Shown: positions 1-64,000, counted from the stretch's first letter. The stretch is DNA of 64,000 bases from Tubiluchus corallicola (GCA_030141605.1 JAQGDQ010000187.1:327501-391500); one strand, 5' to 3'. The notes: generated from the sequence alone by a model not told the origin. Made by a program: numbers and translations.

Positions 1-2893
1 ACGTTAAACAAGTTCTGCAATCCAAATTACACATAACCTGAATGAAGGTTTTTACTGACTTCGACTCTCTTAAAAACAAAGCAAAATATTCCAACCTGCC
101 GGATATAGTCCATACTCTTATTGTGCAATCCAGACTAGAAGAAACTATTATCATCTTTTTGGCGTCAATGTCCAAATGTGTTACGGCTTGCGTGTGCGCC
201 CTGAAAGTGTTTAGCAGAGGAGGCGCATCCGTGTTTACCTTTCTTTCTTTGTCCAAGCAAAGTAATTGCGATTTTTGTTTCTCAAAATGCTGCACTTTTT
301 TCTCCCTCAAAAAAGAAAACCTGTCCTTTTTCAAGAACGGAAAGCCTTCGTCTTGTTTCTCGCTCGTCTTGTGCAGCTCGACCTTTTTCTTGGTGTCCAG
401 TTCAATACAAAATTGACGAATATTCCAGGTCTTAATGTAGCCGTAACTGTCGCCAACAATCAGGTACTGCCCATCGGGGTCTGTAATCATAGCTAGGAGT
501 GATTGGTCAGGCTTATTAGCTCCGTAAAACATACCTAGCAAGCCACCGTTGGGGTGAATTGACCATGCTTGCACATAACCGTCAGCACCTGCAGCAAGAA
601 GGTTAGCAGTGTTCTTGTGTTGTTTTCTTTTGTGAAGAAACACAAGTTTTTCCACGGCAGGAATGCGCATCTTCTCAAAAGATGGGCCAGCTAGTCCTGC
701 CGTTTTTTCGGCTGCACATTCACAAATTGGAGTAGTCCTCGAGAAACATGTGCCTACTAACGTTCTGGCAATTACAGTCATGGAAGTGAACGACATTGGT
801 CTAAAATTGAGTGCAGCATTGAGAGTTGTCACGACGTTACCGGTCTCCAGTGACCAAATAACAATGTAGCCATTGTAGTCTGACGTTGCTACTGTACCCG
901 GCTCTAAAAAATCCATGCTTAGGATGTCATCCGTGTGCCGACACGGCCATTCCAAATTAGGTTCACTTCCCTCCTCATAGTCAATGAAGACTGAAACTTT
1001 CCTGTTCCAACCTGCAACCAAAATCCTCTGCCGTGGGCATATAATGCAGGTAATTTCTTTATTCCCGCTTGGTTTTAGTTTTCGTAAGCAGGCGCCGTTA
1101 TTGAAGTTCCAAATTTTGACCAAACCTTCTTTTCCTCCCGTGAAAAGGCGTCTATATGTGGGATCAAAAGTCATGGCTGTAATTTCGGTAGCCTGGTCTT
1201 GACCTCGTTCAGAGGTTTTGTGAACGTCCAAAAATTGCATGACTTTTTCGCCAGTGGCAAGGTCCCATACACTAACTATAGATCCGTGACAGCCACTGAC
1301 CACATAATTAAATAGGTGGTTGTAAAGTGCTGAAACTACAGGCCTATTGTGAGACGTGGTAATTTTTTCTAGTTCCTTAACGTGAGCTTTCCTTTCCCAA
1401 GTCACTAATTGTGTAGTTCCGAGGACTAGCATTTGCAGTCTTGGATTATAATAACCAGCTGTCACACTATACATTCCCAGGGGAGTGTTTCTGTTCTCGA
1501 TAAGTTGTAAGCAAGAATGGTGCCTCATATCCCAGATGCGTATGTTATTACTCTTGCAGATGCTAATAATTTGCTCTTTAACAGAATCCACTAGCATCTT
1601 ATTTATTTGCGCTCCGTGTCCATACAATACCGTATTTGGTTTTACTGTAACGTACGGGTTCCATATACGTACGTTTCTGTCTAAACCACCCGTCACTAAT
1701 ACATTTGTTACTGAGCAATAATCGAAACATTTGATACCCCGTCGTACATCAAAACGATAGCTAACTTTCTTCTTGCTACCTGTTATGTCACCCAAATACA
1801 TGGAATTAACATCCGTGGCTGAGCAAGACACGAAACTGTCCAGTTCGCGGCAGTACTTTACTTGGCACACCCAATCTCCATGCAGCTTATGTATTTTATT
1901 CGCCCGTACACCAGAAATAAGCCCCTGGAGAAGGGCAGGAAAAGGTATTTTACGAGCCTTTGATTCTTTACTAGCACCAGGACCAAAGAGTCCTGCACTC
2001 ATACACTCTGTAAACTTGATTGACAAAATGCTACCTCCTGTATCACCCCAAATCAGTATTGCTTTATTCATCTCGGCAACATCAAACCAATAATGCATTG
2101 TCATTGGGCAATCCTCAAGCGCAGCTATCTGGTACTTTTTCTCAAATTTGTTCGCCGTTATATCGTAGATTGAAATGTCTCTTTCTGTGGAAGATATTGC
2201 AATCATGTTCACATTTGGCAGGCATATCAGATCGGTTAGCCACAGCGATTTTGAGCGATTCTTATCAGGTTCAAGTGTATGCGTTTTGACGTGGGTCATA
2301 TCTGTTGTCCAGAAGTTCACCACACCTTCCTTGCTCATTGTAATGTACCTGCCAACTTTATAATCAATTTCATCGCTCGCCGTGCTCCTTAGCTGAGATG
2401 TTAAATTTGGCAAAAAGTCTATTTTGTTAATTTTATCCCTGTGCGTATTTGGTATCTGACGGCAAGGATTTGGAAATGGTGCTTCCGTCGCCATGCTGGC
2501 CATTGTGTCCTTTTCTTGATATTGCAATAACATGAATGAAAGATATTCATCCCAGTCCACAGTCCCATCACAGTTAGTGTCAACTTTCATGAAAATGATC
2601 TCTAGCTCGTGTTCGTCAATCGGGCAGCCCATTGTCTTCTGCATCGCTTCACGAAATTCATCAATGTCTAGACCGCCACCTTTGTCGGCGTCTGCTTCCT
2701 CGAAAATACTCTGCAAAGCCAGCAGGTGGTCATTGTTCATCTGATCTTCGAGTCTCGCTGCATCTGAAGCCTGTCTTTTCATCTCTTCCGTAATACTTTT
2801 TCTGTGACCGGATAGTCGAGCAGAACTCGGCGGTGACATTTGAGTGGCTGAGAATCTGGCTATTTTTTCTTTCTGAATTTTCGTCAAAGCCAT
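1..2893 (-). CDS. EF-hand and WD40-repeat protein (WDR49/WDY/EFCAB8-like), 5' part, single large exon
   Basis: The frame is open without a stop from the ATG at 2893 to the left edge (964 codons). Residues 68-79 (DADKGGGLDIDE) and 105-116 (DTNCDGTVDWDE) are two EF-hand loops; the second is fully canonical. From about residue 170 onward many WD40 blades follow, recognisable by their ends (VRIWN, IRIWD, VSVWD, VKIWN, IVIWS, VQAWS, IKTWN, IRVWT), enough for two beta-propellers. EF-hands followed by WD repeats is the layout of WDR49, EFCAB8 and Drosophila WDY. The molecular role of that family is poorly known; a calcium-responsive scaffold is inference. After the blade ending IRVWTISG, a possible donor (AG|gttgga, exon end at 96) fits better than continued reading, so the last 31 codons may be intron. 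The start is the first in-frame Met, with an AG acceptor-like site 12 nt upstream. The gene diverges from the DOCK gene. Family certain; exact orthologue not. Confidence 0.88.
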   Translation of the reverse strand, partial: MALTKIQKEKIARFSATQMSPPSSARLSGHRKSITEEMKRQASDAARLEDQMNNDHLLALQSIFEEADADKGGGLDIDEFREAMQKTMGCPIDEHELEIIFMKVDTNCDGTVDWDEYLSFMLLQYQEKDTMASMATEAPFPNPCRQIPNTHRDKINKIDFLPNLTSQLRSTASDEIDYKVGRYITMSKEGVVNFWTTDMTHVKTHTLEPDKNRSKSLWLTDLICLPNVNMIAISSTERDISIYDITANKFEKKYQIAALEDCPMTMHYWFDVAEMNKAILIWGDTGGSILSIKFTECMSAGLFGPGASKESKARKIPFPALLQGLISGVRANKIHKLHGDWVCQVKYCRELDSFVSCSATDVNSMYLGDITGSKKKVSYRFDVRRGIKCFDYCSVTNVLVTGGLDRNVRIWNPYVTVKPNTVLYGHGAQINKMLVDSVKEQIISICKSNNIRIWDMRHHSCLQLIENRNTPLGMYSVTAGYYNPRLQMLVLGTTQLVTWERKAHVKELEKITTSHNRPVVSALYNHLFNYVVSGCHGSIVSVWDLATGEKVMQFLDVHKTSERGQDQATEITAMTFDPTYRRLFTGGKEGLVKIWNFNNGACLRKLKPSGNKEITCIICPRQRILVAGWNRKVSVFIDYEEGSEPNLEWPCRHTDDILSMDFLEPGTVATSDYNGYIVIWSLETGNVVTTLNAALNFRPMSFTSMTVIARTLVGTCFSRTTPICECAAEKTAGLAGPSFEKMRIPAVEKLVFLHKRKQHKNTANLLAAGADGYVQAWSIHPNGGLLGMFYGANKPDQSLLAMITDPDGQYLIVGDSYGYIKTWNIRQFCIELDTKKKVELHKTSEKQDEGFPFLKKDRFSFLREKKVQHFEKQKSQLLCLDKERKVNTDAPPLLNTFRAHTQAVTHLDIDAKKMIIVSSSLDCTIRVWTISGRLEYFALFLRESKSVKTFIQVMCNLDCRTCLT

Positions 2894-3348
2894 ATCTACG
2901 GATTTCTATTTGCAAAAAAATAATTGTGTGGATCTGCTTTGGCTTTTGACCTACGAGACGTGAAATTGCATTATGCGTGGTGTTTGAAGAATCATGCGAA
3001 ATTTTGTTGCTATGCGCCTGTTGCTACATAATTGTGAGGAAGAAAATCAACTCTTAGTTACTATAATGGAGCTAAGCTTGCCAATGCCATATGAATCCTG
3101 AAATGCCATCAATGAGAATTTTCCTAACAGTGTGCAATTCTTTTCTAGATACTGATTGGCAATTTAAACATTAATAAATTCAACATTAATTGATCCATAT
3201 TTAGTCAACGGTGCGCACTTGTGCATTTTGTCTTAGATCAGAACATTTATGACGTAATTATTATCAAACTGGGCCTAGGCCTATATATTACATTCTTGAT
3301 ATCGCAGTCACCGGCTAGCGTCAAAACGATACACCAGCATGAACGCGT

Positions 3349-3349
<1 letters not shown>

Positions 3350-3422
<73 letters not shown>
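3350..3422. repeat. (CA)n microsatellite
   Basis: About 36 uninterrupted CA units in the divergent intergenic region. Alternating purine-pyrimidine DNA of this length can adopt Z-form. It lies immediately upstream of a LINE remnant. Confidence 0.98.
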
Positions 3423-3423
<1 letters not shown>

Positions 3424-3494
3424 ACACTGACTGGTAATCCCCCCAAAAAATAAAATAAAAATACTACATTAAATTTAAAAAATAGGTCACTAAC

Positions 3495-4800
3495 CTACAA
3501 CGTGTCCAGCAAATAAAATACTTAGGTATGGTAACGGATTCAAATCTTTTAATGGAAATCACATATTCAATATAATTATTATTATTTTTAAGGAAACAGG
3601 TAAAATAATTGGCATCTTCTCTCAAATCAGATATGATCTCAATGACAATACTAAAATGCTATTATATTATTAATTATTTTCGCCCTATTTGGAGTACAGC
3701 ATATTTACCTATGGAGCGGCACTAGCATCCATCTTGCGCGCTTGATTATTAATCAAACTGGATTATTAATCACCAAAATATCCCATGTTACACCTGTATA
3801 CTTCAAATTAACAATTTTAAAACTGCAAGAATGTATAAGCTAGAACTTGACAAATTTTAATATAGGTCAATCGCAACCTGTTTCCCGGGATGTTCCTAAA
3901 ATATTAACAACTCATATCTCATATTTATGAGCATTGTACACGTTTTGCATCTAACCAAACATACTATGTGCAAAGATGCAACACAAGTAAAGGACAAAAA
4001 TCACTAATACATATACATCAAATTGCTTTGCTTTCGAACAGTTTACACACAAAGCCTAAAATGGTACTTATAAATATATAACTTATACAATAGCTATAAA
4101 TTTATACTTTTATCTAACTATTTAGAGTCTAACTGAACTCTAACTTACTGATTATTTTCCTTACTTTTCTTTTCATTCATCTATTACTAATTACTATCAC
4201 TGTGGATTTGCACTGTATTGTGCATTTTTAGTTTTTCTTTTTACAACCAAGAAAAGGGAAAGTATGCATACTGACCCATCGTCAAAATTATATAGTCCGT
4301 ACATAGTATGGTCAAGCTGTTGTTTGTTTATTTTACTTAATTTTCTTCCATATTTGTTTATATTATATTTTAAAATAACATATTTTCAAGATACATGTTG
4401 TTTGTGCTTATTTTAATTATTTTCTTTGTTTGCTTATATTCATTTTTTCTCTTATTACATGTTAGTAATTTGTTTATATTCATATTTCGTTGTTGCTGTT
4501 TCTACGTTGCTGAGGATGTAGTTTCTATTGTATGTTCTATTGTATATTTTTAATTATCACCTATTTATCATATTTTCAGTTTATTCTACTAATTTTTGCA
4601 GGACATAAAGTTTTTTATTCATTTAATTTGAGATGGGTAGCTCTCTCGCTACCCTTTCTCCTACACGCCTGTAACTAATTTTCTAACATCTTCGCATTTA
4701 TACTGCTTCTGAATTTTTTATAATGTGTAACTAATTATTGTTTTTAACACGTAAATTAATTGTGTATTTGAGGAGGTAAATAAAAAATGTATATGTCAGT
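3495..4800 (+). mobile_element. 3' end of a decayed non-LTR retrotransposon (LINE)
   Basis: With frame breaks and stops, the plus strand reads as the end of a LINE reverse transcriptase. From 3498 comes QQIKYLGMVTDSNL (the YLG-x-x-x-D signature). From about 3590 comes GKIIGIFSQIRYDL followed by LFSPYLEYSIFTYGAA, the thumb region with the usual P-x-L-E-Y-x-x-x-x-x-G pattern. From about 3935 comes HCTRFASNQTYYVQR...SKGQKSLIHI, the typical closing block before the ORF2 stop (about 4083). The rest to about 4800 is probably its 3' UTR, including a perfect hairpin at 4635-4654. The element is too broken to be active. The family could be CR1/L2/Jockey-like; I cannot decide. Confidence 0.7.
4635..4654 (+). 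other. perfect 7-bp hairpin in LINE tail
   Basis: GGGTAGC, loop TCTCTC, GCTACCC. It is the most GC-rich spot in an AT-rich stretch near the end of the LINE remnant. Some LINE reverse transcriptases recognise a 3' UTR stem-loop, so this may be the remnant of such a signal (inference). Confidence 0.6.
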
Positions 4801-5105
4801 ATGTCTATGTCTAACACCGGACAAGATGATAATCTTCTTTAATCAGTAAAACTTTTTTATTTACGAGCAACGGCGTGGTGAATTCTCACTGAGAAGTCCC
4901 GTTCGAGGCCCACCATACAGACATCAAGTTTGCCTTTGGCGTTGCGGTAGCAAGTTTGCATGTCTTACATTTGATCATACCCGAGATCCATGATGAGTGT
5001 CTGTTTAATTCGAAGAAGTATTAAAAATTCTAAAGTTAAATTGCAGTAATATGTAAAGCTTAAAAAATATTTTTTCACTTTTAAGTAAAGCTTAGGCAAA
5101 GTCCA

Positions 5106-8100
5106 ATGTCTCAGTCGGAAAGAAAGTTTAAGCAAGGTCTAACGAGGCCAGGAAGTGCGGCCTTAGTGCGGGAGACGGTTTCACAAACAGTTCGTGAAAA
5201 TGAAGCTCTGGTAAGTTTCTCTGTATCTAATTGTTAGTTCTGAACCTACACGTTTTATACAATATTTTTAACACGTATGTGGTCTGCACACATGTCCTAC
5301 TAGTACTAGATGCCCACTGGCAGCTGAAATTGGACAAATTATACCGGTACTGCAGATTTGACATCATGAAGATCGCTCTAGAAACATAGGCCTAAAATTT
5401 TGTTCACCCTTACATTATTACTAAAAGAATTGCCGAACTATTACGTTTGGGAAATGTGACTGAAAATTCTAAATTTGGCAGTATGACTATGTACAATCTG
5501 CACATCTTGAGAAAAGTGAAATTACAACATCACATCCCAATAAATACTTGGAAATTTTGAAATTTTACGCCATTTCACTTCATATTTACTCAAACGATTA
5601 ATCATAATTTTTAACCTCAAAAAATCGACACAACATTTCGTAAGTGTTAAACGGCTTCACTTAGTAAGTAGGTTTCACCATTATTCGAGCTACTCTAGAA
5701 AAAAGCTTAATATGGTTATTTAGGCATTTTTCAAATGTTTGCTAATGTTTATTTAGTTTTGCTTGTTTAATGCCATCTTATAGTTTTTGTAACATGATCT
5801 TATAACATATTACAATAAAATCATATTGGCATTTGCTTTAATCTTTTAAAGCTCTCAGAAACAGTGTATGCCATATAGATTTTTCTTACAGAGGCCAGAG
5901 GACTACTGTCTCTCCCTCGGATTAACACTGACAATATTAACTTGATGTACTGCGTTCAAATAATAGAAAAGTGTCCTTAAATTTTGCTTCAAAGTAATTT
6001 CATGAGTTTTACATATTGTTGTGATGATTCGTGTGCACTTAAATTAGTGTGTGACTGGGGTAAGTGGTAAAGAAACTAGCTCTGCAGCCATATCTAGATT
6101 TTGAAAGAGTTGTATTTGATGCTAGCAAGCTACTGGTAAATCCCCTGCTATTTGTTTTTGTATTAAGTAAACAGAGACTTTGAACTAACATTGCAGGTAA
6201 CTAACTTTATACAGCGGTTCATCATGAATATTTATCTAAGCATCTGATTATTAAACACGCGGAGTTAAAAAACACGCAGAGTTAAAAATGGATGCCTTCC
6301 CTTTTACTTTTTCTAATGTAAAAACATAATGTAACTAGTGTAAATTTTTATAAACAGCTTGTGAAATACAGTGTTAATTGTCTAAATCATAATGATTGCT
6401 AGTAAGTAAATGAAGTCGCACTATTATGTACTGTGTGGCAGTCGAAAGTTATTTTAAGTACACTGTAGCTATTTCTATTTATATGCTATTTTGTGTTGTG
6501 ACAAGAAAAAAGGCGTGCCAAATGTAATTACATGAGTTCAGAACTTAACATCTATTGTTTAACAGTACTGTTTATTTGTTTAGGCTAAGCCGAAGGTTGT
6601 GGATCCTTTAGATTATGAAACCTACGTTCTAAAGAAAAAGAATGTGATCGATTCAGATCCTGATAAAAATATGCTTACTTTTCCCAGCGATGATGTTGCT
6701 GTAAGTTGTATGTTATTTTATGTTAAATCTTGCTTTCATTGCTATTCTTGAATTAAGAATAATTGTGGTAAGGCTTTTAAACAGGCATCATGTTTTCCAT
6801 TAATTTACTTTATTTTTTTATTTTTTACAAATGTGCAGTGACACATTCTTAAACCATTAGCCAAAAAATTATTAATTAACTGAAAAACACAATAGGGCCT
6901 TAGTTTTAATTAATAACAGTACGAACATGCTATAAGGCAACTGATACGCCAGCAGCACTTTTTATAGTTTTGGCTGCAACTGACCAGAATTGCCTTTGGC
7001 AATGAATTACTTACTGCTGAAAATTACTTTATTTTGATTACGAGTCATCATGAAGCCAGCACAAAAGTGTAGAAAAACTTTTTTATGAAACTTTAACAGT
7101 AATAAAGTTGAAAAGTAATGTGAGATGAAAACAGTACAAAATTCGTAATATTCCAGCTGGGAGCCTGCTATAGTGACTTCTTCACCGTGCCAAATGCAGT
7201 ACAGTAGTTGATTACTGTACAGTCTCTACATTAGTTAAAACACAATTTTTACACTCAGCATGGCATCACTATGTTGTCCTGCTTAAGCACGGAAAATTGT
7301 AATGTTTTTCTAGTGTGCAACATAATGCAAAATGTTTAGAAATTGATAATAAAAAATGATTTTGATAAAACCATGAAGCTAAAAGATGAATAAGGTATAT
7401 TTTAATAATTGTGAGGTCCTATAACTACATGAATGTATAAAACACTCAAAACTTTTTGACCTGTTTGTTAGCCTTTAAGCATTTAGAATCATCCAGAAAA
7501 AAACATTATCTGCTAATTCTTTAATAAAATAAAAATTACACATCAAAGAGGATTGCAAACATAACACAACAACAATGAATATATTATTTTATTTATACCA
7601 CTTATATGGAACATATTGTTCACTGTAATAAAATACAAAATTATATAGAAAACAAATTATGGGATTAGTACACACACTAGTATGAACAAATATACACATA
7701 AAAATATTATTAGTACATAAACCCAAATTGAAGAAAAAAATCATAAAACCTATAAACCTATAATTATTAAACAGCTCTTAAATACAAACACATGCCTATT
7801 AAACCTTTTTATACGTGTTATACACTCATGAAAAGTTAATAAATGCAGAGCCAATTTATAATTTTGCTTGAGTTACAGCTTTTCTGAAAATTATTATTGC
7901 GCTCAATAGCTTTTATGATATCTCCTATCATTGAACACGCAGTTGCTTCCTCTGGCGGAAGTACATAAAGCAATAACAAAAGCTGAGTTTTGTTTTTCAT
8001 TTAGAAGAGTGAATTTTGGAAAAATTCCTTTTCTTTGTTATGGAAATAAAATTTTAAGCACATTTCTAAAAAGTTCAGCAAATTAAAGCAGAAAATTTAC

Positions 8101-8112
8101 AAATTTTTTTCT

Positions 8113-8153
<41 letters not shown>

Positions 8154-9968
8154 TGTTGTTTTGTTAAATTTTATGCCCGTTGACGTTGCATGTAATTTTT
8201 GTTTTATTAAAGAATTTGCATGTAATGTTTTTTCTGAATCATCCTGTAGAAATAAGTTTTGATTTGACGTGCAAACATTGTGGTTGATTTATTGCTGAAT
8301 AATTTGAAATATCATTCTTTATGCAGTTGACTATTGTTATTCTTTTAAGAAATGTTTAATAAGTGATAGGATTTCTATGACTTTGTAGGCAAAACATCTG
8401 CCTCGGCGGTACAGGACCATGAGATCGACAGTGCCACCTTGTGATGACGTGTCAAACCTTTTTGTTCGTGAATGCATTAAGTCGTACAGCAGCAGCTGGA
8501 ATATGGTGCACTACAAATATCAATCTTACTCAGGAAATTATCTAAATCTGCCAAAGTAAGTGTCAAGAAATTCCAACTGATTTACCATGGAAATTGTATT
8601 TTGTTTGTTATTTGACCATTATTGCAAGAGTTCAGATTGCTTGCATCATGTGTTTATAAATAGTAAAGTGGAAGATAATTTGATGGACATTTTCGTTCTT
8701 GTTGGTGACATGTCACACATTCCACTATTGCTCTTGGCTGTCTGGAAAACATTCCAGGTAAAAGGCCTTTACATTAACATAGCAGAGTTTTCCTAATCTT
8801 TTTGGAAACAGCTGCAAATTATTAAATCTAACAGCATCCAATCTTTGTTCTAAAGCTAAGATACTAATTCTGTCCAATTAAACAGCAGTTTCCTTCACAA
8901 TTCCGTTGAACCCTTCTGATGCTTTGTTTGAAGAGAAACCATCTTGTTTCACGGAAGAAATAAACAACATGCATAGTTCTTAAAAAAATTAGATATGTTG
9001 AAAATTATTTAATAGCTTAATAATTCTAAACATTGATATATCTAAAGAATTTTGATGTCCTGATATTGCATAATTTACAACAGATTTTTTAGAGGAAATG
9101 GTCCAATTTTAAACTATAGCTAAAATAATTTAATGTGCAAAATATTGAAAGAGAGAGATGCTTAATTGTCTTTTTAAGAGTGATTTATCAGAAAGAATTT
9201 TTGGCGCGCAAATTTCATTTCGCATTTGTGCCCAGTTACATGCATTTCGCTATTCACTAGTTAAATGGACACAGTGCCTCTACACAAAAAAAGTCCATAT
9301 GTCCCTCAGCTCAGTTGTGATGTAGTGAACTGATTTGAGAAGTTAGCACAGTAGTAAACTTGAAATTTAAATTTTTAAACTTAGAATGTGCCAGATTTTT
9401 TGTGCCCACTAAATGTTGTACAGTAGGTTGTACTTTAATTGTTACGATCATGTACAACATGCTCGTGGGATGTCTGTATAGTTAAAAATTATGTTTAGTT
9501 GTGATGTCATCACTAACTGCACTCGCTGGCCGTTAATTAAGTTTTTAACCATTATTTAGTTACCAAAAATGCTTTGGCATTATTATAGGCATTAAAGTCT
9601 AACAAATCTAAGCTAAAATGTATCCTATTTACGATATTCTAATATTGGGTAGTATCTGAAAAATTGTCCTTTAAGCAAACCGATCTGCCTTTTTTGGATA
9701 GATACCACAATTAGTTTATTGCTTTTCAACAGTAGACCAAATTAGATTTTCCTTAAAACACATGGACAATTTAGTAACTACATGCATTTAAGCATTGATA
9801 TCTGAGCTTACACAGTTACAGTGGAATAAAAAAAAATTTCTGTTGATAATACAATAAAAATGAGAGTTATTACTATAGGGCATCTTTTACAGGCAAGATA
9901 CTCATGAAGATTTGATCAGCGAACCACAGGTGTTTGAAGTTGACATTGAAACTGAAAAAATTGAGCAG
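5106..9968 (+). CDS. DOCK9: DOCK exons 1-4: conserved N-terminal region (residues 1-155)
   Basis: Exons: 5106-5210, 6584-6700, 8389-8555, 9893-9968; phases join cleanly. The protein starts [20 protein letters not shown]. It continues with [18 protein letters not shown], matching the K-P-K-x-x-(D/E)-P-L-D-Y-E block at the start of vertebrate DOCK9-11. Exon 3 gives [19 protein letters not shown], also a DOCK-D hallmark. The start is the only Met giving this conserved N-terminus. An AG acceptor-like site ends at 5095, 10 nt upstream, so a 5' UTR intron or trans-splicing is possible. Intron 1 (1.4 kb), intron 2 (1.7 kb, with (TA)16) and intron 3 (1.3 kb) show no other genes. Confidence 0.93.
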
Positions 9969-12900
9969 GTAAACACTTGAACTTAAAAAAACATTTTCAA
10001 CAAACTTACAACCACTTGCAAGGCTTCAAACACTTTTCCACCCAAGGCCAAGGCAAACTTAATGACTTTCTCTTGTGTTACGTTAAACTTAAATCCTACT
10101 TAGGTCAGGGCTGAGTAAGTAAAAAGGGTAAAGCATCCTAGGAAGTGATGTAAACTCAAATGGTGTTGTCTGGGGAGTACTCAAAAATTTTACTCGTTTC
10201 CTATACTTTAACAAATTCTTTCAGCGAATTTATTCTTAAAGTTAAATTTATGATACGAAAATTCCCACAAACACTTAGTTCGTATCAACATCAATTGTCT
10301 CTTGCAAAGCTTTGTGGTGTGGCCTTTATCAACTGATACTTTTTGAAATATTTCAGTAACACACTCATATCTTGGTTTGCTGGACCTCGCTTTTATCGGA
10401 AGAATCGGACAAAATCTAGAACGTCCGTTGGACACAATCGTACTATGGACACTGTCCATTGTTTCGCAAGCTGTCACTTTGTTTACATCATTACATCAAT
10501 CTAACCACTTGTATATCTCTGTATATAAAATATGGAGTCGATTATGCAGAGTTAATTGAGTCAATTGCCGACAGTTTTTATATACTTTTGCGTAGGAGCG
10601 GCCCATACTAGATTTTTGTGACAATTAGGCAATTGATTCTGCATTACCGTGAGTCTAATACATGGCACTTACTGTATTAGCTTAGTATCATTAAACATGG
10701 ACAATCAGCAAATTCGGACCGATGTCCTCGCTTTTGTCCGCCAAACTGAGATGTGAGTGTACTTAGTAGGTCAACTTGATGTTGGTGACTGATTAACTTA
10801 GCAGAATGCTAACTTATATTTAATATAAACGTCTGAAACGAAGGAGAACTTCCATGTATTAAGAAACATTATTTGTTTGTTTACTTTTTTACTTTGGAGT
10901 GAGCCATACTCTATATGTGACATACCCAGCCAAGAATTCCAAAATTTAACACGCCAGTGCCATTTATTATGTACTAAGTTACAACATTTACAAGTCTACA
11001 GTATGCAGTGTGCATAACGTCTCACTTATGCGATCGTTCATCAAAATGGGTAGCTAATTTCATTCAATGTGGAATGCCGTGTATCGGTAGTTTATGGTGT
11101 CATGGCAAAAAGTTTCCTTGTAGCCTGAGACTTTGGTACCAGACAGCTAGTAGCTTAGAACCAAGGTCTCGTAAAAATATCTAAGCCATCGTTTGTAGGT
11201 AGCTTAAATTACTCACATTTTTAAATGTGTTGTTTAGGATACAGGTTCCTTAAAGCGCACATTAAGCAAGACTGTAACGAAGTCGGGATTTCTTTACATT
11301 TTGCCAGATCGTCACCAAGACACTGGATTTAGCAAAATATCGTCAAAGGTGCGTACTGTTTGATTTTAAGTGCTTAAATGAAAAAAAAATGTAAAACAGT
11401 TTAAAACAATAACGAAATAAACGTAAAAAATAAAAAATAAAAATGTAACTAATGGCTAACAATTTTAAAACACTGATGTTTTAATATGAAAGAGTGCCTT
11501 CCATAAAAAGCAATGTAAAATCATCCGGGTGTGTTGCCCATGCAAAGACCAGTAATATCTGGCCTATGTAAAAGCGATCACTGAGTTACCCTACAAGACA
11601 AAAATCAACAGTGTCTTGCTATGTAAGGCGCTCAGTTGCATTGCAGGACAAAAATTAATAATGCTTGGCTTGTAAATCTACCACTTTATGACGTTTGTTC
11701 TTGACAATTTTTAACTAAAAGCTAAACAGAACTAAAGTTTACAGTGAATATTCAAATTTGAAACATAAGTTTTTCTTTCGTTGCTTCACTTGTGCTACTT
11801 CTTCCATTTCTTTCTGTACCTGCACCACACATCAGACTTTTCTGTTGAAACATCTTTGTAACACTGTAAAGCATTAGTATCATCACGTCTTACTTCTGAA
11901 CTTCGCTCTCTAACTGGATTTTTTCACAAATAATTCCCAGATCAGCATCAATGCTATATTTTTAAAAGCTTCATGCAGATGTCCAATGTTAGCCATTTCT
12001 GTTTAATGCTCCTGAGAAATATTTCTAGTGTTGTTTTTCTAATAATATAAATGCAGATAAGGTGCAGCAATAATTAACTATGTAGCATGGCTATTATATG
12101 AAAACTGCGCAGGTTGAAACCGGCCACAAAACGATCAACTAATAACAACCGCAGCGTTTGCCCTTGGCCAGCTAGGTCTTGCAACAGCTGAGATCACTGC
12201 TGAGCTTTTGCGTTATGTACTGGGGGTGACCATCAGGCAGGCAGTTACTGTAAACAATAAGATCAGAAAGAATTTTACTTGAGTGTTTTCCCACGACTGA
12301 CTTGCTTGAACATCCATGGTGATTTAATGTGTTTTGGCAGTTTTGCAGCACTTTAAATAATGCCAAGCGAACCTACTCATGAATAATCTAATGAATATTC
12401 TGATTGCCTAACACAGCATGAAGCTAACATGTTTAACACCTCCCTGAATAGGGCAAGCCTGTACTGTAGTTACTTTGTCATGATCATTGTTAATTAGGCG
12501 TTACCTTTTTTCGCACAATAGCAAACAATAGAACTTGCATGCAGATTTATGCAAAACGGTTTTCAAGTAAAAGCCATATAACATGAGAGAATTTTATCAG
12601 AGGAATTGCATCTCCATATGTGAAAGTGCCGGCAATTAGTGAGTGACCAGCCATGAATCTACGCTGCCTACACCTGACTGCTCAGTAGGGCATATTGTTA
12701 TCCTGACTTCTATTAATAGGGCTTCTTCACAAAGCACCAGCGCAGCAGATAAAATTTTCTGCACAGATCAAAAAAAGTTGTCAGTAAAATGAAACATTCG
12801 TGGTTACATGCGTAATAAGTGTCAAAAGATCAGCGTGGTTAAAACGAAACATTGTTAAACGAGGCATCAATGAATGAGGACTTACTGTTCGTATGTATTT

Positions 12901-15900
12901 TCTGAATTTTTATTTAAAATGTTTTGTGCAATTTTATAGGCACTGAAACGGAGATTCTTCTATCTGAAGCAGCAGCTGGATACAAGTTATGTCTTAGAAT
13001 ACCACAAAGACGATAAAAAATTGGAAGCTAAAGGCACCATTTATTTAGATTCTTTGGTTGACGTCATAAAGGTATTGGCAACAACCAAAACAGCTACCTG
13101 CTAAGTTTTTTTATACTTACATAGCTGAGCAAATAATCATTGATAGACTTGATTTGCAAATTATGTTCATTGTAGTGTTTATTTGCAAATTCTTATTTTT
13201 TAGACATCCAAACGAAAATGTGGATTTGATTTGGTGATGCAGGAAAAGGTTTACACGTTATCAGCTGACACAGATGCAGAAGTTGATAGTTGGATCAAGA
13301 TACTTAAAACTGTTATTGAAAATGAAAGACGAAGTCTGTCATCGGAAGTACGAAATGGCGAGTTTCTTTTTTTTGCATCAGCTGATTGTCATTTGGGCAG
13401 CATAGTTGCTGATAATATAATGTGTGACAAAATTTGATTCGTGTAAGCCATATTTGTGACCATCACTTAGGCCTAGTTCTCAGCAAGCAGAAATGATTTA
13501 TTAAACAACCTCAAGTTGACACTTTACTTTCTGTAAAAAAAATGTAATATAATATATAAATATGAAAAACGAAATATAAAAATGTAGAAAAATTTTAACA
13601 AAGCAAAATTGGGATGCCAACAGGATCATGTGCTTAATTTTCAGTTTTCTTCCCATTCTCAGCATGTCTTTCATTTTGTCTCACCGAATATAGTTAATTA
13701 GACATTTAAAATCTATCGATAGGTTATGTTAACTGTGTTTTATTTTATAGATGATTCTGCTGCATCTCCGTGCCATGGCTTGAGCATGAGTGAAAGTTTA
13801 AAGCAAAGCTTGCATCCAGAATTACAAAAGTATGCCAGAGAAACTGAAGAAAGCATCTCTGAAGCCAGAGAGGAAGCAAGGAAAAAACTATTTGGACTTT
13901 ACAAGCATGAAATGAGTGTAAGGATGGGTGGTGTCACTAATATTGTTGAAATCTCTAAGTGTGGTGGCTTTTATCTGTAAGACATGAGTAAATTGGAAAC
14001 AGATTTAATTGGTTGGTTTATATGGGGCAATTTTTTGGATAAGTAATATAAAAATAAGAAGATAGCCCTCCTTGAGTAATAATGGGCTAGATACAGATTA
14101 AAGTTATTAATCAGCTTTAAGCTATCTGAATTTATTTCAAGTGGGATATTTGTATTACACATTCAACCAATTACTACTAATTAATCATTAGTTAATGAAA
14201 ACGTGGTCTAAAGGCTAAAGAAAACTTTAAATATAATAGCTGCCTTGGTCTTTGTTTAATGTAATAAACATTTTTTAATATAAGCATCTTTATTTCAAAC
14301 TTCTACAGGTAATTTTATATTAACTACTCGTTTGCTATAATATTGCCCATACAATTAAATGGTGCAGAGTAAGGGTAAGGTTTTTTTATTCTATATAATA
14401 ATAGTTCATACTCTTATAACGAAATGCGATTAAGGTGAAATCATTTTATTACTTATCTGTGATTTCTTATGTCTGTGATATTTTAATATCTCTTATAATG
14501 AAAGTGATTAAGCTGAATTCATTTTTCTATTATATACAGTAGGTGCCGCTTAATAGACTTGCTTAATTGACTCTAAAACACCTGGTATGTGCCGCTTCTG
14601 TTCAAATGTATGTAAAAACTGTCGGTAATTGAGTCAAATAACTCCGCATAATTGACTCAATATTTTTCCTTCACATACCAGAAATAAGACACAGATCCCA
14701 AAGAGCCTTTCCTACTTTTATGTCATCTTTACTTCACTTGTGCATTATAATATATGCAGAAAGAATCATGTTAAGTACAATTTTGTTTGTAACCAGTATC
14801 ATGCACTAATACGCTAGCATAGCTGTTTTGCTTTGAATCTGTTACCCGCTCGTCCACTGCAATCAACCTCGTTACCGAAGAATTTCTGAAGGCTAAACAT
14901 TTAATCACTTGTCTAGCAGTTTTCTTTTGAAGTTCTTGTTGCAGATCACGCTTTCACGCTTAATCAGTTAACAGTCAAAGATGCAGGTACAGTAATCAGC
15001 CAGTATTCGATGTGACTTACAAGAGTAAACATCATTGCTTGTGATTAGTAAAAACCAAGAATCCTGGGTGTTTTAAAGGTGTTGCAATATCAGTAGATTG
15101 CCATGTAAACTCGAATGCTTGGATGACAGCTGTATTGTTTAATGAATGGCTAGTGAAATGCGAGCTTAAAGTGAAACATTTTCCTGGTAGACAACTGCAC
15201 TGCCCATGTAGTTAGTGTGCCATTGAAACACATTAAAGTTGCGTTTTTGCCTGCAAACACCACATCGCTTATTCAACCCTGTGATCAAGGCATTATTCGA
15301 ACACTGAAGGCATACTATAGAAGAGAAATGCAGGCAAGAGCGTTAGAAGCAATGGATTCAGACGATGCCACAGAGAATACGTGCATCACGCAGCAACAGA
15401 TTTTTAACGTTTTTGCAATTATAAGAACTGTGTGAGCCAACTTCTTTGCAAGAAAATGAAACAACCGACTTTGAAGGAATTTTTGTAATTTTTGCAAATA
15501 AACAGACTTGTCTGATTTAGAAAAATATACTTTTTAATTTATTACTAATTCACTTATATAAATTAATATTTTAAAATCTTTTTTTTTAAATTTTAACATA
15601 ACAGATGAATTTAGGCATTACTTCATTTCTAAAATTCATTAAAAACATTTGCAATGCATACTAAGCTGATGACTCTATACTTCTATCCCAGTAATACTAC
15701 ACCCATCGGTTAATAGGTTCAGTCCGTTAATTGTGACAAAACACTTTGGTCCCAAACGGTCTATTAAGCGGCGCCTACTGTATCTGTGATTTTTTATGTC
15801 TGTAATACATTTGATGTTGGTATAATTATTTTATAAGTTTTTTTTATTTATATAGAAAGGTATGAATGCAGCAGATCAGCAAGAACCTAAAGTTGATTTC

Positions 15901-18900
15901 TACGGTGAGAGATTTGGTTTGCGGCTGCTTGTAAAATGTGAAAACTTTGCATTCAAGCTGTTGGCCAATCTACCACAGGGTGACAGGCACACTAATTGTC
16001 AGGTAGGCATTTAGAGGTTTTTTCACATTGTCAGTCACAGTGAACATAGCTATCAAACTGATCTCTAAGTTCTAACTGACACATTATCATCATTAAATGA
16101 ATGTTATTCTGTACTCACTGGAAATGTCAAAAATGCAGTCGAAAAACAAGTACCTTGTGCAAATCACAAAATAGTATCCCTGACTGGCAGGTTCATGTTG
16201 TTGTTACTTTCAATATTAAGAAAGAAAAGAGATGAGAAAACTTGAAAAAAAAAGAGTTATTTTAGAGAGTTTATAATGCTTTATTTTCACAAACAGAATA
16301 AAACAAGTTTTTTCCACGCACTTGGTAAACAGAAAGTCTAATGATACTAAATTAGCTTGAAACTAGTATTTGATGACTAATATTTCTTGACAGCTTTTAA
16401 CTCATGTGTTTTCTACTACATTTATAGTTATTATATTACATATGTAATGATGATTAAAATCTAAAATGTAAGGAAAAGAAAGTTGGAAGAAATAAGATTT
16501 CAATCAGAAGATTTGTAAAAAAAAATGACAAAAAATAGCCTACATTTTAATGAGAAAGATCGTTTTTACAGTTGTCAAAATTATCTTATTGCCAATTTTA
16601 TTTTAGGTTGAGCCTTACTTCACAACACTAGCTCTATATGATTTAAAGAGTGAGTGTAAAATATCTGAGGATTTTCATTTTGACATCAATGACCCACGTG
16701 TACGTGACATGATACCAAAAGATGTCTTAATGGCTCCGGAAATGCTAAATGCTGTTGATGAAACGGATAGGTTCAAACCTTCTCTGGGAACACTTAATGA
16801 AGACTGGCTACAGTTCAGAAATCAGGTATCTGAAGTCTGGATTTCAGAAACAATACTAATGTTTCTGCTATATTCCTTACCAGTTATTTGTAGCTTTTAT
16901 TTAATATGACTGGAAAATGTAATTTTTTTTATTCATTATCTCATTGACTGTGTGCATAGTTTTCTAATGTTAGTTTTGTGAGTGGAGCTTTTAATAGCAT
17001 AAATAGAGTTTACAATGTACGTTACAATGAAAACATTCACCTATTATGTGATTGTTCTGCTTTGAGTAATTGTAGCATTCATAATAAGCTGTGGTACTTT
17101 ACTGCTGTACATACTTGACACTGATTGTACAGTGTGTGCGTGCGTGGTGTGTGCGTGCGTTGGTGTATGTGCATGTGCATGCGTGTGATTGCATGCAAAA
17201 GTTTGAAAAAAATTGAGGTCATTTAAAGTAAGTCGTGTACAGACATTGTGTATTTCAGGCAATTTTCTCGGTTATGCGACCAAATAAGGACATCTATCTT
17301 GTGATTAGAATTGAGAAAGTACTTCATGGGAACTTGTCACAATGTGTAGAGCCGTATATCAGCAAAAACTGTGACACCCGACTTGGTCTAAAAGTTCACA
17401 AACAAATGCAGGGTGTTTGTCAACGTCTTGGCCATTATAGAATGCCTTTTGCATGGACTGCTCGGTAATCATGGAAACTTGTATAATATGTATCACTTGA
17501 ATGTTTCTTGTCTGTTTATTTGCATGCCAATCAAAATGAAAAGCCGAAAAATATTTTTATAGTGAAATGCACTTTCATTTATTGAATTTATGAAAACAAA
17601 TGTGGCTGAAAGGCTGGGTGGAAAAGTTGGTACTGAGTTTAATTTGCCTTGGGGTTTTTTAGATTACAAGCTTGATGTATGACTTGTTTCAAATTTGGTT
17701 TCCTCCTTGATTTAATAGTTGCTGGTTTTATTCCAGCATTTTGGTATTTTTTTTAAAGCAGAAGTTCAAACGGTATTGTTAAGAGAGTATTTATATCTTA
17801 ACATAGCTGAAGCACCTCAGACAGTTTAGTGCCTCATTTTAGAAAATTAGCTTTAATAATAAGTGAGATTCTGGTCTTGTCACAACCTTCTACATTGTCT
17901 TTGGTTCTAGCTTGCAAACTAAGTGCCAGACCATATTTTAAAAAACATTAGAGTTTGTTTCAATTCGTTGTTTATGTCTTAATTTAGCTTACGTTTTTAT
18001 ATTCGGTATTCCTTTAGTCCGGTCTTTAAACCATTTTCTGGTGAAGTGGACACCCATGCAGAATTCACCAGTATATTCAGGCAAGACACCTTGTGCCTTA
18101 CAGATACAGAGCTGATAAAGTACTTGGGTTACTTGAGTCAAAAGAGGTATGTAAAACCACATATATATATGTATTTATGTCTTACTCAGTAGGCTGCAGC
18201 TGACTTAGTTATCAACAGTAATGTTTAACAAATTGGATAATGTGGTAATATATAAAAAAATACATGAAGTAAAGAGTAACAGTTAAGTATTTAAAACTTT
18301 TACGCCGAAAAAATTAACGGTAAAAATATATGTGTGTATGTGTAAGTATAAAGCAGCAAATTAAATGCAGTACCATTTAGTGTGAACCTGTGTAGCAGAT
18401 ATCCTTTGAACAGCATCCTTTTCAGCTATATATAAATTTAATAACCATATTGTTGAGTGAACTGCAATAAAATCAAAATAATATAAATTTAGTTATGATA
18501 TCTAAAATATCTAAGTGCTTGCATACCACCTTGGTATCAGATTTAAATTGAATATTGAATTATTGCAGCTATGGAAATATTCATAAGCTAGTTGTTTATT
18601 TTCGTGAAAACATTCTTGAATCTGATATGTATTTGCAAATTAGTTGCATGTAGTGTTAATACTTATATATAGCATTTTTATTAACACAGTTTCCAATTCC
18701 TTACAGGGCAGATAAGCTGTCAAAGCTGATACCCATTCCAGGCGCAGTTAAGCTAAATATGGAGGAGTTAAGGCAAAATATTCCAAGTGCGTGTTTTGTA
18801 TAAATTTTTAAATCTTCGACATTCTGTGTAAAAGTCAAGTTCTGTCAATATGTAATGCAATTGCTTTTGCTTACTAGCAAACTATTTGTGCTGTTTAATC

Positions 18901-21900
18901 ACCAGAGTAGACTGAATATAGCTTCGCATAACTAATGTAGAAATGGTTACACATGTATGGAACAGTAATGGTGTTTCACCACTACTGTTTTAAAGAAATT
19001 TTATGGAGCACTAGTAACAAATTTATTTGCATTTTTATCATCTGTTGTTAATTTTTCATTTTGTGTATTCATGTTAAGAAGTATGACGAGTAGTGTTGGG
19101 ATAGTTCCTTTTAGGGATTCACCAAAATTCAGAATTTTCTCTTCGTCTTTTACTAGGTAGAGAAAATTCGGTAAAGTTTTGTTTGATTTTTTCTAAGAAA
19201 TTCTGTTTTTATTGAGTATAGTAAAGCTTCGGTTTCGATTCCTTTTGTTTAAATGAATTTGGTTGTAACCAGTAAAAAAAACTACCTTTTACAATTTAAT
19301 ATTTTTGTCCGAAAGACACGGCCAAGCAAATTCAACTGATAATTTTTCAAATTTTTTTAAATGTTGAGTATCATGATGTACAATCCTGAAAGTGTAATGG
19401 GTAGAATGGGTAGAGTATGACGCTTATACCTCTTGCAGTTACACGTTTTGATTTGATTCTAGACAAATGTAATGGCAAAAGTAAATGTTGTTTCTGTTAT
19501 CAGTTACAACAAAAAAAAGAACTATAGTTATAGTTGCATGTTAATTTCTAGATATTGTAACTCGTTACCATTACATCTCCCCAGTTTTGAAACTAGTTAT
19601 ATTTGTAGCACATTACTTCCATCATAGACAATAAATAAGTGTGTGGCCTAGCTGAGTGGTCTTTGTACGTACTTAGCAACAACGAGTCAGATCAGTAATT
19701 AGATAGATAGTTGGTATTAGGGATTATTTACCTCATTGGGGGAAGAATATCAGCACATTCAAACACACACACTTCTGGCACACTTGGAGGATTATTTTTG
19801 ATAATGAGCCACGTTCTGTTACTACCATTTTTTTCTTTTGTAGACCCTGCCATTAAATATTGAATTCCCAATTCGCATATTAAATTAGTTCGAACTATAT
19901 AAAGCAACTGTAAATCGCTATCTACTATTGCATTTGTGTTTCAGATTGTTTATCTCCATCCATGGTACCAGTGAAGCCATTTCCAGAACCTCCAACAAAC
20001 CCGATCAGTTATGAAATGGAAGAGTTTTTACCGGAATCAGCTGACTCTAGCTTCCCTCACACTACATACGCAAATAATTTATACATTTGCCCTCTGCAAC
20101 TTAAATTTGATACGCAAAAGGCTTTTACAAAAGTATTGCTTTTTTGTTCCACATTATCAAAGCTGCATAATTAGCTAAGGTATTGGTGTGTAGAAGGAGT
20201 ATTCAAGAGTATCCAATTCAAGAATGTCGGCTTTTTTTTCTACTTCACGTTCTCTAAGTTACACTTTTGCAGTTGTAGCTTTCAAGCCATTATTTTTTCA
20301 CATGTGTTGTGATGTAAAGTGAATGATATGGTGTAATGAGCCACTATTCATAATTTTACGTATTTCGTATTTTTTAGGACTAATCTGTGTGGATAATCCT
20401 TTGCTATATGTACTGTAATTTTCAGTGATGTTAATGATTATGATACCCATAGAATGTGCAAGTTAATTTTGTAGTTCAAATTTCACAACGGAACTTGAAG
20501 TTAGCATTACAATGATGATAGGTTTTAGACTGAAACATGTCTATATTTCTTGACGAATGAATTTCAGAATGCTAATAACATTTTATTAGCTTTCTTTTTG
20601 ACTCTAACTATGAAGATTTTTCTGCCAGTTAACTCAATTTTACCGCCTGAAATGTTTTTTGCCCATCGCTTCAACCTTTTTTGAACTACAATATACACTT
20701 ACATGTACACTGTTTTGTAGGCACGCAATATTGCTTGTGTGATTCAATTTAGAGACTCTGACACAGCGGGAGCTGTTCCTCTGAAAAGAATTTATGGTCG
20801 ACCAGGTATGCCAGCATTCGTCACTACAGCAACCACAGCCGTGCAGCATCATAATACTACTCCTGAATTTTACGAAGAGGTATGTTGTGTATTCTAGTTA
20901 AAAAGTACGCTTTGCTAGTAAGTTTGAATGGTATATGTAGCAAGATGTGAAGGTATGGTACTTATAATATGTACCATCGTTTGGTTAAATTGCTTTTAGT
21001 GCTGATGTAGTTCATGCAGCAACTTGGCTAATCTAATTTTTGGTTTTTCTATATTAAAATGTTAGAATTATGACCTAGCTGACAAAAGCGACAATGATGA
21101 ACAATATTATAGGAATAGATTTTAAGTCATAAATGAATGGCTAGTAAAAGCACCTTACACATACAGTGTGAACTAAGAACTGTTGGATAGGTAATTTTGA
21201 TTTGTTTAAAATGGAAGTGACTAATCTAAAATTAGCTGACATTCATGCTCTAATGAAATAATAGTTGGCTAACTTGCCTGGTTAGGTCATTTATTGGTAA
21301 TACAATAAAAACTGACATAAAATATTGCCTTAGAAATAAAGTGTCCTTTGTGCAGAATTCCTTATAACCAAGTTCTACACAGCTGAAACGTAAAGCAGGA
21401 CATTTTTGACAGCCTAATATGAATGTAAGCTAATACTTACATACTGAACATCTTGATAAAAACCAAAGCTGTTAGACTTATAGACTAAGGTTCGTGTGTT
21501 TCTTCAAACTTTTCACAGACCATCTTCTAGAGACTGAGTTTGTCACGAAACTATTGTGTTTTTATGTCAAGCTTTATCAGCAAATATTTTATTTTTCCTA
21601 CATCTATATTATTCTGTGTTTATATTTCAGGTGAAAGTAGCTTTACCCTTGCAATTGCACTGTTATCACCACATATTGCTCACATTTTATCATGTGAGTT
21701 GTGAACCGCCCAAAGCTACAATGAAGAAGAAGGACACGGTGGAAACTGTTGTGGGTTATGCATGGCTGCCCATTCTACGAAATGGAGTGTAAACTTTTTT
21801 TATTGGCTCAGCTGTGTTCTGAGATTTGTTACTGTAGTACAATAAGTTTCACTGTGTCGTATGATTAGCATTCAGTGGCATTTCTCATTTTCCGAATATG

Positions 21901-24900
21901 GTTTTTACACTTAAGTCATTGTTTTGCAATATTTTTGAAAATAAGTGGTTTGAGTCATTGCTACTTCTGTAAACAACACGTTTAGTAGAAGAGCAATCCT
22001 TCAAAAATTTTTTTATGTAATGCTAATTATCTTGTTAATTTAATGTAATTCCTCTTGAGTATTTTTGACCTGATATGGAGTTCAGTAATCAGTCCTTATT
22101 TCCAAAAGTGTTATACACTTTGAATACCCATTAATCCCACTGAACTGAATAATTGAAAAAATAGATTATATGAAAATGAAAATATAGTTTACATACTTTA
22201 CTAATAATTGATTTAATATTACAGCGTTTCTGTGGACCAACACAATGTGAGCATTGCACAAGAGTTACCTTCAGGATATCTAAACTCGGATGCACAGGGA
22301 TTCGGAAAAGGAGTAAGAACTATATAGTTGGAAGCAGCTGTCCTTAATAACTATGTTTATTTCATTTATTTTACTTAGTTGAAACGTGCTTTATTGCCTC
22401 AAATTGTTTGTTTTAATTATACGATAAAGCGAGAGTCATTTAAAGTCACTGTTGTCAACAGCGCTTAAGTTTTATAATTTTATAACTCAGCGCAACAATG
22501 GTCAATTTTCTAGGGATTTTAGATCACATGACCTACTATTCCAGACAGGCATAAGGGATGTTTAGTCTAATAAAGAGCCAGGTGTTTACACAATTTCTTT
22601 CTTTTTGTCTATCTTTGATTTAAACTAGGGAACCTTAAATATACTGTGAGACAATTCCTTTTGAGAGCAGCTTATCATTTTAGTACCATTGTCACTACCA
22701 TCATGTGTGCAGCACTAAGAAATTTTTTCCTTGTGTTCTCCAAATTACTATGCAAAAATTTCATTGTTGGCATTTTGTTTCAGTATTCAGGTCCAATCAT
22801 AAAATGGGTTGAAAATGGCAGACCTTTGCTAATGGTTAATTTAAGACTAGCTTCAACAGTTTACACCAAGGTAAGTGGCATTTTGTGTTTATTTATTTCA
22901 TTTTTTTTGCCATACGTAAAATTAATGCAACTGCGTAATACATTAAGACCGTACCTGATTTTGCGGAAATTTACTGAACAGATCGGTTTTTACAAAGATT
23001 TCATCCATGCCTACTACCAACCGGTTTTAAAACCAATTATTATGTTCATTTTAATAAGTGCAAACTACCTATTTGACTTTCTTCAGTTTATTGGCAAAAA
23101 AAATTATTTAGTTTGTGTCTCACTGCAATGTGACTAACACCATTATCACTTTGAAAAAATAAATTTTTTGTCATACAATTAAGAACGAGTCCGCGAGAGC
23201 ACCATGCAGGGGGTGGCACATGAGGGGTGACGAATTTATATCATTTTTTTCTAACATGAAGGGCGACCCCCCAAAACCATGTAACCAAGATATCAAATCG
23301 ATCGAGCTACTATTGGCAGAGAAATGACCACATCAAGAAATTAACCTCAAAAGAGGCAAAAAATCGCTATTTTGGGGGGTTATTTTAACTTTTTCTCCTG
23401 TATAAACTATTATAGGTGGGTCGATGTAAGTTGGCTGGTACATAGACCCAGACATTGTCTTCTGATATCCTAACTTTTTCTGACATACTATTAATAGTAT
23501 CAGAGAACGGGATTTTTTAAATTCGGCTCTTTGTTAAGAGTCCAGGGAGAGGTTAAGTTGTAAGGCCCATAACTCGCCCACTGCGGGGCTACACAACTTC
23601 TGGTTTTCATGTATGTGTTAACCATCATCCTAACTAATAATATAAAAAAGAAAATTCGCTGGAGCCTGCTTCAGTATTTAGTACTGGCACTTTAAAATTT
23701 CACAAAAATCTGCAAAATTCGCCTTTTTGTAGTTTTTCAATATTTTTTCTACCTATATGCTGGATTATAAGTGACAAATCTGTATTCTAAATTTCATGAA
23801 AACGCACGAGCTGAGATAATATATGAATGACATTATATAGAGGGGGCACTGTTAGAAAAAACTGCCATATCAACACACTTTTTTACTTTCCATAGTAATT
23901 CCGTCCATGTGTAAAAAGTAGACATACTTGGCTCAGGTCATATATGACAGTAGACATTTAGCCACATTTAACCTGCATTTTCTGTGACTAGTGCTCTCAT
24001 TTCCTAGTAGCAATAGATTACTTTGCCATGGAAATTGCTAGAAATTTGCGAATTTCATCTTAAATTGGTTTAGTTATGTCGGAATTTTCATATGACTACA
24101 AATATGAATAATTGCCTCTTCTGATGGATTTCAGGACAGGACATCATGCATGCCCCTAGTACCGAGTCCGACCCAGATTCAGGGCATTCTCTACACACTG
24201 AATCGCTAATGGATACCAGGAAAGACTAAACAATAAGCCCTCTAATAGAAAAGAAGTACCGATTGTTAAGATTGAGAGTCATTGCTAGCGAAAAAATCTG
24301 ACAACATTCGGTATATACATATAAAATAGAAATCCATTAATTTTTTATACTTTTTATATGAATAAGCTTCATGGCTATACATAGAAGATTATGAATATCA
24401 GCACAAAAATGAAAAACTACAAAACTCAGTCAGAATTAATTTCTCTAAGTTCAAAATACTGTTCCTATTGTAGCAGCATAATCCTATCAGTGAAGAGTAG
24501 TACACGTAATCAAAACCATAATATCTAAATAATAGAGAAAGAATTGTCGATGCAGGTAGATTAGCACTAGAAGATAGATACAGAAATATAGACAAATATA
24601 TCATGGGGAAAGTGATAAAGCGAAAATCTTACAGTCTAAACATGAGACAATATAAGCGTATGGGCCACTTCTAGGGGGATGGCGGTGATATTTAGCTCAG
24701 AAAATTGTTCTTCGCCCAAAATTTATTTGTGGCACTAAATCAATACTTCTGACAAAAAAATACAAATAGTGTGATTGAATGATTGTGCCAATGGCACAAA
24801 AATTTTCGATGTTTTACAGTCAAAAAATCACCGGACAAATGATATTTTGGGGGAAGTCTGTCCCATATTTTTTGGGCATTCGCTCAGATTTAAGGCAATT

Positions 24901-27900
24901 TTCTTTGTGTCCTGGCTTGTACGCCTATGTAAGACAATGAATAATATCTAGGTAATAACCTGTACATAACATTTACAAAGCATGGAAAATAAACAGTACA
25001 TAAAACATTTTCCAGTCCTTGCAAGAAGCAATTTCCATTCCGTAGATATTTCATTTGTTTGAAGATGGAAGCGCTCTAAATGTGGTCTAGTGTCTTTAGT
25101 GCAGGCTAATAGATTCACAATATTCGTTTCGTGCAGATAACTAGTCACAATACCGCATTTAACGCTGGTAAACAGCCCAGAAAACGAACATTTCAGTTCA
25201 GCAGTGGCCGCCATCTTGAATGCTAGTGTCCAGTCCTGTCGGCAGTTTAACCAATGTGCTGTTCAGGCTCCTAGTTGCCGAAGATGAATATTTATGACAT
25301 TTTGAAGTATTTTGACAAGATTTGACAACTCACGTTTACCTACACGAAGCTTTTTGTTGAACGTTGTTACCCATATTTTCACCCTGATATATGCCTCTTT
25401 CAGGGGTCATTTACAATAGGATGGAAATTCGCTCCATCGAAATTGTCACTGCAGCCTAGTGGGATGGGATGCTCTATTCACATACATATCGATATTTTTG
25501 TTCCCGCCCCCGCAGTGGGTGAGATATAAGACTTTAAAATGACTGAGTATTTGCATCTTGTGCGTAATGCGAGCTTAAAGACCCCCAGTAGAGCCGAAAG
25601 AGGGGGGTTTGGGACAAAAGTAAAAAAGTCATTTTGGAGAAGATAACAAGAACCAATACTGTGCAGAGTCAGATCTATTCAAACCCAGTGGTTGCTGCAT
25701 GGCTAATCCTTCAAATATAGGCAAAAAATAGAGAAAAATAGGTACTTTTTTCATGAAAATCGGCCTATGCTGTACCTCTGCTACCACGAGGAGTTGGACC
25801 AAACGGATTCACATAGTGAATGCTAGTGACTAGTGGACCTCATACCCGAACTTTGGTCCGAATCGGTTAGCTAGCCTTGTGCCGGAATTTTTCGATTTTG
25901 CATGGTCTTCTCGCGGACGCGTTCTTAATCATGAACATTTTGATATTTAATTTCTAATGACGAGTAAAATTGTTAAGTATATGTAGCAATTATATGACAA
26001 GTATTTTGAGTCATTTGCATGTTTATGTCTGGTTTGCACCTACTTCTAAACAAAGGCAGCATGTACGTTGCTGTTGGATGATCTGTCGAGTATCATTGTT
26101 ATATGTGTTTGAGCTTCTCAGCGATTTTGTTTTTTCAGGATCCTCATTTGCAAAGATTTTTTGCACACTGTGAAAAACTGGAAATGTCTGAGCCCAATGA
26201 CAGTACAGAAACTAGTAATCTTCTCAAGGTACTATAATTTTTTAGCTCAATATATATCTAAAATATTAATCATAAACGTTTTTTCATACTGATAATTTTT
26301 AAAGGAAAACCAACCCTTGAACAGCATTCATTGTATTTAATATACACTTAAAAATGTTGAAATTACTACGTAATATATGCGCATAAATTGCTTTGCTTAA
26401 AACTGCAAAGGAAATAGGTGTCACTTAATAGACTCACTGTTAATAGACTCAATCACTTAATTGACTGAAAAACACCTGAAACGGGACGCTTCTGTTCAAA
26501 CATACATAAAGCTATCAGTAATTGACTCAAATAACTCCTCACAATTGACTCAATATTTGTCCTTCAACTACTTAAAATAAGACGTTTGTATGTGCCCAAA
26601 GAACCTTTCCTACTTTTGTGTCATCTTTACTGCCCTTTTTTGCAGTATGTATGCAGAAACAATCATGTTAAGTACCGTTTTGTTTGTAAGCAGGTACCCA
26701 AAGAATTTCTGGAACTTAAACATTTAATCACTCGCCAAGCGGTTTCCTTTTGATGCTCTCCTTGCAAATCACGCTCTCAGGCTTAATCAATTAACAGTCG
26801 TAGATACAGGTACAGTAATCAGCCGGTATTCCTTGTGACTTACAAGAGTAAACATTGTACAGCAAATAAGAGCAATGTAAGTGAGCAGACGATTCAGAAC
26901 TGTTTTCGTCATGCACAACAACAGATTTTCAACGTTTTTGTAATTATGAGAACTGTGGGCCAACTTCTTCGCGAGAAAATGAAGTAGCCGACTTTGAAGG
27001 AATTTTTGTAATTTTTGCAAATAAACAGAACTTAGAAAAGTCAGTGATTTAGAAAAGTATATTTTTAATTTGTAATTAATTCACTTATATAAATTAATAT
27101 TTTAAAATATTTTTCTAATTTTTAACTGCACAAAGGAATTTAGGGATTAGTTCATTTCTAAAATTCATTAAGAACCTTTGCAATGCATAGTAAGCTGATG
27201 ACTCATGCTGCTATACCTGTAATACTACACCCACCGGTTAATAGGTTCATTCGGTTAATTGGGTCAAAACACATCGGTCCCAAAGTGAGTCTATTAAGTG
27301 GCACCTACTGTATTTGAAAAAAATGACATAAGGCTGGTGGTTAACACGAGGGCATGCATAGCAAAACTTCTGCAGTTCACTCAAAAGTTTCATTATCCTA
27401 GCTGACTAAATATTTGTGTTTAAATGTGTTTTTGTAAAAATTAGTCATTGGAGCAATTAGCAATAACTTATAAAGTGCTTACATAGCTTTAATGCATAGG
27501 ATTTTACCTCTTAATGTGCAAGTGCCATACATAAATTACCAGTTTAAGTGCAGATAAGCATTCTGCGAGTATGTAGTAATTGCCGGGCAGGTTACTAAGC
27601 TTAGAGTTAAGTTTTTGTAGTTTGTTAAAATGATTATTCTGCTACTTTGTCGGGGTTAACTAACCGAGCTTGAGGTTATTAATATTATTACAAAGTGGGC
27701 ACGAGATTATCAAAAAAAAAGTGAAGGAGTTTGCAATTCCCCACACAATTTAAATACCCTAACCCTAACCCAACCCCAACCCTAACTATAACACAAACCC
27801 TAACCTTAAGCCTAATCCGCTTCACAAACTAATTTCTTGTGTGTGGGGAATTGTAAAATTTAGCCAAAAATATTATTAATAATCTTTTGTTTAAGGTTTT

Positions 27901-30900
27901 CCGTTCTTTGTAGTTGATAATAGTAACCAAATAATGGTAATTCGTTGTCATCATTTTTCATTCAAAGTGAGCATGCCCACCACATGAAATGATCGTGAGT
28001 TTAGATAGATTTTACTAATTACATGATGCACTTATCACAATTTTATTGCTAAAATTTTCATTTTTTTCAAATATTAAAATAAGCTCAACTTCCGAAGACC
28101 TTGGCTTTTCCTTTAAACATTGTCTTCTTTTCTTGTAGAGTCTAAGCACAGCTGTGCTCTGAAACATGTTGTTTCAAGAATTTATAAGAGAAATGATTTT
28201 TAAATTTGCTCTTTTTTGGTTTATCTGTAAAATCATATTTAGCACAGAATTAATGTATGACTCATTTTTATGTAGTATCTCAGTTAATATGTATTAAACG
28301 TTTATTTTAATAACTGTAAGGGATAGTAATTAGCCATACATGTCAGAGGTGGTTTCAGTACTAACTTTCGTAAGTATTTTCTACAGCTTTCCCTATTTCT
28401 TCGTATTTGCCTGTCCTATTCATTATTTCGAAGGTGTTAGTGGTTCAAAGTACTTATGTCAAGCTATTAGTAGTTGAATTTTACTAACCACTAGTTTTGT
28501 AAAGTGTATAGAGTTCATTTATCTCAGTTAAACGGTAAGTGTTTTAACAAATTAACTCTTCATAATACAGCGAAATAATTGATTCAGATTTGTACTTTTC
28601 ACAAAGAATTTGTCATTAATTTTGTCATTGTCATTTGTCACTGTAGTATTTTATTAATGCAAATCCTAAACATTGATGATTTTTTATTACTGAGCTAAAA
28701 CTTTTTCGTTTCTGTGCTATCAGCAGTTTTACAAATCTGCTTCCTTATCTGCATCAATTATTACTTGTACTATGTAAACACAAGGTAGCCATGTTTATGC
28801 ACTACATTATGTTGAACATATAAAGGTTATTCTTTCAAACTAACATTTGGTGTCTTCTTATGGCAGAATAGTTAACAGTTCTTATTTTCTTTTTCATGTT
28901 TGCTGTGCTAAATAAATTCATAGAATAGCATTGATAGATAAATGCTGACTGCTAGTAATGGACAAAATGACTTCAGCATATTTAAGGCAGTTTCGTAATA
29001 ACAGTATTTGACTTCTGCATTTGTGATTAAAAATGAGCTTTAAAACTTTCTTTGAATTGACTCAGTAAGACCTGTTCACAATAATAAGACATGCAAAGAC
29101 ATTGGTCAATTGTAACGCTTGGAAACAAGATACTGAAGTCTGGAATCATTTTCTTCCCCTGTTTGATCAGTTCATTCGAAAACCCGCCTTTTCATGCTTA
29201 CTTGTGTTTGCATGTTTGCATAAAATAAAAACATGTTTGGGTGATTTTTAATGACTGTAATCCACAGAAGACCGATCTGAAGAGTTTGGTAGAAATGGCA
29301 ATAGGTGACTTTCAGCGTGAAGTAGCTGACTCTGTTAAGGTAAGCAAAGCAGCGTTGCCTAGCTGAGATGATTTTTTTATCTGCTGTCTCTGTGATTATA
29401 TACTAATGTGCACTTTCAGGTATTGCAAAGTCAAACCTTGTTTTTTTACAAACTTGGTGAGATAGAGGTGCTTAAATGCCTTTATATATGAGTACAGATT
29501 GATATGGCTGGTATTTGATGCAAGTTGTTATATACTAAAAGCTAACGAGTTTTTCTTCAATTAGTCAGAAAGGTAAAATCCTCGCTCTTATGCCATTGTA
29601 GAGTTTTGGCTTGCAGGATTTCAGATTGATAAAAAAGTCAGTAATCTGTCACCTGGTATTTTTCAGATGATTTATAGCATGATTTCAGATGGTTTAAGCA
29701 GTCGATGGAAGTTTAAACCAAGTGATTTACTTTTTACAGGCATTGCATGCTGTTGACGTGAGCACTTTTATCAAATTCCTTCCACCGATACTGAACCAAG
29801 TATTTCGTATATTGACCAGCACGGCCAGCGATGATGTTGCACAGAACGCAGTTAGATTACTGATTCATATTGTACATGTGATACATGTAGCTGGTAAACC
29901 CGACATCCTTAATTCTTATGTGAAGGTATGGATGATAACTTTGAATATTAAATATTGCATTAATGCATGATAATTTCTAACATTTTGTTTACATTTTTAA
30001 TGCTTGCAGGCATAAAGCAAGAATTGACAGATTCATAGTGCCTGATTGTAAGAATGTCCCTGATTTTTCATTTTCTATCTTTCGTTTTTATTTAGCAATA
30101 AATAAACACCTAGCCTAATATAATCTGCTTTAATGTAGTTATGAAGCCAAATCTGCCCAAGTTCTGAGTTACTGTGAAACATACCTGTCTTGTAAGACAC
30201 GCTTTGACAGATTCATAGTGCCTGATTGTAAGAATGTGCCTGATTTTTCGTTTTATATCTTTCGTTTTTATTTAGCAATTTGCTGTTAAATGTTTTGGGT
30301 TATATAAGAACAGAATATCACTTTTTATTCTTTGACAAACAGTACTGTCAAATAGTGGGTTGCTTCACTGTTTTAGCATGTATTTGTGACCACTCCTGAG
30401 AGCAACAACAAGAAGACAGTGCACGAAGAATTGGCAAAGAATCTTTCATCAACCCTCCGACCTGCCAATGCTGATTTGATATTGATCAATAATTTGCTAG
30501 GTCATTCGTGGTTCTTTTTTGAAATAATAATCAAGAGCATGGCACAGCATCTAATCGACACAGAGAAGATAAAGGTGTGCAGTAGTTATGTAACAGGGTT
30601 GTGTAACCTTTGCTGCATTATTATTTTAATTGATGATGCTATGTACTGTATTTGTCATGTTAAATTTAAAAATGATCAATTCATAATACAGAAAATGTGA
30701 AAGTTTCACTGAGCTTGAAATCAAACCTGAAACCTTTGCGGCACACAATCATTACTATTTTACTACTGGTTTGGCAAGTCTAGATTCACTCTTAGTGGTA
30801 CAATAACTAGTAACTAAAGCAACTTCATATTTAGAGTAGCTATTAAGTTGAATTCTGTTGATAATTCATTTCTCGATAAGTGATAACGATCTTATAAACT

Positions 30901-33900
30901 GATAATTTGTGATAAATGCCACAAAAGCTTTATGTTCTTAATTATGTTTTGTTTTTTATTAGTGTATCGGGTAAAGACAGGCATAAATTGATGTGCACTG
31001 CAGTGCATCGCTATACAATATTTTGACAGTGTTGCAAGGTGTTTATGTGATCTCAACTTCGAAATTGATTTTAAAATATTTATTCCGGGTGTAATGTAAA
31101 TTTTGTGTACACTTTGTTGTTTGATAAATTAATATTCAGTTCATTGCTGTGCAAGCTGGGGCTTCAGCCTTCAAAGGCAGAGTCTACTGCTAATTTTGAT
31201 TAGTTTTGGCAGGCTGGAACTAATTCCTGGTCATAGATATTTTCTAAGAAGAGGCATTAAGTTGACGTTGATTCACAGGCACATTCGGATCAACCCCTAC
31301 TTTATGTAATTACTTGAAAGGTAATTACTCAGTTAGCAGGTGAAACTACCCAGAAGTAATTTCCTGGTACCCCCATGGCTTGGTGCTGCTCAGCTTCGAT
31401 TGCTCAGTATACATAATTACATAGTGACTTCTTAACTGTATTTAAGTTCTATCTCCATATCTTTTAACTTTTAGTTTCCTCGCAATGAGCGGTTTCCTTC
31501 GGACTTCCAATTTCGTGTTCAAACACTGGTACAAGCACTGGTGCAGCACATCATGCAAAAGTACAAGGACAACTTACTGGAAATTAGAAGTGCCAATATC
31601 AACCTGGCCAATTTTGTTAAAGTATGTCTGTTCATATGATTCTTTTACCATTTTTATAATTCATGGCTCATTACTTGCTACACTTTAGCCAATGTTATCA
31701 GTTTACGTAGAATGTGGTTCTGTCATGGTTTTTATGTGTTTTGTGTGTTCATTTCTGTCATCTTTTACAGCGTTGCTTCACATTTATGGATCGAGGTTTC
31801 GTCATGAAATTGATCAATTTGTACATGGATAAAGTCAACCCTTCAGGGTCGAAGGTTAAAAGATCTTTATTCTTATTCTTATATGATCATGTTTTTGATT
31901 TAAGAAAACAACAGTAAATCCTACTATTTTTCTTTTCTTCACTTTGCAATTGCTGTTTTTAGTGTTTTTGTTATTTGCAGTATTTTTGGTCTTTCTGTTT
32001 CTGTTTGCTAAACTTTTGACAGTCATATTTCTTAAATATTGCTAAAGGTATTTGCATACACTTAATCATTCGTCTGAAAGTAAGTCACACATTGCTGTAG
32101 AAAATTACTTTTCTGAAAGAACTAACTATTACAATTATTGTCACTTTCTAAAAGAACTTTTATTAATACATAACTTTAATGAATTCTGGTGAAAATTCAG
32201 TACACTCTCGTCACTCTAGAAATGTAATTAACTGCTGCTAAAAGCTTGTTTTGGAAAGAAAATTTGTTTTGGTTACTTGCTTCAATCATTTTTCGTTACT
32301 GACTTACTTACCGTTGCTTTTCCTGGACATTTTTTTACACGACTAGACCTGCTTACTTATGTTGTTTTTCATATTTTAGATGCTGTTTGAGTACAAGTTT
32401 GAGTTCTTGCGCATAGTCTGTAACCATGAACATTATGTAGCACTCAATTTGCCGTTAGTCCGACCAACTGCTATTAAGAACATTAAAGGTAATTGCATCT
32501 TACTGACTAGAATTGTTTTTACGAAATATTGATTAAAAATTTATTTAATGTAATGACAAAAGATGCCAGGTGTTTGAAAGGTAACATTTGGGTTTTGAGT
32601 AAATTGTTGATGGCTTGCTAATAAATATTTTGTGTACAGGTGACACATGAGAACAGGGCTAATTATATGTGTTTTAATTGGGGAACAAATCACATTTAAA
32701 ATGAAATTCCCTTTTTAGTAAACAACCGTATTAAGAAATTATAATAATATTGTAAATTTTTCCTAGCTGATTTGGAAATAATGGAAAAGCTGGCAGGTAT
32801 GTGTATGCACGACAAGGTTGTTTAGTTTGGTTTATTTTGGTTAGTGCACTACACCCCTTTCATAATTATTAGCTGTATGGTATTTAGCTGGTCTGGTCTG
32901 CTGTAACATTTTGTTCTTAACAAAAGAATAAAACTAGTTCTTTGGGCTTTACATAATATTTTATCCATTATTTTAACCTATGGTCTTGTGCAATTTACTG
33001 CCTGTTGGGAAGCATGGATTATCACACATCATGATTGTCGTATTAAAAATTTCTATAATTGTCATTAATTGGTGCCAAAATGTAACAAACAAATTTAGAG
33101 ATCTTAAAAAAGTCTGAGCCTAATATATTAGCTAATTACATCTTGCATGATCCTTATGCTAATTTAATTAAGATTTTATTTTCACAGAAATTGTTCTAAG
33201 ATGCCTTTTATACTATACCCCTGCACTTCATTAAAATAAATTTAAATTTAATTTTTATATTTTCACTCTCAGTCAGTTAGTTTGTATCATTTAGTTTTTG
33301 TATTACTTTACATTCAACTTCATTGGCGTATATTTATTTATAATATACAAAATTACAATATGCTATGCTAGTTTTTTAGTAGATTTGTAGACCATGAATT
33401 CCAAAAATGAACTTTTGCCTGCAAATGTTAGACTTGTAATTATTATACATTGCAGAATATTACTTTGAGTTTTTTCTCACGGACGAGTTCCGAACGAAAC
33501 ATTTTCTTTCTGGGCTGCTGCTGATAGAAGTTAAGTTTGCCTTGAAAGAATACAGGGAAATTCGTAAGATGGCCATTGCTACGATTTGCAATCTCTTTGC
33601 CAAGCATGCATTTGATGACAGATATTCCAGTCGAGTAAGTCTTCTTCGAGATCTAAAACCACAAAAAATCTAAAAAGTGATTGTGTTTTGTTTTGTTTTC
33701 ACGTTTGAAATGTTTCTGATCTGTTAACTTATTACTGTTGATTTTTTGTGCCTTTGCTGCTCACATTCATTTATATATATATATTGTGATATGTATGTAT
33801 ATATATTTGTAAGAACTAAAGTCTTGTTTTAAAGACTAATGTGCTTAACCAAATACTTATATGGCCTTCAAAAACATAATTCGAACCATATAAAATTATT

Positions 33901-36900
33901 GCCTATGTTTTTTAATTTCAGCGCCAGCAATCAAAAATAGTGTCACTGTATTTGCCATTTTTGGGCATATTGTTGGAAAATGTGAACAGGTTGACCGTCA
34001 GCCAGTTACAACGGCAAGATTCAACAGCAACGACAACATCACGAATGAGCATGGTTAGCATAACATCTTTGCCAAATGGAGATGCTAGTAGTCTGAGTGA
34101 TTTGTCACGGTTACCACCTACTCCTACCAGGTAATTGTTTTGCATCCACATTTTCAATTGAGATAATGTATCTACAGTTAAAGATGGCACTAGTCACTGA
34201 ACTTTTCATGAAAGCTGAAACCAATTGCTTAACCAACAGAATTAATATCGTAAAATTAGAAAAGTATTCTTTAAATAATATTTAGTTGAAACTGTTAATT
34301 GTAACTCTGTCGCAAAACTATAATTGAATACCCTTCTAATAAACTGTTTTGTCTTGTATACTTTGTCAGAGTAGTGTTCTTGTCAAGGCATTCGTTCAGA
34401 GAGTTTGGTTCACTTAACATTGGTTAACAATGTTGCAGTCTGCAGGTATTGTTAATGGCGTATTGTTTCTAGGAACTCAATTGCTTCAGAAGCAAAAGAG
34501 AAATCGGCTTCATTACTAAGAGAGCCTCTAAACCTGACTCTTATTGCAGATGGTAAGTGTTTTCTAAAATATTTTTCTGTGATATGAGTAAATTATGAAA
34601 CAAAGGTGAACTTTGAACATATCACTGTGAACATTGGCAAAATTTTATTCCTTTTTTCGTATTATATTTTGCACATACTTGCATTATTACTACATCTAGT
34701 AATATGTTTTTCAGTTCTGACTTTGAAAGGAATGTGTTGTGTCAAATTACTTTTATTATTTTTTAAGATCTGATTTAAATACACAAAGTTTTCCCTGGAT
34801 GTTTCTTTTGAAGTTGACAGCATTTTTCCAAACACGTCTTTTGTGAATACAAGTAGTTGTCAGCTTATGACAGCTATCGATTCTGCCGAATTAGTCGTAA
34901 AATGATTCGGACGCAAGTCGGACCCGTATGTTCAAGCGGTACACTCCTACACAAGCTATAGTGTGTGTGTGTGTGCCTGCGTGCGTGCGTGTGTGGTGTG
35001 TGTGTGTGCGTGTGTTTTGTGTGTGTGCTCGCCTGTACGTGCATGTGTGGTGTGGTGTGTGTGTGTGTGCGCGTGAGTGCGTGCGTGCGTGTGTGTGTTT
35101 GTGTATGTACACTGCCTATGGAATGAATTTTTCGAAACAGAGCAATTTAAAATTAATTCGCCTAAAAAATAGAAAGAAATATGAGTTATAATTTGTTTTG
35201 CATAGTAAATTAATTATGTTCAGGCCGTAAAGTCGAGTAGTGGTAAGTTGCATAGGTCATAAGTCAATGACTGCCTGTAAATTGAATGCATTATACTGCA
35301 ACAACTGCATTGTGTTTTGACTGGCCAAGCCTAAATGGCAAATGTGTGGTAAGAATAGGTCTATATTTCGTTTTTGTAATTGCAATTATAATACTTACTT
35401 GTCAAAAAAAAATTATACTTTTTTGTGGAAAATGAGTTTTGTCTTTTTTGACTGTAATTTGCCATTAATTTCGTGTTGTATTATTATAAACAACGCAATA
35501 CGACTGCTTAAACTTGCCTTCAAATTTCCGATGACAAACTGAGTGCTGAAATGGCATTGTGGCGCTAATATTTTTACAGTTTTTTTCAAACGGGTTGTGT
35601 TTGTAAGAAATTTTGACTGTCATTATTGGAATACATGTCATCTACGCTTTATTGCATATTTATAAAATTGTAATATATGTGAATTTGTAACTTTAGTAAA
35701 CTGTGCTGTTGTATTTGCAGGAAGTGTGGTCAGCAATGCTGTTCCTGCTGTCACTAGAAGTGACTCTGACAGCAGTGGCAGCAGTACTGCTACACTGCAG
35801 GATGGTGAAGGTGAAGGATCAGAAAACAGATCTCATTCAAGGTAAGTCGATGAACCACATATGCTACGTTGTTTTAGCAAGAAATGTAGATTTGACGACA
35901 TTATTTATGTTGCTTTAGGATATAACAATTACACTAGTTTTTTAGGTATTATGAATATTTCGTCCATTATTCACGATGCTTTTGAAAGCTAGTGTTATTA
36001 GTATTATCATCAATGCTAAGTCCCCATACACAAAAAATTAGTTTATGAAGTGGATTAAGGTTAGAGCTAGGGATAGGGTTAGGGTTAGCGTATTTAAATT
36101 GTGTGGGAAATTGTAAACTCTCCTGAATTTAAAACAGGATAGATTTTTGAGAAAATATTTCTGCAAATAATTATACTTGGATGTCATTTACTATAAAGCT
36201 ACCAGTTTGAACAATTTTTTTGCTGCTTTTCCTTTGTCTTTATCAATAACACAGTTTTTTTTGGAATGGCTCGTTAAGTTTATTAACATGCTAATTGCTC
36301 ATGTCCATGGGCATTAATGCCCACTACTAATGGAGCGATGGGGCATTAGTGGCCATTAATGCCCTGTCATTCTCATTTACGACTGCAGTTGTTTAAATAA
36401 GACCTGCTTTCTGAACATTAATATGCAGAGAATACCTTTTGTCTTGGTAGTAATTTATATTAGAATATTGAATAACTATGAGAAAGTTTAGCGATGGCAA
36501 TGTCTCCAGGATATTTTTTAAGATACTGTTACAGTAACTACTCATTACAGCAAATATATGTTTTTAATTTGTAGTGAGGTAAATAATATTGTAGTACACA
36601 TTTAAGTCATTCCATATTTGCCATGTCAATGATTGTAAATAAGTTAGTGGTTGTATTACTGACAGTTGTGATCTTACTCATTTCTTTCCTGCAGTTGTTT
36701 GTTACTGTTTAACTGTTTTCTTTGGTTTTTTGTAGATCACAGTCTGTGCAGCCATCGTCGGCACATGTTATTCGATATGATAAACTTGACAGAGATGAGC
36801 AGCGGGATCTGCTCATTTGCTTTCTGTACATCTTAGAGAACATAAGTGCAGGTGATTATTTATGTGTACTAAATTGTATGAAATTAGTCTTATGTTGAGA

Positions 36901-39900
36901 TTGCAGATTGCATTTTTAATTGTAGCTAAATGCAGTGAATTAAAAACAAAATGGTAGAACTTTTTTATTGGTATACAAAATACGAAAGTTATGTTTTATA
37001 TATTCTTGTTAAAGTTTTACTAGGTTGTATGTCGTAATTTATTTTGGAAATTAGCACAGTGCAAAATGCCGACGAGATATTAATTTATGTAAATTTTCTC
37101 TAATAACTGCAGATGCGTTTAACGTCATTTTTTATTTTTACTAATTCTTTGTTTTCGTACACTTTATAGTTACTTGTCATTTTCTTTTTGAATGCGTGAC
37201 AGTGCCAAGTTAATACTCTGATTCTTATTGAAATGATTCATCTACTTGTCTGACACAAAAATTTTTAGGTTTGTGCTGTGCATGTGACATGATGTTTATG
37301 GCCAACAAAATAATTCCATGTATAATTTATAAGCAAGACTTTTGACTTGTTGGAAGTTCTATTAAAGACAAAGCAAAATTTTATTTCATGATTACTTGTT
37401 CAGGTTCATAATAGTAATGGCAGGTCAACATTGGGCTTCAATTTCTTCTTAAAGTCCTTTTAACCTGTATGTATAAGAGCATTGGTATGTTTCAAAAGAT
37501 TCATGTGTATTATGATCTATAGTGTTTAACTTTTCTTTCAGAGTTACTGCTTGGATGGTGGCAAAATTGTTCTGATTCAGAACTATTGGATTTCTTTCGT
37601 GTGCTGGAACTGTCATTGTTGAATTTCAGATATTTAGGAAAGAAGAAATTGCACATGCAACAGTATGTACTGTTTATAATTTAATCGACTGTTTTTATTA
37701 TTAAATAAATATTTTGAATTTTGGCAAGTTACATTGACTGTTATGCTATTAGTGTAAGCCATTAAAATTGTGTTATGTTATTATTTGTAGGGCATTTTCA
37801 GTTATTAGTGGACAAAAGAAAAGTCAAACCCTACCAAACAGAAAAACGGCACCTTTACCACCCATTCGTACTGTTAGTACTTACAGTGACAAACCTGGTG
37901 TCGGTACGTCATATTTGGTTATTTATTAGCTTGAGATTTGCTAAACTACAAAGAAATTTTGTTCAAGTTTTAAGAGAACTATTTGTTTAAACATAGATTA
38001 ACTGTGAGTATTTTGCAGCATAGTAATGTTTAGCTGCAAATGTAAGTTTTATGTCAATTTGCAAAACTTAAGTCATATTATTCTATTAGCTGCTTCAGCT
38101 GTAAGCATGTATATTGATGTATTGATTTGTTTTTGATTTCTTTTTAAATCTTACCTATTTTCAGTACCAATCTCTGACGAGGTAGACACTTACACATCCT
38201 CACTGGCAGCTAATATGTGCACAGAAGTAGGCCTTATTATCTTAGATACCGTTGCTCTTTTTACCTCACAGTTTAAGGTAACTAAAATTATGTATTGTTA
38301 CGTTGATGTACGATAGAAAATGTGGTGACTGAAATTAATTTTGGACTAGATGCATTATACAAAAAGAAAATTTTATTTTGGCATCTCCTAAAATCATTGG
38401 AATGTGTGATAAAAATGAAAAACCCTTACCCACTGCGTTAACCAGAAATACAGATGGGCCTATAGTTCTTGTCTTTTGGAAAAGGCTGTTTTTTATTTTG
38501 TGTGTTGCTTCATTTCCCATACAGACGCACTTTCAACTCATAGGTTTTTTTCTATGGATGTTTAGTTGTTAAAACAAAAGAAATTGAATTAAATTAAGCT
38601 TTTTTGCTTGAAAGATAAGTGGTTTTATTCTACTTAGTACTTTTATTCTAAAAAATTTATGCACTGTGTAACATAATGCGACTGTTGTATGCGAATATTC
38701 CAGAATCAACTCCAGTTTCAGTCTGGTGATAATACATTGATGCGCAGAGTTTTCGACATCTACATGCTGTACTTACAGACTGGGCAGTCGGAAAAACTCT
38801 TAAAGCACGTTTTTGCGGCCTTGCGATGTTTTGTGAATAAGGTTAGTAGTAATTTGTCATTTTGACGAAACATATTCTAGAAAGTACAAAAACTGTGATA
38901 ATAATTGTCATCAATAACAACAAAAAATTTTAGTTTTTGCTCTGTTGATGTCAAATGTGCTGTGTTTAAATTTTATTGTTCATCTTTTTACTGTTCTAAC
39001 CTGTAGTTCATTTTTGTTCTTGGTACTATTAGAAAATTAAAAGTGGCCTACTATTTTGCATTGACAATTTTTTTTGCTTTTGCTTACAGTAGGGCATCAC
39101 AGCATCTGGGATATGTTCAGAGAATGGCTGTAGTAATTTTAAAGTGATTTTGCAGCAAAATTTTTTGGTTTCGTCAGTGGGTTTGAAATTCAAGCAGTCA
39201 AACAAATTAAATTTGCAATTTTTATCTTAACGCTAATGTCATTTTAGCTTCGAATATTTTTTATCCATTTAATATTTACTAATCTAATATTTAGCTAGCT
39301 AATTCTTTGTCTTTTGTATAAATTTTTATTTTATTTGTCTTGTAGTAGTATTTTTGAATAGAGATTTTTAAATTTTTTTGCTGGCTGTGATACTTGTTAT
39401 TTACTGAAATAACTATGAAATAAATAAATAAAATAAAAACTTTCAATTTGATTTTGGCTTTTCCAGAAAGGACAAAATCAAATTGAAAGTTTTTTGCCCT
39501 TTACAAGGTACAATATGTATAAAAATAATAATAATGTGAATGGATGTAATGGTTACATTGGAGCAAGACCCTCATTATTTATTAGCCACCCATAATTAAA
39601 GTCATAAATGTGAGATACTTCGGTTGATTACAAAAATTGCTTAGTAACTTATACCATAAAAAGTTTATCAACTTACTCTACTTTATCAACTCTATCAATC
39701 TAATCTACTTTTTAATTACTCCACAAAGGCCCAATTCATGTTTCTTTCAGTGTAGTGTCATCTAGTGTTTTGTGGCAGTTATTGTTTAGCTGGTGAAGGT
39801 CTATACATACTGCTTTGTCAGCAGTAGTAAAACATTTAAAACTGTCATTTGCTTTTATACTGTTTTGTTGTTTCTTTATTTTTAAAACTTTTAGACAATA

Positions 39901-42900
39901 TTCTTCATTGAACCAAATTTCAAAACTGCAGGAATTTAGAAAAAACGTTAAGAGAAATTTGTTAGAGAGAAATGGAAACTAGTTATGAGATGAAACAAGA
40001 ATAAATCAGTTGCGTGAGTTTTGTATCTCTTGCAAAAATAGTCTTGTGCTTACCATGCCAACAAAAAGATGAACTTTTATTAAAACATCTATGTAAGCTT
40101 ATTATTTCTCTATGCAGTAACACTTGTCTTATTGCCATAGTAAAGATAAATTTTCTGATGATTAAGTGTTCTCTATCATTTTTATGCTGTGCTACAAATA
40201 ATGATGCGTGTGTCATTTACTAAGATAAGTTACACTGTTACAGTGTCATGGCCTGGAGTGCATTTGCTAAGAAAGTTTAATAACTGCTGAGCTAAACTTT
40301 ACAAAAAAGGGGCACTACACTATGTCTTCCAGTTTTTATGAATGGTCCACTGTCTTTATCTCAGAGAGGACAAAACCACTCATTGCAATTTCATGGTTGA
40401 ATGCAGATAATAATGGCCATGTTGACTGAATGTCTGCTCTTTACCTGTGCATTGTGAGAGTGATAGTCTAAGAAGGATTATGCTATCTCTTTACCTTTTT
40501 TTGTAGTATACCATATCATTGTTTGAAGGCTCAGCCTTATTATGTGGATCTCTAATTTATGAGGTATGGGACAATTTGTTACTTTGTTTGAATTTTTGCA
40601 CTTTATTATTTTTGTCTTCTTTAATTATTATGATGTATTTTGCTTTCTTTGTTTTCATTTTTTGGCTTATGCTTATATTTACAGTAGAATAACGAATAAC
40701 AATACTAATAATTTATATTGCATTTACGTTTGTAAGCATAGCTAATTAAGCAAAATAAAAGTAAAAAACTTCATTGTTTTAATGTTCTTAACCATGCATC
40801 ATTAACCATTATATATTTTATATTGTCATATAGAGATCACCTTTTATACTAGTGTAAGTTTTTCCTTTTTTGTCCATAAATTCATAATTCTTCCTTAGGT
40901 CTATCAAAATTATACACACGTTTCATGTAGTATTGTAGTGTCATTGACTTCTGGTTTAGCTGGTGGCATTCGAGCATAACCTGTCTAGTGAGTAGCTGAA
41001 TGGTGTACACTAACTGAATTGCTATAATCACATAATTACAACATAAACATTGGAGAATAAGGAGAATTTGTGCTTTATTTACATTTGTGCTTGCATGTAC
41101 TTTTTACTTCAAACAGAAAGTTTAAAAGTAAGTCAGGTATGTAGTTAGAATACTTTTTGCTTAAATCATTTTCCAAATTTGTTAAACTTGAATGGCATGA
41201 GGATAAACGAGAACAAGAGTTTAGGAAAGTAATTTTTGTAATTTCATGCAACTATTAAGCTTCAAGCTAAAACATAGTTATTAAAACTTTTTTAATCTTT
41301 TAAATAAAGTAATCTTTAAAGGTTCATACAATTGCACTGAAAATTGACTTTTGGCACGATTCTTAAAGAACATCAGACATGACAAGTAATAATTCTGTTT
41401 CTTTAGAAGACATTTTTGTGCACTACTTCAGATTCATTTTATATGGAAGCAGCAGCACTAATATCCTGTTTATGTTTATTCTTAGCTGCATCACAATTTG
41501 CAATTAATTTACTGGGAAGCCTATCAAATTGACATTTGAATGCCAAATTTATCTCCGATCTTATTACAATTTGCAGAAGAAACTTAATAACTGTTTCCTT
41601 TTACTGAATTAATTTAACCGAAAAGTCATTACATTTACCCTTTTCATACTTATTTTCCATTTTCATAACCACTTGCAATGTCTGTTAGGTTATTATTATT
41701 ACTGTTGTTTTAATGTTTTCAATTTAATGATATTTTCAATTCTATTACCATAAGCTTTATTAACAGCATTAAATCTATTGTACCGCTATTATTTATTTAT
41801 ATATGCCTTGCCTGTAACAGGTCTTTCTGTACAATTTTAATACATTATTTATTTAGTGTCTTTTCATTGTTTTTGCAGACATTAATATGCTGTAATTTTA
41901 AGTTGAGTTGTTTTTGCAGACATTAAAATGCTGTAATTCTAAGCTGAGTTCTATTAGGAATGATGCTTCCGCCTTGCTATATCTGCTAACGAGGAGTAAT
42001 TTTGAGTACACAGGTGCGAGGAACTTCACCAGGGTACATTTACAGGTAACAGCTTACCTCCAGTAATTTGGAATATTAAACTTACGTGAAAAGTCGGTGA
42101 AATTTGATATCATTAGTGTGATTTTATTGTTAGTAATATGTGAATGCAGAATAAATTATTTAGCAGTTTTAGAACATTACAAAGAAATAAAGCTATCACG
42201 TTTCGGTTATTTTATATAGGAATTGTGCATCTATTGCAACTATTTGGTATTCTCGTCTTGACGTAAATCCAGTTACTCAAGTAGCTGGTGGAAATTCACA
42301 TCATAATTAGTATTCATTTGTCTTCATACAACTTTGTTTACAAGATTTAGAAATGTATATTGCATGTTACTTGTTTAATACAGAGGCATGTATTCAAGTT
42401 CTTTGCTCGAAGATGTTATGTAAGCTACTTAAAAGACTTAAAATTTTTTGTGTTGTCTTATATAGTCTTTATGTGAAGAAGTTATAAAAAATTATGCTTT
42501 ATACATGCTAATAACTTTACAGGAATTTGGTTTAAAAATACTTTTGCAAGATATTGTTAGATATACGTTTCACAGCACTGCAATAAATTCTTGATTTCTA
42601 GACAATTGTATCAGTGTCACAACTGCTAGGTGACTCCATCAACTTAAATAATGAGCGATTCCGTGAAAGCCTTTCCAACATTAACAATTATGCAATCAGT
42701 GACAAAGCTATGAAGGTAAAAGATCAGTTTTAATACTTTTTCAGTATTTTTATTTCTAAGAAATTATTTAAGGTTGATTTGCAACTAAAAGTCCTCAGTT
42801 AAAGCTTACATTTTTTAACTTTCATAAGATGTTCATCTGATCTCTTAATTTTAGTTTCTCATTGCCCGGAAATGATTAACAACAGTTTTTGTTACCAAAC

Positions 42901-45900
42901 TTTCAAAACCATAGTTACATTCGATTATATAGCATTATGTATATTTTCTTATATCTATGTCACTGTACAACTTGTTTTGTTTACTCAGCATTTCTGTTGG
43001 TATTTACATTATAATGCTGCTATTATTTAACTTCAAATTAAAATCGCAATTGTGATGCAAGTTGATTTAATTATTCTCTTTGTTTGCCTTGTTGTTTGCC
43101 TGTCTATTTAAGGGTGTTCTAAAATTATTTTGAACTAAATACTGTAATATATTAGCTAGAAACTAAAAAAGGTTTACAACATAAGTGTGTTTTGAAATAA
43201 ATTTTTATTGTATGTACATAAACCTAATAAATTTATGTAGCTTACATTAGTTGTTAAAATGTTCTAACAAAGTGAATTTTATGTAGAGCACACCATTTCC
43301 GTCAGAAGTTAAAGACCTAACGAAACGTATTCGGACAGTTCTTGAAGCAACGGCACAGGTATGGTGCAACAGTAAAATGTTTATATCATTATGGTGTAAG
43401 TGTTGTAATAATAAATGTTTTTTTTTCTATTTAAATGATTGTCTGAAAATTCCAGTAACTTGTGATTTCTAACTGCAACTTGTATTGGTATATGCTATTT
43501 ATGGAAAGCAACACAATTGTTAAGCTGACACAGACTATGAAGAAGCGCTTCATAAAGCAGAATAAAGGCTCAACACTATGACTACCCACTGCCTCGCTTG
43601 CATGTAAAAGCTTGTTCTAGTTAAATAATTTTGCTTTTTGCTGACGAGCTCTCTTGCTGGGTACTACGTTTTTTATTATTATATATATTGAATAACAATC
43701 TGTATATACATATGTATATTATTATTATTTTCTAGATGAAGGAACATGAGAACGATCCAGAAATGTTGGTAGATCTGCAGTACAGTCTAGCAAATTCTTA
43801 TGCGAGCACACCTGAACTACGCCTGACGTGGCTTGAAAACATGGCACGCATCCACGTTAAGGATGGAAATCTTTCTGAGGCTGCACACTGTCATGTACAT
43901 ATTGCAGCATTAGTTGCTGAGTACCTGAAAAGAAAGGGTATTAAAAAATTCTTTCACTAAGCAAGCTACTAATATAAGTAATAGACTAACTTAAAATACA
44001 TTAATGATTTTAATCTAGAGTTTCTTTTGACATTTCTGTGTTTAATGAACAAGTGGAGCGGGCCTGCAACAGAGCCATTCTTTCCTATATTAAAGAACAA
44101 GTTACAGCTTAATATTCTTAACATTTTAAGTTGTATTTTCTTCACTAGCATAAGTTAATGTTATTGCAATTATAATACAGTTGTGGTGGTTTCAATTTTA
44201 CTAGCTTGCAGTCTATTAGTAATGCGTACAATTTGGTTTGTAAGAACTCGTGTAAGTGATCCTACAATAATATTTAGTAGTAAGGCTTTGGAAAATTTAG
44301 ATATCGCTGTATAAAAGATGAGATAGAGTTGAAAAGAAAAAACACTACAGTGAAGTAGTTAAAACAAGAAAAAATAGTATGAAATAGCAGCAGTATGTAG
44401 CTAAGTGTGATGACTTAGTATGTGATGCTGAAAACATTTATGAAAAATGTATATGGATTATAAAAGCATAATTCTTATTACCACTGATACATGTAAACCA
44501 GAAAGTAAGAGTATGATGTACAGTATATGGTCTGTACTAATTAATTCATATAACATTTTAGAAAATATCTGTAAATTTGTGGTAATCTCGTATTTAATTT
44601 GTAGGAATTTTTCCACAAGGTTGTGCAGCTTTTGGTACAATTTCACCTAATATTGTGCGTGATGAGTCTAATATGAAGGATGATGCTGGCATGCAAGATG
44701 TGCAGTACACTGAGGTTAGATTTTAGAAAATTCCTCTATAATAGTATTTGATGTAATAAATTAGTTCAAATTAGGAAAGTGCTGATTTTGAATTCAACTT
44801 TGTTTAAGTGTTGCTAGTACCAGTAAACAACCATATTCTGTTTTTTAGGACACTTTGCAAGAAAAATTAGAGATGTGTGCTTACACTCTGGATCAAGCTG
44901 AAAGATGGGAAGTAATGGGCGAAGTTTACAAACTTATCATACCCATACATGAGAAACATAGAAATTACAGGGTAAGTTAATATCTCTATTTGTTTTTATG
45001 TAATTATAAATTTAATCGTATCATGCATATGAAGTAAATTAAAAAGGCTGAAAAACATTCTTGTGGATTTTAATTATCCATATCTTCTATAGTCCAGGCG
45101 ATTATACTAACCATTACACCACTGTAAACATTTTATTGTAAAAACTACCACTTGCAAATTATTTAGTTAAACACTAAATAGGCAAACTATACATAATAAG
45201 CTGCAAATTAATAAATTTTAATTTATTCCATAACTGAAAAGTGATTGTTTTCAACTGTGTTTATTTTCTGTGATAGGCTCTAGCTGAAGCATACCATCAG
45301 CTCCACTTGGGATACAATAAAATTGTGAGCGTCATGCAGTCTGGCAAACGTCTGTTGGGTACATTTTTCAAAGTAGCTTTTTATGGATCGGTAAAGCTCT
45401 TTTTTATATAGCAGAAGCTACTAATCAACTCATTATTCTAGTAATGTTGCCATAGCCAAAACTGTTTCATTACCAAATATGTTCCTCTATAATCAAACAC
45501 TAAACCAGCTAAGGTGTCTTAGTTATGCTGTGATGTATATACGTCCTGCCTAAAAAATAGAAAGTATGGTTGGTGAAACTGCCTAGAAGATTGAGCACCT
45601 TTATTCATCAGGTAATGTGATACTTAACTTTGGTTGTTAGGCATACACTTTAACCACCCATTTATTCAACTACCCGTTGCTTATGTGGTTTTTCATACAG
45701 TGTGGAATTTGTATTATAATGTGGAGTCTTCAATGTGTCAATTTGTTAATCTTAAGGGTGTTAAAATGTTGATATATGAGTGAATTTCACTCATATGAAT
45801 GAGAGTTGAATTCTCGTTATTTTTTTCTTTATTGCATAATTTTGTGCGAAAAATCATAGAAGAAAAAATTGTAAAACATGTTTAAGATTATATGATTTTT

Positions 45901-48900
45901 GTGTTATACAATTTGTTTCTCAACTTTTCTGTTCAGTGCTATATTAAATTATGTTCAAAATGAGTGCTCATTGACATGAAAAAAATCACTGTAGGTGGCT
46001 TTATTATCACATAGCATTTAATTATGGAATAATTGCTAGCTGTTCTTTCCCACTTGATAAATTGCTATTTAGAAGGTGGTAACTGACATTTTATATGTGC
46101 TTGTATTAATTAAAGAATAATGTGCACCTATGTGCATTTTTACTGAAAAAACATAAAATATACATATACCTTATTATTTCATTTTGTGTTACATTGCTTA
46201 ATTAATATTGTTGAGATAAAAACCTATGTTATGTTTCAAACAAGATGAAATGAGAAAAGCTTTTTAAAAGATGATGTAAATATCTAATAACTGAATTATT
46301 CATTGTTTTCCCAAATATTTCAGTTGTTCGAAGCAGATGACAGACGCGAGTACATCTATAAAGAGCCAAAACTTACTAGGTTGTCTGAAATTTCCGAACG
46401 CCTAGAAAAATTGTACACAGATAAATTCAGCAAGGACACAGTCAAAATCTTGGACTCCAGCTTTGTATGTATTGTATCTTGCGCATTGAGAATATGCTAC
46501 ATTAAGACATGTAGCATGTCTGCATTTTCTATGCTGTATTGATCTTCCTTTAGAAAAGTGTGTTATTGATACATCTTTATTTGTGAATGCCAGTGTGGCT
46601 CAATATCTACAACTTTCTAAACATTCTGTAAACAACATTTTTCTGAAAGTTTGCCATTGTTGAGAAGTGCTAAAAAGCTTTTTACATTACTATCAAGAAT
46701 ATATACAAAATTGGATTAAAGATGCTATTTAATGGATTTATTTAAAGATACATTTAATAGATATGTACTGCTTCTTTTTCATTGTATTGATTTTGCAAGG
46801 TTTACGAAACTGAAATGTAAAATGTGTTGATATACTATTTATTCAGTTGTTATTGCATTGATGGTGTAACCTAATACAAGCAGCAGTGTTTATACTTGAG
46901 TATAAATGCTAACTTGGATGATATATAATTGTATATTTAGACCAGAAAACTTGCCAGAAAAATTTAGTTTAACTAGAAAATATCCTTTACTGATCCGTAT
47001 TGCGTGTGATGCTTAATCACTTTCAGTAAAGGCTATCATGACAGTCGAGATATTATTTGGTAATAGAGAACTTGGTTTATTCATTTGTTTATGTTGTTTA
47101 TTTGATATCTATTAGTCATTTTTATATGTGTTACAAATTTATATTTAGATTGAGCCGACTGAGTTGGACCCAAAGTATGCATACATTCAGATATCTTTTG
47201 TTACGCCATACTTTAAGGACGATGATGAAGAGAGAATAACAGATTTTGAAAAGAGTAACAATATTAGACATTTCATGTATGAAACCCCATTCACACTGGA
47301 TGGTACGAAGAGTAGGGGTTCCTTGGAAGAGCAATGCAAGAGAAGAACGATACTCACTAGTAAATAAAACACTACTTTTTTAGAATATGTTAATTATAAG
47401 TTTTGCATCTGCGGAATTTATATAGGATGCCGAATATATTTAGGAGGCCGACTACTGCATATCATAGCAGACACTAAATTTTTACTCTAGAGTTATTTTA
47501 GCGTGACTGTATTTACCCTAAGCAGCACACCTTCAGCAATGTATTAGCAAAGAAAGAAATGTTAGTATAACAGCTGAATACACTTTTATTTTACTTAAGT
47601 TTCTCACTACAAAATTCCTAAAATCACTGTTACGTATATCAAACAAAGAAACAAATAAGCTCTTCAATAAATTGGTTGTTGTTAATAACTAAATGACTAA
47701 CAAAATTACTGGAACTAGCAGGCCTGAAGTTTCACTTCAAACTACTGTGATAGGATATCTTCAACGAAAATTTTTTGTGCAAATCATTATCTAAAGCATG
47801 ATATTTAGATGCTGCAACACTGACACTAACGTGGCTGTAACTAAACTGAAACATAAAATGCATTACCCGTAATCACCATACTGTTCCAGGTAAATGACAG
47901 GCATTGACAGCATTGCAAATATAAATAAATTGAGTATTTTTTGGTATATGAAAGTCTAGCCCTCAGTTGTATGATTTCAGTTAGTTTTGGCACTATCACA
48001 TTTAATTTATCTAAATAGGTTGTCTATCATTTCCTTTGCACCTTGGCATTTATGCCTAGTGTGTTTAATTATATTGTTTAATTAATCCAATATTTTTTTA
48101 GCTGCATACAGCTTTCCTTATGTAAAAAAGCGGGTGCCAGTTGAAAACGTAGAGGTTTTGGAATTATCACCGATAGAAGTTGCAATCGATGAGATGCGAA
48201 ACCGTGTAATAGAGCTTAATGAGGTGATACGCATGGATCCTCCAGACATGATAAAGTTGCAACTACGCTTACAAGGAAGTGTCAGTGTGCAGGTAATTAA
48301 TAATAAAGTAACCATTTTGTAAATTTAAAAATCTATTTGCACTATTACATGCACATGCTGTCTGAACATACTCACATGTATGTGTAGTCACACTTTTTTG
48401 TTGCTGAATAGTTCTCCCATGGGAATTACTTTATTTGCATACTTTAGAATTAGTTTTTCAACTGCAAGCTAAGTATAGAACATCTCTAGAGGCGGTTGCT
48501 AATCTAGGAGCAATATGAGCCACAACAGTTTTAAAAAATTTTGCTTTGAACTTATACGTCCTTGATATGTACTGTCATCCATTAGGTCACCCCCCTCCTC
48601 CAGCGCATGCATGTTTATTTAGTCAGCATGTGCTTTGCAGTTTCTGGTAAAAGATAACACTGTGTGCCAATTGTCACTTTAGACTTACAGCAAGTGGCAC
48701 TAAATAGAATTCTTGTATATTGGTATTCTCTGTTGTACATTCACACACACTGAATTTATGTAATATTTGCATTATAAAAATTAATCTGATAGATTTTTTT
48801 GCTTTTTACATTTTCAGAACGTTGAGAACTCTGTTAAACATTTTAGGTGTAATAATGATTTCCTTGTTTGTTTACAGGTACATGCTGGACCGATGGCATA

Positions 48901-51854
48901 TTGCAACACATTTTTGGCAAAGCCTGCTGTTAATAAATATCCCACTGAGCATGTGCGAGGTTTAAAAGAGATGTTCAGGCAAGTATACAATAATGTCTTA
49001 TGCAGGAACCTTTTGAAAATGTGCACGTAATCAGTTTACAATAACTTAACTTTGTAAATTTAAGAACTGTTTATTTTTGTTGTTACAAACATGCTTCAGA
49101 GATGAGTTTGTAATGTTTTTACAGATTATTTGTACAAGCCTGCAGAGAAGCTCTGGACATCAATGAAAAACTTATTGGTGCTGAGCAGCTAGCTTACCAC
49201 AAGTCCATGAAAAACAATTATAATGACATGACTGAGAAACTTTCTGTACATATTGAAAAGGTGAGTGCCCTGCAGATAGTAAATGATCTAGTTTTGTGGC
49301 AGTTAAGTTAGGAGGTGACATTTCAAGTGTTAAATGTCAACTTCAGTGATTATTGTATGAATTAGCGGAAACTGCAGTGTCAAATTAGCAGTTTACGATG
49401 TCGAATATCATCTACTAGTGTATAACCAGTACATGTTCATTTTACGGAAGCATTTTCGCAAGGTAAAATGTTTACATATTGTAATCATCATTGCACTGCA
49501 ACAAGTTTTCTAGTAATAACTAAATATTGAAAGCTGAGTGTTTTAACGTGCTGTCTTTAAACATTTGTTACCTGAGTAACTTTTTGAATCAGGTTAGAAC
49601 AACAATTGAAACTTCTGAGTAAAATGTACTAGTTTATATGGACTGCATTTGAAAAGTAATTTCTTCATCAAAGGAAAACTCAGAATGATTTCATTTACTA
49701 GGAGCATTCTATTGTCTTTTGATTTGTTTGTACAGGCTGTGCCTAAAAATCAGCAGCCGCTCACAACAAGGAGATAGAATCCTTACTTTGATGATGATGA
49801 TGTTCAGCTAATTTAACTGCTTTTTAATGTTTTTAACTCTTCGAAAGTTTTAAAAGATGAAATCATTGGCATTTAAGAAATAGTAGTATTGCAGACTCAC
49901 AGTTTTGCTTCTGTGTCTTGCAAATGCACATTTTTTTGGTTTTTGTTTTGGCTTTTACACATTTTGATATTTGAATCAATATAGTTTCTCTGTTAGTGGC
50001 ATATTTGTTATATATAAATGAAAGAGGCAGGATTAATTTTTTTCTGCAGGTATTTGGTGCGCGCCAGTCGCCTGTATGTCGTCCACCTCCTAGTGTAGCT
50101 CGTAGTCAATCTTCAAAGCCAAAGCGCCAACTGTCTCGACGGTCACGGCCCCCACCACCCCCTCCTCCAGTAGTTCCTAAAAAATCTGCCAGTGATTCTT
50201 GTCTGGTTTCTAATGATGTGTTTTATCATCTGGATGGAAAACCTTCATCTCCAGAAGAGCCCGTCAGCAAACCCATAGATTCAGTTCTAGACACACTCAT
50301 TCTAAAACCCTATGACATAAATGATTGTCCTGTATATGAAACTGAAGTGCAAACAATGTCAAGACCTAGTGAAACTGAATCGAGAGAAGCTGTGACTGTC
50401 ACTCCGCTTAAGAAGAAAATGACAATGCTTGTGGAAGAATCAGACAGTAATGATAATGAACTAAAATTGAACACCATAAACCAAAAACAAAAAACCTCAA
50501 CTACTAAAGAACCACGCTCAATTCCTGGTGTTTGTGATAGTCGACGTTTGCCTGATACATTTGCAAGTGCAACCCAGTATTGTGACAGGAAATTAAATAC
50601 AGAAATAATTGATCCAGATCCAAAAAAGCCTTGTTTCTCCTTAGACCATGAAATCTTTAAGCAAAAATCACATGTATTGGGACCAGCAGGTGGTACAGAA
50701 ACATTCAGCAGTGGTAAATGCGCAACAGCATCGAGTGATTCTGATGAAGAGATAGATGAACCTGGCACACGTTTATAATGTACTAAACCTTTATGTAAAT
50801 GTGTTATCGTTGTAACTGTGCCATACCATGCAGCTTGCAGTTTTAGTTCAAAGTTGAGTGGCTCGTAACATTTGAAATTTTTTATTTGTTGGGATTTGGG
50901 TTTGCCTGCTACATTTTTGTATGATTAGATGCTGTTGCTGACCTGCCTGCTGTATGTTTCTGTTGTTTTCCGTACGCTCCTTATTTTTGTCATTATAGTT
51001 TTTGCGTTTAGTTGTTCATATCTTATTGAATTTTTATTTATAGATGTCAAAAAATAAGCACTTGGTTCCTCAAAGCCAGATGTAATTGTCAATTGAGTTT
51101 TGCTCCTTATTATTACAATAGCATTTCTTGACGTTTCTATTTTTTAATTTTTTTAGAATGGCATTTCCCAAATATAAAGCACATAGTAACAATAGCATTA
51201 GGTTGATTTCATGAATGTTGAAGCAGTTTTTAATAAGAATAGTGTTTTGGTATTTATTAAAAGGTTTTAATTTTAAATTTTGCTGTGGGTAAATGTTTCA
51301 TCAGTTGCGCTGGTTAGTCATGCTTGGCTTGATGTTATGTTACACATTGATATTCATTATATTTGCAGCTTAGTTTTTTAAATGGATAAATGGTTACATA
51401 TACATGTATGAAGTTAAAAATTTTGCATTGATTTTATCTTGTGCCTATATTTTTCTGTATTTTTTACAATTACAACATCATTTCTTTAACATATGTCTTG
51501 CAAGAATGCTGAACAAATTTCTCTTACAAATGTGTTCTTTCGAAGAGTGTAGTAGTTCGTGTTTCATTGTAAGTGATGAAACCCACTCTAGAGACTCTAA
51601 TCACTCGTGATATCTGGCAAAGTTATAGCTGATTTAGTCTGACTTTATCTTTATAATACCTTGTAATTGTTACTGTATACTTCATATTTTTTCAGTTAAA
51701 TTTGAATTACTAGATCTGAATGACTTGGTTTTACAGTTTGTTTTGTTCCCTTTTTTAGATCTATCCAACAGAACAGAGCATGTTTTTGAAAGGAAGTCCA
51801 CTACAAGTGTTCAACTACATCAGCGCTGTGACAGGGTCATCGTCAACTGTATAA
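5106..51854 (+). CDS. DOCK9: DOCK9/10/11-like (Zizimin, DOCK-D) Rho GTPase guanine nucleotide exchange factor, complete
   Basis: 48 common coding exons sum to 6,270 nt (2,090 codons); with the conserved last exon the protein is 2,121 residues, close to vertebrate DOCK9 (about 2,070). Domain order: conserved N-terminus (1-155), PH (about 170-279), DHR-1 (about 640-822), helical/armadillo-like middle (823-1647) and DHR-2 (about 1625-2085). The family loads GTP onto Cdc42 and Rac at membranes: PH and DHR-1 bind membrane, DHR-2 catalyses exchange. The PH domain separates DOCK-D from the other DOCK groups. Invertebrates usually have one DOCK-D gene, so it is probably pro-orthologous to DOCK9, 10 and 11. 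All introns are GT-AG and in phase except a GC-AG intron after exon 47 and an uncertain exon 7/8 junction. Long introns hold transposons; the others show nothing beyond AT-rich DNA. Three alternative last exons follow exon 48. Exon coordinates are in the block entries below. Confidence 0.95.
8119..8150. repeat. (TA)16 microsatellite in DOCK intron 2
   Basis: Sixteen uninterrupted TA units about 240 nt upstream of exon 3. No other structure was seen in this 1.7-kb intron. Confidence 0.97.
10540..10674 (-). mobile_element. fragment of Tigger-like element, reversed (copy 3)
   Basis: The segment matches, in reverse complement, the first 130 bases of the complete element at 14537. Shared blocks include TTATGC(A/G)GAGTTA, CCGACAGTTTTTA and the terminal CTTACTG followed by TA. 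It is more diverged than the other two copies. The opposite end was not found, so it is probably truncated. Confidence 0.7.
11238..13917 (+). CDS. DOCK9: DOCK exons 5-8: PH domain and following linker (residues 156-335)
   Basis: Exons: 11238-11348, 12940-13071, 13204-13333 (end tentative), 13751-13917. Exon 5 opens the PH fold with [10 protein letters not shown]; exon 6 gives [11 protein letters not shown] and [11 protein letters not shown]; exon 7 gives [19 protein letters not shown] and DSWIKIL with the invariant PH tryptophan. This domain is diagnostic for DOCK-D and targets phosphoinositide membranes. Exon 8 encodes [20 protein letters not shown], a predicted helix matching the post-PH helix of DOCK9. 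The exon 7/8 join is the only awkward one: the frame of exon 8 needs a phase-1 donor, and the in-phase GT is after CGA A at 13333 (gtctgt). Better-looking donors at 13348 and 13362 would break the frame. Confidence 0.88.
14537..15780 (+). mobile_element. complete pogo/Tigger-like (Tc1/mariner superfamily) element with TA target duplication
   Basis: The 1,244-bp element begins CAGTAGGTGCCGCTTAATAG. It ends with the inverted complement (CTATTAAGCGGCGCCTACTG) and is flanked by TA on both sides. Internal remnants at 15217-15435 translate to [20 protein letters not shown] followed by [12 protein letters not shown]. That is the C-terminal DDE_1 motif of Tigger/pogo transposases; the Asp in QPCDQG is probably the last catalytic acidic residue. 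The element is too short for a full transposase, so it is an internally deleted, non-autonomous copy. Confidence 0.9.
15217..15435 (+). pseudogene. Tigger/pogo transposase remnant (C-terminal DDE_1 part)
   Basis: An open stretch of 72 codons contains [12 protein letters not shown], the diagnostic end of the DDE_1 catalytic core, then a helix and an IIRT/YYRR motif. The N-terminal DNA-binding part and the first two acidic residues are missing. A homologous, more decayed remnant lies near 26880-27010 in the second copy. Confidence 0.85.
15856..18786 (+). CDS. DOCK9: DOCK exons 9-13: region between PH and DHR-1 (residues 336-595)
   Basis: Exons: 15856-16002, 16607-16825, 17259-17464, 18018-18146, 18707-18786. 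Exon 9 encodes [20 protein letters not shown] and exon 10 [20 protein letters not shown] followed by FHFDIND. Exon 11 holds [14 protein letters not shown] and [16 protein letters not shown], the near-invariant R-L-G-x-Y-R-M-P-F-A-W block. Exons 12-13 give [11 protein letters not shown] and [15 protein letters not shown]. These match the conserved inter-domain segment of vertebrate DOCK9-11. Intron 8 (13918-15855) carries a complete Tigger-like transposon; intron 10 holds a short GT-rich repeat. Confidence 0.94.
17132..17187. repeat. GT/GTGC-rich simple repeat in DOCK intron 10
   Basis: Imperfect GTGTGC/GTGCGT units about 70 nt upstream of exon 11. On the minus strand it gives only spurious His/Thr/Ala runs. 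Confidence 0.9.
19945..22870 (+). CDS. DOCK9: DOCK exons 14-18: DHR-1 (C2-like, membrane-binding) domain (residues 596-822)
   Basis: Exons: 19945-20132, 20721-20879, 21631-21788, 22225-22312, 22784-22870. The block runs from [18 protein letters not shown] through [44 protein letters not shown] and [10 protein letters not shown] to [10 protein letters not shown] and [15 protein letters not shown]. This is the DHR-1/C2 beta-sandwich of DOCK proteins, which docks the exchange factor on phospholipid membranes. Exon 18 has two acceptors six nt apart (after 22783 and 22790); the upstream one keeps the Y-S-G-P match to vertebrate proteins. Confidence 0.95.
23183..25924. mobile_element. TTAA-flanked inverted-repeat DNA transposon, non-autonomous, 2.74 kb
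   Basis: TTAA at 23179-23182 and TTAA at 25925-25928 flank inverted termini: GAACGAGTCCGCGAGAGCAC at the left and its near-complement ending GGACGCGTTC at the right, about three mismatches over 28 nt. A second matching inverted pair lies about 400 nt in from each end (around 23566-23590 and 25501-25527, core CCGCAGTGGG), so the arms are long, decayed inverted repeats. A TTAA target is typical of piggyBac and Kolobok; no transposase is recognisable inside. Base composition is less AT-rich than the surrounding intron. It fills most of DOCK intron 18. Confidence 0.8.
26139..33634 (+). CDS. DOCK9: DOCK exons 19-27: first half of helical middle region (residues 823-1187)
   Basis: Exons: 26139-26228, 29268-29339, 29740-29925, 30377-30574, 31475-31621, 31771-31854, 32380-32488, 32767-32796, 33456-33634. 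Landmarks are [98 protein letters not shown] and [11 protein letters not shown], all strongly conserved in DOCK9-11. Structures of DOCK proteins show an armadillo-like helical solenoid here. Exon 26 is only 30 nt. Intron 18 (3.3 kb) holds a 2.74-kb TTAA-flanked element. Intron 19 (3.0 kb) holds a Tigger copy and a telomere-like repeat element. Confidence 0.94.
26412..27310 (+). mobile_element. second Tigger-like copy, internally deleted
   Basis: About 900 bp in intron 19. The right end CTATTAAGTGGCACCTACTG is followed by TA; the left end AATAGGTGTCACTTAATAGA is decayed in its first bases. Subterminal blocks match the 14537 copy: the TCAGTAATTGACTCAAATAA block, the CCTTTCCTACTTT block and the transposase tail near 26940-27020. 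It has the same orientation and is shorter in the middle. Confidence 0.85.
27731..27856. mobile_element. small inverted-repeat element with internal telomere-like CCCTAA repeats, copy 1
   Basis: Inverted ends TTGCAATTCCCCACACAA and TTGTGTGTGGGGAATTGTAA enclose ACCCTAACCCTAACCCAACC-type repeats and an AACCTTAAGCCTAATCCGCT block. The overall design is that of a MITE. A second copy, inverted, is at 36021-36117 in intron 30 of the same gene. Confidence 0.75.
30024..30279. repeat. 76-bp direct repeat spaced 180 bp apart in DOCK intron 21
   Basis: Copies at 30024-30099 and 30204-30279 share TTGACAGATTCATAGTGCCT and the rest of the unit, with about four differences. Each copy ends in TTTTTATTTAG, an acceptor-like sequence. 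Neither gives a sensible exon. Confidence 0.9.
33922..37903 (+). CDS. DOCK9: DOCK exons 28-33: serine-rich variable linker within middle region (residues 1188-1440)
   Basis: Exons: 33922-34130, 34473-34552, 35721-35841, 36736-36851, 37542-37662, 37791-37903. The segment starts with the conserved [20 protein letters not shown], then becomes low-complexity and Ser/Thr/Asp-rich ([24 protein letters not shown]). It regains similarity at [20 protein letters not shown] and [18 protein letters not shown]. Exon 33 encodes [20 protein letters not shown], retaining the K-S-Q-T-L-P phospho-motif-like block of vertebrate DOCK9. Disordered, likely phosphorylated linkers sit here in the vertebrate proteins. 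Confidence 0.92.
34961..35108. repeat. 148-bp GT/GTGC/GTGG-rich tract in DOCK intron 29
   Basis: Alternating purine-pyrimidine DNA built from GTGT, GCGT and GTGG units. Both strands appear open only because the repeat lacks stop codons (Val/Cys or His/Thr runs). It is not a gene. Confidence 0.95.
36021..36117. mobile_element. telomere-like inverted-repeat element, copy 2 (inverted)
   Basis: In reverse complement it reads from TTTACAATTTCCCACACAAT through GCTAACCCTAACCCTATCCC to AACCTTAATCCACTTCATAA and the terminal TGTGTATGGGGA. That is the same order as the copy at 27731. The last bases of the second inverted end are lost. Confidence 0.72.
36309..36364. other. compound palindrome/hairpin in DOCK intron 30
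   Basis: The perfect 14-bp palindrome GGGCATTAATGCCC is followed by a second arm, GGGCATTAGTGGCCATTAAT plus GCCC. Together they fold as a hairpin with two small bulges. The surrounding intron is AT-rich and has no repeats of this kind. Confidence 0.8.
38165..43358 (+). CDS. DOCK9: DOCK exons 34-39: second half of helical middle region (residues 1441-1647)
   Basis: Exons: 38165-38277, 38704-38841, 40507-40563, 41920-42045, 42602-42715, 43287-43358. Landmarks are [55 protein letters not shown] (57-nt exon 36), [20 protein letters not shown] and [18 protein letters not shown]. The last leads directly into DHR-2. The acceptor of exon 37 sits in a 41-bp tandem duplication that copies the splice site itself (41870-41951). 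Intron 35 contains a perfect 21-bp hairpin. Confidence 0.93.
39436..39493. other. perfect 21-bp hairpin with 16-nt loop in DOCK intron 35
   Basis: The left arm 39436-39456 starts AAAACTTTCAATTTG. The right arm 39473-39493 is its exact reverse complement. The loop is 39457-39472. The arm length is that of a small RNA duplex, but the AT-rich stem has no mismatches and there is no flanking lower stem. A short inverted-repeat element is the alternative. Confidence 0.85.
41870..41951 (+). repeat. 41-bp tandem duplication spanning the exon 37 splice acceptor
   Basis: The unit TTTTTGCAGACATTAATATG (first 20 nt shown) at 41870-41910 is repeated with four changes at 41911-41951. The second copy holds the real acceptor (exon starts 41920). 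The first copy holds a decoy acceptor at 41878. Because 41 is not a multiple of three, use of the decoy shifts the frame and meets TAA in the duplicated segment. Confidence 0.92.
43736..49260 (+). CDS. DOCK9: DOCK exons 40-48: DHR-2 catalytic exchange domain (residues 1648-2090)
   Basis: Exons: 43736-43937, 44605-44714, 44849-44971, 45277-45390, 46324-46464, 47149-47359, 48102-48292, 48878-48978, 49125-49260. This is the best conserved part: [111 protein letters not shown] and [17 protein letters not shown]2012 at the start of exon 47 (QVHAGP) corresponds to the nucleotide-sensor valine described for DOCK9, so the domain should be catalytically competent. Known DOCK-D substrates are Cdc42 and, for some members, Rac. 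Exon 47 ends at a GC donor. Confidence 0.96.
45774..45796. other. 23-bp near-perfect palindrome in DOCK intron 43
   Basis: ATATGAGTGAA, one T, TTCACTCATAT: 11-bp arms around a single centre base. No function can be assigned. Confidence 0.85.
48979..49124 (+). other. GC-AG intron between DOCK exons 47 and 48
   Basis: The donor is TTCAG|gcaagt and the acceptor ttttacag. Phases (33 codons plus 2 nt, then 1 nt) join R-L-F-V-Q-A-C in register with vertebrate DOCK9, so the GC donor must be real. The match to the U1 consensus is otherwise perfect, as usual for GC donors. Confidence 0.92.
49736..49777 (+). CDS. DOCK9: DOCK alternative last exon A: 13-residue tail
   Basis: A phase-0 acceptor (tttgtacag) at 49735 is followed by [13 protein letters not shown] and a TAG stop. 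It fits the phase of exon 48 exactly and needs only a 475-nt intron. The tail has no PDZ motif. No AATAAA lies close downstream, so its 3' UTR may run on. It could be an infrequent splice product; RNA data would settle this. Confidence 0.5.
   Translation, partial: AVPKNQQPLTTRR
50050..50778 (+). CDS. DOCK9: DOCK alternative last exon B: 242-residue proline-rich tail ending in TRL
   Basis: A strong acceptor (tttttttctgcag) ends at 50049 and the phase-0 frame is open for 242 codons to a TAA at 50776-50778. The start is basic and proline-rich: [16 protein letters not shown], then [17 protein letters not shown], a good SH3/profilin/EVH1-type ligand. An acidic serine-rich middle follows, then [16 protein letters not shown] at the end. 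TRL is a class I PDZ ligand (T at -2, L at 0). Codon content and length argue for real coding sequence. I know of no equivalent exon in vertebrate DOCK9-11 from memory. Confidence 0.72.
   Translation, partial: VFGARQSPVCRPPPSVARSQSSKPKRQLSRRSRPPPPPPPVVPKKSASDSCLVSNDVFYHLDGKPSSPEEPVSKPIDSVLDTLILKPYDINDCPVYETEVQTMSRPSETESREAVTVTPLKKKMTMLVEESDSNDNELKLNTINQKQKTSTTKEPRSIPGVCDSRRLPDTFASATQYCDRKLNTEIIDPDPKKPCFSLDHEIFKQKSHVLGPAGGTETFSSGKCATASSDSDEEIDEPGTRL
51759..51854 (+). CDS. DOCK9: DOCK last exon C: conserved 31-residue C-terminus ending in STV
   Basis: The acceptor ttttttag ends at 51758. The phase-0 frame reads [20 protein letters not shown], then [11 protein letters not shown] and stop. This matches the vertebrate DOCK9/10/11 C-terminus, which has the same I-x-P opening, an L-x-x-F-N-x-I-S core and a Ser-rich end with S at -2 and V at 0. 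This identifies C as the ancestral terminal exon. S-T-V is a class I PDZ ligand. Confidence 0.85.
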   Translation: MYPTEQSMFLKGSPLQVFNYISAVTGSSSTV

Positions 51855-53500
51855 TATTCCTATTGCAATACATTTTGTACATAGACCTGTGATTGATGGC
51901 TAGAACATTACTATTTAACTAATTTCTGATCATGTTTAACATTTAAATTCACTATTTTATGCATTTAAATTCGTATTTTGTTGTGACTGCAATGTGTGTA
52001 GCCCACGCATAATTTTATACTGCCTCATTAGAAGAATGAGCATTGATTTTTAGATCTACCTTCAAGAAGTGTTGATTAGATTTCAATAACAAATCTGTTT
52101 TGCAGGATAGTTTTGCTAGTTGTTCTGTTGCGATTCCCCATTCTCAGTAATAGCAGTTTGTTGTTATCATTAAGGAGGCAGTATTTCAAAAAGTACTATA
52201 ACATGTTTGTGCATAAATGCAAAATCTTTCTATGAACATATGAACGTCTAGACACACAGTTAGATAATGTAAATATTTATCATGGTAATTCCGCATATGT
52301 TGCTTAGTTGGTCCACTATGTAGAAGAACGAGTTGTGTTAAAAAGTTAAGAAACAAATTTATATTGTTGTACTTTGCTACAATGTGTACGTTATTATTTC
52401 TTTTATCCGGTCTTTGGCACAGGAAATGTGACAAATTTAATTAAATGTGACAAATTTTAATTTTGAGTACCAAGTACTCCTGTATGTGTAACCTTATTCT
52501 GTAAACAAAAAACTGGAAGAATGTCTAAATATTAATAATTTAGGTAGTGTCATTCAGCACTACGTGACAACTAATTTTTGTACTCACTAGTATTTGATAC
52601 ATGTGATGTTACTTGCTTTGTTCCTTTTGTACTTAGTAATTCTTATTTATTTAAGTTGCTGTTGCTTGCGCAATTTACTGGATTTAGCGATTTTCATGTT
52701 GCTTAAGTAATTCAATGAGTTTTTCAAAATGTCAAAAACAAAATTTTAAATCATCTATTTTCAATTACTGGAATCATATTGGTAGTTTTCTTTTATCGTG
52801 ATTTTTAGATATTTTTTATACAAACAAAAAATTTTATGCCATGACCTGGTGCTTGTATTCAAGTGAACTTTAAAATCTTTTCATTTTTGATATGTGCTAA
52901 CTACATGTGTGAATTGTTTGTATGTTCTGTTAGCTTTAAATAGAAATCATCGTAAATTTTTAAGAGCTGACAGTTATATAATAATTGTATTAAAACCGTT
53001 TCCAATCACATACCATACAGTTTGAAGTGGTTATTCATTTTTTTACTGCATAGAGACAGTAGCATAGAGTTTACATGCGATTAGTCTGTACTAGCATTTG
53101 GAATTTTTTGAAAAATCTGTTATCTGTTATAATCATGATTCTAACTGATGTTTCAAGCTTCTTTATAAGATTTTGAATATATTGTGAAAAAAATTATGTA
53201 ATGCATGTGGTCTACAAATCTAATGACTATGCTGTTGTTAGCGGAATTCAGTTGCTTTTTGCGCACGTCAGGAGGTGCTTCATTCATGGTTATTTGGAAA
53301 AACGTGATCATTTAGAAACTCGACATTTGTACACTTTGCCATTCGGCTTTGGGAGAACTATTGAACACGCAAATACAGTGCAGATAAAACGATCAAATCG
53401 TATTGAAGCAGTTTAAATTTTCTGACTCGCATATTTGACGTTGTTTGTGATCAATGCAGCAAAATGAATTGTTAGTATATTATTTATATTTTTAAATAAA
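51855..53500 (+). promoter_or_regulatory. probable DOCK 3' UTR and polyadenylation signal
   Basis: After the exon C stop no further coding frame is seen. The first canonical AATAAA in a good context is at 53495-53500 (TTTTTAAATAAAATAACTG). This would make a 1.6-kb AT-rich 3' UTR. Earlier variant signals could also be used. Confidence 0.4.
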
Positions 53501-55539
53501 ATAACTGTTGATGAGATATTTCTTTAATGACCTGTAGTGTTTTTGTTTGTGTATTTTAGCGAAAGAAAGCATCAGTTGGACTGAAGCTTTAAGCCAATAC
53601 TGTAAAAGTTGAATACATTTAACAAAAGTAAATTTATTAGGCATGTCGTTTTTTTGTTTTCATTTCCTTCAGTTTATTAACTGAAATGGAAACAAACAGC
53701 ATAAATTGTGAACAAACACCAGGTATGGGCCCTTGCTATATGTTTTGATTAGTTCTGACTTGAATTCCAGGGCTGCTTTTTGTGTAACATTCGGATTACA
53801 CATGCTGTTAACGCATACATTGACTACTAATATCTTTAGCTATCTTCTTTCACAACAGATACAGTCACGATGAAATTTTTATAGAGAGAAAGTGCGCAAA
53901 ATAAATGTATGTCTTACATGTAAAATTGTATGTATCGCTAAATAGTAAATAATCATGCGTGTGCTGCGTGATTAATGGCATTCAATGGTTTGTAGAAAAT
54001 TTAGCAAATATTTACCTTTGTTATCAAATTCCGTTTAACCTGTTAGTACTTCGAGCAGTAAATCGCGTGAGGATTATGTTTCAAAGGTCTAAGGTACTTA
54101 GGCCATTAGTAACCTTGAGAAGGACTGGCCTAACACCCTGATCCCATGAGAATTAAACAGTTGTCTGGTTGGCATTATTGTGAAATGCTCGAGCGTATTT
54201 GGCTATTTAAGTGACATAATTTTAGCATATAAGTGGCCTTCAATTTTACGCAGAATTCTGTAATTGTTAAAAAAATTCCCATCAGTTATGCACAAAGTTC
54301 TGTAATTGTTAAAAAGGTTTCGTTCACTTTTTATTATCATTTCCGGATGTTCACTTGCGAAGTAAACTATTAACAGGTAAACTTCACCGTTTTGTTGTTG
54401 TTCTTGGCGTTGGGTTTGGCGTTATCGTTACTGTTTGTGTAAAGTTTTTGATTATTTGAAAAACGGCACAGCATATCTCAAAACTGGTACAAATCGGGAC
54501 AGAATCACCCGAGAATGTGGAAATCACGTAAAATTTGGAACAATGTTACTCTAACGTGCGAGGATCTTAACTCTCGAAGTTCAATGAAGCTTCGCATAGC
54601 TCAGTGAAGAACTGGCCATGCGATGGCCAAAAGACTGATAAATTGACCCTCACGCCAAAGGAAAATAGATTCTCACTATTCTTACTGACATCATCCTTCC
54701 AAAATATTTCCCACAAAAGTTCCCGCGGAAAATGTGCCGTTCCATTACTAATTACAATTATCATTATTTATTTTTCTTCACAAGACGAGCTTCTCATCAG
54801 TGATAACGTTACATGTAAAACATGCAAACATACATAGCCATATATAGGTACAACCGTACAAAGGTATCATTTGTATTTTGCTTGACCTGTGTAAAGAAAG
54901 ACGTAGGCAGGACAAGATGATAAAGTCAAATAAGATGCTTTCGACTAAATTTCAACAAAATAGATCGCTAGAGTTGAGGGAGTTGAAGCTCAAATACACG
55001 TACGAGTACTTATTACTTTCATGAGCGTACAAGGCTGGAGGTCAAGGGGACGGCTGTCATACAGGCCAAATGGTTAATTTAAAGCTCACACAGTAATTGT
55101 ACTTGCTATCAAATTTATGTTCACTAAGCCACATATTACTCCTATACACTTTTTAGGTACATACTGTTCATTGTACTGACAAGGTTATATATTTTATACA
55201 TGTTTAAAGGTTATATACATGTTTGCAAAAGGAAAAAATAGATCTATGTGTTCTAGACTGCGTTACTTGTTTTCAAATTCTTAAGCATTAGAAAACATAT
55301 GTGAAGTAGTTACATGGGTGAAGAACACTTTTTAGTACTACCTTTTTTCCCAGCATGAGGGCCAGAAATGAATAGAGACAAAGGACAAAAACGAGCACAG
55401 ATACTAAATCTTATCTAGACTTTCTCACATTTGGGAACAGCAACCGAACATCTTTTACATGCCACAAATGAGAAACTACTAACAAACTATAATATTTCCT
55501 GGAAGGAATATGTTACAAAAGAAACGGGTAAAACGGGAA
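53501..55539. other. intergenic, nothing recognised
   Basis: AT-rich sequence without a supported gene. The only structure seen is a short direct duplication of TTCTGTAATTGTTAAAAA at 54256 and 54298. Confidence 0.5.
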
Positions 55540-56222
55540 ACTAATAAACTACAAACCTATGCAAAATTTAAGCAAGAATTTGAAGCCGAATAGTATTTTC
55601 TTTTTGTACATAATCATATACTAAGATCGAACTTTTCTAAACTGTCAATCAGTTCTCACAACTTGTACATAGTCAAAGGCTCAAGGTGCCTGTTAAAAAT
55701 CGAATATATAAATATTGCAATGAACAAAAAATTGAAAATGAAATGCGTTTTGTACTTGACAGTAAAAATGACTATGATCTAAAGTCAATTTTACTCAGTT
55801 TTATTACGAAAAGTTTCCCTGTTTTTATTAATCTACCTATGGACCAAAAATTTATTTTGCTGTTAAAAGATAGTGATTTTGAAATGCCAAATTTAGTGTC
55901 AAAATTCATTACTGAGTGTTTTATAAAATGAAATTTACAAAATTGAGATTACTTGTTGTTCTAGTTAATAGTGTAAGATTTTCATTATATGCTATAATTC
56001 TAATGCTTCTCTTTAAATGTAGTTTACCATTTTGTAAAAATGTAATTTTAATATAATACTATTCTTGCTCTACAGTACAAATTTGTTGAAAAATGTAATT
56101 GCAATTCTAAAATTCGTTGTGTACTAAACTTTGTAATATAACATAGCATAATATAATATAATTGTAATATTTAACCACTGTAAATACCGTTTACTATTAT
56201 TATTATTATTATTATTATTATT
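55540..56222 (+). mobile_element. decayed LINE 3' end with (ATT)n tail
   Basis: With frameshifts the plus strand reads LQTYAKFKQEFEAE, then NFSKLSISSHNLYIV, then (from 55686) PVKNRIYKYCNEQKIENEMR and FITKSFPVFINLP...SKFITECF. This is the characteristic last block of a LINE ORF2, whose Y-x-C-(N)-x(4)-IE-E zinc-knuckle-like part has lost its H/C ligands. The stop is at 55929 and a 270-nt 3' UTR leads to (ATT)n at 56195-56222, the probable end of the element. Confidence 0.72.
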
Positions 56223-56480
56223 GTGTATTGTGTTGACGATTATACCCCATGCGCGGGGTTTTGTCTGTGCAGTTTTTCTTCATTGTAATTGTTTGCATTG
56301 TTTATGTAATATATTGTAACTTGTAATTGTATGGATTATAAATCGTAAACAAAAAATTATTTACGGTCGCTAGGACAACGAACAGTATTAGCCAAGGTAC
56401 TGCAAGCGACTTTTAACGAAAACAGCAACACCGAGACGCCATAAATAAATAACACAGCTAACAAGTGTTTGCTCCAATAG

Positions 56481-56557
56481 AGGTGGTCGTAAGATTAGAA
56501 CTCGGGGTGTAAGCAGAGGAGCACCCACAATTCGTTACTTTGACCACTCGGCCACCT
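56481..56557 (-). other. tRNA-like sequence (tRNA pseudogene or SINE head)
   Basis: On the minus strand the 77 nt begin AGGTGGCCGAGTGGTCAAAG, which contains a canonical A box (TGGCCGAGTGG) as in Ser/Leu tRNAs. They end GAGTTCTAATCTTACGACCA plus CCT, with a B-box-like GTTCTAATC. The ends AGGTGG and CCACCT pair as an acceptor stem. The T-arm stem is poor and the anticodon arm does not fold normally, so it is probably not a working tRNA. Confidence 0.55.
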
Positions 56558-58289
56558 GTACTGGCAAATGTTGATACGATTCACGCCAATTTCTCAACGG
56601 GAATGGTGTCATTATAATCATTTCTTATTTTTACTTCGTTAATTTTTGATATCTGACAATAGTTTTTGAAAAGAACTTTAAAAAACACATTCAAATGATT
56701 AAAATATTAAAAAACGGTTTACAACTCTTTACTTTTATGGGTTACTGTCATGTGCAATGAGCTGTTTTTTATTTTATGACGACAACACACTTTATTTTTT
56801 CCTAACACTCCGTATATATGTTATATTGAGTACAAATACAGAAAAGCACTGCCATTTAATAAAGCAATACTATTATAATATTAAGAGTTTGTCTAAACTT
56901 TCAAGCTTAAGGTTGAAGCATTAAGTTCATGTTACACTGGGGACATCCTACTATCCGCCCATCATCTGCTAATATGTAATAGCAATGTATTCCCCTTTTG
57001 ATATGTTTATTGCTAGGGCTGATAGCCCGCAGGATATAAATCATGCAAACATTTCTGGAGCACTTCCGTTCTTAAAGTACGCATGTATATATATATAATC
57101 CTCAAATATATATACATATAAATATATATATAGTTGCAAAACCTAGAGTCTGCGTAAAGTCCAGTCTGAGTAGACCGACCGCTTGTGTACGTGCTTTGCA
57201 AATATGTAATGATGATGTAGTTCACATTTTTTGCATTGCGTCAACATTTAAGTCCACACTACACTCACGCAAGAAGAAGTGCGCTATTATATCTGTACGC
57301 GTTCCAACCGTCATAGGCGAGTAATATCACTTTGGGTCTGAATAGTCATAATAAGGCTACACCCCTGTGGAACGATCAAGTTTGATTAAGGATTTGTCTG
57401 AATGACGGACAAGGTCTCAGCACTAGATTCTTGAAACAGGTTTGTGACAGATTTTCAACAGGAATGATTTCGATTAGAAGGATTATGTGACTACAAAGCA
57501 TCTAGTTAAATTTTAGCTAAACCAGCCTGACAAGAACTACACACAGAACAATATCAGTAACTATATCTACAGCACGGATAGATATTTGTTTTGACGGGTG
57601 AGTTGATAGTTTACCTACTTATAGTTATAACTAGTAGACAATTTGCATTTTATATATGTGTACATGCAGGTTGTAAAATTAACTGCAACTAGAGAAAAGT
57701 AAAATGATTTGTGTCACATATATACATTATATGCAACACGCGCAAGTTATTGTAAGAATTGAAAAATTTGCACAAACTATTACACTAAGTGAATAAAGAC
57801 ATTTAAGAAATAACGTTGAAGTAGAACTAGATTTATATTAAACGAATTAAAATTCTGCAAACGATCGGTTTGATTTTACTTTCCCTTTAATGAAATACTC
57901 GAGCAATACACTGGCTGGCATTCAAAATTTACATCGCTAGGCCGCAAAACAGACTAAAATCGACCTGCAAGACATTTTATATTTAAATTTTCTCACTATA
58001 AACTTTTACTGGGGTAATACTTTTACTACAGATATGGCTATACGATATTGACCTAAACTACACACCTGCTTTGAAAATGACACTAATTTTTTTAAGGTCG
58101 TAAGGTGTAAATAATTCTCTGGTGCTTATTTATTTTTTTAACTTGTAAGGAAAAATTTTGCAAACAAAATAATAGACTCGTAATTACTAAACATGTCCAT
58201 AGTTTTCTTCTATTTATCTTCTATTCTTAACTCGCAGAACGTTAATTTTCATTCCAAAATTTATCGTGTGCATGTTCTTTTGGGCGAAA
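56558..58289. other. intergenic, nothing recognised
   Basis: AT-rich DNA with a short (TA)-rich stretch around 57085-57132. No coding frame, RNA gene or mobile element could be supported. Confidence 0.5.
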
Positions 58290-58510
58290 GAACAGAACTG
58301 GTTGAACAAAACAGAGAAAAACGAAATGAAACTGGACCAAACGAAACGAAATGAAATGAAGCAGAATAGCATAGCGCAAAATAATAACAAAATGTGCAAA
58401 ATAGGACAGGACAGGCAAGGTAGGGCTGGGCCCAACGGAACAGGATAGGATAGCACAGCACAGCGCGAGAGAGGGCGCAAAAGGGTAGAACTGCAGAACA
58501 AGACGGAGTT
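58290..58510. repeat. purine-rich degenerate pentamer tract
   Basis: The plus strand is strongly purine-biased and built from drifting 5-mers: ACGAA/ATGAA (58320-58360), GGACAGGACAGG (58404-58412), GGATAGGATAG (58443-58452) and CAGCACAGC (58454-58462). The minus strand is open for 108 codons only as a result of this bias, giving Leu/Phe/Ser/Cys-rich nonsense. Confidence 0.8.
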
Positions 58511-59026
58511 TAACTGGAGTAACGGAACTAGATAAAGCAACTTTCACATGATGTTCATTTACATGATGCCGATAGCACTATAGACATCAACGGTGATTCA
58601 TTTTTGAGTGAAACCTGCATCATGCGCAGTTATAATGTCATAATAACCATTTTAATTGCTAATGCGGGAATCATAATGGTAGTGTAACATTTACTTATCT
58701 GTAAATACGTCGCAATCAGCGGGTAACAATCTACCAAATTAATCTACATTTCAGGTTGTTTAATTTTGCTAGCTATTTTTAATGTATTGCCTTGTGTCTA
58801 AAAAACGATTGTATATTTGAATAAAAAGTGTCTTCAATGCTTTTAATTCTAACGTTTACATTTTTGTAGCTAATAAATTAAATGCAATAATAATGTCCAT
58901 TTTGTGAACTTTCGCAATATGAACAATACATGCTCGATGTGCGATATTTGCTACTGCTGTAGGAGCTCGAGAATGTTTCAACGTTTATGCAGAACTTATG
59001 GTTCTGTTTTTTTCAGGTATGCAAAG

Positions 59027-59596
59027 ATGGCGTGCAGTAAACTTGCATTGATTTTAACTTTATTGTATCTAGTCAAAGCTGATATTTCTTTAACTATTCT
59101 TCACACGAATGACGTTCACGCAAGAATAGAACAAGCAGATGAATCTGGCGGCCAATGTAGTGAATCAGAGGCCAATGCTGGTGAATGCTGGGGCGGATAT
59201 GCTAGAATCATTACCAAGGTATGCAGATCATTCAGCGGCTTGTTTGTCAAAGTTGTCAAACTGTTTCAGATTGAAATTTAATATTATACCTTCAAAACTA
59301 TTTTTATGGCCGCGAGCGGCTGCGCTAACTACCTATAATTAATTTTGTGTTAGCTACAGCTTTTGTTGCCTGTGGTTTTGATTAAGCAAAATATTTTTTC
59401 AAAATTTTCATAAAAGTTGCTAATTCATGATCGAACGTGGAAACTGCCACATTGATTTCTTACATTAAGATGCTTGTTCACTAATTTAGCCAACTAACAA
59501 TGCGAAGATTTTTTTGTCAAAAGGAAAGCACCATAATTTGATTTTGGATGTGTGTACGTAAGCATCTGCTTGTTCTTCATGATGATGATGATGATG

Positions 59597-59637
<41 letters not shown>

Positions 59638-62600
59638 GATTTATTTTCTAAACTATGTACAAAATACATTCCCTCTATTTGTAGGGATATGTTTAAAATT
59701 TCTAAAAGCATTTACAAATCAAGCGTTTTAAACATATTCTCATATATATATATAATTTAGAATCTAACGCATAAGACATAATAAACGACAACGATCATAT
59801 ACAATAGATATAGTTACAGATTCTAATCCATTACAACATACATAATGAAAAATAACGAACATATTTTAATACATAGTAACATAGCATTACACACAGTGAA
59901 AAACAACGAGTACAATTATAATAAACGTAATTACCAATTCTAATGCAATTACACATAATCATAAATAAAAAAAAGCAGTATATAGAAAACACGACGTGAG
60001 TTGTAAAATTAACGTCCAACAAAATGTCAATCATTCTCAGTCAAGTTCTGCTGACTGTCCAATCAACGTGCATATTTTTCACACGCCCACGGAAGCGGTT
60101 CATAACCTCGTTTTTCGGGACATGAGCTGTAACTATCTATTGTCTGTATATGTTATATTCTTATGAAAAATGCTCAACTTTTCATTAGTTTGCAGGAGAG
60201 AAAACAGATTTCTTTTGGCTTGGTTTACTAATGTACATTCAAATAATAAATGATGTACAGCACGAGGGCTTAATAAGCAGTTACATGTACTATTAGGAGC
60301 ATGCGCTATTTTGTACAAAAATTGCTTAAAAGTTTCCTTCTTAAGTAATAAACTGAAAATTAACACTTCTACTTTTCTCTTGCCCAAAGGGACAGGGAAT
60401 TGCAATGGCGCATTAAAAACTTTTATCGGGTTAATACTGGTGTTTGTACATTGGTACTTGTAGCGACATCTATTTTTCCGCATATGGGACGCATAATTGT
60501 CATTGTCACTTTTCTTGTATTGAAACGTAGGTGGAGGTAAAGATGCTATATCCATGTTACGCCAGTTTATATCCTTACTGATTTTTAAAAATTCGCCTGT
60601 ATAGGCTAGCAATTGACATAAAAAGTGATTATGGTTAAGATGAGGATTTACATAACTATTTATCAAGTGTAATTTGACAATATCATCATTTGAGGCAGAT
60701 AGTACTTTCAGAATAAATTTTGTAGCTACACTTTTAAAGATTATGTGGAGAGGTCGCAGACCACAGATCATCTCTAATTTTTCACGAGACGGGTGAAAAT
60801 TACAGCCTGTTCCAATTTTCATAACATCAAACATTAGATCATCGAAGAAGCTATGTTTGCGCACCTTCCAAGCTGGAGCACGATACAAAATTATACGTAA
60901 TACAAGGGTTTTAAAGAGCAAATTTACAGTATGGAGACTAAAACCTTTTTAGAGGGTACATATTCGTTTGATTTGTAATCATCTGTGTCATGCTTTTTTC
61001 CTGACGTTATTGATTTGTAGCTCAAATGACAACTGCTTGTCTATAATAACACCTAGCACCTTACTGCTCTGCACGTAATTAATGATTTGATTCCCAATTT
61101 TCAAAATGACATTTTGGTTTTCCGTGCCAAAAGGTATAACCTCAGTTTTACGAGGTGAGCAGTTAATAACCTGTCTCCATTTTCTACATCAGATATGAAG
61201 CCTATTTCATCACTAAAAGACTCGTTTTCGGCGCCTGCATGAACGCGCAAAAAATCATACTACGTGTAAAGTTTACAAAATACAGAGGCGGCTGCTCAAA
61301 TTTTGTATACAGAATTTTTTTGTTTTTGAAACTGTCTTGTAAGACGGTACTAGGTAACTCGTTTATTATTAGACATCTAATTATATTACTCCTGCTCCTT
61401 TTTATGTACAGTCCTAAAGTGGCCCGTCGTCCGTGCAGCACTCTGTAGAACCAGTAACTATTGGGATATAGATGCGAAACGTCGCACTAACTTATTGCAC
61501 GCATGTTTTTCGAATTTGGTATAAATTGCTTTGAAGTTTTAAGGTTACTTTATTACAAGCGTTTGTCCTTTATATAGATCTTGAAAGAGATATACCGTGA
61601 TATACACCTTGAAATTGATGAAATGTTTATCTCTCAAAAACTTATACTTAACTTATTAAAAAAACTATACTTAGCTTTTTGCATTGATAAACAAAACAGA
61701 AACACCGATATCAATTGGATTACACAACTTCCAGATGGACACGAGGTAACATTGAGTGTGACAAATTTAGTACCTTAAAAATTTTAATGTTAAAGGCTAA
61801 AAGCTCGACATTTTGCATCTCCTCTCCTCGCTTTATCGATGATTACGGAACACATTCATTAAATTTTCATCATTTTTCACAAAGCGGACTAGTTTTTGTA
61901 TTTGTCTCTAAAAGGACAATATTCGTCTACTTCAGCACGCAGAAGCTACAAGACTGCATTGCTGAAAGGTTGTGTATCATTTATTTATTGTGTAAATATC
62001 TGTTATTTGTAGTTAAATATACTTGGGGCCTTAAATGTTTTATGTATTAATGGTAGTGCCCAACGTTAAATGATTTGTCAATTTTAGAACACCTCTTGTG
62101 CAAACAACAATCAAAGCAAAAATACAAAAACCGGCTTTCATCTGGTATTATACCGATAAAGATTAGTTCTAAGGAAATAGGAGGGATAATAGAGTTTACT
62201 GGCTTTACTACAAACTAACGCTGAGCGGCTGACTGACTGGTTGGCAGGCTCGCTGGCTGGCTGGTCGGCTGCCTTATTGGCTGACTGACGTCGTGCCATA
62301 AGCAAATGACAAGAAGAAATAAAGAGCAAACGAAAAATATATCAACGTAAAGTTTATTTTTAATGCCAAGAATAGTGACAAGTAATGAAAAATAAAGAAA
62401 AGCACGGTGTTTCAAGGCACCGCTTTGGAAAAATAAGAAAGGGAAAAGTGAAATGTAATTACTAATACTAATTTTCCGCGGAGTTCGACATTTTCATTAT
62501 AATAACATAAGTGTAGCAAAATAATATAATAATACTTGTCAAGTAAATTTTCTTATAGGTGAAAGAAATTAGAAACAGAGATGAAAATGTTATATTTCTG

Positions 62601-63007
62601 GACGCAGGAGATCAGTTTCAAGGCACACTGTGGTACTCTGTTCATAAATGGACTGTTGCAGCTCACTTTATGAATATGGCTGGGTATGATGTCATGGTAA
62701 ATAACATTAAGCATATAAATCTTTATATTGAGACAAATTTTCTTATCGATCTTCATCACCTCGTTTCTGAAATTTGTTTTTGTGAGGATAATGGTTGTAA
62801 AATGAAAGTTTAAACATCTACTTCAACAAAATAAATTTAAGCTTAACGTATTTTTTCACGTCAAGCAAACTTTGACCTTTTCTAGGCTCTGGGAAATCAT
62901 GAATTTGATGACGGAATTGCTGGAGTGGTCCCTTTCTTGGGAAACGTTAGTTTTCCAGTGATCAGCAGCAACATTGATGCCACAGAAGAGCCAGCAATGG
63001 AAGGAAG
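59027..63007 (+). CDS. NT5E: 5'-nucleotidase (CD73/NT5E-type ecto-nucleotidase), first three coding exons, partial
   Basis: Exons 59027-59218, 62559-62696 and 62886-63007 join in phase to 150 codons; the rest lies beyond the right edge. Residues 1-18 are a signal peptide (MACSKLALILTLLYLVKA). SLTILHTNDVHARIEQ is 5'-nucleotidase signature 1, with metal ligands D29 and H31. VIFLDAGDQFQGTLWYS carries ligand D82. YDVMALGNHEFDDG is signature 2, with N114 and catalytic H115. The enzyme hydrolyses extracellular AMP to adenosine; family members are often GPI-anchored, which cannot be checked here. The Met at 59027 is chosen because the signal peptide follows at once; an in-frame upstream Met (58904) would add 41 Cys-rich residues. 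A strong acceptor (tttttttcag) ends at 59016, so the upstream part is probably intron. Intron 1 (3.3 kb) holds an antisense LINE. No fourth exon is found before 64000. Confidence 0.92.
59581..59637. repeat. compound (GAT)6(TTA)n microsatellite in NT5E intron 1
   Basis: Six GAT units run directly into about 13 TTA units. Confidence 0.97.
59777..60130 (-). repeat. diverged two-unit repeat in the 3' region of the antisense LINE
   Basis: Blocks such as ATTCTAATCCATTACA (about 59820) and ATTCTAATGCAATTACA (about 59938) recur with a period near 120 bp, together with ATAATAAACG. It lies just downstream of the LINE coding remnant on the minus strand, so it is probably its 3' UTR. Confidence 0.5.
60133..61185 (-). 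mobile_element. LINE reverse transcriptase remnant, antisense in NT5E intron 1
   Basis: The minus strand from about 61165 downward reads, with a frame break, LKTEVIPFGTENQNVILKIG, then VLGVIIDKQLSFELQ (the LG-x-x-x-D block). An open stretch at 60921-60133 (262 codons) follows: KTLVLRIILYRAPAW, LEMICGLRPLHIIFKSVATK and a late C-x-C...H-H-L-L-F-E-C segment. This is the RT thumb and C-terminal region of a CR1/Jockey-like element. The 262-codon open frame suggests a younger insertion than the other two LINE tails in this window. The 5' part is missing. Confidence 0.75.
61186..62220. other. rest of NT5E intron 1, possible further LINE fragment
   Basis: The plus strand at 61581-61690 gives IHLEIDEMFISQKLILNLLK, resembling the N-K-L-x-L-N-x-x-K-T motif of LINE reverse transcriptases, but without further support. 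Nothing else was recognised. Confidence 0.3.
62221..62289. repeat. GGCT/GACT tetranucleotide-type repeat
   Basis: Degenerate array of GGCT, GACT and GGCA units in NT5E intron 1, 270 nt before exon 2. Confidence 0.85.
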
Positions 63008-64000
63008 GTACCTAAAATTTTTATTATGGACCAGGTTTAATAAGATTTGAATTGTCAACATTGCTTTCTGTTAGGTAATTTTATGTACCCTTAGTATTGT
63101 AGCTGCATTCAATATTTTAGGATCTTTTTCTTTGCTCTAATTCTAGAGAATGCGCTGTTAAATGTCGAAATAACCCCCCCCACACACACACACACACACC
63201 ACCAGTTAGATTTTCTGGCCATTCGTCCTCTCAGTCATACATGCAGCCTTTTCACCAAATAATCTTTTGCTGTGAATCTCTTCGTTCATTTTTTGTTGAC
63301 ATACCCTGAAATTACATCTCTTCTCTTACTATATTTAAAGCTACAAATGAGATCTCTCGATAAGTTAAAGCGTACACACATAAATTTACCTATTGACTGT
63401 TTTCTCATTTTTAGCCAAACTCCAATCACTTGTCCAATCGCATGTTACTGTGACGGAAAATTTTTTAGAACTTGTGGAGGCTACATCGCCCTGTGGCTAG
63501 GAATGAGTGCAAAAAGATTTGGACACTGCAAGGCTGGAATAATTATACAGAATCGGTCCAACAGTTATTGACTGGAAGGAAGTGATTTCTAGCGCTTTTC
63601 CAGGAAACATTCAGTCGCGATAAATCTGATATCTCTCTTTCTTCTCGACTAGACCCAAATGTTTTAATTTCTCGGCTGGAAATAGCTGAACTACTTGCCA
63701 ACATTTTACTGAGCTTGAACATCAAACGTGCCCTTATTTTTATTCCAAACCGATTCATCATTAAATATGGTGTAGGTTATAATATGGTTCTATATTTCAA
63801 TAATCGCAGAATAGTTGCAAATTATTTATGAAGGAAAATCTTCTTTTGATATGAAATCAATAGTGGTGTTTTTCAGAGTTTTGTAATAGTCTTTACTCTG
63901 TTTCTAGTTTTATTGCTGTTTTTATGAAAACAGTGTAGTAAGGTCCCTCCATTTATTGGTACACAAACATCTGACTGTTTGCTCAGAGATACCGCTGACC
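63008..64000 (+). other. NT5E intron 3 (5' part) with (CA)n tract and an orphan cysteine-rich open segment
   Basis: After exon 3 (donor AG|gtacct) no nucleotidase exon is seen to the window end. A C7(CA)n tract lies at 63174-63199. At 63410-63540, after a ctcatttttag acceptor-like site, a frame reads TPITCPIACYCDGKFFRTCG followed by GYIALWLGMSAKRFG. The GG-x-x-x-L-W-L-G-x-S pattern resembles the pore end of DEG/ENaC channels, but there is no support beyond these few residues. Confidence 0.35.

Follow-up and report, generated by a model that had tools for sequence, protein, structure and literature searches.

A DOCK-D gene and its last shared exon

The window analysed here, a 64,000-nucleotide stretch of Tubiluchus corallicola DNA, contains a gene whose predicted product is, by its domain content, a genuine DOCK-D (zizimin) exchange factor of the DOCK9/10/11 kind, that is, a Cdc42/Rac activator. 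Pfam recognised DOCK_C-D_N, PH, DOCK-C2 and DHR-2 lobes A, B and C in this product. The DOCK_C-D N-terminal region (PF11878, 4.1e-31) and an N-terminal PH domain (PF00169, 7e-12) are accompanied by DHR1/C2 and the three DHR2 lobes (PF14429, PF06920, PF20422, PF20421), and DOCK9, DOCK10 and DOCK11 likewise carry an N-terminal PH domain, DHR1/C2 and DHR2. Among structure sequences, the best phmmer matches were DOCK10 (1.2e-41) and DOCK9 (5.9e-40), with DOCK8 weaker (2.8e-26); judged by these E-values, the product is nearer to DOCK9/10/11 than to DOCK6/7/8. The underlying gene model of 32 exons, built by a self-trained gene finder with a raised exon penalty, is incomplete and partly imprecise, and served for training and as a yardstick only.

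The last shared exon, exon 48, ends at the donor 49260|GTGAGT, which scores 12.0 bits. Counted up to this donor, the Pfam DHR-2_Lobe_C match stops at residue 138 of 143. Since the shared exon ends five residues past DHR-2, any choice of tail leaves the GEF intact. A first-pass annotation had proposed three competing last exons beyond this donor, here called A, B and C, and its coordinates and translations for the donor and all three tails proved correct (Table 1). Its use of their common phase 0 as support, in contrast, carries no evidential weight for terminal exons, because the reading frame is dictated by exon 48 and every acceptor runs into a stop sooner or later.

Table 1. Features at the 3′ end of the DOCK-D gene (positions in the window)
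Feature	Position	Strand	Basis
Last shared exon (exon 48; end of DHR-2 lobe C)	49125..49260	+	ends in phase 0; Pfam, phmmer
Claimed tail A (13 codons + stop)	49736..49777	+	acceptor 9.7 bits
Last exon B, coding part (242 aa + stop, ends G-T-R-L)	50050..50778	+	acceptor, codon score, open frame
Proline-rich SH3-type ligand in exon B (putative, 15 residues)	50140..50184	+	motif scan
Exon B poly(A) signal, ATTAAA (candidate)	51256..51261	+	motif scan
Last exon C, coding part (31 aa + stop, ends SSSTV; candidate)	51759..51854	+	acceptor 9.3 bits
Exon C poly(A) signal, AATAAA (candidate)	53495..53500	+	motif scan

Coding evidence for exon B

That exon B is coding is strongly supported. As decoys, we used 66 intronic acceptors, each read onward to its first stop; the resulting tails had a median length of 9.5 aa and a maximum of 70 aa, against 242 open codons in exon B. 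Its frame contains no stop, versus a shuffle mean of 14 and minimum of 5. In frame 0, exon B scored 0.27 bits/codon, whereas intron windows scored -0.15 ± 0.07 (maximum 0.17), and the codon signal jumped at the acceptor from -0.17 directly before it to +0.34 directly after. With a second codon table, whose training was restricted to another gene of the same genome, the score was 0.26, compared with -0.03 ± 0.04 for dinucleotide shuffles, none of which (0/2000) reached it. GC1/GC2/GC3 were 0.53/0.48/0.25. At 12.4 bits, furthermore, the acceptor of exon B outscores every acceptor of the 31 modelled exons (3.1 to 11.9 bits).

Exon B is single copy in the genome and had no match in Pfam, NCBIfam or PDB; on these two results we rejected a transposon or repeat fragment. 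A search for relatives in genome_contigs and viral_contigs, collections built to contain no animal sequences, gave no match. An internal cassette joined onto C was likewise rejected, as the splice-site scan found no donor of at least 6 bits inside the exon. A 204-aa antisense open reading frame over exon B is a shadow of the coding frame: over the length of the exon it scores 0.09 and meets 4 stops.

Exon B could also be part of some other transcript, for instance that of a nested gene that begins within the last intron or one from a separate promoter, and weaker donors upstream of it in that intron (49314, 49462 and 49592) make a private first exon conceivable. However, reading on from exon 48 in phase 0 leads into precisely the open frame of B, its codon signal begins at the acceptor and not earlier, and 49261-50049 holds no coding exon of its kind. 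We therefore regard this origin as very improbable.

Tails A and C

The claim of three competing last exons fared unevenly: B lies far beyond chance and C is plausible, but A is not distinguishable from decoy acceptors. Tails of at least 13 aa, equal to or longer than A, came from 42% of the 66 decoys, and the weakly positive codon score of A was reached by 27% of its own shuffles. The acceptors at 51157, 51369 and 51696 are about as strong as that of A and lead to no meaningful tails; moreover, the motif scan found no canonical poly(A) signal between A and B. Tail A is probably a decoy acceptor. Use of A, B and C alike as tails, for which the acceptor strength and codon score of A would speak, is in view of these comparisons unlikely.

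Tail C is too short for statistical proof. Its length is within chance (17% of the 66 decoys give at least 31 aa), and so is its codon score (-0.08). The motif L-x-[VI]-F-x-x-I-S occurs only in tail C across the six frames of the window, and the tail presumably fits the vertebrate DOCK9/11 C-terminus. On this presumed likeness, C is a plausible candidate for the ancestral DOCK-D C-terminus; a text search for vertebrate tail peptides turned up nothing of relevance. Besides the AATAAA listed for exon C, an ATTAAA at 52440 lies nearer to it.

The stronger acceptor of B (12.4 versus 9.3 bits), its position ahead of C and the missing codon signal in C are what one would expect if, in this lineage, B alone served as last exon, with C a relic, so that the tail had been replaced, not made a matter of choice. 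A relic, however, would be expected to decay, and C retains a 31-codon open frame together with the only L-x-V-F-x-x-I-S in six frames. We find such a replacement rather doubtful, though less so than the use of all three tails.

Two probable alternative last exons and the putative role of tail B

We consider it likely that this DOCK-D gene can end in either of two alternative last exons, B and C, and we infer the use of both in mRNA from the genomic sequence, where one shared donor is followed by acceptors and candidate poly(A) signals for each. Splicing from 49260 to C would give a short, ancestral-looking tail. Splicing to B, followed by polyadenylation before C, would instead add a proline-rich tail of 242 residues that is predicted to be disordered. 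Both isoforms would retain the whole GEF core and differ in the docking tail alone.

Tail B is predicted to be disordered: a single-sequence AlphaFold2 run gave a pLDDT of 47.5 and no secondary structure. It carries a 13-residue proline-rich stretch that includes a putative PxxPxK SH3-type ligand of the Crk type. The motif scan found a putative class I ligand, RPPPPPP, and a class II/Crk-like one, PVVPKK, at residues 40-45. The run of seven prolines appeared in 0/20000 shuffles, whereas the PxxPxK motif alone appeared in 23% and is not significant. The SH3/EVH1-type ligand of the first-pass annotation holds for SH3, as a motif, and fails for EVH1 (Ena/VASP), since the core [FWYL]PxPP had no match in tail B. 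Exon B would most likely serve in recruitment of the exchange factor by SH3-domain adaptors, by analogy with the DOCK1 C-terminal tail; the same genome encodes a Crk orthologue with SH2-SH3-SH3.

The extreme end of tail B might in addition make a PDZ contact. The class I PDZ-like pattern [ST]-x-hydrophobic is indeed present at both ends (GTRL in B, SSTV in C), but this is weak evidence, and the re-routing between scaffolds proposed from it is only a hypothesis, because 7.6% of the decoy tails end in the same way.

DOCK1 (DOCK180, DOCK-A) has a C-terminal proline-rich, Crk-binding tail. Tail B resembles it in being proline-rich, in following DHR2 and in its PxxPxK-type motif, its Crk binding being putative. 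Unlike in DOCK1, the tail belongs to a DOCK-D protein and is encoded by an alternative last exon of its own, and the likeness is one of motif. We know of no adaptor-recruitment tail and no N-terminal SH3/ELMO system in DOCK-D proteins, nor, to our knowledge, do the vertebrate relatives have a long proline-rich tail. According to a review, the zizimins all lack PxxPx[KR] motifs (PMC2689226), whereas this motif is present in the C-terminal tail B, in predicted disorder. A proline-rich last exon in DOCK-D was not found in the literature searched (PMC8063744, PMC2689226), in agreement with the first-pass annotation. DOCK-D isoforms that spare the GEF core are known; in those described the first exon varies, whereas here the last exon would vary (PMC7551865, PMC4434814). 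The DOCK4-Ex49 isoform (brain, eye, inner ear) binds the PDZ scaffold harmonin (Yan et al. 2006, cited in PMC6176010). It is, like the present case, a DOCK-gene isoform with a PDZ link, which here is putative; it belongs to another subfamily (DOCK-B) and is not known to involve a whole-last-exon choice with separate poly(A) sites.

It is conceivable, though we hold it only tentatively, that a lineage-specific last exon gave a DOCK-D protein a DOCK1-like SH3-ligand tail, with the choice of splicing and poly(A) site switching between the ancestral tail and recruitment by Crk-type adaptors.

It is poorly understood how DOCK-D proteins are routed to membranes or scaffolds. Finding alternative last exons here is a limited surprise, as they are common in general. 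If the two-exon arrangement is true, extending an intact GEF core with a proline-rich tail by way of a last exon would be a simple, splicing-based means of re-targeting, and possibly a case of convergence with the DOCK1-Crk arrangement.

Exon B as a coding terminal exon

The first-pass annotation gave the DOCK gene three competing last exons, A, B and C. The present analysis strongly supports B as a real, coding one, since its open frame and codon score lie beyond chance and its acceptor is the strongest of the gene. B is open for 242 codons. Stops make up 6.8% of triplets within this gene's introns; therefore, a random open run as long as B has a p near 4e-8. None of 66 decoys (acceptor-like intronic sites scoring 7.5 bits or more) came near this length, the longest decoy tail being 70 residues. 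Codon use in B scored 0.27 bits per codon, whereas intron windows of equal length scored -0.15 ± 0.07 (maximum 0.17). At the acceptor, the score rose from -0.17 in the 25 codons upstream to 0.34 in the 25 downstream. When the codon table was trained solely on a different gene of this genome, B scored 0.26, and 2000 dinucleotide shuffles of B averaged -0.03, never above 0.12, each with at least five in-frame stops. G+C at codon positions 1, 2 and 3 was 0.53, 0.48 and 0.25. The B acceptor outscores those of all 31 modelled exons. Since no donor of at least 6 bits lies within it, B is a terminal exon. It is single-copy in the genome and has no match in Pfam, NCBIfam or PDB; its protein is predicted, from one sequence alone, to be disordered.

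Features of the DOCK-D gene, the window and the assembly
Feature	Position	Strand	Remarks
Last exon before branch	49125-49260	+	phase 0 end; donor 12.0 bits
Tail A	acceptor 49736	+	9.7 bits, decent
Exon B	acceptor 50050	+	12.4 bits
Further acceptor-like sites	51157, 51369, 51696		8.7-9.5 bits; no meaningful tails
ATTAAA	51256
Exon C	51759-51854	+	acceptor 9.3 bits, ordinary; 31-codon frame
APLPPIR	37791-37903	+	exon modelled mid-gene
968-codon frame	2-2905	-	unbroken, off window edge
Fragment with LTILHTNDVHARIE motif	58877-59281	+	seen by eye; no Pfam match
271-codon frame	60133-60948	-	no Pfam match
DOCK-C-like gene	G000:C2104:182143-188376 (L006:1144-7377)		2078 codons
Crk orthologue	L007:1162-2013 (G000:C1543)		one unbroken open frame

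The shared core and tails A and C

The DOCK gene encodes DOCK_C-D_N, PH, DOCK-C2 and DHR-2 lobes A, B and C. Its nearest solved relatives are DOCK10 and DOCK9, with DOCK8, DOCK7 and DOCK6 far behind, and by this sequence proximity it is assigned to DOCK-D (zizimin). The last shared exon extends five residues past the DHR-2 lobe C match; thus, the exchange-factor core stays whole whichever tail is chosen.

Tail C is equalled or exceeded in length by 17% of decoys and has no positive codon score. What supports C is instead its peptide, which both we and the first-pass annotation take to resemble the vertebrate DOCK9/DOCK11 C-terminus; such a homology is a lead. Across six frames of the 64 kb, C is the one place with the motif L.[VI]F..IS.

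Tail A, proposed as genuine, did not stand out from chance: 42% of decoys yield a tail of equal or greater length, and its codon score falls within the range of shuffles. A is followed by no canonical poly(A) signal ahead of B. The phase 0 shared by the three acceptors, earlier offered as evidence, is of no help because any acceptor after a phase-0 donor reads to some stop. The further acceptor-like sites in this intron lead nowhere and so show its decoy level.

Gene structures in the genome and window

Elsewhere in the 343-Mb assembly, a DOCK-C-like gene (DOCK_C-D_N, C2 and DHR-2, no PH match) is a single open frame without introns, in contrast to the intron-rich DOCK-D gene. The Crk orthologue is likewise unbroken, and several PDZ genes have open frames between 600 and 2055 codons long. 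Many normally intron-rich genes may be present as intronless versions. PDZ matches score identically on contig pairs C1107/C2057 (coordinates also identical), C902/C2231 and C1807/C2108, which suggests haplotype duplicates retained in the assembly.

Within the window, the 968-codon frame lies upstream of the DOCK gene and, judged by eye, could encode a protein with an EF-hand and WD40 repeats. The 271-codon frame, again judged by eye, is similar to the end of the reverse transcriptase protein of a non-LTR retrotransposon, and the fragment at 58877-59281 is probably the start of a secreted 5'-nucleotidase.

Probable alternative tails and their possible partners

Anatomically, B and C would be two alternative last exons. 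The long tail would arise when splicing joins B and the transcript is cleaved near the ATTAAA, and the short tail C when B is skipped; such alternation is likely. Published DOCK9 and DOCK10 isoforms differ instead in their first exons (PMC7551865, PMC4434814).

All partners considered for the tails are hypothetical. The ends GTRL (B) and SSTV (C) fit class I PDZ ligands as proposed, but weakly, because 7.6% of decoy tails end likewise. The PDZ protein harmonin is bound by DOCK4 isoform Ex49 (PMC6176010).

The run of seven prolines in B, found in 0 of 20000 shuffles, is not expected from composition. The suggested EVH1 ligand lacks its core motif; the SH3-type ligand is present, as a class I motif and a PxxPxK form. 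The latter, the form bound by Crk, would by itself turn up in 23% of shuffles. An exon modelled mid-gene holds a second motif of the PxxPx[KR] type, APLPPIR.

Classic PxxPx[K,R] motifs are absent from every zizimin according to a Crk review (PMC2689226), and a DOCK structure review ascribes proline-rich C-terminal regions to DOCK-A and DOCK-B (PMC8063744), whereas here the proline-rich tail is on a last exon of a DOCK-D gene. In agreement with the first-pass annotation, our search, which covered published papers, found no description of such an exon in DOCK-D. Considering the proline block, the DOCK-A/B precedent and a Crk orthologue (SH2-SH3-SH3) in this genome, the most likely function of the B isoform would be its recruitment by SH3 adaptors.
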